Positions 1 through 64,000 of a DNA stretch of 64,000 bases are shown piece after piece. The stretch's first letter is position 1, and every line of letters begins with the position of its first letter. The DNA comes from Phyllobacterium sophorae. Its GTDB lineage: Bacteria > Pseudomonadota > Alphaproteobacteria > Rhizobiales > Rhizobiaceae. A model generated the notes under the pieces. That model saw only the letters and a list, made by a program, of their open reading frames with translations, searched no databases and was not told the DNA's origin. The stretch lies in assembly GCF_003010965.1 (NCBI RefSeq), contig NZ_PGGM01000015.1:1-64000 (forward strand). Reading direction: 5' to 3'. A program made the translations under genes and the position numbers.

Positions 1-461
1 AGGGGCCCGGCCCATACACCGCGAGGCCCCAAGACATCGTACAGGCGCGAGCCCTGTCGGAAAATGCTAAACCAGCGGCGAACCGCGCATAGTTTATTGT
101 CGGCGGCCACCCCAAGCTTTCAGCACTGTTTCTGTCCACGCAGTAAGCGAAGCGAAAGGGTGTTTCGATGATCTGCTCCCTTCTAAAAACGATTTCACGT
201 CAATCAAGGAAGGATATTTACCAATCCGTCTGGATCGCTTTCAATGAAAAGTGATGCCTACATCGATTTGTGCCAGTACGGGGTGGACGCAAGCGCCATT
301 CGTGCCAAGAGTGTAGCATTTTTGGAAAAGTTCCAGCCAAACACGCCGTCCAAGGGAAACATGGTCGGAAATTAGTAATATGCCGAAGGCACAGGAATTC
401 CTAATGCAACCCTGGTATCGAGGCCACAGCCACCGCGGCTAAAGTTGGAGTGCATTGCCCC
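1..461. other. Leading stretch without a recognisable gene
   Basis: No reading frame here matches a family I recognise. A 43-codon frame (244-375, plus) and short open stretches around 160-230 look protein-like but cannot be assigned. They may be remnants of a gene entering from the left edge. Confidence 0.4.
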
Positions 462-935
462 ATGTTTGTTTCGCCTGTCATGGTCATCGAGAAGGACTGG
501 ATAGACTACAACGGCCATCTCAACATGGCCTATTACAACGTCCTCTTCGACCGTGCTGGAGATGACGCGTTCGAGAAGATAGGGCTTGGTGCCGAGTACG
601 CCCGGACGCGCGCCTTGACGAGCTATTCGGCCGAAGTGCACGTCTGTTATGTCCGGGAACTCCACTTCGGACACAGCGTCACCGCCACATTCCAGCTGCT
701 GGACTACGACGAGAAGCGCATGCGTTTCTACCAGGAGCTTCGTCACCTCGACGGATGGCTGGCGGCAACCTCCGAACAGCTGTCCCTCCATGTCGACATG
801 TCAGGTCCAAAGGTGGTGCCATTTCCTCCCGATATCCTCGCAAACCTGAAACGCTTGAAAGCCGAGCACGTGTCACTGGGTGTCCCTGTCCGCGCGGGCA
901 GGGCGATTGCGATCAAGTGGAAGGCGCGCGAGTGA
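462..935 (+). CDS. cdhB: Hotdog-fold thioesterase, probable betainyl-CoA thioesterase
   Basis: This 157-residue protein has the 4-hydroxybenzoyl-CoA thioesterase-like layout: a DWIDYNGHLNMAYY N-terminal active-site segment (about residues 10-25, with the conserved Asp and the NGH turn), then the beta-strand region of a single hotdog domain. In carnitine catabolism this family hydrolyses betainyl-CoA to glycine betaine and CoA. That fits the carnitine dehydrogenase and beta-keto acid cleavage enzyme downstream. An ATG at 462 is preferred over a GTG at 450 because the GGAG at 447-450 can then serve as ribosome binding site. The family and its context are clear; the exact substrate is inferred. 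Confidence 0.75.
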   Translation: MFVSPVMVIEKDWIDYNGHLNMAYYNVLFDRAGDDAFEKIGLGAEYARTRALTSYSAEVHVCYVRELHFGHSVTATFQLLDYDEKRMRFYQELRHLDGWLAATSEQLSLHVDMSGPKVVPFPPDILANLKRLKAEHVSLGVPVRAGRAIAIKWKARE

Positions 936-1024
936 CGCGCGTAGCTTCGGCGCAAGGACTCGTGACGGACGAATTTTGATTCCAGACGGGCGTTCAAGAA
1001 TTCCCCTCCGCCCGCTGTGAGAGG

Positions 1025-1322
1025 TCCTTCACGCTGCGGCTCCGGCAGGTTGCGGTAGAGGTTGAATGCCCGGAATTGGCGAGCGCTGCCTTGTTCTTGA
1101 GCACAAGCCCGTGGACGATTTCGCGAACGGCAAGCTCCTGCCAGATTTCGTACGCGGGATACCGTCGAGCTGTACGATTTTCGCCGGTACGTGGCATGGA
1201 ATTGCGCCGGTGCGAGTCTTGGTGTTGATCTTATTGATGATGTTCTCGTCAAGCGCGACACCTTGCACCAGCCTGACGAACAGCGCGACGCGGACGCCAT
1301 CGTCGAAGTCCTGACCGATGAG
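1025..1322 (-). pseudogene. Acetoacetyl-CoA synthetase C-terminal remnant
   Basis: Read on the minus strand, three successive frames give the C-terminal end of an acetoacetate-CoA ligase: DDGVRVALFVRLVQG to HVPAKIVQLDGIPRTKSG (1322-1140), then AVREIVHGLVLKNKAALAN (about 1149-1072), then FNLYRNLPE. The RTKSGK-like segment carries the acylation lysine region of the AMP-forming ligases. At least two frameshifts and the loss of the N-terminal roughly 550 residues make it dead. Acetoacetate is the other product of dehydrocarnitine cleavage, so the gene once belonged to this pathway. Confidence 0.75.
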
Positions 1323-1333
1323 AGCGATTCCGC

Positions 1334-1405
1334 ACTGGCAAGCAGGTAAGTGCCGATGCACAGCGCTTCGATGTGGATCTTGCTCCGGCGGCATTCACGC
1401 CGGTA
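1334..1405 (-). pseudogene. Short internal fragment of a second GlxA-like regulator
   Basis: On the minus strand about 24 codons read YRRECRRSKIHIEALCIGTY and on to LLASA. They match the segment RECRKRRIPLGALCTGSHLLA inside the neighbouring intact GlxA-like regulator. The fragment joins directly onto the 3' end of that regulator and runs into the acetoacetyl-CoA ligase remnant. It is therefore a recombination scar, not a gene. Confidence 0.6.
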
Positions 1406-2402
1406 ACGTTGCGGCCCACTCCGGCCCTCTCGGATTGCGGGTCTCGTGAGGCGACAAGCCTTCTGCTGTGCGGTAGGCTCTTGAGAAGTGCGACGCTGAT
1501 ACAAATCCGCATGCCACTGCCACCTCCACAACAGGCATACCCGTCTGTTTCAAGAGGGACTTCGCACGCTCGAGCCTCAGCCGGACGTAATAGCGAGCAG
1601 GACCGCAGGCGAACTCGCTACTGAACTGCCTTTCCATTTGTCGTCGCGATATGCGGACTTTTTTCGCGATAGCCTCCAGCGGCAAAGGTTCGGTCAGGTT
1701 CTCTTCCATCATGCGAATGATCGCTTTCAATGTTTCATTCTTCACGCGATCAGACAGCGAGAAGGGGAGTCTCTGACGTTCAAATCTGTCGCGGACACCT
1801 GCAACTATCGCTTGTTGGCAAACTTCAATAGCGACTTCGGAGCCGAGGTCCTGTCCGATGATGTGAAGCATCATCTCAAAAGACGTCGTGCCTCCGGCGC
1901 AGGTGTAAATTTCATCGTCCACTTCATAGATATGCGGGCTGATCAAGGTGTCGGTAAACTGTTCCGCAAAGGACGGATAGTTCTCCCAGTGGATAGTGCA
2001 ACGCTTCTCCCGCAGGAGTCCGGCATGTGCCAAAAGATGAGAACCTGTGCAGAGCGCTCCCAGAGGGATACGTCGCTTACGGCACTCGCGAAGCCAGCTG
2101 TCGAGGCACTTGTCGACGTAGTGCTGGACATTTCGGCCCGAACACACGATCGCCATCCGGACGACCAGACCATCAGCGACTTGCCTTCTTGCTTCAGCTA
2201 ATGAAAGGTCCGCGCTGATTGAGAGGCCGCAACTCGCTCTGACAGCTTCGCCGTCGGCCGAGACCAGTCGCCATGCGTAGGCATTATCACTCAAGATTTG
2301 ATTGGCGAGCCGAAGTGCTTCCAGAGCCGACGAGAAAGCCAGCATTGTGAATTCAGGAGCCAGGTAGAACAGGAATAACTTATTTGTGTCCGATGTGTCC
2401 AT
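1395..2402 (-). CDS. GlxA-family AraC-type transcriptional regulator
   Basis: The 335-residue protein has an N-terminal DJ-1/PfpI-like amidotransferase domain (about 8-190, with GALCTGSHLLAHAGLL around the nucleophile elbow) and a C-terminal AraC/XylS double helix-turn-helix (about 225-320, ending ACGFVSASHFSRAYR). This architecture is shared with GbdR and CdhR, which sense glycine betaine and carnitine. Its position between thioesterase and oxygenase suggests it controls this cluster. The last residues (ETRNPRGPEWAATLPA) look unrelated to the family and run into fragment DNA, so the extreme C-terminus may be altered by a recombination junction. Confidence 0.85.
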   Translation of the reverse strand: MDTSDTNKLFLFYLAPEFTMLAFSSALEALRLANQILSDNAYAWRLVSADGEAVRASCGLSISADLSLAEARRQVADGLVVRMAIVCSGRNVQHYVDKCLDSWLRECRKRRIPLGALCTGSHLLAHAGLLREKRCTIHWENYPSFAEQFTDTLISPHIYEVDDEIYTCAGGTTSFEMMLHIIGQDLGSEVAIEVCQQAIVAGVRDRFERQRLPFSLSDRVKNETLKAIIRMMEENLTEPLPLEAIAKKVRISRRQMERQFSSEFACGPARYYVRLRLERAKSLLKQTGMPVVEVAVACGFVSASHFSRAYRTAEGLSPHETRNPRGPEWAATLPA

Positions 2403-2416
2403 GGATCATGTCCCAG

Positions 2417-2875
2417 TTAGCAAATCTGTCTGCGGTGACGCGGCGTCGCAACTACGTGGCAAATGCGGCGCAATTCTTCAACGCTTGCCAATCCGGCAGG
2501 CCCTGGGCACAGCGATGCGACGTGAGGCGGATAGACGAAGCCCTCACGAGCCACCAAACCAAGGCTACCGAGATGATCTTCGACCTTGCCTTCGGAGTTC
2601 AACGGCCTGTACTGCTCAGTGACATTCGAGCTCCAGACCTCGAGCGCGGCATCAAGTTGCCCTTCGGAAACCGCTCGCCACATATTCTGGTAACCGGCCG
2701 TAACCTTGTGACCCACCGTCTGGAGCAAGTTGCGGCGATGCAAGTGGTGATTGCTGCCCGTCCATTAGTCGATTGCGAGCTTGATGAGCTCGTTCACCGC
2801 ACCCAATTCCGCCGCGTGCACCCAGCTGGCGGAGAGCGCCGCGATACCGCTTGCCAAAGCTATTTTCCAAGACAT
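2417..2875 (-). pseudogene. Glycine betaine/carnitine ABC substrate-binding protein (OpuAC-type), broken
   Basis: An ATG at 2875 begins a signal peptide (MSWKIALASGIAALSASWVH) followed by the mature start AAELGAVNELIKLAID. An in-frame TAA follows at 2767-2765. The same frame then resumes with WTGSNHH, VTAGYQNMWRAVSEGQLDAA and NVTEQYRPL, which are hallmark segments of OpuAC/ChoX-type betaine-binding proteins, before drifting out of register near 2500. The nonsense codon, the frameshift and the loss of over half the protein mark a pseudogene. A well-formed GGAGG ribosome site remains upstream. It originally would have fed the catabolic cluster. Confidence 0.8.
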
Positions 2876-2976
2876 GGTGATCCTCCCGTTTTTCTTTTTT
2901 GTTTCCGCTAAAAACTGTTGCATAAAGCCGAGCCGTGTTTTAACTAATCACGTCATCAACTGCACATTTTTCGCCA
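2876..2976. promoter_or_regulatory. Divergent intergenic region
   Basis: This 101-bp AT-rich spacer separates the dead betaine-binding gene from the second GlxA-like regulator. It must hold the promoters of both. I cannot assign a specific operator. Confidence 0.35.
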
Positions 2977-3999
2977 ATGTTTGATACACGACAGCTTGCC
3001 ATACAGCTTCTGATACTCGTGACGCCCAGTTTCAACCTGGCGGCGACCACCGCATTTATCGATCCCTTTCGGGCCGCGAACTATTTGGAGGGTCTCACAC
3101 GATTTCGTTGGGTCCTGGCATCCGCACCCGGCGGTCCATGTGTCGCAAGCAATGGGCTTGTGGTCGAGACGCAGAAGCTTGGCGACATCCAAAACGATCC
3201 ATTCGATCTCGTGGTCATGTCGGCGAGTTGGACGCCGGAAACCGGGAGAACACCGCAACTGCTGGCCTCACTCCGGAAATGGGCGCGAGCGGGAAGCATC
3301 ATTGGCGCCCTGGACACTGGCGCTTTCCTCCTGGCTGACGCCGGTCTTCTGAGCGGTCGCCGCGCCACCGTCCATTACGAGCACATTGACGCGTTCAAGG
3401 AACTTCACGGCGACATCGATGTCGCTGAGGACATCTTCGTCCGCGACGAGAAGCGCTTTACATGTTGTGGCGGGGTCGCCTCGGTGGACATGGCTTTGCA
3501 CATTATCCGCGAGAGTTCGGGCGACGCCTTGGCCAACGCGGCGGCGCGATACATCTTCCATCCGTCCCTTCGCCCGGCCGGGACCTCGCAAAATCCGGCG
3601 AGCAGGGAACCTTTGGGCAGCCATGTGCCCGATGCAATCAGGCAAGCGATCGTCGCCATGGAACAGCATCTCGAGAACGCGTTGTCCATCCCGGAGATTT
3701 GCACCAAGGTTAGGATATCGCATCGGCAGCTGGACAGACTGTTCCTTCGCTATGTTGGTAAATCGCCAGCCATCTACTATAGGGATATACGGTTGGACAG
3801 AGCACGCGGCTTCGTTACACAAACGGACATGCTCATGTCCGAAATCGCGATTGCGTCAGGTTTTGCGAGCCAAGTCCATTTCAGCCGGGCATATCGCGAA
3901 CGATTTGGCCTTTCACCGCGGACGGATCGGGTCGAGGGACGGATACCATTCGAGTTCCGTGCCTGGCCCATGCACAGAAAATCCTCGGGTGCAGAGTGA
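2977..3999 (+). CDS. GlxA-family AraC-type transcriptional regulator
   Basis: A 340-residue paralogue of the regulator at 1395-2402. It has an amidotransferase-like sensor domain (about 5-185, with GALDTGAFLLADAGLL, where Asp replaces the usual Cys at the elbow) and a C-terminal AraC domain (about 225-325, HRQLDRLFLRYVG and ASGFASQVHFSRAYRERFG). It lies immediately upstream of the Rieske oxygenase operon and reads the same way, so it is the best candidate activator of that operon. Two paralogous sensors may respond to two ligands, for example carnitine and glycine betaine. The ligand is inference. Confidence 0.85.
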   Translation: MFDTRQLAIQLLILVTPSFNLAATTAFIDPFRAANYLEGLTRFRWVLASAPGGPCVASNGLVVETQKLGDIQNDPFDLVVMSASWTPETGRTPQLLASLRKWARAGSIIGALDTGAFLLADAGLLSGRRATVHYEHIDAFKELHGDIDVAEDIFVRDEKRFTCCGGVASVDMALHIIRESSGDALANAAARYIFHPSLRPAGTSQNPASREPLGSHVPDAIRQAIVAMEQHLENALSIPEICTKVRISHRQLDRLFLRYVGKSPAIYYRDIRLDRARGFVTQTDMLMSEIAIASGFASQVHFSRAYRERFGLSPRTDRVEGRIPFEFRAWPMHRKSSGAE

Positions 4000-4129
4000 C
4001 ATATCAGAACCAATGGCCAAATATGTTAAATCGATGGCGTACCATGCGCAGAGGCCAAGCTGTTTTGGCGGGAAAGTTGCCGTGCAATGCCAACAGTGCC
4101 TTGCCTCAGTTATCCGGAGAGGAGCCGCC

Positions 4130-5269
4130 ATGACTTTGCTACCTTCGAAAGATGAATTCTTAGCCATCCGGCAAGGATATTCGGCCAACCCATCACGCTC
4201 GCTGTCCCTGAGGGCTGATGCCTATACCGATGATAGATGGCATAACGTCGATCTGCAGCAGATCATCGCCAGGACCTGGCAGTGGGTCTGTCATGTCGAA
4301 AAGGTGCGTACGCCGGGTTCCTATGTCGCGGTCGAGATTGCCGGGCAGCCGATCGCCGTCGTACGCGACCGTGAAGGCGTGCTTCGCGCATTTTACAATG
4401 TTTGCAAGCATCGTGCTCACGCTCTCTTGCAGGGTGAAGGCAACTCGACCCGCATCATGTGCCCCTATCATGCATGGACTTACCGCCTCGATGGTCAGCT
4501 CGTTCGCGCTCCGCATACCGAAACGCTGGAGGAATTCGACACGAAGGAAATCTGCCTCGACCAGGTTCAGGTCGAGGAGTTCTGCGGATTCATCTATGTG
4601 AACCTGGATCCGAACGCGCCGTCGCTAAGCTCCCAGTCAGGTGATCTTGAAACGGAAATCCGCCACTGGGCACCCGAGATCGACAAACTCACGTTCGCGC
4701 GCCGACTGACCTACGACATCAAATCGAACTGGAAAAACGTCGTCGACAATTTCCTCGAATGCTACCACTGCCCGACGGCCCACAAGGACTTCTGCACGCT
4801 CGTCGACATGGACACCTACAAGGTAACCACCCATGGGATCTATTCAAGCCACATGGCTGATGCGGGCAAGTCCGGAAACAGCGCCTACGATGTATCGAAC
4901 GCCACGGTCAGGACGCACGCCGTTTGGTGGCTGTGGCCGAACACCTGCATCATGCGGTACCCCGGCCGTTCTTCGATCATCATTCTCAACATCATTCCGG
5001 CGGGCCCAGACCGGACGCTCGAAACCTACGATTTCTTTCTTGAGGATACGGAGCCGAACGAAATGGAGCTCCAGACCATCAAGTACCTCGACGAGGTTCT
5101 CCAGGTCGAAGACATCAAGATCGTCGAAAGCGTTCAAAAGGGAATGAACACGCCGGCCTTTACGCAAGGCCGAATCGTCAATGATCCGGACGGCTCCGGG
5201 CAGTCCGAGCACGCCGTGCATCATTTCCACGGCCTCGTCCTGGATGCCTATGCGAGGTCTTCGGCGTAA
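4130..5269 (+). CDS. Rieske-type oxygenase alpha subunit, betaine/carnitine class
   Basis: This 379-residue protein has an N-terminal Rieske domain (Cys92-x-His94 in CKHRAH and Cys111-x2-His114 in CPYHAW) and a C-terminal mononuclear iron domain with DNFLECYHCPTAH (His213, His218, bridging Glu210). The family includes choline, carnitine and glycine betaine monooxygenases, which hydroxylate a carbon next to quaternary nitrogen. The start at 4130 follows GAGAGGAG; an open frame runs upstream without family similarity. Electrons probably come from the ferredoxin and ferredoxin reductase at the end of the same gene series. Given the betainyl-CoA route nearby, demethylation of glycine betaine is a reasonable guess; direct carnitine cleavage is the alternative. 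Confidence 0.8.
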   Translation: MTLLPSKDEFLAIRQGYSANPSRSLSLRADAYTDDRWHNVDLQQIIARTWQWVCHVEKVRTPGSYVAVEIAGQPIAVVRDREGVLRAFYNVCKHRAHALLQGEGNSTRIMCPYHAWTYRLDGQLVRAPHTETLEEFDTKEICLDQVQVEEFCGFIYVNLDPNAPSLSSQSGDLETEIRHWAPEIDKLTFARRLTYDIKSNWKNVVDNFLECYHCPTAHKDFCTLVDMDTYKVTTHGIYSSHMADAGKSGNSAYDVSNATVRTHAVWWLWPNTCIMRYPGRSSIIILNIIPAGPDRTLETYDFFLEDTEPNEMELQTIKYLDEVLQVEDIKIVESVQKGMNTPAFTQGRIVNDPDGSGQSEHAVHHFHGLVLDAYARSSA

Positions 5270-5404
5270 GCGACGCCAGCGGCCGTAAGCGAGCTGTATT
5301 TCACGCCCTGCGAAATGTGGACCGGTCGTTCCCCGTATGGGGGCTAAGTTCGTCGAAGGTCTGTGGATGGACCACATGAAATCGATCCGAAAGGGAGATG
5401 TGTG

Positions 5405-6205
5405 ATGAGCGGACGCCTCGAAGGCAAAGTCGCATTCGTCACGGGGGGACGCGGTGGCATCGGCCGGGCGATATGCGCGAGGTTTGTCAGGGAGGGTGCC
5501 GTCGTCTACGCGGCTGACCTTTCGGACGCCGGAAGCATGAGTTCGGCAGTTCAAGATGATGCGCGTTTCATCCGTCTCGATGTCACCTCGGAGGAGGAGA
5601 CCATTGCAGCGATGGCCGAGGTGGGGAAGAATTCCGGCAAGCTCGATATCTTGGTGAACGCCGCCGGGATCGAGCTGGAGAAAACCATTGAACACACCAC
5701 GCTGGACGAGTGGAATCGTAGCTTCGCCGTGAATGTGACGGGAACGTTCCTCGCTTCCAAGCACGCGCTGCCGCTACTTCGAATGGCAGCGACGGGCGGG
5801 TTGACGGCTTCGATTATCAACTTCGGGAGCTACGACGGCTTTATCGCCGATCCCGGGTTGGCGGCCTACTGCGCGACGAAGGGCGCGGTGCATGCACTGA
5901 CCCGTGCGATGGCCGTAGATCACGGCCCCGAAAGCATCCGCGTCAACGCGATCTGCCCCGGCTATGTCGATACGCCGATGCTTCAAAGTTTTTTTTCCGG
6001 CGCGGGGTCGGGCGGCGAGGGCGGGACGATCGACTCGTTGAAGGAGGCCGTCCGGAACGTCCACCCCATTCGCAACTATGGCACCCCGGACGACATCGCG
6101 AATCTCGTGAACCGGCTGGCAAGCGACGAAGTCAGGTACGCGAGCGGACAACTATGGGTGCTGGACGGCGGCCTTTCCGCACAAGTCCAACAAATGAGGC
6201 TCTGA
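5405..6205 (+). CDS. SDR-family oxidoreductase
   Basis: A classical short-chain dehydrogenase of 266 residues. It has the cofactor motif TGGRGGIG near residue 13, the NAAG motif, and the YCATKG active site with Tyr-x3-Lys. An acidic residue after the second strand (AADLSD) suggests NAD rather than NADP. GAAAGGGAG precedes the ATG at 5405. It sits one base from the next gene, so it is co-translated with the beta-keto acid cleavage enzyme. In carnitine clusters such SDRs could oxidise a carnitine stereoisomer or a related beta-hydroxy quaternary amine; this is inference. Confidence 0.8.
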   Translation: MSGRLEGKVAFVTGGRGGIGRAICARFVREGAVVYAADLSDAGSMSSAVQDDARFIRLDVTSEEETIAAMAEVGKNSGKLDILVNAAGIELEKTIEHTTLDEWNRSFAVNVTGTFLASKHALPLLRMAATGGLTASIINFGSYDGFIADPGLAAYCATKGAVHALTRAMAVDHGPESIRVNAICPGYVDTPMLQSFFSGAGSGGEGGTIDSLKEAVRNVHPIRNYGTPDDIANLVNRLASDEVRYASGQLWVLDGGLSAQVQQMRL

Positions 6206-6206
6206 C

Positions 6207-7136
6207 ATGTCGAAATCGGTAATTATCACCTGTGCGCCAACCGGGGGCATCCACACCCCGACGATGTCGGAGCACCTCCCAATCACGCCGTCGCAGATTG
6301 CGGCGGCCAGTATCGAAGCGGCCGAAGCAGGCGCTGCGATCATTCATCTCCATGCGCGCAACCCTGAGAACGGCAAGCCGGATCCGCGCCCTGACCTGTT
6401 CATGGAGTTCCTCCCGCGCATCAAGCAGTCGTGCAACGCGGTTCTCAACGTCTCCACGGGCGGGGGGCTGGGCATGACCCGAGAGGAGCGTCTTCTCGCC
6501 GCCACGAAGGCCAGCCCGGAAATGGCCTCCCTGAACGTCGGATCGATGAATTTCGGCATTTTCCCGATGTTGGAGAAGTATTCCAACTGGAAGCACTCCT
6601 GGGAGCCGGAATTTTTGGAGATGACGCGGGACTTCATCTTCCGGAACACCTTCGCCGACATCGAGTACACGGTGAAAGAGCTCGGCGAAGGGCATGGCAC
6701 CAAGTTCGAGTTCGAATGCTATGATCTGGGCCACCTCTACAACCTCGCCTGGATCGTGGACCAAGGTTGGGTGAAGCCGCCGTTTTTCGTGCAGATGGTG
6801 TTCGGGATCCTGGGCGGTGTCGGACCCGATCTCGACAACCTCATGCACATGCACACGATCGCCAACAAGCTGTTCGGTAACGACTACGAATGGTCGGTGC
6901 TGGCTGCCGGCCGTCATCAGATGCCGTTCACGACGCAGTCCGCGCTCCTGGGCGGAAACCTCCGGGTGGGCATGGAGGACAGTCTGTTCATCGGCCCCGG
7001 CGAAAAGGCGGTGTCGAGCGCCCAGCAGGTGCGCAAGATCAGATCGATCATAGAAAACCTTGGCCTAAAGGTCGCCACCGCTGACGAAGCGCGTGAGCGG
7101 CTCGGCCTCAAAGGCGGCGACAAGGTGACGTTCTGA
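6207..7136 (+). CDS. cdhC: Beta-keto acid cleavage enzyme (BKACE), probable 3-dehydrocarnitine cleavage
   Basis: This 309-residue TIM-barrel protein is of the DUF849/BKACE family. It starts with VIITCAPTGGIHTPTMS and has the zinc-ligand segment AAIIHLHARNP (His-x-His near residue 48). The ATTDEAR-type C-terminus (VATADEARERLGL) is typical. BKACE enzymes condense a beta-keto acid with acetyl-CoA to give acetoacetate and a new CoA ester. With 3-dehydrocarnitine the products are acetoacetate and betainyl-CoA. The neighbouring carnitine dehydrogenase and thioesterase support that substrate. Its stop overlaps the ATG of the aldehyde dehydrogenase by one base. Confidence 0.85.
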   Translation: MSKSVIITCAPTGGIHTPTMSEHLPITPSQIAAASIEAAEAGAAIIHLHARNPENGKPDPRPDLFMEFLPRIKQSCNAVLNVSTGGGLGMTREERLLAATKASPEMASLNVGSMNFGIFPMLEKYSNWKHSWEPEFLEMTRDFIFRNTFADIEYTVKELGEGHGTKFEFECYDLGHLYNLAWIVDQGWVKPPFFVQMVFGILGGVGPDLDNLMHMHTIANKLFGNDYEWSVLAAGRHQMPFTTQSALLGGNLRVGMEDSLFIGPGEKAVSSAQQVRKIRSIIENLGLKVATADEARERLGLKGGDKVTF

Positions 7137-8557
7137 TGCAGACCAACCTCTTTATCAACGGCGAGTTCGTCTCGGGCGAAGGCGAACCTCTTCCAATTCT
7201 CGATCCAGCTACGAGAACCGAGATCGTGACGATCAACGAGGCGACCAACGACCAGGTTGACGCTGCCGTAAGGGCCGCGGCTGCCGCGTTCGATCGGTTC
7301 TCGCGGACCACACCTGCCGAACGCTCCTCGCTTCTTCTGAAGATGGCGGACGTGCTTGAAACGCATAGCCAGGAGCTCGCCGAACTCGAGAGCCTGGACG
7401 TGGGCAAGCCCTGGCCGTCCGCGCACGACGACGAGATGCCGCTCACGATCGACGCGTTTCGTTTCTTCGCAGGGGCCGCTCGTACGATGATGGGTCCCGT
7501 CGCCGGGGAATACGTATCCGGCTATACGAGTATGATCCGCCGCGAGGCCGTCGGCCCTGTGGCGGCCATCACACCGTGGAACTATCCTCTGATGATGGCG
7601 TCCTGGAAGATCGCCGCGGCCATCGCGGCCGGATGCACGATCGTCCTGAAGCCTTCGGAGATCACACCTCTGTCCACATTGAAGACGGCGGAGTTATTCG
7701 CGGACCTTCTTCCAAAGGGCGTCTTCAACGTGGTCCACGGAAGAGGCGCATCGATCGGCGACAGGCTCATGAACGCCCCTGAGATCGAGGCGATCGCCGT
7801 GACGGGCTCGCCCGCTACCGGCATGGCTGCGATGCGCGCAGCCTCGCAGCAGATCAGGCACGTCCACCTGGAGCTCGGCGGCAAGTCCCCGGTGATCGTG
7901 TTTGACGATGCCGACGTCGAGGCTGTTGCACAGACCATCCGCTATGGGAGCTTCTTCAATGCCGGTCAGGATTGCGCGCAGCCGTGCAGGATCATTGCGC
8001 AGGATGGCATTTATAACGCGCTCGTAGCCGAGATCGCGCGCCAGGTCGCAGAGATTAAGGTTGGAGCCCAGAAGGCTGAAGGAACCCAGATGGGACCGGT
8101 CGTCTCCGCGAACCAGTTGGAGCGGGTCGCGGGCTTCGTGGACCGTGCGCGCGAAACTTGCGAGGTCGTAGTCGGCGGCGAGCGCCCGGATGGGCCGGGC
8201 TTTTTCTACAAACCGACCGTGATCGCGAATGTGAACCACGACTGCGAGATCGCCGCGAACGAAGTCTTCGGGCCGGTGATTACGATCTCGCGTTTTTCCA
8301 AGGTCGACGAGGCGTTGTCTGTCGCGAATGCCGGGCGCTACGGTCTGGCTTCATCGGTCTGGACGCGGGACATTGGCCGGGCGATGGACGTGACGAGCCG
8401 CCTCCGCTACGGCTTCACCTGGGTAAACACACACGGCGTTGCGACCCCGGAAATGCCCTGGGCGGCAATGAAGGGCTCGGGCACGGGCTGCGACATGTCC
8501 ATCCACGCGCTCGACGCATACACCTCGGTCCGCCACGTCATGGTTTCACACGGGTAA
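7136..8557 (+). CDS. NAD(P)-dependent aldehyde dehydrogenase, betaine-aldehyde-type
   Basis: A 473-residue class 3-like aldehyde dehydrogenase. It has the PWNYPLMMASWKIAAAIAAG cofactor segment, the general-base Glu in LELGGKSP, and the nucleophilic Cys in FNAGQDC. Its relatives oxidise betaine aldehyde, 4-trimethylaminobutyraldehyde and gamma-aminobutyraldehyde. In this operon it may handle an aldehyde released by the oxygenase, such as malic semialdehyde or betaine aldehyde. The ATG at 7136 overlaps the previous stop (TGATG), a sign of translational coupling. Confidence 0.85.
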   Translation: MQTNLFINGEFVSGEGEPLPILDPATRTEIVTINEATNDQVDAAVRAAAAAFDRFSRTTPAERSSLLLKMADVLETHSQELAELESLDVGKPWPSAHDDEMPLTIDAFRFFAGAARTMMGPVAGEYVSGYTSMIRREAVGPVAAITPWNYPLMMASWKIAAAIAAGCTIVLKPSEITPLSTLKTAELFADLLPKGVFNVVHGRGASIGDRLMNAPEIEAIAVTGSPATGMAAMRAASQQIRHVHLELGGKSPVIVFDDADVEAVAQTIRYGSFFNAGQDCAQPCRIIAQDGIYNALVAEIARQVAEIKVGAQKAEGTQMGPVVSANQLERVAGFVDRARETCEVVVGGERPDGPGFFYKPTVIANVNHDCEIAANEVFGPVITISRFSKVDEALSVANAGRYGLASSVWTRDIGRAMDVTSRLRYGFTWVNTHGVATPEMPWAAMKGSGTGCDMSIHALDAYTSVRHVMVSHG

Positions 8558-8573
8558 TAGGAGGCGGAGTGAT

Positions 8574-9329
8574 ATGACCAATGCTAGGAATAAAGTTGCG
8601 ATCGTGACGGGCGGGGGACGAGGGATCGGCCGCGCCATCGTCGACCGCCTGCGGCAGGACGGTGCCACCGTCGTCACCTGCGGGCGTGGCGAACGTCCTG
8701 CCGATCTCCACCCGGATGTCGTCTGGGTGACCGGGGACGTGTCCCGTTCCGAAGACGTGAAACACATCGTCGGGTCGGCGGCCGAGCGCGGGGACATCTG
8801 CGTCCTCGTGAACAACGCGGGGGTTCAGATCGAGAAAACCGTGCCGGACACGACCGATGGCGACTGGGACCAGCTTATCGGTGTGAATTGCAAAGGCGTG
8901 TTCAACATGTGCCGCGAGGTGCTTCCGGGGATGGCCGAACGCGGTGGCAACATCGTGAACCTCGGTTCCATCTCTGCAATGGTGGCGGACCCCGCGATGG
9001 CGATCTACAACGCTTCGAAAGGGTTCGTTCACAGTCTCACACGGTCGATCGCTGTCGACCATGGTCCCATGGTGCGATGCAACGCGGTCAGTCCGGGCTG
9101 GATCATGACAGAAATGGCGGAGAGTGGGTTCGCGCTCGCAAAGGATCCGCAGAAGGCCAGAGCCGATTCGCTGGCCCGCCACCCAGCCCGCCGGTTCGGA
9201 ACGCCGCAGGATGTGGCGAAGGCAGTAGTCTGGCTGATCTCCGACGAAAGCTCCTTCGTGACCGGGCATTGCATAACCATCGATGGCGGACTTACCGCCG
9301 CATCGCCCCTTCAACCTGGATTATTCTGA
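8574..9329 (+). CDS. SDR-family oxidoreductase
   Basis: A second classical SDR of 251 residues. It shows VTGGGRGIGRA at the cofactor site, VNNAG, and the IYNASKG catalytic motif. It shares the IEKT and AVDHGP segments with the SDR at 5405-6205, so the two are recent paralogues with possibly complementary stereochemistry. It starts 16 bases after the aldehyde dehydrogenase, behind AGGAGG. Its stop overlaps the carnitine dehydrogenase ATG (TGATG). A role as D-carnitine or a related beta-hydroxy dehydrogenase is possible but unproven. Confidence 0.8.
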   Translation: MTNARNKVAIVTGGGRGIGRAIVDRLRQDGATVVTCGRGERPADLHPDVVWVTGDVSRSEDVKHIVGSAAERGDICVLVNNAGVQIEKTVPDTTDGDWDQLIGVNCKGVFNMCREVLPGMAERGGNIVNLGSISAMVADPAMAIYNASKGFVHSLTRSIAVDHGPMVRCNAVSPGWIMTEMAESGFALAKDPQKARADSLARHPARRFGTPQDVAKAVVWLISDESSFVTGHCITIDGGLTAASPLQPGLF

Positions 9330-10264
9330 TGACCGAATTCATACAAACCGCAGTTCTGGGCGCTGGTGTAATTGGAGCGAGCTGGACATCCCTGTTTCTT
9401 GCTTCAGGGCGTGAGGTGGCCGTCCACGATCTCTCGCCTTCGGCCGAAAAAAGCGTTCGCGAATACGTCGACCGCGCCTGGCCGACACTTGAAACACTCG
9501 GTCTTGTCAAAGACGGCAGTCCGAACCGCGTCCGTTTCTGCAAGTCTGCCAGCGAGGCGGTTGAGGGCGCTTCCTTCATCCAGGAGAACGTTCCTGAGCG
9601 CATCGAGATCAAGCGCGCGCTCTACGCCGAGATCGCCCCCTCGCTCGGTGCGGATGCCGTCGTGGCGACGTCCGCCTCGGGCCTCACTCTGAGCGAGATG
9701 CAGCAAGGTTGGAAAGATCCCGGCAGGTTCGTGCTCGGTCACCCCTTCAATCCGCCGCACCTGATCCCGTTGGTCGAGGTAATGGGGAACGAACGCACCG
9801 GTGATGGCGTGGTCGAGGCCGCAGAGCGGTTCTACGCCCAGGTGGGCAAGGTTACCATCCGGGTCAACCGCGAGGTTCCCGGCCATGTTGCGAACCGACT
9901 TCAGGCAGCGGTCTGGCGCGAAGCCATCCATCTCGTGAAGTCCGGGGTCGCCAGTGTCGAGGACGTCGACAAGGCGATGTGGGCGGGTCCTGGTCTCCGG
10001 TGGGCAGCAATGGGCCCTACCATGCTTTTCCACCTTGGCGCTGGCGAGGGTGGTCTGGCGGCCTTCTGCGAACGTTACACGGACAGCTTCAATCGCTGGT
10101 GGGACGATCTCGGTGTCCTTCATCTTGATCAAGCGCTCGCCGAAACGCTCGTCGCCGGCGTGACCCAGGAAGCCAACGGCCAATCTCCGGCCGATCTCTC
10201 CGCGCAGCGGGATGTGCTGATCGCAAGCATCCAGAAGGCGATTGCTCCGCTTCGCGCGAACTAA
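9329..10264 (+). CDS. cdhA: L-carnitine 3-dehydrogenase
   Basis: A 311-residue member of the 3-hydroxyacyl-CoA dehydrogenase family. It has an N-terminal Rossmann motif (VLGAGVIGASW) and the signature GHPFNPPHLIPLVEVMGNE, which separates carnitine dehydrogenases from fatty-acid enzymes. The helical domain contains EVPGHVANRLQAAVWREAI. It oxidises L-carnitine to 3-dehydrocarnitine with NAD. In many alphaproteobacteria the enzyme is fused to the thioesterase; here the thioesterase is a separate gene at 462-935. Translational coupling to the preceding SDR is indicated by the TGATG overlap. Confidence 0.88.
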   Translation: MTEFIQTAVLGAGVIGASWTSLFLASGREVAVHDLSPSAEKSVREYVDRAWPTLETLGLVKDGSPNRVRFCKSASEAVEGASFIQENVPERIEIKRALYAEIAPSLGADAVVATSASGLTLSEMQQGWKDPGRFVLGHPFNPPHLIPLVEVMGNERTGDGVVEAAERFYAQVGKVTIRVNREVPGHVANRLQAAVWREAIHLVKSGVASVEDVDKAMWAGPGLRWAAMGPTMLFHLGAGEGGLAAFCERYTDSFNRWWDDLGVLHLDQALAETLVAGVTQEANGQSPADLSAQRDVLIASIQKAIAPLRAN

Positions 10265-10283
10265 GGAAAGAACGGTGATCTCC

Positions 10284-11519
10284 ATGAGCAACAATCCGAT
10301 CGATCAAGGCGCACGTATCGTGGTGATTGGAGCGGGGCAGGCAGGGTTCACTGCCTGCGCCAAGCTTCGCGAGCTTGGGCATCCCGGCCCCATAACTCTG
10401 ATCGGAGAGGAGGCTCATCCTCCCTACCAGCGGCCGCCGCTGTCCAAGGGTTATCTGCTCGGCGAAATGACCGAAGACCGTCTCTATTTCCGCCCCATCA
10501 ACTTCTATCAGGAAAGGTCGATCGACCTTCGGCTTTCCGAGAGGGTGGGGTTCATCGATCGCGTCAGTAAGGTGGTCGGGCTCTCGAACGGTTCCACCGT
10601 TCCCTACGATCGGCTGATCCTGACCACGGGCGCGCGTCCAAGGAGTCTGCCAGCCGAAATCGGAGGAGATCTTGAAGGCGTATTCTACGTCAGGAACCTA
10701 GCCGACATAAATTCGATGGCTCACCACTTCCGGCCCGGGCAACATGTCCTGATCGTGGGTGGAGGATACGTAGGGCTGGAGGCCGCGGCCGTGTCAGCCA
10801 AGCTTGGGCTCGAGGTTACCTTGATCGAGGCCTCGCAGCGCATTCTCCAGCGCGTTGCATGCCCGCAGACGTCCGCCTATTTCAGAAATCTTCACGGCAA
10901 GGAGGGCGTTGTCCTGTGCGAAGACACCGGGCTGAAGAGATTGAGCGGCGAGGATGGCCACGTTCGTTCAGCGGAACTCGCTGATAACAGCGTACTTCCG
11001 ATAGACTTCGTAATCGTGGGCATCGGGGTCGTCCCCAACGTCGAGCTGGCCGAAGCCGCAGGCCTCACCATCGACAACGGTATCGCGGTGGACGAGGACT
11101 GCCGGACATCCGATCCGGATATCTACGCCGCAGGGGATTGTGCATCGTTCCCCTGGCGATCCCGGCGGATCCGCCTGGAAAGTGTCGGCAATGCCATAGA
11201 GCAGGCCGAATCTGTTGCAAAGGCACTGATGGGACAATCGTCCGGATACGAGGCGAAACCCTGGTTCTGGTCGGATCAGTTCGATGTCAAGTTACAGATC
11301 GCGGGCTACTCGCAGGGCTATGACAATGTGGCCACGCGCAAAAGTGTGGGAGACGGCGTTTCCTATTGGTACTATCGCGGCGGCGACCTGCTGGCCGTCG
11401 ATGCGATGAACGACCCACGAGTATACATGGTGGCCAAACGACTGATCGAGGCCGGAACGTCGCCTGATCCCACCGTAGTCAGCGATCCGGCAACGGATGT
11501 CAAGTCGCTCCTTCCGTGA
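10284..11519 (+). CDS. Ferredoxin--NAD(P) reductase, pyridine nucleotide-disulfide type
   Basis: A 411-residue flavoprotein of the putidaredoxin/rubredoxin reductase group. It has the FAD motif VIGAGQAGFTACAKLRELG at the N-terminus, PYQRPPLSKGYL, the NAD motif VGGGYVGLEAA near residue 160, and DIYAAGDCASFP for FAD near 290. The Trp-rich C-terminal domain (FWSDQFDVKLQIAGY) is typical. It should pass electrons from NADH to the ferredoxin encoded next, and so to a Rieske oxygenase. The ATG at 10284 follows AAGGAAAG. It lies 20 bases after carnitine dehydrogenase in the same operon. Confidence 0.85.
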   Translation: MSNNPIDQGARIVVIGAGQAGFTACAKLRELGHPGPITLIGEEAHPPYQRPPLSKGYLLGEMTEDRLYFRPINFYQERSIDLRLSERVGFIDRVSKVVGLSNGSTVPYDRLILTTGARPRSLPAEIGGDLEGVFYVRNLADINSMAHHFRPGQHVLIVGGGYVGLEAAAVSAKLGLEVTLIEASQRILQRVACPQTSAYFRNLHGKEGVVLCEDTGLKRLSGEDGHVRSAELADNSVLPIDFVIVGIGVVPNVELAEAAGLTIDNGIAVDEDCRTSDPDIYAAGDCASFPWRSRRIRLESVGNAIEQAESVAKALMGQSSGYEAKPWFWSDQFDVKLQIAGYSQGYDNVATRKSVGDGVSYWYYRGGDLLAVDAMNDPRVYMVAKRLIEAGTSPDPTVVSDPATDVKSLLP

Positions 11520-11580
11520 CATACATGCTGCAGATGCCTTGCGGGGACACGCGCACACGACATCCAAGGGGAAAGCATTG

Positions 11581-11901
11581 ATGCCAAAAATTTCCATAAT
11601 CGCAAAGGACGGGACACCCTTTGAACTTCAGGTTGAGGCCGGTTCGACGGTCATGGAGAACGCAGTTCGCAACTCGATTCCAGGGATTGTTAGCGAGTGC
11701 GGCGGCGCTTGTGCCTGCGCTACATGCCATGTCTACGTCGATGAAGAGTGGATCGAACGGGTGGGGCCTCCAGGTTCCATCGAAGCGGACATGCTGGAAT
11801 TCGCGTACGACGTCAGGTCCACGTCGCGGTTATCGTGCCAGATCAAAGTGTCAGAAGAACATGAGGGTTTGACCATGCACGTGCCCGAACGTCAGTCGTG
11901 A
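11581..11901 (+). CDS. [2Fe-2S] ferredoxin, adrenodoxin/putidaredoxin type
   Basis: A 106-residue ferredoxin. The cluster ligands are visible as C-x5-C-x2-C in SECGGACACATCHV plus a fourth Cys in SRLSCQI. The DEEWIERVG and EADMLEFAYDVR segments are characteristic of vertebrate-type ferredoxins serving P450s and some oxygenases. AAGGGGAAAG precedes the ATG at 11581. Together with the upstream reductase it probably forms the electron chain for the Rieske oxygenase at 4130-5269, making a three-component system. Confidence 0.85.
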   Translation: MPKISIIAKDGTPFELQVEAGSTVMENAVRNSIPGIVSECGGACACATCHVYVDEEWIERVGPPGSIEADMLEFAYDVRSTSRLSCQIKVSEEHEGLTMHVPERQS

Positions 11902-12277
11902 CGCGATGAGCTTAACTCGTGTCACCACACATTCACAGATTAACCAAATACAGCATTGGCTGGATAAACGGATTGTGCTCCGCGCCTCGAGGGCCAGACA
12001 GTTCGGAATTTGGTGCTTATGCCTGTCCCAACATCTGGCCCGCATATTGGTATCCGCTCCGGCATCACTATTCAGATCAAGATGGCGCACGGCTCAACGT
12101 CGATGTTCATCCCGACAGCATGCATTTGCAAGACCAGACTGAACCAACAATTCCTACGTCGCCTTCGCCCCTTCGTCGAACGAAATGATGTCTCTCTCGA
12201 TTCTTCGTGACAGATGATCATTACGAAAAGTTAATCGCCCATCCGAGACTTTTCTTCATTTCCTGTTAGGAGCAATT
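11902..12277. other. Intergenic region without a convincing gene
   Basis: Several short overlapping frames exist (for example 11906-12142) but none resembles a known protein or has a convincing ribosome site. The segment marks the end of the carnitine operon and should contain the promoter of the EamA permease. Confidence 0.4.
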
Positions 12278-13165
12278 ATGGCCGATGTCGTTATTCTCGG
12301 CGATCGCGAAAGGGTGCTGGCCGGCATCCTGTTCACTGCGGCCGCGTATTTTTTGTTTTCCGGTCAGGACGCCTCAATCAAGCTGCTCGTCGTGGGCATG
12401 ACGGTATGGCAGATTATGGTTTGCCGTTCGATTATAATTCTTGCAGCCTGCGGAGCTATTGGCGGGCGGAAGCTCTTTATCGAGACAGCGAACTCGCCCA
12501 TCGCACGGCCGATGCTGGTGTGTAGCGCATTCATATTCGCGGCTTGGCTCTGCTACTACAACGCCGCGCGCTCGCTCCAACTCGCGGAGCTCACCACTAT
12601 CTATTTCGCCGCCCCGATCATGGTCACCGTGCTGTCGGTGGTGATGCTAGGTGAATCCGTACCGCTAGTGCGGTGGGCAGCGGTGTTCGTCGGCTTCGTC
12701 GGCGTGTTTATCGCCTGTGATCCAACGCACCTAGGCGTCTCTCCGCCGGTACTTCTAGTACTGGTTGCGGCACTCTTGTGGAGCATTGCCTTGGTATTGC
12801 TTCGCAAGATAGCGCTGGAGGAGCGCACAACGATCCAGTTGGTGCTCAACAATTCGTATTTCCTGCTGTTTTCAGCGGCGCCAGCTGTGATCTGGTGGCG
12901 AATGCCCGGGGGGATGGAATCTCTACTGCTCATCAGCGTTGCCGCCCTTGGCGGCGTGGCGCAGTTCCTGCTGTTCCTAGGCATGAAACGTGCACCAATC
13001 TCGATCGTGGCGCCATTCGAATATACCTCACTGGTCTGGGCCTTCGCTTTGGGCTTCGCCATCTGGGGTGACGTGCCGCGTGCCGAAGTGTTTGTGGGTG
13101 CTGTACTCATTATAGGCGCCGGTCTGCTAATCGTCGCCACAGAGCACTTCCGGAAACGGATTTAG
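12278..13165 (+). CDS. EamA/DMT-family permease
   Basis: A 295-residue inner-membrane protein with about ten hydrophobic helices arranged as two EamA repeats (residues 15-145 and 150-290), typical of drug/metabolite transporters. TAGGAGCA lies just before the ATG. No substrate can be read from sequence. Its place between two Rieske oxygenase loci suggests transport of a betaine-like or related compound, possibly as an exporter, but this is speculative. Confidence 0.8.
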   Translation: MADVVILGDRERVLAGILFTAAAYFLFSGQDASIKLLVVGMTVWQIMVCRSIIILAACGAIGGRKLFIETANSPIARPMLVCSAFIFAAWLCYYNAARSLQLAELTTIYFAAPIMVTVLSVVMLGESVPLVRWAAVFVGFVGVFIACDPTHLGVSPPVLLVLVAALLWSIALVLLRKIALEERTTIQLVLNNSYFLLFSAAPAVIWWRMPGGMESLLLISVAALGGVAQFLLFLGMKRAPISIVAPFEYTSLVWAFALGFAIWGDVPRAEVFVGAVLIIGAGLLIVATEHFRKRI

Positions 13166-13527
13166 GACTAATGACGGAAAGCAATCAAAAACGAAATAGT
13201 GCGGCGCAAGAGGGATACTCGTCTGCCCAGAGAAATCGGGAAGAGCACTGATCCCGCTGCTACCCGCACACCTGTCGGCCACCAAAAATGGAAGGGCAAC
13301 CATATTCAGCGATGCGCGAGGCCGAAATAATTAAAAAGATGGCCAATGCGCCACGTAGTCGATAGGGAAGACGCTTACAATGCCCATCAGGAATGATTTC
13401 GCCGGGGTTTGCGGTTGGTCATCTGACTCGTTGCGAGATCTGGCTGGAGTTGCGCGACGAACAGGCGATGCGGCTCTCGCGAGACGGTCTCTAACAGGTT
13501 TGCCCTTGTTATTGCCTCCCAAGGCGC

Positions 13528-13562
13528 GTGGCTGCCGCCGAACCCGTTTCGGCGGCAGCCAC
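13528..13562. terminator. Perfect 15-bp stem hairpin
   Basis: The arms GTGGCTGCCGCCGAA and TTCGGCGGCAGCCAC are exact inverted copies separated by five bases. There is no clear U-tract on either side. It could be a bidirectional terminator or a remnant of a mobile-element end. Confidence 0.45.
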
Positions 13563-13654
13563 ATCTATCTCACGTACAGGAGCGGTTACGTTGGTGTCGG
13601 GTGTGCTCGGCTCATAGCCAATCGACTATGAGATAGCCGGAGATATGCAGCACT

Positions 13655-13770
13655 ATCCGCAGCAGAGATGCTGCGAATTCCTGGAACGGGCGGACGCGAC
13701 TGGCACGAGATTGCAAATGCGTTGGCGCGAGACCTATACCCAGACCTACAGAAGCGTCGCTGACGCTGGA
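13655..13770 (+). repeat. Gene-end fragment repeated at 47069-47185
   Basis: About 116 bp are mostly identical to 47069-47185. Both copies read through a C-terminal tail with the pattern SAAEMLRIPG-x-GGRDWH followed by YPDL and KRR and a TGA stop. The parent protein is not recognised. The conserved stop position suggests two separately decayed or transplanted 3' ends of one gene family. Confidence 0.6.
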
Positions 13771-13877
13771 TCTCGCCTGCAGTGCTCGAACTCAGACTTC
13801 GCATTGACGCGAAATGACCGTTGAGTTCCATAATAGAACTTATGCGATATGTTAATAACATAAGGTGGGTTCAAGGA

Positions 13878-14969
13878 TGAAGTGCGACTTGCAATAGATA
13901 ACAATGGCTTATCACATGCAAGGACTTGCCCATGGAACGCACCTACTCCCAGATTGATATGGATGAACGCCGCAAGATTGCGCGGTGGCGAACGGCTGGT
14001 ATCGGTGTTGATGTCATTGCCGAGAAGCTCGGTCGTCATCGCTCGACGATTTTCCGCGAGCTGCGACGCAATGCTTTCACAGATTCGCAAATGCCCGACC
14101 TCAACGGCTACTATTGTGTGACGGCCAACGACATGGCGCGGGACCGGCGTGCCAAGCTGCGCAAGCTGGCACGGTTCGCGCATCTGCGCCAATCCGTGAT
14201 CGAGCGCATTATGCATGGCTGGTCGCCGCAACAGATAGCCGGCCGGCTGCAGCTGGAGCGGCATCCGGTTTGTGTGAGCCATGAGACGATCTACAAGTTC
14301 GCCTATTCGCCGGACGGGCATGCGATCAAGCTTTGGCGGCACCTGCCGGAGCACCGGGCCAGACGCCGGCCGAGGCATGCCCGGCGCCGCCATGGCCGTC
14401 GTTTCAGCCCGGAAGTCAACATTCTTTTCCGCCCCGACGTCGTTGCCGAGCGCAAACAGTTCGGGCATTGGGAATGTGACCTCATGCAGTTTCGCAAGAA
14501 GTTCGGAAAGGCCAACGTGACGTCGCTGGTTGAACGCGTCAGCCGGTTTGCTGTATTCCTGCGCAACAACGACCGGCAGTCAAAACCTGTTATGGATGGG
14601 CTGATCCAGGCGCTGCAATCCCTGCCCCATCTCGCCCGCCGTTCGATCACCTTCGATCGTGGCACCGAGTTCACCGATTGGCCTTACCTGCAGGCAGGCA
14701 TCGGAACGCAAACCTGGTTCTGTGATCGGCAGTCGCCCTGGCAAAAAGGCACCGTCGAAAACACCAACAGACGGGCCAGGAAATGGCTGCCGCGAGAGGT
14801 TGATCCTCTGTCTCTCAGCGACCGTGATCTAACGGAAATCTGCAACAGACTGAATGCAACACCACGCAAATGCCTTGGCTATAAAACGCCAGCAGAAGTC
14901 TTCCGGCAAAAACTGCTCGCACAGACACGGCGGGCAGGCTAGCTTTCAGATATCGCAAGTCGCGCTTCA
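13878..14969 (+). mobile_element. IS30-family insertion sequence
   Basis: The element is about 1.1 kb, bounded by imperfect terminal inverted repeats. The left end (13878-13896, TGAAGTGCGACTTGCAATA) pairs with the right end (14951-14969, whose complement is TGAAGCGCGACTTGCGATA), with 17 of 19 positions matching. It contains one transposase gene. Target duplications in this family are only 2-3 bp and cannot be judged reliably. It separates the EamA permease from the GbcAB-like genes and may have disrupted their original joint organisation. Confidence 0.8.
13932..14942 (+). CDS. IS30-family transposase
   Basis: A protein of 336 residues. The N-terminal helix-turn-helix (RRKIARWRTAGIGVDVIAEK then LGRHRSTIFRELRRN) and the DDE catalytic core are visible: GHWECDLM for the first Asp, ITFDRGTEFTD for the second, and WQKGTVENTNRRARKWLPR for the Glu. 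The start is the ATG at 13932; a TTG six bases earlier is also in frame. The gene appears intact, so the element could still be active. Confidence 0.9.
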   Translation: MERTYSQIDMDERRKIARWRTAGIGVDVIAEKLGRHRSTIFRELRRNAFTDSQMPDLNGYYCVTANDMARDRRAKLRKLARFAHLRQSVIERIMHGWSPQQIAGRLQLERHPVCVSHETIYKFAYSPDGHAIKLWRHLPEHRARRRPRHARRRHGRRFSPEVNILFRPDVVAERKQFGHWECDLMQFRKKFGKANVTSLVERVSRFAVFLRNNDRQSKPVMDGLIQALQSLPHLARRSITFDRGTEFTDWPYLQAGIGTQTWFCDRQSPWQKGTVENTNRRARKWLPREVDPLSLSDRDLTEICNRLNATPRKCLGYKTPAEVFRQKLLAQTRRAG

Positions 14970-15391
14970 GCGAGAACTCACATAACCAAGCGAGACGAAG
15001 TTTGAGCCATGGCGGCGCCGTTTCGTGCGCTTTAGTAAATCCTGACTGCGGCAGCAAGCAACCGGGGCTCGCCTAACTGTACATCTGATTGATCTGTCAT
15101 CCCGGTGTCACACAACTATGCGAATTGCAGAGGAATGTAGACATGTCTAAACATGTCACGAAGAAACGAGATGGCCAACTAGTGCTCCCCACTGTGGGCT
15201 CTAGCTAGGACTATCGAGCGTGAACAGGGTGAGTAGTTTTGGCTTTTGACAAGGCCGCCAGCGGGCAAGACGTCCAAACGCGACTGATTTGGGAGGACAA
15301 GAAGTGGACAGCTGCCTGCTGACAGGCCGGCCCCTGTTTCTTCGCGCCATATCCATCAGCTACGGCTCGCAGTAAAGAATAGGGTATCAAT
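14970..15391. promoter_or_regulatory. Long leader region of the Rieske oxygenase gene
   Basis: These 422 bp hold the remnant flank of the insertion element, an operator-like repeat at 15135-15158, and about 230 bp of leader before the oxygenase ATG. I see no gene in it and no recognised riboswitch. Confidence 0.4.
15135..15158. promoter_or_regulatory. Putative PhnF operator 1
   Basis: The sequence ATGTAGACATGTCTAAACAT, ending GTCAC, contains the 12-bp palindrome TAGACATGTCTA and two ACATGT hexamers spaced by CTAA. Nearly the same string recurs between phnF and phnM and before the ABC transporter genes. HutC/PhnF-type GntR regulators bind palindromes of this kind. It places the downstream oxygenase pair in the same regulon as C-P lyase. 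Confidence 0.7.
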
Positions 15392-16633
15392 ATGCATAAT
15401 GACATGCTGAGACTGCTAGAGAGCCGCAAGCCGGGTTTCTCGCTGCAGCAACCGTTTTACACTGATTCCGATTTCTTTAAGCTCGATATGGAATTGATCT
15501 GGTATCGCGAGTGGCTGTTCATCGGCCACGATTGCGAACTTCCGAAGCCAGGCTACTTCATCACTGTGCAGGTCGGCGACTACCCGGTGGTGTTAATCCG
15601 CGATCGGCAGGGGAAGATCAACGCCTTCCACAATTCTTGCCGTCACCGTGGCAGCAGGATCTGCAATACCGACAAGGGTGCGGCCGCGAAGCTTGTCTGT
15701 CCTTATCACCAATGGACCTATGAGCTTGACGGTAGGCTGCTCTTTGCGCGCCAGATGGCGGATGGTTTCGACAAGACCCGGTTTGGACTGAAGCCAATCT
15801 GCTGCGAGAGCGTTGGCGGCTATATCTTCATTTGCCTGGCCAAGGAGCCTACCGACTTCGCACCCGTGCGGGCCCTGATCGAGCCCTATCTTCTGCCGCA
15901 TCGCCTCGGCGAGTCGAAGATCGCCTTCGAGAGCACGATTGTTGAGAAGGGCAACTGGAAACTGGTCTGGGAAAATAATCGCGAGTGCTACCACTGCGCC
16001 AGCAACCATCCGGAGTTGTGCAGGACATTTCCGGAGGCGCCGACGACTGGTGGTATCCATCCGGGCGAGGAAGACCCGGAGACGCAGGCCCTCTGGTCGA
16101 AATGCGAGGCGCTCGGGATGCCGAGCAAATTTCGTGTCGATCCGGCCGGGCAGTATCGTGCCACCAGAGTACCGCTACTAGACGACGCCGTCAGCTTTAC
16201 AATGACCGGCAAGCCGGCGGTGCGCCAAAACCTGTCGGCAACTGTTACCGCAGACCAGATCGGCTCGCTGGTATTCAATCACTACCCAACGACCTGGAAC
16301 CATATTCTCGGGGACCATGCCGTGTCATTTCGCGTGCTGCCGATCAGTGCCACCGAAACCGCGGTGACCACCAAATGGCTGGTGAACAAGGACGCAGTCG
16401 AGGGGGTCGATTATGACCTTGCCGAGCTTACCCATGTTTGGACCGAGACCAACGATCAGGACCGCCGCATAGTGGAGGAAAACGCTTTCGGCATCCGTTC
16501 GCCCGCCTACGAGCCAGGGCCCTACTCGGAGTTGCACGAAGGCGGCGTGGTCCAGTTTGTGGAATGGTACGCATCCTTCATGGCGCCGCGGCTCCGTGAG
16601 CATGTCCGGCCGCAGCGTGCAGCCGTTGCTTGA
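15392..16633 (+). CDS. GbcA-like Rieske oxygenase alpha subunit (quaternary amine demethylase class)
   Basis: This 413-residue protein has Rieske ligands Cys83/His85 (CRHRGS) and Cys103/His106 (CPYHQW). The mononuclear iron segment WENNRECYHCASNHPEL (Glu198, His201, His206) is the signature of glycine betaine demethylase GbcA and stachydrine demethylase. The reductase partner follows 20 bases later. A possible PhnF operator lies about 235 bp upstream, which ties expression to phosphonate use rather than to betaine. The true substrate could be a quaternary amine or an N-methylated aminophosphonate; sequence alone cannot decide. It is distinct from the oxygenase at 4130-5269. Confidence 0.82.
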   Translation: MHNDMLRLLESRKPGFSLQQPFYTDSDFFKLDMELIWYREWLFIGHDCELPKPGYFITVQVGDYPVVLIRDRQGKINAFHNSCRHRGSRICNTDKGAAAKLVCPYHQWTYELDGRLLFARQMADGFDKTRFGLKPICCESVGGYIFICLAKEPTDFAPVRALIEPYLLPHRLGESKIAFESTIVEKGNWKLVWENNRECYHCASNHPELCRTFPEAPTTGGIHPGEEDPETQALWSKCEALGMPSKFRVDPAGQYRATRVPLLDDAVSFTMTGKPAVRQNLSATVTADQIGSLVFNHYPTTWNHILGDHAVSFRVLPISATETAVTTKWLVNKDAVEGVDYDLAELTHVWTETNDQDRRIVEENAFGIRSPAYEPGPYSELHEGGVVQFVEWYASFMAPRLREHVRPQRAAVA

Positions 16634-16653
16634 GCGCAGAGCGGAAGTGCGCC

Positions 16654-17745
16654 ATGAACCAGATTAGCCTCTTCCGTGATCTCGATGAGATGATGCCTTG
16701 GAACGACCGGCTGCAGGAACTGGAGGTCGTCGATGTCAGAGACGAGGCTCCAGACGTAAAGACCTTCACCTTTCGCTCCCGCGGCAAATGGTTTCGCTAC
16801 AAGCCTGGTCAATTCATCACGCTGGAGCTGCCGACCACATCAGGCCCGTTGATGCGGACCTATACGCTGTCGTCCTCACCGTCGCGTCCCCTAACGATTG
16901 CGCTGACGGTAAAGGCTCAGGCCGACAGTGTTGGCTCGCGCTGGATGTTCGAGAATTTAAGACCAGGAGCATTTGTCAAGGCTTACGGGCCGAGCGGTGA
17001 TTTTTCGTTACACCGCCACTCGACAGCCAAATATCTGTTCGTCTCTGCCGGCTCAGGCATCACGCCGATGATGTCGATGTTGCGCTGGCTATACGACTGT
17101 GCGCCCTTGACCGATGTCGGCTTCGTCAACTGCGCGCGGCGGCCGGAAGAGATTATCTTCCGCAAGGAACTCGAACTGTTGGCTACCCATATGCCCTGCC
17201 TTTCCCTCAGCTTCATCGTCGAGGAGCGGTCGAGCCGTGAAGGCTGGTTCGGCCATATCGGCCGCATCGACGGCGTGCGGTTGCCACTGCTCTCGCCCGA
17301 TTTCCGCGAACGTGAGATATTCTGCTGCGGCCCCGATCCATTCATGCGGGTCGTGCGCCAGATGCTCGAAGCCTCCGGCTACGACATGAGGCGCTATCGA
17401 CAGGAGGCTTTCGCCGCGCCCGTTGAAGAACAAGTCCCGGCGCCATTCTTGGCGACTGGCGACTTCAAAGCACCTGTCGAGGTCATCACGCCCATTCGCT
17501 TCGCGCTCTCGGGTGTAGAAGCCGAATGCGTCGCCGGCCAGACTGTGCTGCAAACGGCGCGCGGCTCAGGCGTCAGGATCCCGGCCGCGTGCGAAACTGG
17601 TCTTTGCGGCACCTGCAGGGTGAAGAAACTGTCCGGCGATGTCGAAATGAGCCACAATGGCGGCATTCTCGACGACGAGATTGCCGATGGCTTCATCCTC
17701 GCCTGCTGCTCACAGCCGTTGACAGCTCTGGACATTGAGGCTTGA
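16654..17745 (+). CDS. GbcB-like ferredoxin-NAD(P)H reductase fused to [2Fe-2S] ferredoxin
   Basis: This 363-residue reductase has an FAD domain with RTYTLSSSP (about 80-90), a nucleotide-binding domain with SAGSGITPMMSMLRWL, and a CCGPDPFM segment. A plant-type ferredoxin domain at the C-terminus shows CETGLCGTC plus a later Cys. The order FAD-NAD-[2Fe-2S] matches GbcB, the one-polypeptide electron donor of GbcA. The ATG at 16654 is chosen over a TTG at 16630 because the family starts near it. It forms a two-gene unit with the preceding oxygenase. Confidence 0.85.
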   Translation: MNQISLFRDLDEMMPWNDRLQELEVVDVRDEAPDVKTFTFRSRGKWFRYKPGQFITLELPTTSGPLMRTYTLSSSPSRPLTIALTVKAQADSVGSRWMFENLRPGAFVKAYGPSGDFSLHRHSTAKYLFVSAGSGITPMMSMLRWLYDCAPLTDVGFVNCARRPEEIIFRKELELLATHMPCLSLSFIVEERSSREGWFGHIGRIDGVRLPLLSPDFREREIFCCGPDPFMRVVRQMLEASGYDMRRYRQEAFAAPVEEQVPAPFLATGDFKAPVEVITPIRFALSGVEAECVAGQTVLQTARGSGVRIPAACETGLCGTCRVKKLSGDVEMSHNGGILDDEIADGFILACCSQPLTALDIEA

Positions 17746-17849
17746 GCTAAGCGCCCAGAGCTTTGCTTCGCTGTGCCTTGGCAGCCGCTTCCCGAATTGG
17801 GGCGGCCCCTCCCCACTGAACGCCTGCATCAGTCAGTCGTTAACTCGTC

Positions 17850-17872
17850 GGCGCAGCAGACCTTGCTGCGCC
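17850..17872. terminator. Hairpin between convergent genes
   Basis: GGCGCAGCA and TGCTGCGCC form a perfect 9-bp stem with a five-base loop between the convergent reductase gene and phnF. It lacks a strong U-tract, so it may be a weak bidirectional terminator. Confidence 0.4.
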
Positions 17873-17892
17873 AAAACGAGAGGGCACGCGCC

Positions 17893-18621
17893 TCAATTAT
17901 CGAAATACACGGAAACGCGGCCAGCAGAGTAGCGGGCGACACTGTAGTCGATTGGCGTCTGGTCGACTTTCTTTACACTTTGGACTTCAAGGATTGGTTC
18001 CGTCTTCGATTGCTCAAGTCGCCTTGCCTCTTCAGGCGAGGGTAATCGCGCTTCAATGTGACAATGAGCACGACGCGTATGTTCATATCCAAAGAGCAGA
18101 TAGATTTCGGTGATGCAGGAGAAAGTGGATATCCTCTCAAGTGCGTTTGGAAACAATCGCAAAGGCAAGTGATGGCGTGCAACCGAGATCGTCAGGTCGC
18201 TTGCCTTACCGACTGTGTCGATAATCAGAACGGGCTCACCGACCGGAATCTGCAACCGATTTGCGATGTTCGGTGAGGCTGCCACTTCAAACTTGGCAAG
18301 GATCTCCACGGCTGGCTCCAGGCTTGCGTCCCGAAGGTTTGCCTTGAAAGACGAGCCGGCGCCCAGCCCATAATTGACACGGCGCTCCACGAAGGCGCCC
18401 CGTCCATGCTCGATGCGCAACACGCCTTTGTTTTGTAGCTCACTCAACGCCCTGCGAACGGTTGTTCTGGTCACGCCGAATTGGGGCGCAAGGATATTTT
18501 CACCGGGAAGCCTTTCTCCGATCCTATACGCGCCAGCATCAATCTCTTGCATGATCGTCAATTCGATCTGCCTCCATCGCGGCAGTTCGTTCGTCAATTC
18601 GTGGTTCGTCTCATTTAACAT
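17893..18621 (-). CDS. phnF: GntR/HutC-family regulator PhnF
   Basis: A 242-residue regulator with an N-terminal winged helix-turn-helix (LPRWRQIELTIMQEIDAGAY, then RTTVRRALSELQNKGVLRIE) and a C-terminal UTRA ligand-binding domain, ending ARYSAGRVSVYFDN as PhnF proteins do. It is divergent from phnM across a 128-bp gap that contains an operator-like repeat. It probably represses the phn operon, the transporter and the GbcAB-like pair until a phosphonate or metabolite is present. No Pho box could be assigned by eye. Confidence 0.88.
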   Translation of the reverse strand: MLNETNHELTNELPRWRQIELTIMQEIDAGAYRIGERLPGENILAPQFGVTRTTVRRALSELQNKGVLRIEHGRGAFVERRVNYGLGAGSSFKANLRDASLEPAVEILAKFEVAASPNIANRLQIPVGEPVLIIDTVGKASDLTISVARHHLPLRLFPNALERISTFSCITEIYLLFGYEHTRRAHCHIEARLPSPEEARRLEQSKTEPILEVQSVKKVDQTPIDYSVARYSAGRVSVYFDN

Positions 18622-18677
18622 TTCTTCTTCTTCCGACTGTCATTCGACTGTCACAAAAATGTGCGAAGTGCACATCC

Positions 18678-18701
18678 ATGTACACATGTCTAAACATGTT
18701 G
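18678..18701. promoter_or_regulatory. Putative PhnF operator 2
   Basis: ATGTACACATGTCTAAACAT followed by GTTG lies between the divergent phnF and phnM genes. It differs from operator 1 by one base in the left arm (TACACATGTCTA). Its position suits control of both genes. Confidence 0.72.
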
Positions 18702-18749
18702 CGCAGTTTACCTCGGGTGGACGAACTCGGCAACTATGGATTTCGTATC

Positions 18750-19937
18750 ATGGCACACCAACCTGACCCATCTGTTTTTTTTGAAGATAAACTTCATCAG
18801 CTACAACTTAAAAATGCGCGGATCGTCCGCGAAAATGGCGTGACCGCAGGTAACCTGGAAGTCCAGGGACCAATCATATCGTCCTTCAGCGCGGCAAACA
18901 CGGCCGGGATCAACGTGCTGGATTGCGAAGGTGACTTCCTGTTGCCCGGCCTCATCGACCTGCACACGGACAATGTGGAAAAGTTTATTCACCCGCGGCC
19001 GGGCGTTCAATGGCCCGTGCCACTTGCAGCCTTGCTCGCCCACGATTGGGAGCTCTTGGGCGCCGGCATTACGACGGTTCTCGATTCTCTCTCGCTCGGC
19101 GACTACGACAGCGGTCGCGCTCGAACCGCCATGCTGAACGAGGTGATCGACGGACTGACAAAGGCACGCGCCGACGGTCTCTTCAAAACCGACCATCATT
19201 TCCACTTTCGCTGCGAGCTTTCAGATTCGGCGATGCTGCCTTTGTTCGAACGGCACATCGACAATCCCGGCCTGAAGCTCATCAGCATGATGGATCACAC
19301 CCCCGGCCAGCGGCAGTGGCACGATCTGGCTCACTATCGCGAGTGGCGCGCCAAGAAGAACGCCCGGGTCTGGACCGAGGACGAGTTCGCGCACTACATC
19401 GCCGAACGCAGAGACCATCAACAACAGTACGTCCCGCCGAGCCGGTCAACGATCGGGCGCCTTTGCCGCGAGCACAATATCCGCATCGCCAGTCACGATG
19501 ACACGACGGTCGATAACGTCGAAGAGTCCCACCGCGATGGGATCACAATCAGTGAGTTCCCGACCACGGTCGAAGCTGCACGCCGCGCCCGCGAACTCGG
19601 CATGAAGATCGTGATGGGTTCGCCGAACATCATGCTCGGCGGCTCGCATTACGGCAATGTCAGCGCAATGGAGCTCGCCAATCTTGGCCTGCTCGACGTG
19701 CTGACCTCCGACTATGTGCCAGGCAGCCTGTTGCATTCCGTATTCGAGTTGGCCGCCAAAGGCTTCGATCTTGCCGAAGCGGTGGCGATGGTGACCAAGA
19801 ACCCTGCCGAGTTGCTCGGATTCACAGATCGTGGACGCATCGCTCCCGGTCTCAGAGCTGACCTGATCCGCGTGCGCCTCATCGCCGGCGTCCCGGTTAT
19901 CCGCAATATCTGGGTTGCCGGACGGCAATATCTCTAA
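18750..19937 (+). CDS. phnM: Alpha-D-ribose 1-methylphosphonate 5-triphosphate diphosphatase PhnM
   Basis: A 395-residue amidohydrolase-fold enzyme that removes pyrophosphate from ribose phosphonate triphosphate to give the C-P lyase substrate. Family landmarks are GLIDLHTDNVEKF for metal binding, MMDHTPGQRQ, ASHDDTT, GSPNIMLGGSHYGNV and SDYVPGSLL. The ATG at 18750 is chosen because the frame upstream overlaps the operator and lacks family similarity. The start has a poor ribosome site. It is the first gene of an operon in which it precedes phnG, unlike E. coli where phnM follows phnL. Confidence 0.9.
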   Translation: MAHQPDPSVFFEDKLHQLQLKNARIVRENGVTAGNLEVQGPIISSFSAANTAGINVLDCEGDFLLPGLIDLHTDNVEKFIHPRPGVQWPVPLAALLAHDWELLGAGITTVLDSLSLGDYDSGRARTAMLNEVIDGLTKARADGLFKTDHHFHFRCELSDSAMLPLFERHIDNPGLKLISMMDHTPGQRQWHDLAHYREWRAKKNARVWTEDEFAHYIAERRDHQQQYVPPSRSTIGRLCREHNIRIASHDDTTVDNVEESHRDGITISEFPTTVEAARRARELGMKIVMGSPNIMLGGSHYGNVSAMELANLGLLDVLTSDYVPGSLLHSVFELAAKGFDLAEAVAMVTKNPAELLGFTDRGRIAPGLRADLIRVRLIAGVPVIRNIWVAGRQYL

Positions 19938-19964
19938 CGACGGTCAAGCACCAAAAGGAAATAT

Positions 19965-20450
19965 ATGATGAACTCTAGAACAGAGGTTCACGCCAAGCCG
20001 GCTGCTATCGCGCAGCGCTCTGACTGGCTCGGTGTTTTGTCCCGCAGTGTCCCAGGCGAGCTCAAGGCGTTGGCCGCCGACTTGGTGAGTGACGTCGCCT
20101 TTGAACGACTTCGCGCGCCTAGTGTTGGTCTGGTGATGGTTCGTGGTCGCGCTGGCGGGACGGGAAACGTCTTCAATCTGGGCGAAATGACGGTGACCCG
20201 GGCTTCGGTCCAGCTGACAGACGGCACGGTAGGCCACGGCTACGTCCAAGGACGTGACAAACAACAGGCCGAACTGACGGCGATTGTCGATGCGTTGTTG
20301 CAACAGCCGAAGCGTCACGACGAGATCAAGTCCAAGATCATCGAACCGCTGCGCCAAAACGCCGAGGCACGACGGATCGAGAACAGTCGCAAGGCCGCGT
20401 CCACCAAAGTCGATTTCTTCACCATGGTTCGCGGGGAGAATGTGGCATGA
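19965..20450 (+). CDS. phnG: C-P lyase core subunit PhnG
   Basis: A 161-residue subunit of the PhnGHIJ core complex. The conserved segment TVTRASVQLTDGTVGHGYVQ followed by GRD is visible around residues 70-93. With PhnI it transfers the methylphosphonate-type moiety onto the ribose of ATP, displacing adenine. AAAAGGAAAT precedes tandem ATGs (19965 and 19968). The stop overlaps the phnH ATG (ATGA). Confidence 0.9.
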   Translation: MMNSRTEVHAKPAAIAQRSDWLGVLSRSVPGELKALAADLVSDVAFERLRAPSVGLVMVRGRAGGTGNVFNLGEMTVTRASVQLTDGTVGHGYVQGRDKQQAELTAIVDALLQQPKRHDEIKSKIIEPLRQNAEARRIENSRKAASTKVDFFTMVRGENVA

Positions 20451-21079
20451 CCGTTCGATCGGATACATCTTTCAGGAGCGCCGTTTCTACCGATGCACCT
20501 CTAAAGCCAGGCTTTGCAGATCCGGTCTTCGATTCCCAAGCCGTGTTTCGCGACCTGCTGGTTGCAACAGCCTATCCAGGTCGTATCGTGTCGCTGGACC
20601 GCAAGCTGACGGCGCCACGGCCCTTCTCATCGGCAACTGCAGCCCTCTGTTTGTCACTGATGGATTTCGAAACCCCAGCGTGGCTCGACACTGGGTTGGA
20701 CAACAACGAGCTAACCGCATGGCTTCGCTTTCACTGCAGCCTGCCGCTGACGAAAACGGCCGCCAACGCCCGGTTTGCAATCGTCTCTGACCCCGCCAAC
20801 CTGCCACCCCTGCAAGCGTTCCATCAAGGCGATGTCGAATACCCGGACCGTTCGACCACGCTCATCATTCAGGTTCCATCGCTCGCCGACGGGCCGGCGA
20901 TGACCTGGATGGGTCCCGGCATCAACGGAAGCATCAAGGTCGGTATCGCGGGACTACCCCCGCAGTTCTGGACGGACTGGGATCTCAACAGGGAACTTTA
21001 TCCAAGGGGTATCGACGTGTTCTTCACATCCGGCAACGACCTGATCGGTCTGCCACGTACCATTAAAGTGGAGGCTTAA
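20447..21079 (+). CDS. phnH: C-P lyase core subunit PhnH
   Basis: A 210-residue subunit. It shows FDSQAVFRDLLVATAYPGRI near the N-terminus and the C-terminal ELYPRGIDVFFTSGNDLIGL followed by PRT, which are typical of PhnH. It is part of the PhnGHIJ complex and catalytically essential for forming the ribose phosphonate triphosphate. It overlaps phnG by four bases. Confidence 0.9.
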   Translation: MTVRSDTSFRSAVSTDAPLKPGFADPVFDSQAVFRDLLVATAYPGRIVSLDRKLTAPRPFSSATAALCLSLMDFETPAWLDTGLDNNELTAWLRFHCSLPLTKTAANARFAIVSDPANLPPLQAFHQGDVEYPDRSTTLIIQVPSLADGPAMTWMGPGINGSIKVGIAGLPPQFWTDWDLNRELYPRGIDVFFTSGNDLIGLPRTIKVEA

Positions 21080-21081
21080 CG

Positions 21082-22185
21082 ATGTATGTCGCGGTCAAGG
21101 GTGGCGAGCAGGCTATCCTCAACACCCACAAAATGATTTCCGAAGCACGTCGAGGCGATCCAGCAATTGCTGAACTGACGCTGACCCAGATAAGCGAGCA
21201 ATTACGGCTTGCCGTCGACCGGGTGATGGCGGAAGGCTCGGTCTATGATCGCGAGCTTGCCGCACTCGCACTCAAGCAAGCGCAGGGTGATGCGATGGAG
21301 GCGATATTCCTGCTTCGTGCCTATCGCACCACATTGCCGCGCATTGCGATGTCGGAACCGGTTGATACGTCCAGAATGACCATTCGCCGGCGCATCTCGG
21401 CGACATTCAAGGACGTTCCCGGCGGCCAGGTGCTTGGACCAACCTATGATTACACCCATCGCCTCCTTGACTTCGAGCTTGCCGCGGAGGGTCTTGAGCG
21501 CGTACGGGCCACATCTGCCGCCGAACCTCTCGAGGAGAACGTCCCGCGTGTCGTTGATCTGCTCCACCATGAAGGCGTTCTTCAGGAAGACAATGACGAC
21601 GGCAACGATGAGGTCTTCGATCTCACCCGCCAGCCCATGAGCTTTCCCGCCGGCCGCGACCAGCGCCTGCAAAGCCTGGCGCGTGCCGACGAGGGCTTCC
21701 TGCTCGGGCTAGCCTACTCGACCACGCGCGGATACGGTTTCAACCATCCCTTCGTTGGCGAACTGAGGCTCGGAGAGGTGACTGTGGAAATCGTTCCCGA
21801 AGAGCTCGGATTTCCGATTGCCATCGCGGACGTGACCGTCACCGAATGCCAGATGATCAACAGCTTTCAAGGAACCGCCGAGCAGCCTCCGCAATTCACA
21901 CGCGGCTATGGCCTGACGTTCGGCCATAACGAGGGCAAGGCCATGTCAATGTCGCTCGTCGATCGATCGTTGCGAGCCCGAGAGCTCGGCGAAGACGTCC
22001 GGCATCCTGCGCAGAATGAAGAATTCGTTCTCTCTCACGCAGACAATGTCGAGGGGAACGGGCTCATAACCCACTACAAGCTGCCGCACTATGTCGACTT
22101 CCAGGCGGAGCTGCAACTCGTGCGGCAACTCAGGGCGGAATACGAAGCTGCCCGCGCTGTACAAACCAAGGAGGCTGCCGAATGA
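21082..22185 (+). CDS. phnI: C-P lyase core subunit PhnI
   Basis: A 367-residue subunit, near the usual family length. It begins MYVAVKGGEQAILNTHKMI, contains LAYSTTRGYGFNHPFVGELR, and ends with EFVLSHADNVEGNGLITHYK and LPHYVDFQAELQLVR. PhnI provides the nucleosidase/ribosyl transfer activity in the presence of PhnG and PhnH. It starts three bases after phnH and overlaps phnJ by four bases. Confidence 0.92.
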   Translation: MYVAVKGGEQAILNTHKMISEARRGDPAIAELTLTQISEQLRLAVDRVMAEGSVYDRELAALALKQAQGDAMEAIFLLRAYRTTLPRIAMSEPVDTSRMTIRRRISATFKDVPGGQVLGPTYDYTHRLLDFELAAEGLERVRATSAAEPLEENVPRVVDLLHHEGVLQEDNDDGNDEVFDLTRQPMSFPAGRDQRLQSLARADEGFLLGLAYSTTRGYGFNHPFVGELRLGEVTVEIVPEELGFPIAIADVTVTECQMINSFQGTAEQPPQFTRGYGLTFGHNEGKAMSMSLVDRSLRARELGEDVRHPAQNEEFVLSHADNVEGNGLITHYKLPHYVDFQAELQLVRQLRAEYEAARAVQTKEAAE

Positions 22186-23075
22186 GCGGGACGATGAACA
22201 CAGATCTTGGCGGCGACGGCTACAACTTTGCGTTTCTCGATGAACAAACGAAGCGGATGATCCGCAGAACGCTGTTGAAGGCACTCTCGATCCCCGGCTA
22301 TCAGGTCCCATTCGGCGGCCGTGAAATGCCGCTTGCGTCTGGATGGGGCACCGGCGGGCTTCAGGTAACAGCAAGTGTCCTCGGCCCAAACGACCGCTTG
22401 AAGGTGATCGATCAGGGCGCCGACGACACCACCAACGCCGTTTCCATCCGCCGCTTTTTCCACACGGTCGCCAATGTCGCCGTCACCGAATCGACGGAGC
22501 AGGCGACGATCATTCAGACCCGCCACCGTGTGCCAGAGGCGCCACTCAAGGAAGGTCAGATCCTCGTCTACCAGGTTCCGGAACCGGAGCCCTTGCGCAG
22601 ACTGATCCCGCGCGAGAGCGAAACGCGCAAGATGCATGCCTATGCCGAATACGGCACAATGCAGGTGACGCTATATGAGGATATCGCGCGTTTTGGCCGC
22701 ATCGCCAGGACATATGACTACCCGGCGATCGTCAATGGTCGATTTCTGATGTCGCCTTCACCGATCCCGAAGTTCGACAATCCCAAGATAGCCAATAATC
22801 CGGCGATGCAGTTCTGGGGTGCCGGTCGAGAAAAGCGCATCTATGCCGTGCCGCCCTACACAACGGCACACAGCCTCGACTTCGATGATCACCCGTTTGA
22901 AGTCCAGAGCTGGAAGGGATGCTGCGCGCTTTGCGGGTCCACGATGAGCTACCTCGACGAGGTGATCACCGACGATAAAGGATCGCGCATGTTCGTTTGC
23001 TCGGACACCGATTTCTGCACCACCCATCAGGCCAAGGCAGCGGCACAGACGAAAGTCGTTGGAGAGCACTCGTGA
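22182..23075 (+). CDS. phnJ: C-P lyase catalytic subunit PhnJ (radical SAM)
   Basis: A 297-residue radical-SAM enzyme that breaks the carbon-phosphorus bond of ribose 1-phosphonate 5-phosphate, releasing the hydrocarbon. The non-canonical iron-sulfur ligands are present: CALC in GCCALCGST, then Cys in MFVCSDTDFC. The Gly radical region is conserved (GYQVPFGGREMPLASGWGTG). An ATG at 22194 is an alternative start. It is co-translated with phnI and phnK. Confidence 0.93.
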   Translation: MSGTMNTDLGGDGYNFAFLDEQTKRMIRRTLLKALSIPGYQVPFGGREMPLASGWGTGGLQVTASVLGPNDRLKVIDQGADDTTNAVSIRRFFHTVANVAVTESTEQATIIQTRHRVPEAPLKEGQILVYQVPEPEPLRRLIPRESETRKMHAYAEYGTMQVTLYEDIARFGRIARTYDYPAIVNGRFLMSPSPIPKFDNPKIANNPAMQFWGAGREKRIYAVPPYTTAHSLDFDDHPFEVQSWKGCCALCGSTMSYLDEVITDDKGSRMFVCSDTDFCTTHQAKAAAQTKVVGEHS

Positions 23076-23077
23076 CC

Positions 23078-23875
23078 ATGAACGCATTTCAAAAGCTGGC
23101 CCCGAGGCCACCACTTCTGACAGTCTCGGATCTGACCAAGTCGTATGGCGGGCAGATTGGTTGCCGGGATGTTTCGTTCACCATCCGCCCCGGCGAAGTG
23201 CTCGGCATTGTCGGCGAAAGTGGTTCGGGAAAATCGACGCTGCTCGCTTGCCTGTCCGGCCAGCTCGCGCCGGATAACGGCTCAATCACCTATGATATGC
23301 ACGGTCGCGGTCCGGTCGACATCTTGACGCTCTCCGAGCCCGAGCGGCGCCGCCTTGCTCGTACCGATTGGGGCATCGTCCACCAGAATCCTCGCGACGG
23401 GCTGCGCATGGATGTGAGCGCTGGCGGGAATATTGGCGAGCGGCCAATGGCAATTGGCGCCCGCCACTACGGCAACATCCGCGCTGAGGCCCAGGACTGG
23501 CTTCAAAAGGTCGAAATTGACATTACACGCACCGATGACAAGCCCCGCACCTTCTCCGGCGGCATGCAGCAGCGCCTGCAGATCGCCCGCAACCTCGTCA
23601 CCCGGCCCAGGCTCGTCTTCATGGACGAGCCGACTGGCGGCCTCGACGTTTCAGTGCAGGCGCGGCTCTTGGATCTCCTGCGCGGGCTTGTGCGCGAGCT
23701 CGGGATTGCCGCCATTATCGTCACCCACGATCTTGCCGTGGTCCGCCTTCTTGCTGATCGGCTGATGGTCATGCAGCGGGGCCGCGTCATCGAACACGGT
23801 TTGACGGACCAGGTTCTCGACGATCCTCATCACCCCTACACACAACTGCTCGTCTCTTCCGTCCTACAGGTTTGA
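23078..23875 (+). CDS. phnK: C-P lyase ABC-type ATPase PhnK
   Basis: A 265-residue ATPase with Walker [10 protein letters not shown], signature FSGGMQQR, Walker B LVFMDEP and an HDLAVV switch. It binds the PhnGHIJ core and is needed in vivo. ATG at 23078 is chosen; a GTG at 23072 overlapping the phnJ stop is possible. It resembles oligopeptide transporter ATPases but has no membrane partner in the phn set. Confidence 0.9.
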
Positions 23876-23892
23876 GACGGAAAGGACACATC

Positions 23893-24615
23893 ATGACCAT
23901 CCGATTGCATGCCAGGGAACTGGCCAAGACCTTTACGCTCCACGCCCAGGGCGGCATTGTCCTTCCTGTCTTCGACAACATCGAGCTTGCGGTAAAATCA
24001 GGCGAGTGCGTCTGCTTGCACGGACCATCGGGCGCCGGCAAGTCCACGCTTCTTCGCTCGCTCTATGCCAACTACAAGCCTGACGCCGGCAAGATCCTCA
24101 TCCAGCACATGGGGGACACAGTTGATCTCCTGGCGGTCGATCCCTGGGAGGTGGTTGAAATACGCCGCCGCACCATCGGGTACGTCAGCCAGTTTCTACG
24201 CGTCATTCCACGGGTAGGTGCTCTCGACGTCGTAGCGGAACCTGCAATTGCCAACGGCATGCGGCATGACCAGGCCATCGTCCTTGCAAAGACCCTGCTA
24301 ACCCGGTTGCGGATACCCGAGCGTCTCTGGTCGCTGGCACCAGCCACCTTCTCCGGCGGCGAGCAGCAGCGAGTGAATATCGCTCGAGGGTTCATCGTCG
24401 ACTATCCAGTCCTTCTGTTGGATGAGCCGACTGCCTCGCTTGATGCCGCCAACCGCACCACGGTCGTTGACCTGATCAACGAGGCGAAGTCGCGCGGCGC
24501 TGCCATCGTCGGCATCTTTCACGATGCTGAGGTGCGCGAAGCGGTTGCTGACAGGCTGTTCGAGATCGGTGCCCAATCGACCGTGGCAACTGCGTCGGCA
24601 GAGCTAGTCACTTAA
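23893..24615 (+). CDS. phnL: C-P lyase ABC-type ATPase PhnL
   Basis: A 240-residue ATPase with Walker [10 protein letters not shown], signature FSGGEQQR and Walker B VLLLDEP. It caps PhnK on the C-P lyase complex. GGAAAGGACAC precedes the ATG at 23893; an ATG at 23872 is also in frame. It ends the first part of the operon; a 186-bp gap with an operator follows. Confidence 0.9.
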
Positions 24616-24740
24616 TTTTGGAAAACAAACGCGTTCACTACACTGCCTTTCCTTACGGGAAATCGCGCGGCTGAACAGCTTAGTCAAATTTCCTAGCTGC
24701 CAATTGGTTTGTCATCCGTCTGTCACCTGCCTGTGCAAGA

Positions 24741-24767
24741 CAATATGTAGACATGTCTAAACAAGTT
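24741..24767. promoter_or_regulatory. Putative PhnF operator 3
   Basis: ATGTAGACATGTCTAAACAA followed by GTT in the gap between phnL and the binding-protein gene repeats the motif of the other two sites. The 12-bp palindrome TAGACATGTCTA is intact, and the second ACATGT has one change. It suggests a second PhnF-controlled promoter inside the cluster. Confidence 0.72.
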
Positions 24768-24801
24768 CAATCTCGTTAATCCTGATGTCAAGGAACACTC
24801 C

Positions 24802-26349
24802 ATGAATATCACCCGCCGAAACTATCTGAAAGTGATGAGTGCTGTTCCGCTGCTTGGCACAATTACGCCCAGCATCGCTCAAGCTGAGACACGAACTGGC
24901 TTGATCATTGCGGTTCAGAATAACCCACCGCAACTTGATCCTCTCAGGCTTACGACCCTCGTCACCGTTCGTATTGCCGCGAACCTCTATGACACATTGA
25001 TCCGTGTCGATCACCGTAACGGCGAGCGGCTGGTACCGGGCCTAGCGGAGTCCTGGCGTGAGGTCGACCCACGCACGTGGGATGTTGTTATCCGCAAGGG
25101 GGTTTACTTCCACGACGGTTCGGTCATGACCACCGACGACGTTGCTTTTACCTTCGGACCGGAACGGATGCTGACAGAGGGCCTTCCCGGTCAAAGCATA
25201 TCCCGGCAGTTTTTCAGCGGCCTGGAAAAGGTTGTCGCCATCGACGAAAACACCGTTCGCTTCTCGACCAAACAGCCCGATCCTCTTTTCGAATTCAGGC
25301 TCTCCAATTGGGGAAGCCAGATCATCAGCAAGGCTGCGTTCAAGAAGGTTGGAAACTGGGATCAATGGGCGCTTTCTCCTGTCGGCACAGGGCCCTATCG
25401 CGTCGCGGAAATCAAGGCTGGCGACCAGATCAAACTGGTCGCACATGACAAGTATTGGGGCGGTCAGCCCCCACACTCTTCGCTCGTCTTCAAGGTGATG
25501 CCGGAAGCCGCGAGCCGCGTCAACGCGCTGGCCGCCGGCGATGTTCACCTCATCACCGAAGTAACGCCCGATCAGGTCGATACCATCAAGGGACGCAATC
25601 TCGAGGTTGTTGGTGGCCCGATCAACAACATCCGCTGCGTAAATTACGGCAAATTCGGCGGCCCACTCGAGAATGTTCGTATTCGCCAGGCACTCAATCT
25701 GTCTATCGACCGTCAACTCATTGCCGAACAATTGTTTGGCGGCACTGTTGAGGTCCCCAGAGGCTTTCAGTGGAAGGCCTATGGAGACATGTATATCGAG
25801 AATTTCCCGATGCCGGCATATGATCCCGATGCGGCAAAAAAGCTCCTCTCCGAGGCGGGCTATTCCGGTGCGCCGATCGAATATCGAACCGTGGCAAACT
25901 ACTACACGGCTCAACTCGACGTCGCGCAGGCGCTTCAACAGATGTGGCAGGCTGTTGGACTGAATGTTCAGCTCAAGGTTTGCGAAAACTGGGAGCAGGT
26001 TTTTGCTCAGCCGAATTACGCGATCTTTGATGGCACGGCGGTTATGGTCTACCCCGATGTCATGGGGTCTCTGTGGACCAATTATGGACCAGACGGCTTT
26101 ATCCGCAACGACGCCAAGGCCTGGAGCAACGAAGAGTTCGACAGGATCGGTGAACAACTGCAGACGCTGACCGACCGGAGCGAACGACGCAAGCTTCACC
26201 AGCGCGTCCTGGAGATCTTCGCCGAGATCGACCCTCCTGCGGCGGCGCTGATGTACACGTCCATGCTTTACGGGAAGCGACCGGATGTCGATTTTACCCC
26301 GTGTCGCACGCCGATTATGGATTTTGGCCCATTCAACCTGCCGTCATAA
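24802..26349 (+). CDS. ABC transporter substrate-binding protein, family 5 (oligopeptide type)
   Basis: A 515-residue periplasmic binding protein of the DppA/OppA class. The N-terminus ITRRNYLKVMSA is a twin-arginine signal, with cleavage probably after AQA near residue 27. It carries the landmarks NNPPQLDPL, WDVVIRKGVYFHDGS and GTGPYR. The usual phosphonate-binding PhnD is absent from this cluster, so this protein may capture the organophosphonate substrate or a conjugate of it. An operator-like site lies about 40 bp upstream. It begins the transporter set completed by four genes after the phosphoesterase. Confidence 0.85.
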   Translation: MNITRRNYLKVMSAVPLLGTITPSIAQAETRTGLIIAVQNNPPQLDPLRLTTLVTVRIAANLYDTLIRVDHRNGERLVPGLAESWREVDPRTWDVVIRKGVYFHDGSVMTTDDVAFTFGPERMLTEGLPGQSISRQFFSGLEKVVAIDENTVRFSTKQPDPLFEFRLSNWGSQIISKAAFKKVGNWDQWALSPVGTGPYRVAEIKAGDQIKLVAHDKYWGGQPPHSSLVFKVMPEAASRVNALAAGDVHLITEVTPDQVDTIKGRNLEVVGGPINNIRCVNYGKFGGPLENVRIRQALNLSIDRQLIAEQLFGGTVEVPRGFQWKAYGDMYIENFPMPAYDPDAAKKLLSEAGYSGAPIEYRTVANYYTAQLDVAQALQQMWQAVGLNVQLKVCENWEQVFAQPNYAIFDGTAVMVYPDVMGSLWTNYGPDGFIRNDAKAWSNEEFDRIGEQLQTLTDRSERRKLHQRVLEIFAEIDPPAAALMYTSMLYGKRPDVDFTPCRTPIMDFGPFNLPS

Positions 26350-26362
26350 GTGCGGTTTAACA

Positions 26363-26394
26363 GGCATCATGCGACGCCCAAGTCGCGTGATGCC
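26363..26394 (+). terminator. Intercistronic hairpin after the binding-protein gene
   Basis: GGCATCATGCGAC and GTCGCGTGATGCC pair over 13 positions (one G-U) around a six-base loop. No U-tract follows. Such hairpins often stabilise the abundant binding-protein mRNA or attenuate the downstream permease genes. Confidence 0.5.
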
Positions 26395-26472
26395 GATCCA
26401 TTGTCCAATCTCTGCGCCGCGTTCCAAGATCGATTGAGACCACCGGCGGCTCTATTGCAAGGCAATTATTCG

Positions 26473-27333
26473 ATGATCATCGCGCATCTTACTGATCTCC
26501 ATGTCCGCGAAGTGGGCAAACCTCTGGCTTCCGGAAACCTCGATTACACTGCCATGGTGGGGCAGGCGTTCGAGCGCGTCGCCAATATGAATCCAAAGCC
26601 GGACATGATGGTCGTCACCGGCGATCTCACCGATACCGGGCAGGTCGGTGAATACCGCCTGTTCAAGGAGATGACGGAAAAGCTGCCGTTTCCCGTTCAC
26701 ATGGCGCTGGGAAACCACGACATTCGCGAGAATTTCCTGACAGTGTTCCCTGAAAAGGAAGGCGCAGGTGGCTTCGTCCAATTCTGCGTCGAACACGACG
26801 CGTTCCGCTTGATCGGCCTCGATACACTGGTCGAGGGCGAGGGTTTCGGCCGTCTTTGCTCTGAGCGCCTCTCATATCTTCAGGACCGCCTTCAGGAGCG
26901 GCCCGACATCCCCACTTTGCTCTTCTTTCATCATCCGCCGTTTGCCTATGGCGGCGGTATTTACGATGCAGTCCGGTTGACCGACGGAGCAAGAGAGCTC
27001 GGCGAGATCGTTTCAGCGAACAAGCAGATCGTTCGTATCCTCTGTGGCCATCATCACCGCGCTATCGATTGCCTGTGGAATGGCACCCTGACGTCAGTAG
27101 CGCCTTCTGTGATCAGTTCCTGCCATCTCCAGCTTGGTGATGTCCGCGTCTTCAAGAACATCAACGAGCCTCCGGCATTCAAGCTTCATGTGCTGATTCC
27201 GGATAGCGGCTTCGTATCGCATAATGTCTTTGTCGAGGATTTCGGTCCGGCCTACGAGAACATCTTGGACCCGAATTACCAGGCGCTGGCTTCAATCGAG
27301 AAGCATGCGACAGCCTTAGAAGCGGCCCGGTAA
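26473..27333 (+). CDS. Metallophosphoesterase, class III cyclic phosphodiesterase type
   Basis: A 286-residue calcineurin-like enzyme of the CpdA/GpdQ group. All metal motifs are visible: DLHV near residue 8, GDLTD, GNHDIR, HHPP and GHHHR. It lies inside the phn operon between the binding protein and the transporter ATPases. In E. coli PhnP opens the 5-phosphoribosyl 1,2-cyclic phosphate left by C-P lyase. No PhnP is present here, so this phosphodiesterase may fill that step. The start at 26473 is where family similarity begins. Confidence 0.8.
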   Translation: MIIAHLTDLHVREVGKPLASGNLDYTAMVGQAFERVANMNPKPDMMVVTGDLTDTGQVGEYRLFKEMTEKLPFPVHMALGNHDIRENFLTVFPEKEGAGGFVQFCVEHDAFRLIGLDTLVEGEGFGRLCSERLSYLQDRLQERPDIPTLLFFHHPPFAYGGGIYDAVRLTDGARELGEIVSANKQIVRILCGHHHRAIDCLWNGTLTSVAPSVISSCHLQLGDVRVFKNINEPPAFKLHVLIPDSGFVSHNVFVEDFGPAYENILDPNYQALASIEKHATALEAAR

Positions 27334-27340
27334 GCCCGTC

Positions 27341-28372
27341 ATGCAACATGCCAGTGTCGCACCACTCCTGCAGATCAGAGATCTCCGCGTTCGGCTCCAG
27401 TCGATACACGGACCGATCGAGATTGTGCGTGGCATCGATCTGGATGTCGGCCGCGGCGAGATTCTCGGCCTGGTCGGCGAGTCGGGATGCGGAAAAAGTA
27501 TTTCCTGGCTTGCGGTCCTTCGGGTGCTGGGACGGCAAGCAACGACCACTGGAACTGTTCTATTCGAAGGCCGAAACCTTCTGGACGTCACCGAAAAGGA
27601 AATGGCCGCTTACCGCGGCCGGCGTTTGGCAATGATCGTCCAGGATGCCACGTCGTCTCTTAACCCAATCCACACGATTGGATTCCAGCTCGCCGAGACT
27701 CTTGTTCACCATCGCCGGATCGGATGGAGCTCGGCGCGCACTGAGGCAAAGCGACTGCTTGATCGGGTAAAAATACCAGGAGCCGAGCGACGTCTCGGTC
27801 AATATCCGCACGAGCTTTCCGGGGGTACGAACCAACGCGTGGCGATCGCCATGGCCCTTTCGGGAAACCCCGACCTTCTCATAGCAGACGAACCGACGAC
27901 CGCCCTCGACGTGACCGTGCAGGCTCAAATCTTGGAGTTGCTGCAAGAGATCAGACGCGATTCCGGCATGTCGATCGTTCTCATCTCGCATGATCTGGGC
28001 GTGGTGTGCGAAACCAGCGACCGCATTGCGGTCATGTATGCGGGAAGGCTTGCCGAGATGGCGCCATCTTCCGATTTCTGGCGATCGGCACGGCATCCCT
28101 ACACGCGTGGTCTGCTTGACGCCGCTCCCGATATCGATGAGCCGATCGGCCGGCTACGAGCAATTCCTGGTCAAGTTCCCGCTCCGTCTGAAACCTCGCG
28201 CGGCTGCGCCTTTCAGGCGCGATGTGGTGTGGCCCTGCCGAGTTGTTCGGTGGAGACGCCGGCAATGACACCGGTTGCGAAACACCACTCCGTCGCCTGT
28301 CTGAGGTCGCCGTCATGCGGCAGGGAAATCGTCCAAGTACCTCGCGAGGTTACAGCATGCCATCCTTTCTAG
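27341..28372 (+). CDS. Oligopeptide-type ABC transporter ATPase (OppD-like)
   Basis: A 343-residue ATPase with Walker A GESGCGKS, Walker B LLIADEP and a C-terminal oligopeptide/dipeptide domain with spaced cysteines (CAFQARC). The signature reads LSGGTNQR instead of the common LSGGMRQR. It is the first of the paired ATPases for the transporter that replaces phnCDE. It overlaps the next ATPase by 16 bases. Confidence 0.85.
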
Positions 28373-29364
28373 AAGTGCAGGGGCTGACGAAGCATTTCAG
28401 TGTCCGATCTGGAGCAGGCCTGTTTTCTCCACGCATTCCCTTGAAGGCCGTGGACGACGTGTCCTTTTCGCTGAAAAAGGGAGAGACGCTCGGCGTCGTT
28501 GGCGAATCTGGTTGCGGCAAGTCGACAACCGGCCGCCTTGTTCTCGGGATGATGGCGCCAACACATGGGTCGATCCTGCTCGACGGAACGGCGGTGCATA
28601 CGCGTCATGACGCAGTTTGGAGAGCGCAGAGACAAAGAATGCAAATGGTCTATCAGGACCCCGTATCGTTTCTTGATCGCCGACTTCCGGTCGGCCGCCA
28701 GGTCATGGAACCGCTTACGGTCCACAGTATCGGTTCCTCGGTGGCCGAACGAAGGGAGAAGGCCGAAGCTTTGTTCTCAGTCGTCGGGCTGCGGCCGGAC
28801 CAGTTTGCCAGCTACCCCCACGAACTGTCCGGCGGTCAGCGGCAGCGGGTGATCCTGGCAAGGGCGCTGGTGCTCGATCCTGAGCTTCTGGTATGCGACG
28901 AGCCGGTGTCCGCCCTCGACGTCTCTGTCGGGGCGCAGGTGGTCAATCTCTTGAAGGATGTGCAGTTAAGCAGGGGTCTCACCTATCTGTTCATCAGCCA
29001 CGACCTGAAGATCGTTCGTCAGGTCGCTGATCGGGTGATCGTCATGTACCTCGGCAGGATTGTGGAAGAAGCTGCGACCCAGGAGCTTTTCCAGCAGCCG
29101 GTTCATCCCTATACGCGGGCGTTGATGTCGGCGGTGCCTAGCTTGAAACCGCATCCGCAACGCCGCCTGAGCATCCAGGGCAGCCCGCCCAACCCGATGC
29201 AGGTCCCGAACGGATGCGTCTTCCATCCACGCTGCCCTCGGGCATCGAAACTATGCCAAACGGAGCGTCCAGAACTGCGCAACATCGCGGCAAATCGCTC
29301 GGTAGCGTGCCACCATCCCGAAGACACCACGGTTTCCTCGCCCCGGAAATTGGAGACCATATGA
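28357..29364 (+). CDS. Oligopeptide-type ABC transporter ATPase (OppF-like)
   Basis: A 335-residue ATPase with Walker [10 protein letters not shown], signature LSGGQRQR, Walker B LLVCDEP, and the C-terminal GCVFHPRCP cysteine segment. It pairs with the OppD-like protein. The ATG at 28357 is taken because family similarity begins there ([10 protein letters not shown]). It overlaps the permease gene by four bases. Confidence 0.85.
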   Translation: MPSFLEVQGLTKHFSVRSGAGLFSPRIPLKAVDDVSFSLKKGETLGVVGESGCGKSTTGRLVLGMMAPTHGSILLDGTAVHTRHDAVWRAQRQRMQMVYQDPVSFLDRRLPVGRQVMEPLTVHSIGSSVAERREKAEALFSVVGLRPDQFASYPHELSGGQRQRVILARALVLDPELLVCDEPVSALDVSVGAQVVNLLKDVQLSRGLTYLFISHDLKIVRQVADRVIVMYLGRIVEEAATQELFQQPVHPYTRALMSAVPSLKPHPQRRLSIQGSPPNPMQVPNGCVFHPRCPRASKLCQTERPELRNIAANRSVACHHPEDTTVSSPRKLETI

Positions 29365-30305
29365 TGTTGGAGTTTTTCTTTACTCGGGGCCTGCGCGCCC
29401 TAGCGACGCTTCTCCTGATCGTGACGATCACCTTCGTCGTCCTTCGGCTTTCAGGCGATCCGGCCATCAATATTCTTGGCCTCGATGCATCTGACGAGGC
29501 CATTCGTGAATTTCGCCGAAGCTGGGGTCTCGACCAATCCATATGGGTTCAATACGTCAGGTATCTGCAAGCGGTGATAGAGGGAAATCTCGGACGATCC
29601 ATGCTCGACGGCCGCAGTGCTGTCGACGCCGTCATTGAGCGCCTTCCGGCGACGTTATCGATTATGGTTCCCGGCTTCGTCTTGCAGTTGGTGGTTGGCA
29701 TACCCGCTGGGATCCTGAGCGCGCTCAGACGCAACACATGGCTGGACCGCCTTGTCATGACCAGCTCGGTCGTCTGCTTCACCATGCCCGGCTTCGTTTT
29801 CGCCCTTTTGCTGGTCATGGTGTTTGCGGTCACGCTGCACTGGCTGCCTTCGGGAGGCGCCGGCACACTTGCGCATCTCGTGCTCCCTGTGCTGACGATG
29901 GGCTTCTTTGGCGCCGCCACGCTTGCTCGGTTCACACGGTCGGCTGTTGTTGACGTGCTCGGCCAACCTCATATCCGGGCAGCGACTCTGCGCGGTATCC
30001 CGCGCCGGCGCATCGTGCTGCTTCATGTCGTGCCGAATGCCGCCCTGCCGGTCGTCACAATTATCGGCCTCATGCTCGGCGGGCTAGTCGCTGGAGCGGT
30101 CATCACCGAAAGCGTTTTCTCCTGGCCGGGGATTGGCCGGCTGCTGGTGACCTCTGTGGCAAGCAGAGATCTGGCGGTCGTGCAAACAATCCTGCTGATG
30201 GTCGGCACCGCCATGGTTCTTGCCAATTTCTGCGTCGACCTTGCCTACGGTTTTCTCGATCCCCGCCTGCGACATGGGCAGGGCAATAGTGCGAATAAAG
30301 GATGA
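29361..30305 (+). CDS. Oligopeptide-type ABC permease (OppB-like)
   Basis: A 314-residue inner-membrane permease with about six helices and the EAA-type cytoplasmic loop (ATLRGIPRRRIVLLHVVPNA). The N-terminal FFTRGLRALATLLLIVTITF helix is typical of OppB/DppB. ATG at 29361 overlaps the upstream stop. It forms the channel with the next gene product. Confidence 0.85.
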   Translation: MMLEFFFTRGLRALATLLLIVTITFVVLRLSGDPAINILGLDASDEAIREFRRSWGLDQSIWVQYVRYLQAVIEGNLGRSMLDGRSAVDAVIERLPATLSIMVPGFVLQLVVGIPAGILSALRRNTWLDRLVMTSSVVCFTMPGFVFALLLVMVFAVTLHWLPSGGAGTLAHLVLPVLTMGFFGAATLARFTRSAVVDVLGQPHIRAATLRGIPRRRIVLLHVVPNAALPVVTIIGLMLGGLVAGAVITESVFSWPGIGRLLVTSVASRDLAVVQTILLMVGTAMVLANFCVDLAYGFLDPRLRHGQGNSANKG

Positions 30306-31192
30306 TGTGTATGGCTCTTGTCGCCTCAACTCGCTCTAGAAGCACCTGGCAACGCGTGACGCGGTCTCCTCCCTCGATCGTTCTGGCCTTTGTTTGGATT
30401 GCCATCATGGTGGTCATTGCCGTGACGGCAAATCATTTGGCTCCCTATGATACGGCAGCGACTGATTTGGGGGCACGCCTTCGCCCTCCCGTGTTCATGA
30501 GCGGAGGGGATTGGAACCACATTCTGGGCACCGACCAGCTTGGCCGCGATACGTTTTCGCGTCTGGTCCTCTCGGTCCGGGCCAGTATGACGATCGCGAT
30601 AATTTCAACATTTATCGCCGCCGCCATTGGAATCGTTCTCGGGTTCGTGGCGGCTCATAGCCGGGGTCGTCTCGAGCAGATCATCCTGATGCTGATTGAT
30701 GCTCAGGCCGCCATTCCCTTCATGATCGTCGCGCTCGCCGTACTCGCCTTTTTTGGCAACAGCCTCGTCCTGTTCACGGTGCTCCTGGGCTTCTATGGCT
30801 GGGAACGGATTGCTCGGCTTTGCCGCGGGCTTGCTTTGTCGGCATCCGAGCAGGGCTATACGATCGCGGTCCGGGATATCGGTGCTTCGCCGGTGAGAGT
30901 GTATGCGATGCACATCCTGCCGAACGTCGCCTCCAGCTTGATCGTCGCTATGACGCTCAATTTACCCGAAGTCATCTTGCTCGAAACCAGCCTGTCATTC
31001 CTTGGACTTGGCGTGCAGCCGCCGCTATCGAGCCTCGGCAACATGGTTGGAGCTGCTCGGGACTATATGGAACGGGCGCCTTGGCTCGTGCTCGCCCCCA
31101 GCGCCGTCATCATGTTCACTGCGCTTGCGATTTCGATCATCGGCGATTGGTTCCGAGATCTGACGGATCCTGCAGGTGAATCTGCACGATAA
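30302..31192 (+). CDS. Oligopeptide-type ABC permease (OppC-like)
   Basis: A 296-residue permease with the family landmarks NHILGTDQLGRDTFSRLV and LPEVILLETSLSFLGLGVQ, followed by PP, and about six membrane helices. It is coupled to the OppB-like gene by a four-base overlap. It completes the binding protein, two ATPases and two permeases of the phn-linked transporter. Confidence 0.87.
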   Translation: MMCMALVASTRSRSTWQRVTRSPPSIVLAFVWIAIMVVIAVTANHLAPYDTAATDLGARLRPPVFMSGGDWNHILGTDQLGRDTFSRLVLSVRASMTIAIISTFIAAAIGIVLGFVAAHSRGRLEQIILMLIDAQAAIPFMIVALAVLAFFGNSLVLFTVLLGFYGWERIARLCRGLALSASEQGYTIAVRDIGASPVRVYAMHILPNVASSLIVAMTLNLPEVILLETSLSFLGLGVQPPLSSLGNMVGAARDYMERAPWLVLAPSAVIMFTALAISIIGDWFRDLTDPAGESAR

Positions 31193-31286
31193 GCCAAGAC
31201 GCAGTCTCCAAAGTGTCCATTGAAAATCAAAAATGTCGGTCAGCAGCGCTTTCGCCAAGCCGACGGAGAGAAAAGGTGGCTGTCTG

Positions 31287-32000
31287 ATGCAAGACCTGTC
31301 CGCACCTCGATTCGCAATCTATTACACGCCGCCACAGGATCATCCGCTGACAGTAGCAGCAAGCAAATGGTTAGGCCGAGACGCCTTTGCGCGGGAAAAC
31401 GTCGTTGTTGGAGCCGGAGTCGGTGAGCCCGGTATCACATCCGACCCCCGTCGCTATGGGTTTCATGCAACGTTAAAGGCGCCATTCCGGCTCAAGGAAG
31501 GAACCTCAGTCGAGGCGCTTGAGCGGGCATTGCGTGGCTTCGCGGCAACAATATCAGTCTGCCCTATCGGTCACTTGCGGATCGACCTCATTGGCGGCTT
31601 CTTCGCGCTCGTTCCGGTCCACCCATTGCCAACGCTACGGGGGTTCGCGTCGCGCGTCGTCGAGACATTCGATCGGTTCCGGGCGCCGATGGATGCAGAC
31701 GATCTCAAGCGACGTATGAGCCATCAACTCGACGACGTCGAGACGACCAATCTGGTCACCTCGGGCTACCCTTATGTCCGCGACCGGTTCCGCTTCCACA
31801 TGACCTTGACGGATCGTGTACCGGAAGAACAGCGTGCTGGAATGCGGGATCGGCTGGATGCGGTCTTCCAGCCGTATCTGTCAGAGGATTATCATATCGA
31901 TACCCTGTCGCTCTTCGTGCAGGAACACCGTAGTGCGGATTTCGTCGTCCGCTCGCAGTTCGCGCTGAAGACCGGCTCTGCCCTCAAGTTGGCGGTCTGA
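31287..32000 (+). CDS. DUF1045 phosphonate-metabolism protein, 2H phosphoesterase-like
   Basis: A 237-residue protein of the DUF1045 family found beside phnN in many C-P lyase operons. Two H-x-T-L motifs (HATLK about residue 55 and HMTLT about 173) match the 2H phosphoesterase fold, which acts on cyclic phosphates. A role in processing the cyclic ribose phosphate is plausible but not proven. The ATG at 31287 is preferred; one at 31233 is in frame. The stop overlaps the phnN start. Confidence 0.8.
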   Translation: MQDLSAPRFAIYYTPPQDHPLTVAASKWLGRDAFARENVVVGAGVGEPGITSDPRRYGFHATLKAPFRLKEGTSVEALERALRGFAATISVCPIGHLRIDLIGGFFALVPVHPLPTLRGFASRVVETFDRFRAPMDADDLKRRMSHQLDDVETTNLVTSGYPYVRDRFRFHMTLTDRVPEEQRAGMRDRLDAVFQPYLSEDYHIDTLSLFVQEHRSADFVVRSQFALKTGSALKLAV

Positions 32001-32569
32001 TGTCCATGGAATTATTTGGTCGTCTTGTCCTTGTCGTCGGCCCCAGCGGCGCCGGCAAGGATACCCTCATCGACTATGGGCGCGATCGGCTTCGGACCGA
32101 TCCGCGTGTCCACTTCGTGCGCCGGATCATCAGCCGCCCGACAGGCCCGGGCGAGGATCACGAACCCGTCGATACGGACGAGTTCGACCGTCGTGCTCAC
32201 GAGGGCGGCTTCTCGCTCCACTGGCAGGCGCACGGCCTTTCCTACGGCATCCCATCGGAGATCGATGAATGGCTGGAACGCGGCGATGTCGTGGTGGCCA
32301 ATGGCTCCCGAGCCATTTTGCCGGACGCGCGGCGGAAATACCGGCAATTGCTTGTCGTCAATGTCACAGCGCCCATGGACGTTTTGGCGTTGCGTCTGGT
32401 CGAACGGGGGCGCGAAAATCTGGAGAGCATCAGGCAGCGTCTGCTTCGGAGCGAGCAGCAAAGCATCGAAGGTGACCATGTGCTGCATATCGACAATTCC
32501 GGCCCGCCGGAAATTGCTGGCGAGCGCTTTCTAGCTCTACTCCTCGAACACGCTGAAGTGGCGAATTGA
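32000..32569 (+). CDS. phnN: Ribose 1,5-bisphosphokinase PhnN
   Basis: A 189-residue P-loop kinase of the guanylate-kinase-like fold with VVGPSGAGKDTLIDY as Walker A, RRIISRPTGPGEDH and WQAHGLSYGIP. It converts ribose 1,5-bisphosphate to PRPP, closing the C-P lyase pathway. It is the last gene of the operon and is followed by remnant DNA. Confidence 0.92.
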   Translation: MSMELFGRLVLVVGPSGAGKDTLIDYGRDRLRTDPRVHFVRRIISRPTGPGEDHEPVDTDEFDRRAHEGGFSLHWQAHGLSYGIPSEIDEWLERGDVVVANGSRAILPDARRKYRQLLVVNVTAPMDVLALRLVERGRENLESIRQRLLRSEQQSIEGDHVLHIDNSGPPEIAGERFLALLLEHAEVAN

Positions 32570-32612
32570 GACGGATGACAAAGGCACGTTTACGGCAAAC
32601 TCCTGCGTCATA

Positions 32613-32806
32613 GAAAAGCGCCGCGGCTACCTCATTGAAGCGCAGGGTTTCGATGGCAGTCGTCACCTCCGCGGTCGCGTTCGACAGCTCGGTCAGAATC
32701 CACCGGTTGATGGTGAGCTCCGGCCGGAATGTCGGATCGCGTTTAACGCCGTTCATCTCTGCGAAGCGAGTTCATTCCACAGCTTGGTGCCGAAGTTGCG
32801 GTACCC
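32613..32806 (-). pseudogene. valS: Fragment of valyl-tRNA synthetase gene
   Basis: Minus-strand reading gives GYRNFGTKLWN, a one-base frameshift, then RFAEM-like DNA and MNGVKRDPTF, INRWILTELSNATAEVTTAI and LRFNEVAAALF. This is the boundary of the catalytic and anticodon-binding domains of ValS. Only about 65 codons remain of some 950. A chromosomal housekeeping fragment here marks a recombination junction between the phn operon and the mobilization region. Confidence 0.8.
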
Positions 32807-32986
32807 GTGCGGCTAACGCCCGCCTCCAATTCCCATCGACCCTCGTTCGGATCTCCGTTGTCGGAGACGGGGATATCAGTCATATGCTCAATTTAGTTCG
32901 TGATCTTCGATGAGGCAAAAATCCCGAGTTTTGAATCGGTACTACACCTTGACCTTCCCTTGGGATAGCAAAGAATGAGCCCTCAA

Positions 32987-35050
32987 TCATCTTCCGCGAT
33001 CGCGATCCTTGGATTGTGGCGGCCGCACTTTGATGGTTCGGACCTTTTCTCTCGACTTCTCGGTCTTGTCATTTGATCGCTGGTGCTCCCGTTCGGCTGT
33101 TCGGTTGAGCGAACTGTGTTCTCGTTCCTCGTCTCTGCTGGCATGGTCTCGCGCCTGTACTGTCTGGCCGATGCGGCCGATATCTACCGTCTTGCGCGTA
33201 GATGTTTTCGGTTGCGCTTCGCGATCGTCGACACGGTCCTTGCCGCCTGCACTCTTTGTGCTCATCGCAGCCGACTGCGTGTCACGATCTTTAATCCGGG
33301 CATCGATACGGGAGTCGAGCTGCAGGTCGACCAGTTTGGTGATGACCTTGGCCGCTTTGCTGAAAGTTTCCCCATCGATCGGGTTAAGGTTGGTTGCGAC
33401 ATCGATGACGGCCTTGGCCACGCGCTCTTTAGCGATGTCGGCCTGGGATTGGGAGATGGGCGTTGTCCTGAGCATGTGTACTTCACCTCTTTCTAGAGCG
33501 GGGTCGCGACCGTCTCGGATAGCCGTTTCAAGACGATCATATTCGCGTGTGAGCCCGGTAAGCAGATCCTGGCTCAACTCGCGGGCCGTGCTGGATGCTG
33601 ACCGGTCTTTGCCCAAGCGATCGAGCATGCCAATGACGCGGTTCAGATTCTTCCTGGTGTCCTGGAACCGCGCGCGCGCGGCTTCGAGCTTTGGAGCCGT
33701 CGATTTGTCGTGGATCTTCGCGCGGACTTTGTCCGCCAGGGTTGCCGGGGAAGCGGCGCCCATGCGGTGGAACAGTTCCCATTCCCAGCGTTTGATCGGC
33801 GGTGGCCCGGCCCGATCGTTACGCTTTTGTGGCTCAAGTTGGATACCGCGCTCGCGGGCTTTTTCGGCGAAGCGCATCCGCCATTCGGTGAAGTCGCGGA
33901 TGTTCGGGTGCAGACGATTGCCACGCGAATCCCGCAAGGCGACAATGACGTGAAGATGGGGGTGCTTGGATTTGTCGTCGCGATTGTGAACCGCATAAGC
34001 ATAGCGGTGTGTGCCGAACTGCGAGCGCAGGAAAGCCGCACCGGCTTTGACGAATCGGTCGCGGTCAATGGCGGCGGGTCCGGAAATCAGCAGGTGCATG
34101 AAGTCGCGGCTCTGGTTGGTGTACATTAAGGATGCAATGGTTGCACTTTCCCGCGTAAGGTCCTTGCGGTCGCTCGTGGTAACGCTACGCCGGACAGGAC
34201 CGCGCTCATACTGGCCGGCACTATCTTCCCGATCCTTGATGCGGGTTTTGGTCGAGATCGTCACTGCAGCACCACCGCGCATCATTGCGTGCAGCGTGGC
34301 GCTCAGGCCCTTCCGTCCGGATGCGGTTTTAGCCTGATACCGCGATACCGGCTCAATGCCTTCGTCGCGTAGAAAGCCGTCGATACGGCGATCGATCTTG
34401 TGGATCGAATCGAGTGTTGGATTTAGTCGGCTAACTTTGTTTTTGTCAGCACGGCTCTGCTTTTCATGGGCAATAATGAGGGCGAGCGTCAGCCGCGTCT
34501 GATCGTTAACGCCCGGACTGGTGCTAAAGGCGTATGAGCGTTCGGTATCGCCCTGATCGTGGAACCCCTCGCTGGCGGCGCGTTCAAGCGCGCGGTTGAC
34601 CTTCTCACGGTCAGCATTGTTTAGCTCGTAGCTAAGAACAAGAATATCCTTCGAGCCTTCCCGCCCTTCGAACTCCCGGCTCCAGTCCTCAATGGCTCTC
34701 TCGATGTCGGCGACTTCGCGGCCATTATGGTCAATCGCCTTTTCTTCCTTGGCCTGATAGGTGAGGACATTGCGGGCGGAACTGGCGCCGGCACCGTAAC
34801 TCAAGACCTTGAGTACGACGGCGTTGTTGCCTTGCGCACGGCTCACGGCAGTCGCGACGCCGAAGTTGTGCGCCGCGCGCTGTGACGGTATTGCAGGGGA
34901 GCCGAGAGGGCGCTTGCCGCCGCCGTTCGATCCACTTCCGCCGCCGCCGCCACGACTACGGCGTTTGTCCTCGATGTTCTCGAAATAGGTCGGCAATGCC
35001 CGGTTGGCCGCCTCAATACGCGAAAGAAGTTTGGACGGGCTCTTGGTCAT
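32987..35050 (-). CDS. Relaxase/mobilization nuclease, VirD2/MobP type
   Basis: This relaxase has about 687 residues from the ATG at 35050; an in-frame ATG at 35134 would give 715 but adds a low-complexity segment overlapping the accessory gene. The relaxase core has motif III as HNRDDKSKHPHLHVIVAL (HxD plus HxHxH), which binds the metal at the nick site, and NQSRDFMHLLISGP upstream of it. A Gly/Ser-rich linker near the N-terminus and a charged coiled C-terminal half follow. The last residues, RTIKVRPPQSKDRDRGR, are basic like a type IV secretion signal and recur at the end of the Fic protein. Confidence 0.82.
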   Translation of the reverse strand: MTKSPSKLLSRIEAANRALPTYFENIEDKRRSRGGGGGSGSNGGGKRPLGSPAIPSQRAAHNFGVATAVSRAQGNNAVVLKVLSYGAGASSARNVLTYQAKEEKAIDHNGREVADIERAIEDWSREFEGREGSKDILVLSYELNNADREKVNRALERAASEGFHDQGDTERSYAFSTSPGVNDQTRLTLALIIAHEKQSRADKNKVSRLNPTLDSIHKIDRRIDGFLRDEGIEPVSRYQAKTASGRKGLSATLHAMMRGGAAVTISTKTRIKDREDSAGQYERGPVRRSVTTSDRKDLTRESATIASLMYTNQSRDFMHLLISGPAAIDRDRFVKAGAAFLRSQFGTHRYAYAVHNRDDKSKHPHLHVIVALRDSRGNRLHPNIRDFTEWRMRFAEKARERGIQLEPQKRNDRAGPPPIKRWEWELFHRMGAASPATLADKVRAKIHDKSTAPKLEAARARFQDTRKNLNRVIGMLDRLGKDRSASSTARELSQDLLTGLTREYDRLETAIRDGRDPALERGEVHMLRTTPISQSQADIAKERVAKAVIDVATNLNPIDGETFSKAAKVITKLVDLQLDSRIDARIKDRDTQSAAMSTKSAGGKDRVDDREAQPKTSTRKTVDIGRIGQTVQARDHASRDEEREHSSLNRTAEREHQRSNDKTEKSREKVRTIKVRPPQSKDRDRGR

Positions 35051-35411
35051 GGCGCTCGATAAGCATGGCAATGAGAGGGGAGGGGCGAGGGGAGGCGGCG
35101 CTGCGGATGGCTTCGATCGTTTGCGACTGCTCATTTAATTCTGCGATGATTTGGTGAACACCCGAACGCTTTTCCGGATCGTCCATTTCCTCCAGATAGT
35201 CTTCCAGCGTCGCCACCAGGTCGCGGTGGAACTGCTGGATTTCCTGCAGCGCCTGGTCATGCGCGTCGAGCAGCGCAGGGATGTGTAAAACCTCGCGCAC
35301 AACGATCAGTTTGGCGATGCTGCCGGGTGTGGTCCTGAAGCGTTTCGCCAGGGCTTGCAGATCGTTCGCGACCGAGTGACTGACACGGAAGAATATTCGG
35401 GGGTTTGGCAT
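35013..35411 (-). CDS. Mobilization accessory protein (MobC-like)
   Basis: A 132-residue protein that begins with a ribbon-helix-helix-like segment (MPNPRIFFRVSHSVANDLQA) and continues as a helical, acidic coiled coil. It overlaps the relaxase gene start, the usual arrangement for relaxosome accessory proteins that bind oriT DNA. Family assignment is by context and fold only. Confidence 0.65.
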   Translation of the reverse strand: MPNPRIFFRVSHSVANDLQALAKRFRTTPGSIAKLIVVREVLHIPALLDAHDQALQEIQQFHRDLVATLEDYLEEMDDPEKRSGVHQIIAELNEQSQTIEAIRSAASPRPSPLIAMLIERHDQEPVQTSFAY

Positions 35412-35413
35412 AG

Positions 35414-35824
35414 TCAGAGCAACTTTCTGGATTCCAGCGCTTCCCTGAGCAGGCGATACACCGTCTTAGTCGGGATCTCGCGGTACTGCTGCGATAATCC
35501 CCACACTTGGGATAGTAGCGGTTCGGTCAAGCGCAAGGTCAGTCGAGCATGTGCCGCATCGGTACGCTCAACACCTTCCGCATAATCTTTCACACGGCTT
35601 TGTGCCGCCGATCTTTTGGGTGGCCCGGCGTTTGCGCGATCAGGTGCGACTTGCTTATGTTCTTTCTTGGCGAAGTAGGCTGCAGCCTGTGAAGGTGGCG
35701 TGAAGGCAAGACCGGGATCGTCTCCAGCCGCAATCCTCACATCAGGCACCAACGGCGCACGACGTTTTCTGGCAAATTGCAGGATGCTGTTGTCCGGGAT
35801 CGCTTCATCGCTCTCCTCATTCAT
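35414..35824 (-). CDS. Small DNA-binding plasmid protein
   Basis: A 136-residue protein. A basic N-terminal half precedes a C-terminal ARLTLRLTEPLLSQVWGLSQ segment suited to a ribbon-helix-helix fold. It sits two bases from the accessory mobilization gene and overlaps the ParA-like gene (ATGA). It may be the ParB/VirC2-like partner of the ATPase. Function is inferred from position. Confidence 0.55.
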   Translation of the reverse strand: MNEESDEAIPDNSILQFARKRRAPLVPDVRIAAGDDPGLAFTPPSQAAAYFAKKEHKQVAPDRANAGPPKRSAAQSRVKDYAEGVERTDAAHARLTLRLTEPLLSQVWGLSQQYREIPTKTVYRLLREALESRKLL

Positions 35825-36588
35825 GTCTGCGCCTCCCTCAGGAGTTGGACGATTTCATTGTTGAGGATTTTGACGCCTTCAATCGCGCCGTAAACGGGCT
35901 CAAGCGCCTTCCGCCTCAATGACGGAGTCAGCTTCGGGTTATTTTCGAATTGGGCGCGCCAGTCATAGAGGGTACCCCAACCGGCCGCGACACGGGCATA
36001 GTAGTCACGGGTCTTGATAATGGGCTTGGCCAAGGGAAATTTTGCGTTGACCAGGATCTTGGCCGTTTCAGCTACGGCCGGCGAATTGACATTGAAGGGA
36101 TGAAGGTTATTGAAAATCGCCTTGTAGGGGATCACCGGCCGTTGCATCTCTTTGGCGTTGGTCTCAAGTATGCTCCGGATCGCCATAGCTTGTGTGGCGG
36201 AAGTCGCCTCGTTGATGACGGGAATGAGAACAGCGTCACATTGTTTGTAGACTTCGACTGCCCTGTCATGGAAAAAGCCGCCCACGTCAAAGAGACGTAT
36301 ATCGCTGGCCGGTAGCGCAGCCACAGCAGCGTGAAAGTCATTGGCAGCGGAAATGGCCGTAAGACCGATGCCCTTAAGCCTGTAACCACGCTGCCGCGAG
36401 ACCGTATGCCATCTCGTTGTGGATTGTTGTTCATCACAATCGACGACATGGACAGTGGCGCCCTGCTGGGCAAATTCAGCCGCGATCAAGCTGGTCAAGA
36501 CCGACTTGCCGACACCACCCTTGAGGTTGGTGATGGCGAGCGTCAACCCGGCTGCGTTGTCATGGTTGGTATCAGGTCTGGCGTTCAC
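35821..36588 (-). CDS. ParA/VirC1-like ATPase
   Basis: A 255-residue P-loop ATPase with a deviant Walker A (NLKGGVGKSVLTS), a CDEQQSTTRW switch and LFDVGGFF. ParA proteins segregate plasmids; the related VirC1 recruits the relaxosome to the transfer machinery. Its four-gene unit with relaxase and accessory proteins favours a VirC1-like role. Repeats resembling a centromere or transfer origin lie just upstream. Confidence 0.8.
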   Translation of the reverse strand: MNARPDTNHDNAAGLTLAITNLKGGVGKSVLTSLIAAEFAQQGATVHVVDCDEQQSTTRWHTVSRQRGYRLKGIGLTAISAANDFHAAVAALPASDIRLFDVGGFFHDRAVEVYKQCDAVLIPVINEATSATQAMAIRSILETNAKEMQRPVIPYKAIFNNLHPFNVNSPAVAETAKILVNAKFPLAKPIIKTRDYYARVAAGWGTLYDWRAQFENNPKLTPSLRRKALEPVYGAIEGVKILNNEIVQLLREAQT

Positions 36589-36663
36589 GTGATCAGCTTC
36601 CGTGCGATTGCAGATGGGCGGACTTGAACGAGCTTGGTGTATCGTTGATGACTTTAAAAACTA

Positions 36664-36675
36664 ACACTAGAGTGT
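36664..36675. promoter_or_regulatory. Small inverted repeat upstream of the ParA-like gene
   Basis: ACACT and AGTGT face each other across two bases, about 75 bp upstream of the ParA-like start, beside an AT-rich hexamer. It could be an operator for self-regulation. Confidence 0.3.
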
Positions 36676-36719
36676 GATAATTCGATTTGCGCGAAGACGC
36701 AACCCTGTTTCGGTTTTCA

Positions 36720-36935
36720 GTTAATCAGAAATCAAGAGTTTGAGAGTCCGCGAATTTCGGAATCTGAAAAATTGAGCTTCTGTGAGTCCGAAAGTGTCAG
36801 AGTTACAGAATCCCTGACTTTGAAACTCTGAGACTCTGATAGATTGAGAGTTTGAGAATCTGAAAGTCAGAGACTCTGGGAGTTGCGGAGTCTGAGAGTT
36901 TCAGAGTCTGGGAGTCTGATAATTTCGCCTGCAAA
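36720..36935. repeat. Degenerate short tandem repeats (GAGTCTGA-like)
   Basis: Some twenty imperfect copies of CTGAGAGTTT/GAGTCTGA occur at roughly 8-12 bp spacing, for example GAGTCTGAGAGTTTCAGAGT. The run is clearly repetitive by eye and lies upstream of the ParA-like gene. Iterons, a centromere or an oriT accessory region are possible. Confidence 0.65.
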
Positions 36936-37048
36936 CAGTTCTTGCTTACATTTGGAAAATCGCAGTTCTCGCGAACTGTCGGCGGAGCACTTTTTATCGC
37001 CCCGCGGGCGAAACGCACATCTGGCACCAGAAGTGCTATCCTGCCATT

Positions 37049-37167
37049 TATAAGCCTATAGGCGCGAACTCTTTCCCAAGCGATCAGACCAAGGTGAATA
37101 CCAAGCACGTTGGTGAGCCGTAGGTCGGCTTGGAATCAGATAGATGCGCGACGGTCATAGGCTTATA
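37049..37167. repeat. Pair of 11-bp inverted repeats about 100 bp apart
   Basis: TATAAGCCTAT at 37049-37059 is exactly inverted as ATAGGCTTATA at 37157-37167. The interval contains a smaller inverted repeat (ACCAA-GCACG-TTGGT). It is a candidate cis site for transfer or recombination. Confidence 0.5.
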
Positions 37168-37557
37168 GGTCAGAAGTGAGCTGTTGTCCCGAGCGTCACG
37201 ATGAAAACCAGACACCAGAGTGGGGTTGGTTTGAGATGGTGCGACGGGAAGAAACGGCGAACGCAACGCAGATGATCACCCAAATGAAACGAGCCGGAAG
37301 CATGACAGGCGATGCGAAATGACAGGCTTGATCATCGACCTGAGTTTGAAAGTCGCGGCAGCGTCCATCCAAGGAGCCCCGAAAGGCCGCCCGGCAAAGC
37401 CTCAAAAAGGAGAGGGGTGATTGATGGGAGAGGCGGCTAGTCTCGCCCCTCAAGGCGGCGGAATGCGTTCGATGCGCGTGAGCAGCCAAGAGGAGAAGAT
37501 GCGAGGCAAGCGGACAATCGCCCTCTTGCCTCGCATAGTTTTACTAGCTGTGTGTTG

Positions 37558-37773
37558 TCAGCTATCGTCGAAACACCAGTCCGGCAGATCGCCCTCAGCA
37601 TGCCCGCAATCGCTGCAGGCAAGCGCGCTATACTGGTTGATCGAGCCGCCTTCGCAGCACTCCCAATACCTTTGAACAGCACTGCCCTGGCAGGCGGGAC
37701 ACTTCACGGTTACCGTATCGTCCTCCAGCTCTATGCCACCGGGTTCGATGCAGCCGCCGTATACTATGGTCAT
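37558..37773 (-). CDS. Small zinc-ribbon protein
   Basis: A 71-residue protein with two CxxC-type knuckles (CPAC about residue 25 and CSDC about 53) plus a CC pair, consistent with a zinc ribbon. CAGGAG stands before the ATG. Such proteins are frequent in plasmid leading regions; function is unknown. Confidence 0.65.
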   Translation of the reverse strand: MTIVYGGCIEPGGIELEDDTVTVKCPACQGSAVQRYWECCEGGSINQYSALACSDCGHAEGDLPDWCFDDS

Positions 37774-37846
37774 GTCGATCTCCTGTCATGAAGAAAGGCT
37801 CCTGCGGTTAAGCAAAAGCCTTGGGACAAAGCGGCGAGGGAGCGGA

Positions 37847-38143
37847 TCAGTCGTCCGCCGTGAAGCCGATGCGCGCAAGCACCTTTTCCGGTGCAGTGAC
37901 ACAATCATCGTGCCAATCCGGATGCGTGGCGCAAGCGCGGGCAAAATGCGCGATGGTCGAGGAAGAGGTGTTCGGCAAGCCCTTGTAACCGATGTGCATG
38001 TAGTCCTTCTCCAGGGCGGCAGCGCAACCGCGATTGCCAGCACCGCAATAATCGGAGATGGGCTTTGGAACGGGATTGTTGATGGTATGATTGGCGGACA
38101 AGCCAACTGACAAAAGTGCGATAGCAATGAGGATGATTTTCAT
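37847..38143 (-). CDS. Small exported cysteine-containing protein
   Basis: A 98-residue protein with an N-terminal signal peptide (MKIILIAIALLSVGLSANHT) and four cysteines in the mature part, possibly two disulfides. AAAGGA precedes the ATG at 38143; a longer frame upstream lacks family features. A periplasmic protein of unknown function. Confidence 0.6.
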   Translation of the reverse strand: MKIILIAIALLSVGLSANHTINNPVPKPISDYCGAGNRGCAAALEKDYMHIGYKGLPNTSSSTIAHFARACATHPDWHDDCVTAPEKVLARIGFTADD

Positions 38144-38168
38144 GGTCGGATCCTTTGAATGAGAGGGA

Positions 38169-38540
38169 TTAGGCATTGATGTAGCCAAGCCAGCGAGCCT
38201 CGGCGGCGTAACCATTCAAGCTCTTTTGGGCGATGAACGTGGTATCGCGGTCGGCCCTGATGCCGAGCGGTCCAATGGCCGTCAGTAGATCACTGACCGC
38301 CACGTAGCCGATTTCCGGACACCCGAGGCCAAGATCACAGAGGCCAAAGAGCAGGCCCTCCTTTTCGTCGAATTCGGTAATCAGCCAGACCGCAGCAGAT
38401 GTTGGAAGGAACAATTTAACCACAGGCCGCAGATCAACCGATGGGTTGTCCACAAGCGCAGCGCGCTCATTCACCAGATGATTATCCTTCAACCGTGCCA
38501 AAGCCTCGGCCGGAATCAGGTTAGTGATTGTAAGTGTCAT
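38169..38540 (-). CDS. DUF2958 family plasmid protein
   Basis: A 123-residue protein. VKLFLPTSAAVWLITEFDE and GLCDLGLGCPEIGYVAVSDL are the hallmarks of DUF2958, which is widespread on conjugative plasmids of alphaproteobacteria near ArdC and DUF736 genes. A GGAGAAAAT site precedes the ATG at 38540. Its role is not known. Confidence 0.78.
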   Translation of the reverse strand: MTLTITNLIPAEALARLKDNHLVNERAALVDNPSVDLRPVVKLFLPTSAAVWLITEFDEKEGLLFGLCDLGLGCPEIGYVAVSDLLTAIGPLGIRADRDTTFIAQKSLNGYAAEARWLGYINA

Positions 38541-39145
38541 GATTTTCTCCTTCGTCTCGATGACGAAAGTCCCCAAACTTTTCACGACGAGAGGGTCAAG
38601 GACCGCGAAGCGGCGGCCACGCCGGGAACGGGGGAACCGATTTTTCAGGAACCGCGCGCAGCGCAGGGCATGGAAAAATTGGGGGCGACCGTTCCTCCTT
38701 GAGGCGCGAGGAGGGAAAAGTAGACTGGGAAGTCATAGAGAGAGGGAACCACGCCCGCGACAAGCGGGCGTGTCCGTACCCGGTCGGCAGGCCGGCAATG
38801 CCATTGCAAAGAAACACCAGCTCGCAGGAGGAGGAGCTGGTGCTAGCTGGCCGGGTGCAAACGAGCAGCTCGGCTGGGGGGAACAGGAGGATGGATAAAG
38901 TGTCTCAGAAAGCCAGCATCTGTGCAAACCCGTACGCGCTGCTATACATGGTGATTCCACAGATAATGCAGCCAATGAGCGCTTCGACCCGTTCGGCGAA
39001 GGTGACTTTCCGATCCGGGTTTGACTAGTGCTGCCTACGAATTTTCATGAGTGTTGCATTGTCCGTGAATAGCTCGCCGGTAACATGTCGCCGGATCGTG
39101 GCCGGGAATTGTAGGCGAATTGTTGGAACGGCCAAACCCTGCCCA
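38541..39145. other. Gap without a supported gene
   Basis: On the minus strand a frame from 39024 to 38905 reads like a small membrane protein (EALIGCIICGITM, SSAYGFAQM) but is preceded in frame by a TAG at 39027-39025 and has no start, so it may be a dead small gene. The rest is GC-rich leader DNA. Confidence 0.35.
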
Positions 39146-40096
39146 TCAGCGGCCGCGATCGTGGTTCTTTGACTTCGGCGGAGCCACTTTGACAGTGCGG
39201 GTCTTGTTCGACTTTTCCTGAGGCTTGTTGTCCTGCTCGATTGTCTTGACAGGCTCCTTGACGACAATGTTGATGCGGTCATTGTTTGCCGGCGCCTTGT
39301 CAAAATTGGCAAGCGCGACGGCCTTGACGTCGCGCCCCTGCGCAACAAGGACATTTTTGTAGCTGGTCGCCAGGACCTGGCCGCGCACATTTTCGCCGAC
39401 AGAGGGAATGGCGATCGGTGGTTTTCCCATCAGCTTCAAGACCTGGCCTGCCTCTTCACCAAGATGGCCAATGGTCGGATGATTACGTTCGAGTGCAGTT
39501 TCACGCGCTTCGACAAGCATGTTTGTCAGTTCCCTCAGATCGCCGACAGTCGCCTTGGCAAAGATATCTCGCGTTTCAGAGGGATAGCGGGCAGTAACGG
39601 AACGGTCGAGGTCGAAACCGCGCTCGCTCGCGTACTGGTGCATGAAGACGGACGTCGTGCGGGTATTGCCCTCACGAAAGGCATGAGCCTGCCAGACCTT
39701 TGCCATGATCTGGCCGAAGACCTTGGCGGCAGCGGCTTTGTTGTTATCGTCCCATTTGAATGTCTTGAGCGGCTTGGTGTACTCGCCCAGCATCTCGTCC
39801 AGAAACTCCGCTTTCCCGTATTTGACGGATTTGCCGCCCAATACCGGCTCCACCTTGCTGAGATTGATGGTGCGGTTCTGGCCCGCGAACGGATAAATCT
39901 TTTCGAAGATGCGTTTGTGTATTTCCTTCAGATGCGACCCGTCAAACTCACCTTTGACGGGGTTCTTCCGAAGATCATCCAACGCAATAGCTGTTACAAT
40001 CTGTTCCCTTGTATCAAGCTTGGACTTGTCCTGCTCGTTGAACAGGTTCTTCAGGACATTGGTGCCGGGATAGACGTAAGGATCGCCGTTGCTCAT
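39146..40096 (-). CDS. Fic-domain protein with relaxase-like C-terminal tail
   Basis: A 316-residue protein with a Fic domain at about residues 15-185. The active-site loop reads HAFREGNTRTTSVF, keeping the catalytic His and first Arg but with Thr for the second Gly and Ser where the second Arg of AMP-transferring Fic proteins stands. An inhibitory helix is not obvious. After a linker, the last residues are RTVKVAPPKSKNHDRGR, nearly the tail of the relaxase encoded at 32987-35050. This suggests export with the relaxase as a secreted effector. A small gene overlaps upstream by one base. Confidence 0.82.
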   Translation of the reverse strand: MSNGDPYVYPGTNVLKNLFNEQDKSKLDTREQIVTAIALDDLRKNPVKGEFDGSHLKEIHKRIFEKIYPFAGQNRTINLSKVEPVLGGKSVKYGKAEFLDEMLGEYTKPLKTFKWDDNNKAAAAKVFGQIMAKVWQAHAFREGNTRTTSVFMHQYASERGFDLDRSVTARYPSETRDIFAKATVGDLRELTNMLVEARETALERNHPTIGHLGEEAGQVLKLMGKPPIAIPSVGENVRGQVLATSYKNVLVAQGRDVKAVALANFDKAPANNDRINIVVKEPVKTIEQDNKPQEKSNKTRTVKVAPPKSKNHDRGR

Positions 40097-40380
40097 TAGG
40101 CGGCACGCGCCTTGCGTGCCGCCGCTTCAAGATCGACGAAGATCATTGATTCATCAACAGAGAGTATGTTGCGCGTGTTAACGAGATAGCAGGCCATCGT
40201 GAAGGGGCGCATGTCGTTGCCGGAACCGCGCATGATGGCAAACACGCCCTCGTCATCAGGCGTGGTCATACCCCGGATCATCGGCGCGAAGACGCCTTCG
40301 TCAAGCGTACGAAAATACTTTTCGAACAGTTCGACGGCTTCTTCTTTGGTGGCAATGACAGTTGAGAATTCAGCGTCCAT
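40096..40380 (-). CDS. Small protein coupled to the Fic gene, possible antitoxin or chaperone
   Basis: A 94-residue protein whose TAA overlaps the Fic ATG (TAATG), the arrangement of FicA antitoxins with FicT toxins. It contains TPDDEG, which fits the (S/T)xxxE(G/N) inhibitory pattern, but the Pro and the mixed alpha/beta look differ from the purely helical FicA/VbhA family. A secretion chaperone or unrelated leading-region protein is also possible. The ATG at 40380 is chosen since the frame upstream carries no family signal. Confidence 0.55.
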   Translation of the reverse strand: MDAEFSTVIATKEEAVELFEKYFRTLDEGVFAPMIRGMTTPDDEGVFAIMRGSGNDMRPFTMACYLVNTRNILSVDESMIFVDLEAAARKARAA

Positions 40381-40522
40381 GACAGGTCTCCGTGAGGCTG
40401 TTTTATAGCATACGAGACCAGAAAAGTCAAGGTTTTCCGTGGTTTGCGGGCGTTCAAGCTGCGCCATTGTCTTGTTCCTTTCCGTGGAACAATGCCTTTT
40501 TGTGCGGTGCAATCAAGAGGAT

Positions 40523-40546
40523 GAGACCCCGCCGAGGCGGGGTCTC
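40523..40546 (-). terminator. Strong hairpin after the DUF736 gene
   Basis: GAGACCCCGC and GCGGGGTCTC form a perfect 10-bp stem with a four-base loop, ending 12 bases past the DUF736 stop on the minus strand. It probably ends that transcript, although the U-tract is weak. Confidence 0.6.
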
Positions 40547-40557
40547 TCGTGCTGTCG

Positions 40558-40884
40558 TTAGTTCTCGCCGGGGTTCCAGATCATGACGTATTCGTCTTCC
40601 TTGCCGCCGGGCGCCTGTGCGATGTTGGCGAAGATCTTGCCGAATTCGGGGGCGGTGAGGGACACGGAAATGTAGTCCTTGCCGCTGGTCTTCGAAGTGC
40701 GGGTCCAGGCGGCGCCGACTTCAAAGCCGTTCTTCGTAGCGATGACGCGGAAGTCGGGTTCGTCGCTGCCATCCTTCTTGGTGCGGTTTTCGAGGACGGC
40801 GATCGGAGCCTTGATCGTCAGGGTGGAGAGGGTGCCGCGGAAGCCGTTTTCGGTGCGGGAGAGGGTTGCGAGTGTGGAAGCCAT
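40558..40884 (-). CDS. DUF736 family plasmid protein
   Basis: A 108-residue protein of the DUF736 family (GTLSTLTIKAPIAVLEN, FRVIATKNGFEVGAAW, YISVSLTAPEF), a near-universal marker of alphaproteobacterial plasmids and integrative elements. It is usually highly expressed; a GGAGAT ribosome site precedes the ATG. Role unknown, but its single-gene unit with a strong terminator fits a leading-region gene. Confidence 0.85.
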   Translation of the reverse strand: MASTLATLSRTENGFRGTLSTLTIKAPIAVLENRTKKDGSDEPDFRVIATKNGFEVGAAWTRTSKTSGKDYISVSLTAPEFGKIFANIAQAPGGKEDEYVMIWNPGEN

Positions 40885-41855
40885 TTACAAATCTCCTGAT
40901 TGGCCGGGATCATTCCCGTTGACGCCCCTAGGAAAAGCGCCAAGCAGTCGAGCTGGTCACACCAGAACAGATAGGCGGACGGCGGATTGCCCTCTTGGGG
41001 GCAAGGAGCCGGATGCATGGCTGGATTGGGGCTTGACCCCGGAATGACCTGAAGGGCGGAGGGGGATCACCCACCCCGCAGGGGCGGCGCAGCAGTGATC
41101 GCGCAGCGATTATGGGGATACCGCCCGAAAGGGAAATGAAGCGGGTTGATCGGCACGGCGGCGGCGCTTCGATCAGGGGCGTTATGGGAATGAATCCGCG
41201 TTCCATCGAAGAGAAATTATGGCTACTCCCGTGTTCCCGGCTGCTCGATAACGTTTTGACCACAAGGCCCTCATCCGCATGGTCAGTGATATCTCCAGCC
41301 TCCATCAGCTGCACAGCAGGACGGCGAGGTGAGCGCCATTCGCTGTGCCATACACTGTACGGTATTGATCGGGACGCTGCTCGGCTGCGCCGTTCATAGC
41401 AAATCGGCAGGCGCCATCTGAACGATCCCACATGGTCGCGGTCGGCACATGGTTTTGCCAGCGACAGGGGCGGCTGGTCGCTTAAACGGGCAAGCCATGA
41501 TTTGGACTGCGGTGCGCTGTGACAGACAAGACGATCGTCACTGCGGGGTGTCGGGACACCGACCGTTCAAACCGATGTTTGCGCAAAGCAGGATGTGGAA
41601 TGCCTCAGCGCCGGAGAATGGCCCGGATCAATCCTTTGCGGATGGCAATACGGCTGCGGCCGCAACGCGCGCCATAAATTTTCGACTGAACGCTCCAAGA
41701 GGGTCGGCGTCCTCAATGCGAAAAATGTTTCCAGATCGTCGCTGTTGAATTCATCCACGATGATCCAGGCGGGCGTGTACAGCTTGGCACGGCGCGCTTC
41801 AAACGAAGTGTGGGGTTGCGGGGAGGCTCGATGCCTCCCGCAAACCCAGAAAGGA
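40885..41855. other. Gap with a repeated GC-rich element and no certain gene
   Basis: A repeat at 41058-41090 recurs before ArdC. On the minus strand around 41800-41690 the frame TPAWIIVDEFNSDDLETFF looks protein-like, but no full gene can be built around it; it may be a remnant. Confidence 0.4.
41058..41090. repeat. GC-rich repeat, copy 1
   Basis: GGAGGGGGATCACCCACCCC followed by GCAGGGGCGGCG nearly repeats 45025-45056. It lies about 175 bp upstream of the DUF736 start, as the other copy lies about 100 bp upstream of ArdC. Confidence 0.55.
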
Positions 41856-42281
41856 TCAGCGCGTGCGGTCAACACGCCCCTTCTTGCTGCGTATGGTCAC
41901 AAGAGCGGCGGCCTGCACCTTTTTCAGAAAGGGGCGGCTGAACCGGCCTTGCGGTGGACTGTTGATGGGAAAATCCCATGACTGTTCAAGGATATCGTAA
42001 TTGTATTCCGAAACAGTAATCCAGCCCCGCTTCGCATCGGTCAGTCCGGCCCGTTTCAATTCGAGTTGCGGGATTTCGATTGCCGTCTGGTCGGCTGTCG
42101 GCGGTGTGCCGGAAATAGCAAGCATGACGAGATGGGTAAGATTTTGCGCATCGTTCCTGAAGGTCAAGGCAACACAGGCCGGACGATCCTTTTCCCCTTC
42201 ATCACGCCCAAGGTCGCGTTGCCATTTCCACAAATAGGCATACCGGACAATGTGGCCTTCCTTATACTGGTCAATCGTCAT
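41856..42281 (-). CDS. Probable PemK/MazF-like toxin
   Basis: A 141-residue protein. GHIVRYAYLWKWQRDLGRDE, RPACVALTF and HLVMLAISGTPP resemble the opening strands of the PemK/MazF endoribonuclease fold, with a long C-terminal extension. It overlaps the upstream Phd/YefM-type antitoxin gene by 11 bases, the normal toxin-antitoxin order. Assignment is moderate: similarity is by eye. Confidence 0.55.
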   Translation of the reverse strand: MTIDQYKEGHIVRYAYLWKWQRDLGRDEGEKDRPACVALTFRNDAQNLTHLVMLAISGTPPTADQTAIEIPQLELKRAGLTDAKRGWITVSEYNYDILEQSWDFPINSPPQGRFSRPFLKKVQAAALVTIRSKKGRVDRTR

Positions 42282-42531
42282 AGTCGGACGAACCGTCGTT
42301 AATGCGCTGTTCAAGTTCTGTCGCGAGCATGTCAGCCAGTTCCGACGGTGTTTCACCAACGCCATAAACGCGGCGGGGTCGGCCGCGTCCCTGCATCTTT
42401 TCGTAATCCTCAATACTCATCAGAACGAAGCGAGGCTTTCGGTGCTGCGTGATCGTGACCGGCTCCTTGCTGGCAACATGGGTTACAGTGCCGATTTGCT
42501 GCGTGAGTTCGACGGTGCTAAATGTCCGCAT
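42271..42531 (-). CDS. Phd/YefM-family antitoxin
   Basis: An 86-residue protein with MRTFSTVELTQQIGTVTHVA and PVTITQHRKPRFVLMSIEDY, the standard Phd/YefM DNA-binding domain, then an acidic C-terminus that would bind the toxin. It overlaps the downstream toxin gene and likely represses the pair. Confidence 0.8.
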   Translation of the reverse strand: MRTFSTVELTQQIGTVTHVASKEPVTITQHRKPRFVLMSIEDYEKMQGRGRPRRVYGVGETPSELADMLATELEQRINDGSSDYDD

Positions 42532-42563
42532 GGCAGAACCTTTCTGCTGATAATTCAGAATAT

Positions 42564-42833
42564 CTATATATTCCATATATTCCAAATAAGCAAGAATGGT
42601 CGTGGTCTTGCACGCTGCAACTCGATCGCGTCAACGATAATGCGAAAAGCCCGATTGATCGGCACTGCCTGATTGTCTCCGCCGAACAGTGCGGCGAACA
42701 AATCGCCGTCAACCGGCATTTTGAAAGCCGTGCAAATTGCGACAATATAGTTGTCGAGCATTTCGCCGCTGATCAACAGGCCGCCATCTTCAGCCTGTTC
42801 ATAAGATGCTGGATCGAAGTGGATGTAGGCCAT
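42564..42833 (-). CDS. Hypothetical protein, possibly 5'-truncated
   Basis: From the ATG at 42833 it encodes 89 residues. The same frame stays protein-like for about 70 codons upstream to 43046 (GIDADCVAKTGYVYAGDTYI, LLIERSDWISSDLDQLEAIL), yet contains no ATG, GTG or TTG before an in-frame TAG. The intact ancestor probably began upstream, so this may be a decayed gene or one restarted internally. Family not recognised. Confidence 0.45.
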   Translation of the reverse strand: MAYIHFDPASYEQAEDGGLLISGEMLDNYIVAICTAFKMPVDGDLFAALFGGDNQAVPINRAFRIIVDAIELQRARPRPFLLIWNIWNI

Positions 42834-43046
42834 TGCCCATAAAATCGCCTCCAGTTGGTCCAGATCGCTGCTGATCCAATCGGACCTTTCGATGAGAAGG
42901 TAATATTTGCCCCGCGGATCGTCAGGATTGTCTTCGATGTAGGTATCTCCTGCATAGACATAGCCGGTCTTGGCGACACAGTCAGCATCGATACCAAGAC
43001 GTGCAGGAAACTCCGATTCTTGTGTGCGGGTCGCGTGAGCATCTGG

Positions 43047-43352
43047 CTAGTCCTCGCAGTCTGAATTGGGGCCGCGGTCGCCATCAATCATGGGAACATC
43101 CAGAAACCATTCCGGCAGGTCGAAGGCGGCGAGGGCGGATGCAAGCGCGTCCTGCACGTCATTCCATTAGACCCGTTCGGGGACCTTGGCATAGGCACGG
43201 ATGAGCTTGCGGCATGCATGGGCGGCTTTGTCGGGATGAGGTGCATCGTCGATCCCAAGGTGCACATTTGCCGCCTCGAAACTCTATGGATCTATGATCT
43301 CGCGGATTTCCTGAATTTGTTCCGGCGGGAAGAGCCTATGGGTGTTGTTCAT
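43047..43352 (-). pseudogene. Hypothetical plasmid gene with two internal stops
   Basis: An ATG at 43352 opens a coherent frame: MNNTHRLFPPEQIQEIREII, then TAG at 43286-43284, then SFEAANVHLGIDDAPHPDKA, then TAA at 43169-43167, then WNDVQDALASALAAFDLPEW, ending at a TAG at 43049-43047. The frame is continuous through both stops, as in a gene hit by point mutations. Family unknown. Confidence 0.65.
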
Positions 43353-43369
43353 GGTTGTCGTCCTTGTTT

Positions 43370-43591
43370 TTAGCTGTGGGTTTGACCGTCCGGCTCGATG
43401 GCAAGCCACATGCCGCACCATGGAACGGCAATGACAAACTCCATGCCGATGGTGCCGTGTACGGTCTTGCGGAAAGACCGATAGGTCATCCCCTGATTGT
43501 GCCTGATCCAGATTTTGAAAAGGCTTTGGCGCTGTTCGCGGGTGTGCGGATCATCCGTTTTTTTCCTTGCATCAAAAGAGGGGAGGCGCAT
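43370..43591 (-). CDS. Small conserved-type plasmid protein
   Basis: A 73-residue protein (TREQRQSLFKIWIRH, NQGMTYRSFRKTV, VPWCGMWLAIEPDG). It overlaps the stop region of the preceding gene and resembles small proteins often seen on rhizobial plasmids. No function is known. Confidence 0.6.
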   Translation of the reverse strand: MRLPSFDARKKTDDPHTREQRQSLFKIWIRHNQGMTYRSFRKTVHGTIGMEFVIAVPWCGMWLAIEPDGQTHS

Positions 43592-43926
43592 CAAAACCTG
43601 GTCAAATGGCGGGTGAGGTCGCGGCTGATGCGCCGCGCTTCCATGGTCCGGAATGTTTCTCCAATGGTGTTGCCGTCCCAATTGGTCTGATCTGAACTAA
43701 TGGCGTCCTGTATAATCTGTGCGGCAGTGCGGGCATGGCTGAGATTGCGCGTGTGGCAGATGATGACGCCCTTGACGTTGGAAACGGTGTAGTCGGGCGT
43801 ATCGAGCGGCAGTCGCGGGTGAATGTAGAGGTTGCCAACTTTTTCGGCGTTCTCGAACGTGTAGCTTTGTCCGGTGCGCGGGTCGGTGGTCGTGAAGGTG
43901 GTCTTTTCGGGGGTAAGCATGCTCAT
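43591..43926 (-). CDS. Hypothetical plasmid protein
   Basis: A 111-residue protein (FTTTDPRTGQSYTFENAEKV then VSNVKGVIICHTRNLSHART). It begins 38 bases after ArdC with GAAAGGATC before its ATG, and probably shares its transcript. Family not recognised. Confidence 0.6.
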   Translation of the reverse strand: MSMLTPEKTTFTTTDPRTGQSYTFENAEKVGNLYIHPRLPLDTPDYTVSNVKGVIICHTRNLSHARTAAQIIQDAISSDQTNWDGNTIGETFRTMEARRISRDLTRHLTRF

Positions 43927-43964
43927 GGTATGATCCTTTCTCGGGGCAAGGGTTGAAGCCGCTA

Positions 43965-44924
43965 TCAAGCGGCCTCAGTCAGGTCCTTGGCTTCCTCGGA
44001 TTGGGGTTCGGCATTGGTTTCAAAGGCGAGCAGGTAATCGGCGGATTGGCTGGCAAGCCGCGCAGCCTGAAAGATTGCGCGCTTGTCAGCCTTCAAAACG
44101 GTGAGCCATGATTTGAGATAGGACGCATGGCGCACCGTGGGTTCAATTCCCATGGCGGCGGCAACGAAGCTTGCGCCAAGCTCGGCGCAAAGCTCTTCGC
44201 GCGCGCGCTCGCTGTTATCGGAGTGATAGCGGCTCAAGTCGCGGTCAAGGCGGCTGGTTGCACCAGCCCAATGAACCGCTTCATGGAAAAAAGTCCGATC
44301 GAAGTCGAGCCGGTCTGGAAACTGTGACGGGTGCGGCATGGCGATGAAATCGCCTTGCTGGGTGTAATAGGCAGTGTCACCACCTATGCGCAGATCAATC
44401 TTGGCGGCGGCAATGATGGCGGCGCTGCGTTCCGGCACGGTTGCGGATTCCGGTGCAACGGTGACAAAGGCTTCTTCCGGCAGTTCGTTGCATTGATCGA
44501 GGTTGAAAACGGTAAAGCCTTTGAGGAAGAAAACCGGATTTGCATCGCGATTTTCCTTTTTTGCTGCTTGCCGTTCCTCTTTCGGAATGAACCTGTCAGC
44601 GTAAACAACAAGGGTTCCGCGCTCGCCCTTCCTGACGCATCCGCCAAGCTGTTTGGCCTGATTGAAGGTCAGCCAACGGTTGCTTTTATAAGCGCCTTCA
44701 TCCTTGGCAATCCACAGCAACAGGGTGTTAATGCCGGAATAGAGCCGCTGGCTCCTGGCGTTGCGCGGCATGGAGAAAGAGGCAAGCGATTGCGCTTCCG
44801 GTGTCTCGGCAACGCTTTTCCATGGCCGCGCCCATGGAAAGACGCCCTTTTCCAGTTCCACAATGAGTTTGTCGGTGATTTCCTGATAGAGGTCGCGGCG
44901 TGGTGTCTTGGCTGTTGCGGTCAT
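43965..44924 (-). CDS. ardC: ArdC-type antirestriction protein
   Basis: A 319-residue ArdC/DUF1738 protein. The N-terminal ssDNA-binding domain (DLYQEITDKLIVELEKGVFP, YSGINTLLLW, WLTFNQAKQLGG) is followed by a zincin-like domain with HEAVHW as the zinc motif and an EELCAELGASF helix. ArdC protects incoming plasmid DNA from restriction in a new host. The start at 44924 is the family start; the open frame continues upstream through a GC-rich repeat. Confidence 0.88.
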   Translation of the reverse strand: MTATAKTPRRDLYQEITDKLIVELEKGVFPWARPWKSVAETPEAQSLASFSMPRNARSQRLYSGINTLLLWIAKDEGAYKSNRWLTFNQAKQLGGCVRKGERGTLVVYADRFIPKEERQAAKKENRDANPVFFLKGFTVFNLDQCNELPEEAFVTVAPESATVPERSAAIIAAAKIDLRIGGDTAYYTQQGDFIAMPHPSQFPDRLDFDRTFFHEAVHWAGATSRLDRDLSRYHSDNSERAREELCAELGASFVAAAMGIEPTVRHASYLKSWLTVLKADKRAIFQAARLASQSADYLLAFETNAEPQSEEAKDLTEAA

Positions 44925-45024
44925 CGGCTTTTCTCCAAAAGAAATGGACTGGCAGGGTTCAGGCCCCGTCCGGAACCCTTGCCCGTCGGCGAGACTGGGG
45001 TGAATTTTGCAACTTGACGGAGGG

Positions 45025-45056
45025 GGAGGGGGATCACCCGCCCGCAGGGCCGGCGG
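45025..45056. repeat. GC-rich repeat, copy 2
   Basis: GGAGGGGGATCACCCGCCCG followed by CAGGGCCGGCGG repeats 41058-41090 with few changes. It lies about 100 bp before the ArdC start. Confidence 0.55.
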
Positions 45057-45263
45057 AAAATCCGCGCATGCGGATCCGCGCCGGTTCTGCACGACGCAGC
45101 GCGGCGTTGGGCAAAGCCCGCGACGGCAAGGCGGAAGAACGGGGACACCCCCGCAGGATGGTTGCAAAAGAGGGGGAGGCCCCTGATACGCGGTGGTGAT
45201 CCGGCGAGCCGAAAGGCCAGGCCGGAGCCTCAGTGCATTATGGAGGAATGTCGCGCTTGCGCG

Positions 45264-45554
45264 TCAGTTCGGGAGAACCGGTTTGATGTCGCCGGCGAGG
45301 ATCATTTCGGCAAATTCGTCGAAGTCCTCGATGTTCATCAGGAAGACGTTGTGGCCGGTCAGTTTCAGTGTTTCGGTAAGGCGCATGAGCACCGGGCCAT
45401 CCGCCGCGGCGACAAGTGCCTTGCCGGCAGGCGGGTTTTGCTGATCCATGGAAGGAGCAAAGGCAATGGACTTGCCGTCAACGAGCGACATATGGAAGTA
45501 GCCAAAATCGTCTTGCTTGAGAAAATCGCGCAAATCGTCAGAGTGCTGTGCCAT
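45264..45554 (-). CDS. Hypothetical plasmid protein
   Basis: A 96-residue acidic protein (MAQHSDDLRDFLKQDDFGYF, TGHNVFLMNIEDFDEFAEMI). The ATG at 45554 is taken since the frame upstream looks unrelated. It is likely a leading-region gene of unknown role. Confidence 0.55.
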   Translation of the reverse strand: MAQHSDDLRDFLKQDDFGYFHMSLVDGKSIAFAPSMDQQNPPAGKALVAAADGPVLMRLTETLKLTGHNVFLMNIEDFDEFAEMILAGDIKPVLPN

Positions 45555-45784
45555 GGCCCGAGTTTTAAAATGATTTGGTCTGGTCGGGCAAGCGTTCACG
45601 GTAACGCCTTGTTTACCATAAACTCCTAGGGTTAGTCCGGAGCGCGATTGGTAAGGTGTACGCACGACTGTTTTTTCGAAAGAGCGATCGCCACCCGAAT
45701 GGGCCGAGACTGCTTTGAGGCTCGGCGCGCAGCATAGAGCGCGGTCGCGAAGCGGCTTGCCCGGCATATCTATCGCCATCAATG

Positions 45785-45993
45785 TAGCGCAGCTCGCGTG
45801 CTGATTGGTGGACGATCGGAAAGCGAGACCTCCAATTCAGGCCGCGCCGCGATAGAAGGCGGATGTCGCCGGCATCGATCCGGACGGCTAGTCGTTAGCC
45901 ATCGTGGTTGATTTCATGAAACCACCTGTCGCTGGTCGGCGCCAGGCCTACCAGCTTCGGCAAGCAAGGTTTAATGTAGGTCGGCATCGTCAT
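45785..45993 (-). pseudogene. Fragment of ATP-dependent DNA ligase gene
   Basis: Minus-strand reading gives MTMPTYIKPCLPKLVGLAPT, RWFHEINHDG, a TAA in place of the usual Tyr, then RLAVRIDAGDIRLLSRRGLN. This is the start of a ligase adenylation domain. The catalytic Lys of the K-x-D-G motif is Asn here (INHDG). The rest of the gene is missing. Confidence 0.75.
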
Positions 45994-46097
45994 ATCGGCG
46001 TGATTTTAGCGGATTTTTCGAAGTTGCAGGCTGCAATTCCTTGACACAGCGAGGCGGACGCCTCGCGCTGAGCGGGAAAACGCGCTATATATACCTT

Positions 46098-46265
46098 ATG
46101 GCAAAAACAACGACACAATCGACGGTGACGGTACGCAACTCGAAGACGGGGAAATTCGTCACCGTGCGCGGCGCTGGCTCGCTAAAAGGCAGCGATTTGC
46201 AGATCAAGAAGGGCGTCGACCTGACCAAGCCTATCGCTTCCCAGACCTTGAAGCGCAAGGGCTGA
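46098..46265 (+). CDS. Small basic protein, putative antitoxin of the PIN-domain gene
   Basis: A 55-residue basic protein (TVTVRNSKTGKFVTVRGAGS) that starts 8 bases before the PIN-domain toxin gene and reads the same way. It does not look like AbrB, Phd or RHH antitoxins. Coupling to the toxin gene suggests an antitoxin role. Confidence 0.55.
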   Translation: MAKTTTQSTVTVRNSKTGKFVTVRGAGSLKGSDLQIKKGVDLTKPIASQTLKRKG

Positions 46266-46272
46266 GCGGTCC

Positions 46273-46701
46273 TTGCCGGGAGTTCTGCTCGATACGCATG
46301 CGCTCTATTGGCTGGTGAGCGGGGAACAGGCGCTTTCCGAAGACGCCCTAATCGCCATTGGTGAAAACCAGGAAGCCGGAACCCTCTACGTGTCTCCGAT
46401 CACTGCATGGGGATTGTCGCTTGCTGCACGTAAGCGGAACAACGCGCCTCAACTAGGTGATGGAACCGTGGGGAAGTGGTTTCGCGACGCGGTGCGGGCG
46501 ACGACTGCGAAAGTCGCCCCGATCAACCAGACGGTTGCAATAGAGGCTGCTGAAGTGGTCACGGCGACGGGTCACAAGGACCCGGGAGATTGTTACCTGA
46601 TCGCGACCGCGCGTGTCCGGAAGATTCCAATCATCTCTCGCGATACCGTCATGGTCGGTATGGCCGATCGACCGAATTACCTCGATCTCATCCGATGCTA
46701 G
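46273..46701 (+). CDS. PIN-domain VapC-like toxin, probably impaired
   Basis: A 142-residue PIN domain beginning with a TTG codon. The first catalytic Asp is in LLDTHALYWLVSG, and the later acidic residues are in HKDPGDCYLIATA. The conserved Glu that normally follows Trp in the WE motif is Gly here (TAWGLSLA), so RNase activity is probably reduced. It pairs with the small upstream gene. Confidence 0.72.
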   Translation: MPGVLLDTHALYWLVSGEQALSEDALIAIGENQEAGTLYVSPITAWGLSLAARKRNNAPQLGDGTVGKWFRDAVRATTAKVAPINQTVAIEAAEVVTATGHKDPGDCYLIATARVRKIPIISRDTVMVGMADRPNYLDLIRC

Positions 46702-47351
46702 ACTGGTTGGGCACGACCAATCGTCGCCGAATCAGGTTCTGACACGCGAACCAATGCCGCCGCCTTCGGATCATAGACATAGCTGGTGATGCTTCCGTCC
46801 CTGATTTTCTCTACTGCCTCAGCCCGGACAGCGATTCAAGTCTGCCGAGGTGCTGATGCCTACAAGGGCGACGTGCCGCTTATCGTTGCCGTTGCAGAAC
46901 GGCGGATCGAGCAGCTTACCGAAACAGGCATCATCGACGCTGATTTCGACAATCTGAAGCTCAAACCGAGGACATCCCAACCAGCATCGTATTACGAACT
47001 GTGCGACGGCGTTGAGCACGCTCATGGTCATCGTGCCGGCCCGAGCTGGTGAGGTCGGCGCTGCAGGTATCCGCAGCAGAGATGCTGCGGATACCTGGAA
47101 TGGGCGGACGGGACTGGCACAAGATTACAAAAGGGTTGGGGCGAGACCCATACCCTGACCTAAAGAAGCGTCGCTGACCTTGAATCCCGCCTGAAGTGCT
47201 GGAATTCGCGATAAGCGAACGACGAGCGTGAGAGCAGGATGCATTTAGGATAAGTAGAAGCGTCGAAGACCTCGCAATGATGATGCTTGGCAACGGCGCG
47301 GTTAGGCCGGTGCCAAATTCATGATGGCCTAAAGTGGATGCGTCGCAACTG
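46702..47351. other. Remnant-rich stretch
   Basis: No intact gene is supported. Short protein-like pieces occur on both strands, and 47069-47185 duplicates 13655-13770. It marks the border between plasmid backbone and the mosaic catabolic region. Confidence 0.4.
47069..47185 (+). repeat. Gene-end fragment repeated at 13655-13770
   Basis: The second copy of the roughly 116-bp 3'-end repeat. It reads SAAEMLRIPGMGGRDWHKI and ends KKRR-stop at the same place as the first copy. Parent gene unknown. Confidence 0.6.
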
Positions 47352-47408
47352 TCAGATGTCCAGTGGCGGCTTGAACCCCCCGAACTCACGCTCAACAAGC
47401 GCAGCGAA
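47352..47408 (-). pseudogene. 3' end of an amidase gene
   Basis: Minus-strand codons read FAALVEREFGGFKPPLDI then TGA, almost the C-terminus of the intact amidase at 53341-54834 (FAALVEREFGGFRPPLL). Only 19 codons remain, directly abutting the MetE-like fragment that runs the other way. Confidence 0.65.
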
Positions 47409-47412
47409 ACTA

Positions 47413-47898
47413 ATATTCCATTTCTTTCCAGAGAAAGCCGAAAAGATCGGCGTGGCTGCAATCGAGGAACTGGCCGACGGCATTTCGGTTCCGTTGGTCC
47501 TGCACACCAACTATGGCTCCTCATTCGGCTCCACAAACAAGCAGCGCCACGACGGCTATCGCGAGGTGCTCGAGATCATGTCTCGCATCGTCGGAATCGA
47601 CGGCATCAGCATGGAGTACGAGGAGCCTCGCTACACCGGAGATCTGCTGAAGGCATGCGGAGACAAGCATGTCATTGTGGGTCTGCTGAATCTCGGCACG
47701 TACGACGTCGAAACTCCTGAAAACATTGCTGCGCGCATTCGTGATGCCCTCAACTTTGTTCCCCTAGAACGACTTCATCCGAGCACGGATGGCGGCATGT
47801 GGCATTTCCCCAAGGACATCGCGTTCGCCAAACTAAAGGCGCTGGTCGAGGGCACAGCGATCGTCCGTTCCGAGCAACGGCCTCTCCTAAAGCCATAG
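47413..47898 (+). pseudogene. C-terminal fragment of a MetE-like methyltransferase
   Basis: About 161 codons of the C-terminal half of a cobalamin-independent methionine synthase-like barrel (FFPEKAEKIGVAAIEELADG, ISMEYEEPRYTGDLL, HPSTDGGMWHFP). The N-terminus is missing and no start fits. The zinc ligands are changed: HTN replaces HVC, and STDGG replaces CSDCG seen in the paralogue at 48890. It therefore belonged to a non-zinc subclass or had already decayed. Confidence 0.68.
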
Positions 47899-47902
47899 CG
47901 CG

Positions 47903-48712
47903 ATGCTGCTCTCACCTGACAACGCTCTGAGGATGGTCGGGACGGGTCCCAGAACGCTGGTCCTCGTTCACGGATTTGGGGACGACATGTCCGCATTTTC
48001 CGGACTTTTGACCACAGGCGTAGCCGACCAGTTTCGCCTTCTCCTCGTCGACTTGCCGGGTTTTGGCTCACGTCCTGCGCGGGACGGCGTGCTTTCAATC
48101 GCCAAGCACGGAAGGTTTCTGGCGGAGCTGATAATCCGCGCTTGTCCGGGTTCGTCAGTGGGCCTGGTCGGCCATTCGGTCGGGTCGATGATTGCCGTAG
48201 AAGCAATCCGTCATCTCGGAAGAGGTGCTGCCGGGCTCTTTTCCATTGAGGGAAACCTGACGCGGCACGACCTGTACTTCACAGGAAAGGCCGCCTCGCA
48301 CAGCGATCCGGCGGCGCTCAAGAGTGCTTTCCTGAAAGAGCTCGATCAACTTGCACAAGGCGATCCGACACTCGCCAGATACCGTCAAGCAGTCGATGGA
48401 GCCGATCCGAGGAGTCTATGGGAATTGGCGCTCGATACTATTCGGACGAGCGAGGCGCTTGCGCCGGGAGAGCCGCTGCGGGCTCTCGGTGTATCATGTC
48501 TCTATTATTGGAATCCAGAGAACACGAACCCCGAAACGGCAATCTGGATAAGAGAAAGGGGCCTGGCGAACCGGACTATCGCCGGAGCCAGCCACTGGCC
48601 GATGATCGACGATGCGTCACGCGTCGCGGCCGAATTGACTGCATTCTTCAACGAAGTCTACGGCACGCCGGGTGGCCGACGGAGACCGAAGACGAGGAGT
48701 GACGATTTTTGA
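47903..48712 (+). CDS. Alpha/beta hydrolase
   Basis: A 269-residue alpha/beta-hydrolase with oxyanion-hole HGFGDD, nucleophile elbow GHSVGS, and catalytic His in ASHWPM near the end. It starts five bases after the MetE-like fragment's stop. Substrate unknown; an ester or C-C bond hydrolase is possible. It looks intact. Confidence 0.75.
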   Translation: MLLSPDNALRMVGTGPRTLVLVHGFGDDMSAFSGLLTTGVADQFRLLLVDLPGFGSRPARDGVLSIAKHGRFLAELIIRACPGSSVGLVGHSVGSMIAVEAIRHLGRGAAGLFSIEGNLTRHDLYFTGKAASHSDPAALKSAFLKELDQLAQGDPTLARYRQAVDGADPRSLWELALDTIRTSEALAPGEPLRALGVSCLYYWNPENTNPETAIWIRERGLANRTIAGASHWPMIDDASRVAAELTAFFNEVYGTPGGRRRPKTRSDDF

Positions 48713-48889
48713 CCTCGTCGGAGCACGGGCTACAGCTACAGGTATCCGATTCTAAACAAGAGTGGATTGCTCCTGGAAACGCAGCCGGTCGACGAGAAAG
48801 CCTAAACCAGACTCACCTCTGTGGACGTTAAGAAGCTTCCTCCCCCGAGAAGGTTGCGCCGTCCGACCTCAGTTTTTAGGGACCCGTAC

Positions 48890-49947
48890 ATGCCTATCCA
48901 ACCTCTTACCACCCAAATCGTCGGAAGCTATACCAAGCCGCATTGGCTGGCGCGACACTTGAAAATGCGGGCGCTCGATGGAAGCTGGTGGCGTCCCGAC
49001 CCTGACGTTTTGGCGGAGGCGAAGCACGACGCTGCGCTTCTAGCCCTCTACGAACAGGAGCGAGCTGGTCTCGATCTGGTAAACGACGGAGAGGCGCAAC
49101 GCGCCTCCTATGATCGACACTTTCTTAAATGCCTGACCGGCATCGATTATACCCATCCAGACCACATTACCACGAGCTCCGAAGTGACGAGCTTTAAGAC
49201 GGACTCGACAGGCCTAGATGAATATTTCAGTAATAGCGCGACGAAAGCCCGTGTTGTCTCGGAAATTTCCTGGGCCGGCCCTTTAACCGTCGACGAGCTC
49301 GAATTCACAAAGGCTCACGCAAGTCGCCCGGTAAAGGCAAACCTTGTGGGTCCGATAACGCTTGCCGGTCAAGTCAGCGATCATGCCTATGGCGATGAAA
49401 AAGCTCTGGTAATCGCAATTGCAAAAGCGCTCCATCAGGAGCTGCTCGCGCTTCAGAACGCTGGTGCCGACGTTCTTCAGATCGACGAGCCATACTTCCA
49501 AACGAGACTGAGTGCTGCTCGGAAATACGGACGTGAGGCGATCGAAACGCTGGTGAAGAGCATCGAAGTGCCGGTGATCGTCCACGTGTGTTATGGCTAC
49601 GCCCTGGCTCACAAGATAAAGAAGGTCAGCCCGACCTACCCGGAAGTGCTGGAAATTCTGGCTGACTGCCCGATCCAGGGCATCAGCCTCGAATATGGCA
49701 ACCGAAACACAATCCAAACATCCTGCGCTATTGCGGGTCTAAACACATCGTACTTGGACTGCTGGATCTGGCGAACCGGGAAATCGAGACCCCGGAACAT
49801 GTTGACTACAGGATGCGCTTGCGATCGTTCCTCCCGAGCGCCTCCATCCATGTTCGGATTGCGGCATGTGGAACTTGCCGCGGCAGGTCGCTTTCGGAAA
49901 GGTCAGCGCCCTCGTCGCTGGGACAAATCTCGTGCGCCAACAAATTT
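48890..49947 (+). pseudogene. MetE-like methyltransferase gene with frameshifts
   Basis: The ATG at 48890 begins a protein similar to the C-terminal half of MetE (TTQIVGSYTKPHWL, LVNDGEAQRASY, QIDEPYFQTRLS, VHVCYGYALAHK). After GISLEYG, near 49700, the continuation moves to a second frame (NILRYCGSKHIVLGLLDLAN, about 49715-49815) and then to a third (ERLHPCSDCGMW to a TAA at about 49947). Zinc ligands (HVC and CSDCG) are intact, so the gene decayed recently, or these are sequencing errors. Confidence 0.7.
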
Positions 49948-50016
49948 AAAAACCCGGACGGCCTCCGTGAGATACAATCAGTGCCGTGCCGGTCTCACAT
50001 CTCAGAAAGAAGAACC

Positions 50017-50385
50017 ATGCAGACTCAACGTAAAGAACCGGTCTATTTCGATAGCGGCAAGTTTCTTCACCGGTCGGACGCGGTGGTCTATAACGGCGTC
50101 GTCTATTTGTCGGGTATCAAGTCGCCGAACAAGACCGCTTCCGGAGCCGAACAGACGAAAGACGTTTTGAGTGAAATCGACCGAAGGCTGGCCGAGGTCG
50201 GAACAGATAAATCCAGATTGCTTTCGGCGACGATCTGGATGCCCGAAGTCATCCGCGACGTCGGGGAACTAAACGCAGTATGGAATGAGTGGCTTACCCC
50301 AGGCCGACGGCCGGCACGCTCTTGCGTTCAATCGGTCCTACAGGGGCACTCCCTCGTCGAAATTGCGGTGATCGCAGCGGTTTAG
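50017..50385 (+). CDS. RidA family enamine/imine deaminase
   Basis: A 122-residue RidA-fold protein (VVYNGVVYLSG, TKDVLSEIDRRLAEVG, SVLQGHSLVEIAVIAAV). RidA-like proteins hydrolyse reactive enamines and imines made by PLP enzymes and amino acid oxidases. The usual arginine near the end is not clearly present, so it may be a divergent subgroup. It converges with the D-amino-acid-dehydrogenase-like gene that would make imines. Confidence 0.8.
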   Translation: MQTQRKEPVYFDSGKFLHRSDAVVYNGVVYLSGIKSPNKTASGAEQTKDVLSEIDRRLAEVGTDKSRLLSATIWMPEVIRDVGELNAVWNEWLTPGRRPARSCVQSVLQGHSLVEIAVIAAV

Positions 50386-50403
50386 TGCAAAGGCACCCGA
50401 CGA

Positions 50404-51690
50404 TCAGTGGGGTGCCTTGCCTGTCGGCGACGTTCTCTGTCGGGCGAAGCGCCGCGGTGAGAAGGCCGTATTTTCCTCTGCGGCAGGATCGATTATCAGT
50501 TGCGTCACGAGACGAGCCGTTTCGGGAGCAGAGGCAAACCCCATGTGCCCGTGACCGAATGCATGAACAACGTCCGCCGAACGTCTGCTTCGCCCAATAG
50601 CGGGCTTCCCATCGGGCAACGACGGACGGCGCCCCATCCATTTCGATACATGCCGCTCCGGTCCTTCGCCTAAGGCGGGAAACGCCTCGGTCACCAGCTC
50701 GTGAAGGATCTTAAAGCGCAAGGGGTCTGCTGGCGCATCCAGGCCGGAAAAATCCACTTGTCCGGTGCTCTTGGTGCCGGAAGCAACCTTCCTCACGGTG
50801 ATCTTCCGATCCGTGAGTAGGAGCGGGTATCGAAGATCTGGGCCTTCACCGGAAATGATGATGTGATGTCCGCGCTCCGCTTCCAGCGGAATCCTGTCAC
50901 CAACCAAGGCTGCGAGTTCGGCGGACCATGCACCCGCCGAGATCACGGCCTTATCGCATTCAACCTGACCATGATCCGTCTTCACGGCCGCAAGCCGGCC
51001 GCCATCGAAAACGAAATCGAGTGCATTGGCCTTCAGATAGCGAACGCCGTTGGCGAACAGGAATTTTGCAACTTCCGCAACGAATGGGCCAGGATCAAGT
51101 GCATGACCTCCGTCAACGAGCACGCCAAACCGATATCCGTCGGGCGCATTCGGTTCCCTGAGCCGCAGCTCCTGCTCGTCAAGCTCTGTCCATGTTGCTC
51201 CCATCTCTCGACGAAGCGCCCAAGGGAGTACCTCGCGCGAATATGCTTCTCGACTGCGGTAGAGGTACAGGAGCCCACTCGCCTCAACAAGATGCGGCGC
51301 GCCGATCTGCCGGGCAACCTCTTGATGGAGGTTCGGGCAGCTCCCAACCATGGAGCTGAGCGCAACAGCTGTAGACCGTACACGGCTCTCGGTCGCGCCA
51401 TTCCATAGAAAGCTCAACAGCCATGGCGTAAGTTTCGGCAGCCGCCATTTGTCGATCGTCAAAGGGCTCTTTGGATCGAGAAGGAACTTCGGGACTTGCT
51501 TCCAAAGTCCCGGCATGGCGCCCGGCAAGACCAGGCTTGCACTGAGCCATCCGCCGTTCCCAAAGCTCGATGCTCTGGTACTTCCCGGTTCAGCAGGATC
51601 AATGAGGGTGACGGTGTACCCTGATTGAAGGAGTGAATACGCCGACATAACACCGATTACGCCGGCACCAATTATCGCTACACGAGGCAT
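50404..51690 (-). CDS. FAD-dependent D-amino acid dehydrogenase-like oxidoreductase
   Basis: A 428-residue DadA-like protein with the FAD motif VAIIGAGVIGVMSAYSLLQS, RASSFGNGGWLS, and a C-terminal HAFGHGHMGFASAPETARLV substrate/FAD segment. It would oxidise an amino acid to an imino acid. A RidA gene lies on each side, supporting that chemistry. Exact substrate unknown. Confidence 0.82.
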   Translation of the reverse strand: MPRVAIIGAGVIGVMSAYSLLQSGYTVTLIDPAEPGSTRASSFGNGGWLSASLVLPGAMPGLWKQVPKFLLDPKSPLTIDKWRLPKLTPWLLSFLWNGATESRVRSTAVALSSMVGSCPNLHQEVARQIGAPHLVEASGLLYLYRSREAYSREVLPWALRREMGATWTELDEQELRLREPNAPDGYRFGVLVDGGHALDPGPFVAEVAKFLFANGVRYLKANALDFVFDGGRLAAVKTDHGQVECDKAVISAGAWSAELAALVGDRIPLEAERGHHIIISGEGPDLRYPLLLTDRKITVRKVASGTKSTGQVDFSGLDAPADPLRFKILHELVTEAFPALGEGPERHVSKWMGRRPSLPDGKPAIGRSRRSADVVHAFGHGHMGFASAPETARLVTQLIIDPAAEENTAFSPRRFARQRTSPTGKAPH

Positions 51691-51846
51691 TTTCTAATCT
51701 CTACCTTTCGCGGCTGTCCCGCAGATGTCTTGGCTTCCCGACAAACCTGTTCGTCGAAAAGCCCGCCCCGCACTGGGGTGTTCCGCAATTGTTCGGTCGA
51801 ACGCCCGCCTCTGCCAAATACAAGAAGAGACGGGTTACCTAAGCTT

Positions 51847-52215
51847 TCAGACTGAGATCTCGTCACGACGCACCGCAATGACGGAGATCTCCACCGCCGT
51901 CTGCTCGGCCAGGACAGCACCGACGCAGGCGCGCTGCGGCCAATGGCGTTGATCCTCGCCTATCCATTCGATCCAAATCTTGTCGAATTCGTTTTTCCGC
52001 GACATGTCGGCGAGATAGACCGTCGCGGAAAGAATACAGCTCTTGTCGCTCCCAAGCGCGTCAAGTTGTTCCTCGAGGCGAGACAGCAAATCCGGGCTTT
52101 GAAGGACCAGATCAGCCTTTCGATCATGAGCAACTGTTGCAATAAAGAGAAGAGATCCGAAAGCCGAGCCGGCAGATCGGCCGGGTGCCTTACCAGGAAG
52201 ACGCTGTATTTCCAT
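51847..52215 (-). CDS. RidA family enamine/imine deaminase
   Basis: A second 122-residue RidA protein (SAFGSLLFIATVAHD, LGSDKSCILSATVYLADMS, CVGAVLAEQTAVEISVIAV). The start at 52215 is the family start; the frame continues upstream into remnant DNA. It lies upstream of the DadA-like gene on the same strand and probably shares its transcript. Confidence 0.8.
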   Translation of the reverse strand: MEIQRLPGKAPGRSAGSAFGSLLFIATVAHDRKADLVLQSPDLLSRLEEQLDALGSDKSCILSATVYLADMSRKNEFDKIWIEWIGEDQRHWPQRACVGAVLAEQTAVEISVIAVRRDEISV

Positions 52216-52369
52216 ATGATTGCTCCGATTCTGGTTGACGGTCGACGAGCAGCCGACCAAAACGTGTGGGATGATGCGGCTCGGTCGCCACTGCCAGTTG
52301 ACGGCCTTCGAAAGGCTGTTTGCCTTTATGACCGCGTGCCAACCGCACCACGAAGTAGGCGACAGGAAA

Positions 52370-52747
52370 CTAACTCTCGGCCGTACCGTCATCGATGTAA
52401 GTGACATCTCCGACCTGCGCGCGTCGAAGGACCTGACGGTAGTGGCCGAGCTTGGCCCCGAATCTTTGATGCCGGATTGCCCAACCGCCGCCATGCAAGA
52501 ACAGAATGACCGCATCTGACTTCACGTTGCGAGGCCGATAGATTCGGATCTCTCGCTCTCCGCCCAGAATGGGGATCCTCCGGTTCTCAATGTCCGCGAT
52601 GGCCGGCGCTCCGTCGGACCAATACGATGCCAGGCGATCTTGCTGCCGGCGGTTCCCGATCAACGCATCGGGAACCCCACCGTCAGCCTCTTGAAGCTCC
52701 TTGTGCTTCTTGATCGCCGCCAACATGTCTGGGTCGATCGTCGTCAT
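52370..52747 (-). pseudogene. Truncated alpha/beta hydrolase (HSL type)
   Basis: From the ATG at 52747 it gives REIRIYRPRNVKSDAVILFL and HGGGWAI, the oxyanion-hole motif of hormone-sensitive-lipase-type hydrolases, then loses similarity after about 90 residues and stops at 125. The catalytic Ser, Asp and His are gone. Confidence 0.65.
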
Positions 52748-52855
52748 GTTCTTGCTTCCTTCGGTATTGCGTTGCTCGCTTGCGCCATCTGATCCCTGCA
52801 GACGCCGCGACATGTGGGCGTCGTCTGCAGCATTTGCGCGGTCAGTGGTCGTCAA

Positions 52856-53122
52856 GCGGCGTTCCAATCACAAGCCGTCCGCGAATCCTGTCTACCGAAA
52901 GGTTCTGCACAAGTTTCATGAGGAGGACCTGGCCTCGTATTCATCGCCGTGGTTACCGGCCATCAAGAGAACGCTTGGCCCCTCTCCATTCTTGAATACG
53001 ACGACCGGCACGGGGATCCAGCCGTGGCCGGTGTCGTTTCCGGAATAGGGTACTCGGATATACCCTTGGGAGCGGCCTTCGCGCTCCAGATCGATGTCTG
53101 TCCAGACGCTGGTAGAACTCAT
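52856..53122 (-). pseudogene. Truncated DoeB/aspartoacylase-like deacylase
   Basis: The ATG at 53122 opens VWTDIDLEREGRSQGYIRVP and VLLMAGNHGDEYE, the zinc-site start of the ectoine-degradation deacetylase DoeB and related aspartoacylases. A one-base deletion then shifts to VLLMKLVQNLSVDRIRGRLV, which ends at 52856. About 80 of some 330 residues remain. Confidence 0.68.
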
Positions 53123-53340
53123 TGTTGCTTCCTCTTCGTTTGCTAAGGAATGCCGACAGTCCGAGAGGATTGGTCCGTCGGCACGGGCGAGCTTTGTCTC
53201 TTGCTGTCGGCTTCATGGATGGCCCACTCTTCACCGGCTGGGCTGATCTCTGCCGGATCGCCGGTCATGCCAGCGATCCGGGAACTGAACACGTTGACGT
53301 AGAGCAACGTGGGAAAACTCACGAATTCCGCCGCGTCGGG
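53123..53340. other. Short spacer
   Basis: A 218-bp stretch between the DoeB-like remnant and the amidase end. No gene is seen. Confidence 0.4.
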
Positions 53341-54834
53341 CTATAGCAGCGGTGGTCTAAACCCGCCGAACTCTCGTTCGACAAGCGCAGCAAAACCCAG
53401 GGTCGTCCGGTCTTCTAGAAAGCCGCCCATGATCTGCATTCCGATCGGCAGTCCGTTGCTCTCCGCGATGGGCATGGTCGTCGAGGGTAACCCGATCATG
53501 TTGGCGATACCGGCCCAGGCGTGTAAATCACAGCGGTAGTGCCTCGACGTGCCGTTGATTTCAATTTTGCGAGAAAGCATCGACGAATGGTCATGCTTGA
53601 ACGCTTGGACGGATGATGGCGGGCACAATACAACGTCGACATCTTCAAATAAGGCATGCCATCGGGCTCGCAAGTCATCTCGAAGCTGGCAAAGAGCCAA
53701 CCACTCGGCGTGGCTCATCAAGTAGCCCTGCAACATACAAGCGACCAGGCTTTGATCCTGCGGGGCCAAGGCCAGCGCCCGTCGTTCGATTTCGCTACGT
53801 TCTTCAGGTAGCAGTTTTCCGCTCCTCTTAGCGAAACTGAGCTTCTCAAAGACCTGAGACGTGTGTGCTATATCGGGGAGCATTGAACTATGGCGCAGCA
53901 CGGTGCAGCCGGCCTTGTGAAGGCGGTCGCCCAGGTCGTTCAAGGCAGTACGAATGCTATCGTCGGTAGGGCATAGCGGATGCTGGTCGATCACGAGCAC
54001 GCGGAAATCAGCAAGCTTTGCATGACGTGCCGATGGCAGCGAAAGACTATAACCAACTCCATCCGACAACTCGTCAGGTCCTGCAATGACCGATAAAGCC
54101 AATTCCAAATCCATCGCGCTACGCGCCATCGGGCCGATCACGGCTCCTTCATCGCGCCTCGGCACGATGGGTGCCTCCGGAAGGCTCATACCTCGAAGAG
54201 GCACGAGATCGAGCGTTGCCTTATGCGAGAACACACCGCAAAAATGCGCTGGTGTTCGCAATGAGCCGCCGCCATCCCAGCCAAGCTCCAGTGGTACGTA
54301 GCCCGCAGCAATTGCCGCTGCTCCTCCGCCGGACGATCCGCCCGGGGTATGTGCGAGGTTCCAGGGGTTGTTGGTCGTCCCATAGATGTCATTATAACTT
54401 TGCCAGTCACCGTCTTGGTTCGGCACATTGGTTTTACCGAGAATGATCGCGCCGGCCTTTTTCAGCCGCTGAATTGAGAGCGCGTCGCTCTCCGACCGCC
54501 AATCGCGATATTTCGGAATTCCCCATGTTGTCTGCAGACCAGCCAGATTGAAATGCTCCTTGACGGTCATTGGAACGCCGAGCAACGCAGTACGCTCGCC
54601 GCGATCAAGTTTTGCATCCGCCTCGCGCGCCGCGTCGAGAGCCCGATCGAAATCCCGCACCACGACCGCATTTATCTTCCCATCGACCGCCTCGATGCGA
54701 GCGATAGCATGCTCGACCAATTCCAGGGACGAGATCTCGCGGGACGCCAGACCTGCGACAAGTTCCGTCGCGGTCCGATAGTCCGGGGTCTGGGCAGCGT
54801 CCGCTTTGCGGAATGTATTGGTCGATCGAGTCAC
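53341..54834 (-). CDS. Amidase signature-family enzyme
   Basis: A 497-residue amidase. The Ser-cisSer-Lys triad is visible: Lys in MTVKEHFN, cis-Ser in TPGGSSGGGAAAIA, nucleophile Ser in WDGGGSLRTPAH. Length and C-terminus (LPIGMQIMGG and EREFGGFRPPLL) are normal. It could hydrolyse an amide or carbamoyl compound linked to the neighbouring amino acid and hydantoin metabolism. A short copy of its 3' end sits at 47352-47408. Confidence 0.87.
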   Translation of the reverse strand: MTRSTNTFRKADAAQTPDYRTATELVAGLASREISSLELVEHAIARIEAVDGKINAVVVRDFDRALDAAREADAKLDRGERTALLGVPMTVKEHFNLAGLQTTWGIPKYRDWRSESDALSIQRLKKAGAIILGKTNVPNQDGDWQSYNDIYGTTNNPWNLAHTPGGSSGGGAAAIAAGYVPLELGWDGGGSLRTPAHFCGVFSHKATLDLVPLRGMSLPEAPIVPRRDEGAVIGPMARSAMDLELALSVIAGPDELSDGVGYSLSLPSARHAKLADFRVLVIDQHPLCPTDDSIRTALNDLGDRLHKAGCTVLRHSSMLPDIAHTSQVFEKLSFAKRSGKLLPEERSEIERRALALAPQDQSLVACMLQGYLMSHAEWLALCQLRDDLRARWHALFEDVDVVLCPPSSVQAFKHDHSSMLSRKIEINGTSRHYRCDLHAWAGIANMIGLPSTTMPIAESNGLPIGMQIMGGFLEDRTTLGFAALVEREFGGFRPPLL

Positions 54835-54911
54835 TGTTGTCTCCTTAAGTCAGGTGCGTGTGGGGACTGCTTGTGTGGCCATCTTCGGGCCTTGCCCAAT
54901 GGGGGCTCGGT

Positions 54912-56408
54912 TCAGAAATTAGAAGACCAGCCTCCATCAATATAGACGGTTTTATCAACACTCACTCGCTGAAGGGACTGGCGATAATGGTTGAGCCCGG
55001 TCTCGAAAACATGTGGCTTCGAGACATTCGGAACCGGCCTGTCCGCAGCGGTTGCAAGAACTTCCTTTAAAATGCGACCGTTCATGCTCTCCGGAACCTT
55101 CGCGCCGATCAGCGATAGGATCGTAGGTGCGATGTCGCAGATGCCGCTAGGCACGTGTGAGATCTGCCCGCCATTCAGGAAAGCCGATCCCGCGATGATG
55201 CCTACGGCCGCTAGTTCTTTCGGATGCAAGCCGCCGTGGACTCCCAATCCAGGTCGTCGATTGTTGTCGTAGAACGTTCCGCCGGCAAGACCGAATTCGT
55301 CGACGCCGTCGTCGGCCCGGAAGCAGAAGTAGACGTCGGGGGCTCGCGCATGATCGGCAAATACCAGATGGTCGGCGAAACTGCCGGGCGCCGTGCCCTC
55401 CACTTCGTTTTTGGCCCTCGCGAAGATCGGCCCGACCCAGGGTTGTTCGACTAAAGCCTCGACTAGCCGCGCGAGTTGCGCCGTCGAGCGGTCGGCGAGA
55501 TAGAGAGAGCCCACCTGGCCTGGAACGACGACGACATCGACGCCCGAGCCGGGTGCTGCTGCCGTTTTGAAACCGGAGGCTCCAAGATGGTCGGCGATGG
55601 AAACCCGGGTGTGGGCTGTAATGTGGCCATGGTCGGAGATCACGAAGACTTGAACCCCTTTCGCCCTGCCCTCGGCCTCCCACCAGTCGAGGACCCGGCC
55701 AAACTCCGCGTCGCAATGGGCGATCGCTTGGCGCGTCTTCGCCCCGCCCGTGCCATTGAAATGCGAGGCGGTATCGGGCTCGCCATAGGAAAGCACCGTG
55801 ACGTCCGGTGCGTGCTTGGGCCAAACATGTTCCAGAAAGATCGACGTGATAAGGGTTTGCGCCTCGATATCGGGCTCGCCTTGGGGCGGAAGCGGGGGCA
55901 ACGGCCCGCAGCGGCCAACGATTTCCGACAACGTCGCTTCCGGCGTGCAGGCTTCAGGGAAATGGCCAGAAACGCGTATATGACCGAAGTCTTCCGCCTT
56001 ATGGTGGAAGAAGCGCGTCGTCCCGGGGGTGTTCGTCGCGATCACTGCCATGCTCCGGCCGGCTCTGCCGAGGATCTCGCCCAGTGTTGGTGCGGTCATC
56101 AGCATCCCACCGCTTTCGCGGTTCAGGCGATCGAGGAGGACGGAATCCGCCGTGTCCACGTAGCGGTGCGACGCCCCGTTGCGCTCGACATACTTGTTCC
56201 CGACCATTCCGTGCTGGCTTGATGTCGCGCCGGTGACAAGACTTGGGAAGGCGACGCGCGTCTCGCTCGGATAGACCGTGCGGTGAGCGGCAAGCGTCGT
56301 TCCCATACGCTTCAGCCGGGCGAGGTTGGGAGTCTGGCTTTCGTTGATCAGGTCGGGGCGCAGACCGTCGAAGCTGACGATTAGAAACTTGTATTCCTCG
56401 GGAATCAT
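54912..56408 (-). CDS. Alkaline-phosphatase-superfamily phosphodiesterase
   Basis: A 498-residue member of the nucleotide pyrophosphatase/phosphodiesterase group. Metal and nucleophile motifs are SFDGLRPDL, the YPSETRVAFPSLVTG loop (nucleophile Thr), VLSYGEPDTASH, SDHGH and GVHGGLHPKEL. No signal peptide is seen, so it is cytoplasmic. Its ATG overlaps the stop region of a truncated binding-protein gene, and it may serve phosphate-ester or phosphonate monoester use. Confidence 0.8.
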   Translation of the reverse strand: MIPEEYKFLIVSFDGLRPDLINESQTPNLARLKRMGTTLAAHRTVYPSETRVAFPSLVTGATSSQHGMVGNKYVERNGASHRYVDTADSVLLDRLNRESGGMLMTAPTLGEILGRAGRSMAVIATNTPGTTRFFHHKAEDFGHIRVSGHFPEACTPEATLSEIVGRCGPLPPLPPQGEPDIEAQTLITSIFLEHVWPKHAPDVTVLSYGEPDTASHFNGTGGAKTRQAIAHCDAEFGRVLDWWEAEGRAKGVQVFVISDHGHITAHTRVSIADHLGASGFKTAAAPGSGVDVVVVPGQVGSLYLADRSTAQLARLVEALVEQPWVGPIFARAKNEVEGTAPGSFADHLVFADHARAPDVYFCFRADDGVDEFGLAGGTFYDNNRRPGLGVHGGLHPKELAAVGIIAGSAFLNGGQISHVPSGICDIAPTILSLIGAKVPESMNGRILKEVLATAADRPVPNVSKPHVFETGLNHYRQSLQRVSVDKTVYIDGGWSSNF

Positions 56409-56704
56409 TGAGTCCGCTCGCCGCTTCCGAAGCGTCTTGGGTCGAAAAGGATTGAGGCATCTGCGAGGTGGCCCGTCACCGAGTCGCGGAGCGTCGCCTC
56501 TTCCAGGGCTTTGTAATCGCGCTGCGTTGCGTCGATCTCGACCTTGATAGTGGGGTCCGTCTCCTCGAACTTGTCGGCGTCGGCAATAACTGACGCTGCC
56601 GCAGCGACACGCAGGGCGATTTTGTCCTGTGCGGCACCAGAAGGCGAAAAGGTGAGTGCCTGACCCAAAAGGGCGTTAGCGCAAAGTAACCGCCTGGTGA
56701 ACAT
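56405..56704 (-). pseudogene. Truncated extracellular solute-binding protein
   Basis: The ATG at 56704 starts a 99-residue protein: signal peptide (about MFTRRLLCANALLGQALTFS) and the first strands of a family 1 binding protein (ADKFEETDPTIKVEID, YKALEEATLRDSVTGHLAD). Similarity then stops, and the frame ends overlapping the phosphodiesterase start. Deletion of the rest fused the two genes. Confidence 0.68.
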
Positions 56705-57686
56705 TAAAGGTGTGCTCCATAACCTTGAATGACGTAGAGGGCGGCAAGGAAGCCGACCGTCGCACTCTCGCTATGATTATCGCCTTTCTTTAACTAATCA
56801 ATCGCGTTCATCGCAAAATGCGATCACTTACCTCGCAATTCCGATTGATCCCAGCTTCGTATTGAAGATGATCGCACAATTTGCCATTGCGTATTATCTC
56901 CTGGCCGGGCGTGTCGCAGTTAACGATGATCAACGGCGGCCATATCGTCAGAGGGTCGGCACCTTTCAAAGCGTGTTTAATTGGGTTGAAGCCGACGTGA
57001 GGATTTGGGGACGCTCTTCTTCTTTCAATTTCTTACGCGGGCAGCTTTTCACACGTTGAGGCCGGCCGCCAGATGCTGGCGAGCCCTGGCTGGCTTCTCG
57101 GGAGTCACGATCGGCTGCCGGCCGCCGTGTCTGCCCATAAGCCGTTCATCAGAGCCGTTGGTTGCTGACGTGGTCGGAGTGATCGGCTCCTGTCACGCGC
57201 GTCGGCAAATACAAGTCCCTCCATGGCGATGCAACTACCTGTGTCCGGTGTCGCGAGGCCCTACAGCGGGACAACGAAAAACTCGGAATGTCACGATCGC
57301 TCCTGGCATCCTCTCTCATAGCTGCGGCCAGCGTACTGCGTGTTTTTCTGTTTTTCGCGTGCTTCGTTTCATGCTCATGCCACTCGCAACCGGCTGGCTC
57401 CCGGAATCGAGGCGTCCAGCAGTTTGTCTGCATCACTTCTGGACTGCAACTGAGCCCAATAGTTCATCACGGGAGTAACCCAAACAGTCCAATCCAAACT
57501 CAGCAGTATTACATCGAATAATTCGATAATTGTCATCATACTGTTGTAAAGAATTCATACCGAGGCCGTGGGAAACGGGCTGGCGTCTTTCTCCAGGGAG
57601 CTCGCAGTCGCTCGCAATGGCCGATCGCCGGTGCCCAGCAACCGCCTGTGTGAGGCCTGGCTTCATTTGGAAGAAGGATAACAAAC
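56705..57686. other. Long intergenic region
   Basis: Nearly 1 kb with no supported gene. Several short frames on both strands show no family features. It separates two divergent gene groups, must hold their promoters, and probably contains old deletion or insertion scars. Confidence 0.4.
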
Positions 57687-58799
57687 ATGACGAAGATCAT
57701 CGAAATGAGCCGCACCCATCCGCCGTTGGTGCCGGCGGTCTTCGATCCCGAGTATCGCGCGGCGATGCAGGCTGTCCTCTCCCGCTACACCCCGAGTGAA
57801 ATGGTGGGTGCCCATCGATGGATGGGAACCGACGCAGACCGCAGCGCCGGGGCGGTCTTTACTGGCCGCAGGCTTGGAACCCAACCCGAACCTGGGCGGG
57901 TTATTGTCACTAACGGAACGCAGAGTGCGTTCAACATGCTGCTCGGCGGTCTCGTCGGGCAGGGCAATGTCCTGGCCGTCGAAAGCCTGACCTATCCGCC
58001 GATCCTCGTCCTGGCAAAGCGTTTCGGCTTCATTCCGAAGGGCGTCAAGATGGATGGAGAGGGCATCATTCCGGAAGCTCTCGTGGAACTGTGCCAGAAA
58101 GACCGGCCCAAGGCTCTCTACCTGCTCTCAACACTTCAAAATCCGACAACTGCAACGATGTCGCTTGCGCGCCGCCAGGCGATCGCCGATGTCGCCCGAA
58201 AATACGATCTGCAGATCATTGAGGACGACATTTACAGCCTGTTGCCAGACGATCTTCCGCCGCCGATCGCCGCGATCGCGCCGGAGCGTTCCTGGTATAT
58301 GCTAGGCGTCGCCAAGACAATCGCCGCAGGCATGAAGATCGCTTACGTCGTTGCGCCGACCGCCGCGCTTGCCGAAGCGCAGTTCTGGCCGGGCGTCAGG
58401 GCAACGTTCTGGATGGCAGCACCGATCAGCGCCGCAGTGTCGACACAACTCATCGAGACGGGCGGCGCCGAGCGCGTGATCGATGCGGTCAGGCAGGAAA
58501 TGGTCGTCCGCCACCGGATCGTCCGGCCGATGCTAGCGGGGACGGATTTCGACACGAAGGATGGTGCCCTACAGGTCTGGATCCGCCTGCCGGAAGCCAT
58601 TTCGGCGGCTGATCTGGCCTCCAATATCCGAGTGCGCGGCGTCAATATCGGAACCGGCGATCCTTATGCTTTGCCGGGAGAAACGGCGCCGCAAGCGATC
58701 CGCATCGGCATCGGGCATGCGAAGTCCCATTCCGAACTTGACGAGGCTATCCGGATTATCGCCGACAGCCACGGCGAGCTCCTTCGCCGTCACCGGTGA
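57687..58799 (+). CDS. PLP-dependent aminotransferase, class I/II (2-aminoadipate type)
   Basis: A 370-residue fold-type I aminotransferase like the C-terminal domain of MocR regulators but without the helix-turn-helix. It shows TNGTQSAFNMLLGGL, LLSTLQNPTTATM for cofactor binding, and the Schiff-base Lys in GVAKTIAAGMKIAYV. AGAAGGATA precedes the ATG. It heads the gene group with a binding protein and hydantoinase subunits, so it may process an amino acid freed from a hydantoin. Confidence 0.8.
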   Translation: MTKIIEMSRTHPPLVPAVFDPEYRAAMQAVLSRYTPSEMVGAHRWMGTDADRSAGAVFTGRRLGTQPEPGRVIVTNGTQSAFNMLLGGLVGQGNVLAVESLTYPPILVLAKRFGFIPKGVKMDGEGIIPEALVELCQKDRPKALYLLSTLQNPTTATMSLARRQAIADVARKYDLQIIEDDIYSLLPDDLPPPIAAIAPERSWYMLGVAKTIAAGMKIAYVVAPTAALAEAQFWPGVRATFWMAAPISAAVSTQLIETGGAERVIDAVRQEMVVRHRIVRPMLAGTDFDTKDGALQVWIRLPEAISAADLASNIRVRGVNIGTGDPYALPGETAPQAIRIGIGHAKSHSELDEAIRIIADSHGELLRRHR

Positions 58800-58858
58800 C
58801 GCGGAAGATCCATAAGACCGATCAATCCCCATCCCACTTCAGCCGACACGGAGTTGTC

Positions 58859-60121
58859 ATGATTAAAGTTGCGTTTGTGATCGCTGGCGCATTTGCCACG
58901 AGCCTATCCTCGGCCGCTTGCGCCGATCCGGTAACCATCAGCGTTGCCTATTCGTCCGGCGCTTACACGAACGTCATGACGGAGAGCGCGCGTCAGTTCG
59001 AGGCGACGCATCCCGACATCAAGATCAAGTATGTCGCGCCCGTCGCGAACACCTATGACGAGCTGCTTCAATCCACCTTGCGTTCGTCGATGGTCGGCAC
59101 GCTCCCGGACATCTCGCTGGAGGGCAGCCAGAATGTCGGCATCGTGGCGCAGACCGGGATCGCCGTGGCGCTCGACGACCGCATCGCATCCGAGAAGAAC
59201 TGGAGCGATCTCGGCTACTCGCCCTCGATCGGCGAGGTGGGTGCTATCGGCGGCAAGACCTATGCGCTTGCCTATGCAACTTCGGTACCGACTATCTATT
59301 TCAATCTGGACCTTCTGAAGAAGGCCGGCGTCGACACCACGAGACTGCCGTCGGACTGGCAGGGGCTGACCGAGGCGGTCGCCAAGGTCAACGAACTGGG
59401 CGGTAATGCCGTGGGCGGCCTATTCGACTATAACTCGACCGGCAATTGGACCTTCCAGGCGATCATCACCAGCCTCGGCGGCAAGATCCTGACGGATGAC
59501 GGCTCCGACATCGCCTTCAACAGCCCCGAGGGCATGAAGGCTTTACAGATCCTGCATGATTTCGGTGCGGCGGGCACCGTTGACATGTCCCAGGCGCAAA
59601 TGCTGCAGGCCTTCGCCTCGGGAACCGCCGGCGTCTTCGCCTCCTACAGCGCCGCGCTTGGCCAGATTGAAAAGCAAGTCGCCGGCAAATTCGAAATCAA
59701 GACAGCACCGTGGCCAATCCCTGCAAAGGATGGCAAGGTCCCCGCCGGTGGCCGTGTGCTGATGATCTACGCGAAGGATCCAGCAAAGCAGAATGCGGCA
59801 TGGGAATATGCGAAGTTCCTAACCGGCCCGGTTGGCCAGACCATCCTGGTGAAGGGCGTCGGCGCGGTGCCGGTCAACAGCAAGGCCGTCAGTGACCCGA
59901 ACCTGCTTGCCGCGTTCTACGAAGACAAACCCAATCAAAAGTCTGCGCTTGAGGCAGCTTCGCGTCTGACCAAGTGGCTCTCCTATCCCGGCAAGAACTC
60001 GATCAAGGTCAGCGAAGCAATCCGTGAGCAGCTCCGCCGGGTCCTCATCGACCATGAAAAGCCCGAGGTCGTCATGACTGACATAATGGCTGCGGTCAAA
60101 CCGCTGATCCAAGCGAAGTAA
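58859..60121 (+). CDS. ABC transporter substrate-binding protein, family 1
   Basis: A 420-residue periplasmic protein with a signal peptide (MIKVAFVIAGAFATSLSSAA, cleavage after CA near 22) and the usual family 1 features (PDIKIKYVAP, GKTYALAYATSVPTIYFNLD, WEYAKFLTGPVGQ). The ATG at 58859 is chosen for the signal peptide. No permease genes are inside the window beside it, so partners may lie outside or be lost. Confidence 0.82.
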   Translation: MIKVAFVIAGAFATSLSSAACADPVTISVAYSSGAYTNVMTESARQFEATHPDIKIKYVAPVANTYDELLQSTLRSSMVGTLPDISLEGSQNVGIVAQTGIAVALDDRIASEKNWSDLGYSPSIGEVGAIGGKTYALAYATSVPTIYFNLDLLKKAGVDTTRLPSDWQGLTEAVAKVNELGGNAVGGLFDYNSTGNWTFQAIITSLGGKILTDDGSDIAFNSPEGMKALQILHDFGAAGTVDMSQAQMLQAFASGTAGVFASYSAALGQIEKQVAGKFEIKTAPWPIPAKDGKVPAGGRVLMIYAKDPAKQNAAWEYAKFLTGPVGQTILVKGVGAVPVNSKAVSDPNLLAAFYEDKPNQKSALEAASRLTKWLSYPGKNSIKVSEAIREQLRRVLIDHEKPEVVMTDIMAAVKPLIQAK

Positions 60122-60183
60122 TTTCTGCCAATGGCCGATAAACGCAGGGCCCGAGCGCGAAACTGCGGAACCAGGAGCATCCA

Positions 60184-61848
60184 ATGTCGTTGACATCCAA
60201 CAGCGCAATTAACGGCGTCAATCTCGAAATTCTATGGTCGCGACTGATCTCGATCGCCGACGAGGCGGCGACGGCGCTGCGTCGCACGGCATTCTCGACC
60301 ATCGTCCGGGAGTCCAACGATTTTGCCGTGACGATCCTCGATGAGAACGCCGCTGCTGTCGCCGAGAACACAATCGGCGTGCCGGCCTTCCTCGGAGTGC
60401 TGCCGCGTGCCGTGAAAAGCCTGCTGCAGGAAATCCCGATCGAGGAATGGAACGAGGGCGACTGTATCGTCACCAACGATCCATGGCTGGGCGCTGGCCA
60501 CCTGCCGGATTTGGTCATGGCATCGCCGATATTCCTTCAAGGCCGGCTTGTCGGCTTTTGCGCCACGGTCGCGCATCTTCCCGATATTGGAGGCGTGATC
60601 TTCTCCGCGGATTGCAAAGACTTCTTCGAGGAAGGAACGCGCATCCTGCCGACCAAATTCATGATCCGTGGCAAGGAGAATGCCGAGGTCGCGCGCTTCA
60701 TCCGCGGAAATGTCCGCCTGCCGGACATGGTCATCAGGGACATATATGCCCAGGTGGCCGCTCACCGCGTCGTTGCGCAGGGTGTGCAGAAGTTTCTTTG
60801 CAGGTCGGGCTTCCCGAACCTTAGCAGCATTTCGCAAGCACTTCACGAGCGCGCCGACACGGCGATGCGCGCCGCCATCGCCAAGCTGCCGGATGGCGAA
60901 TATCGCTCTGTCGTCACGGCGGATGGCTACGATGACAAACAGACCGAAATCCATTGCTGCATCCGCATCGAGGGGTCGAACCTCGATATCGACTATACCG
61001 GCACCTCGCCGCAGATCGATCGCGGCCTGAATTCGGTGTTCAACTATACTTATGCCTATACGGTCTATCCGCTGAAATGCGCGCTCGATCCAATAACACC
61101 CCACAACGACGGATCATATCGGTCGGTCACGATCAACTCTCCGCTTGGTTCGATCCTAAACCCGCGCTTCCCGGCGCCCTGCAACGCACGGCAGTTGACG
61201 GGCCAGTTGCTCGCCGGCGCAATCTATAAGTGCCTGGCGCTAATCGTGCCGGATAAGGTTATTGCCGAATCCGGGACCGCGCCGACATTGCGTGCAGTCT
61301 TCAGCGGCGCTGACGATACTGGCAAACGCTTTTCCCAGATGTTGATGTGCAGCGGTGGCATGGGCGCGAGCGCTCATCGCGACGGGCATTCCTGCACTCC
61401 TTTCCCAACCAATACGGGTTCCGGAAGCATCGAGGCTTTCGAAGGGCTGGCGCCACTGCTGGTGCGCCGAAAGGAGCTTGTGAGCGGGTCGGGCGGGGAC
61501 GGAAAACGTAGAGGCGGCCTCGGTCAGGAAGTCGAGATCGAAGTGACCGGTTCAGCAGCCGTCAACATGTCATTGATGGCCGACCGTATCCTCAATCCGG
61601 CGCAAGGACTTCAAGGTGGCGGCACAGGGCGACCTGTCAGTGTTTCTCTTGCCAGCGGCAGGACATTGCATCCAAAGGCGCGAACGACCCTTTTGCCCGG
61701 CGATCGCCTGACCCTCCGCTACGGCGGCGGTGGCGGTTTCGGAAACCCCGCCGAACGAAGCAAAGCGGACATCCGCAACGACATCGAGAATGACTATATT
61801 ACCGCGGCAGAGCACATGCTTGCAGAAATTTCGAGCGACAAAAAATGA
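60184..61848 (+). CDS. hyuB: Hydantoinase/oxoprolinase B subunit
   Basis: A 554-residue HyuB-family protein. Landmarks are RESNDFAVTILDENA, IVTNDPWLGAGHLPDLVMAS, TVAHLPDIGG and the Gly-rich end TLRYGGGGGFGNPAER. With HyuA it performs ATP-dependent opening of hydantoin or 5-oxoproline-like rings. It overlaps HyuA by four bases. Substrate class (N-methylhydantoin, oxoproline or related) cannot be fixed. Confidence 0.85.
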   Translation: MSLTSNSAINGVNLEILWSRLISIADEAATALRRTAFSTIVRESNDFAVTILDENAAAVAENTIGVPAFLGVLPRAVKSLLQEIPIEEWNEGDCIVTNDPWLGAGHLPDLVMASPIFLQGRLVGFCATVAHLPDIGGVIFSADCKDFFEEGTRILPTKFMIRGKENAEVARFIRGNVRLPDMVIRDIYAQVAAHRVVAQGVQKFLCRSGFPNLSSISQALHERADTAMRAAIAKLPDGEYRSVVTADGYDDKQTEIHCCIRIEGSNLDIDYTGTSPQIDRGLNSVFNYTYAYTVYPLKCALDPITPHNDGSYRSVTINSPLGSILNPRFPAPCNARQLTGQLLAGAIYKCLALIVPDKVIAESGTAPTLRAVFSGADDTGKRFSQMLMCSGGMGASAHRDGHSCTPFPTNTGSGSIEAFEGLAPLLVRRKELVSGSGGDGKRRGGLGQEVEIEVTGSAAVNMSLMADRILNPAQGLQGGGTGRPVSVSLASGRTLHPKARTTLLPGDRLTLRYGGGGGFGNPAERSKADIRNDIENDYITAAEHMLAEISSDKK

Positions 61849-63938
61849 ACAAAAGAAATGAGATTCGTGTCGGAATCGATGTGGGCGGAACATTTACCGA
61901 CCTGGTCCTTGTCGATGATCGCACCAAAACGACGATTTTCGGCAAGGAACTGACGTCCCAAGACGATCCCAGCCGCAGCATGCTTGAAGGTCTGCAAAAG
62001 CTGCTCGACGCCCATGGCGTAGCTTGGACCGATGTCGCAAATATCGTCCATGCCACGACGCTGGTGACAAATGCAATCATTGAGCGGAAGGGCACGAAGG
62101 TCGGCCTGATCACGACACGGGGTTTTCGGGACGTGCTGGAGATCGGGAACGAAACCCGCTACGAACTTTATGATCTGTCATTCGAGAAGCCCGCTCCTTT
62201 GGTCGCGCGGCAACTGCGTCTGGAAGTCAGCGAGCGGATAGGCGTCGATGGCGGAGTGATCACGCCTCTGGACGAAAGCGACGTTGCGGCAGCCGCCGGA
62301 GTGCTCCGCGGGCATAGCGTCGAAGCGGTTGCGGTGTGCCTGCTGCATGGGTATCGCAATCCCTCGCACGAACAGCAGATCGCAGCGCAGCTCCGCAATC
62401 TCCTTCCGGGCGTTCCGGTCACGCTGTCGAGCGAAATTGCTCCCGTCATCCGAGAATATGAACGATCGAACACCGCCAGCGCCAATGCTTATGTTCAACC
62501 TATTGTCGATCAATATCTGACGGAACTCGAGGCTGGGCTTTTCCGCCGTGGTTTCGATGGAGCTGTTCATCTGATGCTTTCCGCCGGCGGGCTGACGTCG
62601 CTTGACACGGCGAAGAAGCAGCCGATCCATCTGATCGAATCCGGGCCGGCAGCGGGAGCAATCGCCGCCGGATACTTCAGCCGGCTGGTCGACGCCCCGA
62701 ACCTCATTTCCTTCGATATGGGAGGCACCACTGCGAAGATGTGCCTTCTGCGTAACGGCACACCCGAGCGCTCTACGGAGTTTGAAGCTGCGCGGGTGCA
62801 AAGATTCAAAAAGGGGTCCGGGTTGCCGCTCAAAGTTCCGGTGATCGACTTGATCGAGATCGGTGCGGGCGGCGGATCCATCGCCAGGGTCGATGCGATG
62901 GGGCTGCTCAAGGTCGGACCCGAAAGCGCAAGCTCCTCACCGGGGCCTGTCTGCTACAACCGGGGCGGCGGCGAGCCAACCGTAACCGACGCCGACTTGA
63001 TGCTGGGCTATCTCTCGCCCGATTACTTCCTTGGCGGGGAACTGCAGCTCGACATAGCAGCCGTGCGCAACGCGGTAAAAGAGAAAATCGCTGAACCGCT
63101 CGGAATGGACATCACTGGCGCTGCCGCTGGCATTCATGAGATTGTCAATGAAACGATGGCGTCAGCAACACGCATGTATCTGACGGAGAAGGGCGAAGAT
63201 CCGAGCGATTATACGCTGCTCGCTTTCGGCGGTGCCGGTCCGGTGCATGCCTACGGACTGGCGAAATCGCTGGGCATCTCGAAAATCATCGTCCCGCCGG
63301 GCGCCGGTGTCATGTCCGCATTGGGATTGCTGACCGCTGCACCAGCTTGCGATCTCGCACGTGGTTATATCGGTCAATTATCTGCTGTTGACTGGAAGAC
63401 CGTCAACGACCTGTTCGCGGATATGGAGCGCGAGGCGCAGGTGCTGCTCAGCGAGTTGGGCGTTGCCTGGGAAGACGTGGTCCAGGTCCGCTCCGCCGAT
63501 ATGCGCTTCATCGGACAAGGTTTCGAGATATCGTCTCCGTTGCCTGCTGAGGAGTTGGGCGAGCACCAGATTGCTCGGATCCAAGACGACTTCATCGACG
63601 CCTACGAGGCGCGGTTCGGGCGACGTGTAGACGGCGTCGGCATAGAAGCGTTGACCTGGCGCCTGCATGTGTGCATCCCGCAGCGAGAAGAAAATCTGGC
63701 ATTTGCAACGTCGGGCAAGGCCGGCGAGGCGCTTAAAGGACATCGCCAGGCCCTCTTCGAAGGGTCCGGCTTTGTCGATTGCGCCGTGTATGAGCGCTCA
63801 AGATTGACGGCAGGCAGCAAGATCGCTGGTCCGGCGATCATCGAAGAGCGTGAGTCGACGACAATCGTCGGCCCTGACGCCGTTGTCGACGTTGACACGC
63901 ACTTCAATCTCTCAATGAACATTTCAAAAGCTGTATAA
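61845..63938 (+). CDS. hyuA: Hydantoinase/oxoprolinase A subunit
   Basis: A 697-residue HyuA-family ATPase of the actin-like fold. It shows RVGIDVGGTFTDLVLVD at the N-terminus, VHATTLVTNAIIERKG, FDMGGTTAKMCL and LAFGGAGPVHAYGLAKSLG. It is the ATP-binding partner of HyuB. The next gene follows closely, so the operon continues past the window. Confidence 0.87.
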   Translation: MNKRNEIRVGIDVGGTFTDLVLVDDRTKTTIFGKELTSQDDPSRSMLEGLQKLLDAHGVAWTDVANIVHATTLVTNAIIERKGTKVGLITTRGFRDVLEIGNETRYELYDLSFEKPAPLVARQLRLEVSERIGVDGGVITPLDESDVAAAAGVLRGHSVEAVAVCLLHGYRNPSHEQQIAAQLRNLLPGVPVTLSSEIAPVIREYERSNTASANAYVQPIVDQYLTELEAGLFRRGFDGAVHLMLSAGGLTSLDTAKKQPIHLIESGPAAGAIAAGYFSRLVDAPNLISFDMGGTTAKMCLLRNGTPERSTEFEAARVQRFKKGSGLPLKVPVIDLIEIGAGGGSIARVDAMGLLKVGPESASSSPGPVCYNRGGGEPTVTDADLMLGYLSPDYFLGGELQLDIAAVRNAVKEKIAEPLGMDITGAAAGIHEIVNETMASATRMYLTEKGEDPSDYTLLAFGGAGPVHAYGLAKSLGISKIIVPPGAGVMSALGLLTAAPACDLARGYIGQLSAVDWKTVNDLFADMEREAQVLLSELGVAWEDVVQVRSADMRFIGQGFEISSPLPAEELGEHQIARIQDDFIDAYEARFGRRVDGVGIEALTWRLHVCIPQREENLAFATSGKAGEALKGHRQALFEGSGFVDCAVYERSRLTAGSKIAGPAIIEERESTTIVGPDAVVDVDTHFNLSMNISKAV

Positions 63939-63950
63939 GTGGAGGCGAGC

Positions 63951-64000
63951 TTGAGTCAGATGAAGGTTGCGGTTCTCAGACTGGGAGCCATGGGCAGTGC
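63951..64000 (+). CDS. Start of a 6-phosphogluconate/3-hydroxyisobutyrate-dehydrogenase-like gene (partial)
   Basis: The last 50 bases begin a Rossmann motif: MKVAVLRLGAMGS from an ATG at 63960, or three residues earlier from a TTG at 63951 that is better spaced from GGAGG at 63941. The gene runs out of the window. A beta-hydroxyacid dehydrogenase is the likely family. Confidence 0.6.
   Translation, partial: MSQMKVAVLRLGAMGS

What the first reader, a model, noticed from the sequence alone, without database searches (positions are those of the whole stretch)
32987..40096. Relaxase and Fic protein share the same C-terminal tail
The relaxase ends RTIKVRPPQSKDRDRGR and the Fic protein ends RTVKVAPPKSKNHDRGR, within similar EKS-rich surroundings, although the rest of the proteins are unrelated and lie 4 kb apart. 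Basic C-terminal tails are export signals for VirB/D4-type secretion. The Fic protein may be a conjugation-delivered effector acting in recipient cells.
Basis: partly seen in the sequence, partly recalled or inferred. Interest (0 to 1): 0.85.

Follow-up and report, generated by a model that had tools for sequence, protein, structure and literature searches.

The report
Toxin wearing the relaxase's export tag
On a rhizobial plasmid, a toxin-like enzyme ends in the same short tag as the protein that pilots the plasmid's DNA into another cell, which suggests that the toxin is shipped into recipient bacteria during mating.

Summary
The relaxase (32987-35134, -) and the Fic protein (39146-40096, -) share their last ~31 residues (17 of 31 identical, BLASTP E 8e-6). 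A search of the 6.35-Mb genome found no third copy. The resemblance recurs. In six distinct replicons holding both relatives, the Fic is the best tail match of all 167-626 ORFs scored. In a more distant Fic/relaxase group with a different tail, the Fic ranks first on 9 of 10 contigs, several near-identical. A third Fic group, ~42% identical in its FIC domain, carries a BID domain instead, as do relaxases beside it. The relaxase tail is conserved behind a variable linker. A VirB/D4-type secretion system lies on the same contig. Best reading: the tail is the relaxase's type IV secretion signal, and the Fic has acquired it and is delivered during conjugation, like VbhT of Bartonella but with a short tail in place of BID. 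Translocation is untested. Such cases were anticipated in print (PMC5675462); my searches found none described. New variant of a known kind.

The parts
32987..35134 (-). relaxase, 715 aa as the longest ORF (MobA/VirD2-like)
   Evidence: PF03432 E 3.4e-8, 34.3 bits against cut-off 24.6; relatives 48-84% identical in rhizobia. The six-frame search of the own genome with PF03432 did not list it.
32987..33040 (-). relaxase C-terminal tail RTIKVRPPQSKDRDRGR plus stop
   Evidence: last 17 columns 0.83 mean conservation against 0.59 for the 40 before, in 44 relaxases
39146..40096 (-). Fic protein, 316 aa: FIC domain, a small beta region, disordered linker, tail
   Evidence: PF02661 E 3.2e-10; phmmer best solved relative VbhT 3shg E 2.5e-17; AlphaFold model, mean pLDDT 69.5, residues 1-18, 68-95 and 287-316 below 50; Foldseek best hit VbhT
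39146..39199 (-). Fic C-terminal tail RTVKVAPPKSKNHDRGR plus stop
40096..40467 (-). candidate antitoxin, 123 aa from ATG (138 aa from an upstream TTG); its stop overlaps the Fic start by one base
   Evidence: similar ORFs upstream of the Fic in relatives (three aligned, 23 and 30% identical); sequence of the junction; no Pfam match for the protein without its first residue
35821..36588 (-). ParA-type ATPase near the relaxase (relaxosome recruitment of VirC1 type suggested)
   Evidence: PF01656 5.6e-10, VirC1 0.0017 below its cut-off
35414..35824 (-). small ORF between ParA and relaxase; order kept in two annotated relatives
35013..35411 (-). small ORF overlapping the start of the longest relaxase ORF; order kept in two annotated relatives
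38169..38585 (-). DUF2958 protein between relaxase and Fic, as on pAtCFBP4996b
   Evidence: PF11171 4.3e-28
40558..40884 (-). DUF736-like ORF upstream of the candidate antitoxin (same order as on pAtCFBP4996b and in P. zundukense)
   Evidence: by position and resemblance by eye to annotated DUF736 genes; not run through Pfam

Best explanation
The last ~17-30 residues are the C-terminal signal by which this plasmid's coupling protein (VirD4) picks its substrates. The relaxase uses it to pilot the plasmid strand through the VirB/D4-type channel. The Fic toxin has acquired the same signal behind a disordered linker, so it is exported through the same channel and reaches recipient cells with, or alongside, the DNA. 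In the donor it is kept silent by the 123-aa protein encoded just upstream, and in the recipient it modifies a target until the incoming plasmid makes that protein. Shown here: the shared tail, its conservation at the end of the relaxase family, its match within replicons, the secretion genes on the same contig, the FIC fold. Inferred: recognition by VirD4, transfer, silencing by the upstream protein, and any benefit to the plasmid.
For: Tail shared, two places only in the genome. VirB4, VirB6, VirB8, VirB9, VirB10, VirB11 and VirD4 homologues on the same contig at C6:119853-132482. Fic ranks first of all ORFs by tail match in 6 of 6 distinct replicons of its own group and on 9 of 10 contigs of the second group. 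Tails match by group: 10 of 200,000 random pairings reach the observed total. Relaxase tail conserved (0.83) after a variable stretch (0.59) in 44 relaxases. A Fic group ~42% identical in its FIC domain has a BID domain in 2 of 2 members tested, and 2 of 2 relaxases tested from that group's contigs have it too. All 4 genomes of 297 with this Fic group hold this relaxase on the same contig, while it is full-length in 8 of 394 genomes searched. VbhT, the nearest solved relative, is a shown conjugation-delivered toxin with a relaxase-like signal (PMC5675462).
Against: No translocation data. Finer matching within a group is weak: 14 of 720 pairings reach the observed total in the first group and 86 of 120 in the second; two relaxase tails of the first group fit another plasmid's Fic better than their own. 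In the second group the G205 Fic ranks only 4th of 230, and the G120 Fic leads by little (35 against 32); in G017, where a relaxase of another kind lies near a Fic, the tails do not match (rank 13 of 135). Pairs inherited together are not independent. MOB-suite calls pAtCFBP4996b and the Phyllobacterium plasmid non-mobilizable. The upstream protein resembles no known antitoxin in Pfam. The Fic lacks the second arginine of the FIC motif (HAFREGNTRTTS), so its chemistry, and hence toxicity, is uncertain.
Confidence: 0.75

Rival explanations
1. The tail docks both proteins to a common partner in the donor (VirD4, the ParA/VirC1-like protein or the relaxosome) without export of the Fic: the Fic would modify the transfer machinery and control mating in the donor.
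For: Fic and relaxase genes lie close together with a ParA gene between them, as on pAtCFBP4996b; a C-terminal docking motif predicts the same sequence pattern.
Against: The alternative signal, BID, is a demonstrated secretion signal (PMC5675462) and is used in the same way by a related Fic group.
Confidence: 0.13
2. An ordinary plasmid-stabilising toxin-antitoxin pair whose 3' end was overwritten by relaxase sequence through recombination; the tail has no function on the Fic.
For: Coding-tail DNA is 38/54 identical; the Fic is dispensable, since on a Phyllobacterium plasmid the upstream protein is kept but tblastn finds only the first 33 residues of the Fic.
Against: The tail is kept at the exact C-terminus of the Fics of this group in six distinct replicons, behind a variable linker, and a second group keeps a different tail that mostly matches its own relaxase.
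Confidence: 0.09
3. Chance resemblance of two basic, low-complexity ends.
For: The tails are short and charged.
Against: E 8e-6; rank 1 in 8 of 8 contigs of its group, and among 8,694 ORFs scored no non-Fic ORF reaches the lowest Fic score.
Confidence: 0.02

Closest known systems
VbhT of Bartonella schoenbuchensis pVbh (FIC-BID interbacterial effector)
   Same: FIC toxin encoded with a conjugative type IV secretion system; its C-terminal signal is that of the plasmid's own relaxase (PMC5675462); nearest solved relative by sequence and fold
   Different: signal here is a ~17-30 residue basic tail, no BID domain found; upstream partner has no VbhA match; FIC motif lacks the second arginine; transfer not shown
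FicT of Methylorubrum extorquens DM4 p1METDI (BID-like extension)
   Same: named in PMC5675462 (section 10) as a candidate conjugation-delivered Fic; the match on NC_012987.1 is 40.8% identical to the window's Fic over 95% of it
   Different: carries a BID-like extension according to that paper, which I did not test here
Agrobacterium VirB/D4 substrates with arginine-rich C-terminal signals (VirF, VirE2, VirD2; MobA)
   Same: short, positively charged C-terminal signal, sufficient in fusions (PMC10025392, passages)
   Different: those fusions were moved into plants or yeast; no sequence relation to this tail was tested
X-T4SS antibacterial effectors with XVIPCD
   Same: bacterial toxins addressed by a C-terminal domain to VirD4 (PMC10025392, passages)
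   Different: ~120-residue domain and a killing system, not conjugation

Membership tests
VbhT-type FIC-BID interbacterial effector | FIC domain related to FicT/VbhT | tested here: met
   Pfam Fic, phmmer VbhT E 2.5e-17, Foldseek best hit VbhT, E 1.4e-6, TM 0.65 by target
VbhT-type FIC-BID interbacterial effector | C-terminal BID domain | tested here: not met
   Pfam finds only Fic in the window protein and in three relatives of its group; BID is found in 2 of 2 members tested of the BID-bearing group
VbhT-type FIC-BID interbacterial effector | signal shared with the relaxase of the same plasmid | tested here: met
VbhT-type FIC-BID interbacterial effector | cognate VbhA-type antitoxin upstream | tested here: not met
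   the upstream protein has no Pfam match at E up to 1; VbhA is found upstream in 2 of 2 members tested of the second Fic group
VbhT-type FIC-BID interbacterial effector | conjugative T4SS on the same replicon | tested here: met
   VirB4/6/8/9/10/11 and VirD4 on contig C6; VirB2, VirB3, VirB5 and VirB7 not tested
VbhT-type FIC-BID interbacterial effector | T4SS-dependent transfer into recipients | not testable with these tools
   needs a mating assay
MobA/VirD2-like relaxase (PF03432) | nuclease domain over the curated cut-off | tested here: met
   34.3 bits against 24.6; histidines of HPHxH invariant in 4 aligned sequences; but not listed in the six-frame genome search
MobA/VirD2-like relaxase (PF03432) | nicking at a cognate oriT | not tested
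   no oriT search made
VirB/D4 arginine-rich C-terminal signal | positively charged C-terminal end | tested here: met
   both tails end in DRGR within 17 residues rich in K and R (read by eye)
VirB/D4 arginine-rich C-terminal signal | exact Arg consensus of Vergunst 2005 (R-X7-R-X-R-X-R, recalled) | tested here: inconclusive
   by eye the relaxase tail has R-X6-R-X-R-X-R and the Fic tail fewer; the paper is not held
VirB/D4 arginine-rich C-terminal signal | sufficient to move a fusion protein | not testable with these tools
   needs a reporter assay

The most novel reading that the evidence does not exclude
The relaxase tail is a readable address: Fic toxins have been re-addressed at least three times (basic PP tail, acidic-basic DRDDR tail, BID domain) so as to match the relaxase of whatever conjugation system carries them, and other toxins can join, as the zeta-type kinase wedged before the Fic in G015 suggests. 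Comparing every protein end with the cognate relaxase end would then reveal conjugation-delivered toxins generally, including for systems with short signals that have been considered difficult to predict.
Probability: 0.48. Interest if true: 0.75.

Novelty: new variant of a known kind. Interest (0 to 1): 0.63.

Why it matters
Toxins injected alongside plasmid DNA are known mainly where the signal is a recognisable BID domain; the authors of PMC5675462 wrote that most systems have only very short basic signals that are notoriously difficult to predict, and expected more such toxins. This case suggests that the signal can be read by comparison with the relaxase of the same replicon, gives ready pairs for assays in harmless laboratory strains, and raises the question why plasmids send a toxin ahead of, or with, themselves.

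Tried and rejected
Chance: rejected by ranks. Recent duplication: rejected, DNA 38/54 in the tail and 12/60 after it. Tail as a common plasmid protein end: the Fic-tail query found no match in 72,556 plasmids, two relaxase-tail queries found 34 and 45 places, which by coordinates all coincide with relaxase matches. These searches are weak evidence of absence: none of them found the Fic tail of pAtCFBP4996b, which is in the collection. A third tail-bearing protein on this contig: a motif scan of ORFs of 60 residues or more gave only two short frames (67 and 64 aa) besides the pair; the ORF at 41856-42413 (ends GRVDRTR) had no Pfam match. The first genome-contig scan, with the Fic, confirmed no relative. 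A query with the second group's Fic tail found nothing in plasmids, possibly because of the low-complexity filter. Fine covariation inside the second group: not found.

Rows left out or against: of the second group, 7 contigs were ranked and three more (G120, G165, G205), with Fic and relaxase on separate fetched stretches of one contig: Fic first in 9 of 10, 4th of 230 in G205. G003, G153, G014, G204 and G054 are near-identical to each other in both tails, so the 10 contigs are far fewer independent cases. For G198, G202, G096 (two), G142, G257 and G193 my BLASTP found no relaxase on the stretches fetched. For G017, G189 (two) and G195 profile searches had flagged a relaxase on the contig that my BLASTP missed: in G017 it is another kind and the tails do not match (rank 13 of 135); in both G189 contigs no complete ORF covers the hit, and in G195 only short frames do, so these three were not testable. 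Near-identical pairs (G003, G153, G204, G054, G120) were dropped from the pairing test, which used 5 of the second group and 6 of the first. Of the six BID-group loci (L039-L044) one, L042, is a short frame of 252 aa with another end; BID was tested in two Fics and two relaxases, with L040 the only locus where both were tested. The zeta tail in G015 fits the motif but not the ranking list, so it is only suggestive. Structure: one AlphaFold job from 4 sequences, so details of the beta region are uncertain.

Changes made on re-checking: the misses above and the insensitivity of the tail searches were added, and confidence lowered from 0.77 to 0.75 for that reason; a count of VbhA-like ORFs was corrected from 16 (also in notebook entry 4) to 15.
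Full report
Check of the observation. Compared with each other, their only significant match is the end: 17 of 31 residues identical, E 8e-6. In the own genome (6,354,559 bases, 49 contigs; the window is contig C6, bases 1-64000) a search with the Fic's last 29 residues found these two places only. The coding DNA of the two tails is 38/54 identical, but only 12/60 positions agree after the stop codons: the likeness is old and confined to the protein end.

What the two proteins are. The relaxase matches PF03432 (E 3.4e-8) and the Fic PF02661 (E 3.2e-10); the six-frame search of the genome with PF03432 did not list the relaxase, so it is a divergent member. Relatives covering at least 80% of it sit on 47 plasmid records, mostly of Rhizobium and Agrobacterium, the closest in Phyllobacterium zundukense at 83.7%. 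The nearest solved relative of the Fic is VbhT of Bartonella schoenbuchensis (E 2.5e-17), also the best fold match of an AlphaFold model; the model's tail, residues 287-316, is unstructured (pLDDT below 50). Outside the window the same contig encodes homologues of VirB4, VirB6, VirB8, VirB9, VirB10, VirB11 and VirD4 at C6:119853-132482.

The tail belongs to the relaxase family. In 44 relaxases (the 41 loci plus G015, pAtCFBP4996b and the window) the last 17 alignment columns have a mean conservation of 0.83, against 0.59 for the 40 columns before. By my reading of that list, 40 of 44 keep the two prolines; L119, L129 and L137 deviate at one of them and L127 ends differently. A consensus-like relaxase tail searched in 72,556 plasmids gave 45 places in 45 records, all of which coincide by coordinates with the relaxase matches. 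The search is not sensitive to diverged tails: it did not find the Fic tail of pAtCFBP4996b.

The Fic matches its own relaxase elsewhere too. Six distinct replicons with a relative of this Fic and of this relaxase were examined: the window, Ensifer sp. LCM 4579 (G045 = L099), pAtCFBP4996b of Agrobacterium leguminum (L096), a Mesorhizobium chromosome (L102), G015 and Mesorhizobium denitrificans (G188 = L133). That G045 is L099 and G188 is L133 I infer from equal contig lengths and sequences. In each the Fic is the best tail match of all ORFs of 50 residues or more (167-626 per contig; Fic 46-76, next 27-37); among 8,694 ORFs on 46 contigs no other reaches 46. In 297 genomes of the family this Fic group was found in 4, the window's included, and all 4 have the relaxase on the same contig, which is full-length in 8 of 394 genomes. 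The two samples of genomes overlap but are not the same.

A second and a third address. More distant Fics (24-31% identical) end in another tail, such as ..RNRDQDDRER, and their relaxases in ..RERNRDDRDR or similar. The Fic is the best tail match on 7 of 7 contigs (43-58; next at most 34), five of them near-identical. Three further contigs, checked on re-reading, give first rank in G120 (35 against 32) and G165 (43 against 32) but only 4th of 230 in G205: 9 of 10 in all. In G017, where a relaxase of another kind lies near a Fic, there is no match (rank 13 of 135); G189 and G195 could not be tested. A third group, ~42% identical to the window's Fic in the FIC domain, carries a BID domain in 2 of 2 members tested, and 2 of 2 relaxases tested from that group's contigs do as well, together with a MobA/MobL nuclease domain. 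So the catalytic part stays while the C-terminal signal tends to follow the relaxase.

How strong is the pairing? Over 11 pairs, 10 of 200,000 random pairings reach the observed sum of tail scores; this mostly reflects the two tail types. Within the first type 14 of 720 pairings do, and within the second 86 of 120, so there is at best weak finer matching. Against the reading: the relaxase tails of G045 and pAtCFBP4996b score better with the Mesorhizobium L102 Fic (67, 71) than with their own (42, 49). Pairs that travel together are not independent observations.

The gene next door. The stop codon of a 123-aa ORF overlaps the Fic start by one base; similar ORFs stand upstream of the Fic in relatives, two of them aligned at 23 and 30% identity. 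It has no Pfam match, whereas two of two tested in the second group have a VbhA antitoxin there (PF18495, 8.6e-18 and 3.7e-10). I take it as the antitoxin by position only. On a Phyllobacterium zundukense plasmid whose neighbouring DNA is 81.5-91.5% identical in the larger pieces, this ORF is kept, but tblastn finds only the first 33 residues of the Fic there, and the relaxase still ends in RTIKVRPPRSKEGERDR. The tail therefore does not depend on the Fic, and the Fic is an optional passenger. In G015 a zeta-type kinase (PF06414, 3e-6) sits directly before the Fic and ends in LSLQPPSPDHGRS, possibly a second tagged toxin.

How it most likely works. VirD4 recognises the tail; the relaxase brings the DNA strand, and the Fic crosses by the same route; the upstream protein keeps the Fic in check in the donor. 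Recognition, transfer and toxicity are inference. What the protein does in the recipient is open: the FIC motif reads HAFREGNTRTTS, without the second arginine (the canonical motif is recalled), so ordinary AMP transfer cannot be assumed.

Comparison with what is known. VbhT is secreted by a conjugative system, and its BID domain is virtually identical to that of its plasmid's relaxase; the same paper lists a Fic of M. extorquens with a BID-like end and a PezT toxin with a BID domain, and says that most systems have only very short, positively charged signals that are difficult to predict, so that more such toxins are to be expected (PMC5675462: abstract, passages and section 10). Basic C-terminal signals of VirB/D4 substrates are reviewed in PMC10025392 (passages). 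In the searches (open PubMed Central papers only; listings of at most 20 papers each seen) I saw no paper on a Fic that shares a short tail with its relaxase. The window's Fic fails the BID and VbhA features, so I do not file it as a VbhT-type FIC-BID protein; it works like one.

Verdict. Real, repeated and functionally suggestive; a new variant of a known kind, with the decisive mating test still to be done.

Noticed in passing
L045-L085 (19 loci of Fics with extensions), e.g. L067:6359-6565 and 6619-7695: In 17 of 19 Fics the FIC motif has Glu or Gln where the second Arg is canonical (recalled), and in 15 of 15 VbhA-like upstream ORFs found the position that I take for the inhibitory Glu is Gln (RQG or HQG): both sides of the known toxin-antitoxin contact seem changed together. 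The two Fics that keep Arg (L048, L085) showed no such ORF; nor did L078 and L083.
   Followed up: partly
L037:10395-11027: Zeta-toxin-like kinase directly before the Fic in G015, ending in a PP tail resembling that of the relaxase.
   Followed up: partly
L188:7527-7980: Phyllobacterium plasmid with the upstream ORF kept but only the first 33 residues of the Fic detected.
   Followed up: partly
G015:C2:139337-139552 (L171): Open frame of 83 aa matching only the last 76 positions of the relaxase model, near a large transposase-like ORF (by eye); perhaps a captured relaxase 3' end.
   Followed up: no
41856-42585: Small ORF pair that by eye looks like a Phd-type antitoxin with a partner ending in basic GRVDRTR; no Pfam match for the partner.
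   Followed up: no
NZ_CP120214.1 and NZ_CP017941.1: PLSDB's MOB-suite typing calls these plasmids non-mobilizable although they carry a relaxase of this family, so the typing seems to miss it there.
   Followed up: no
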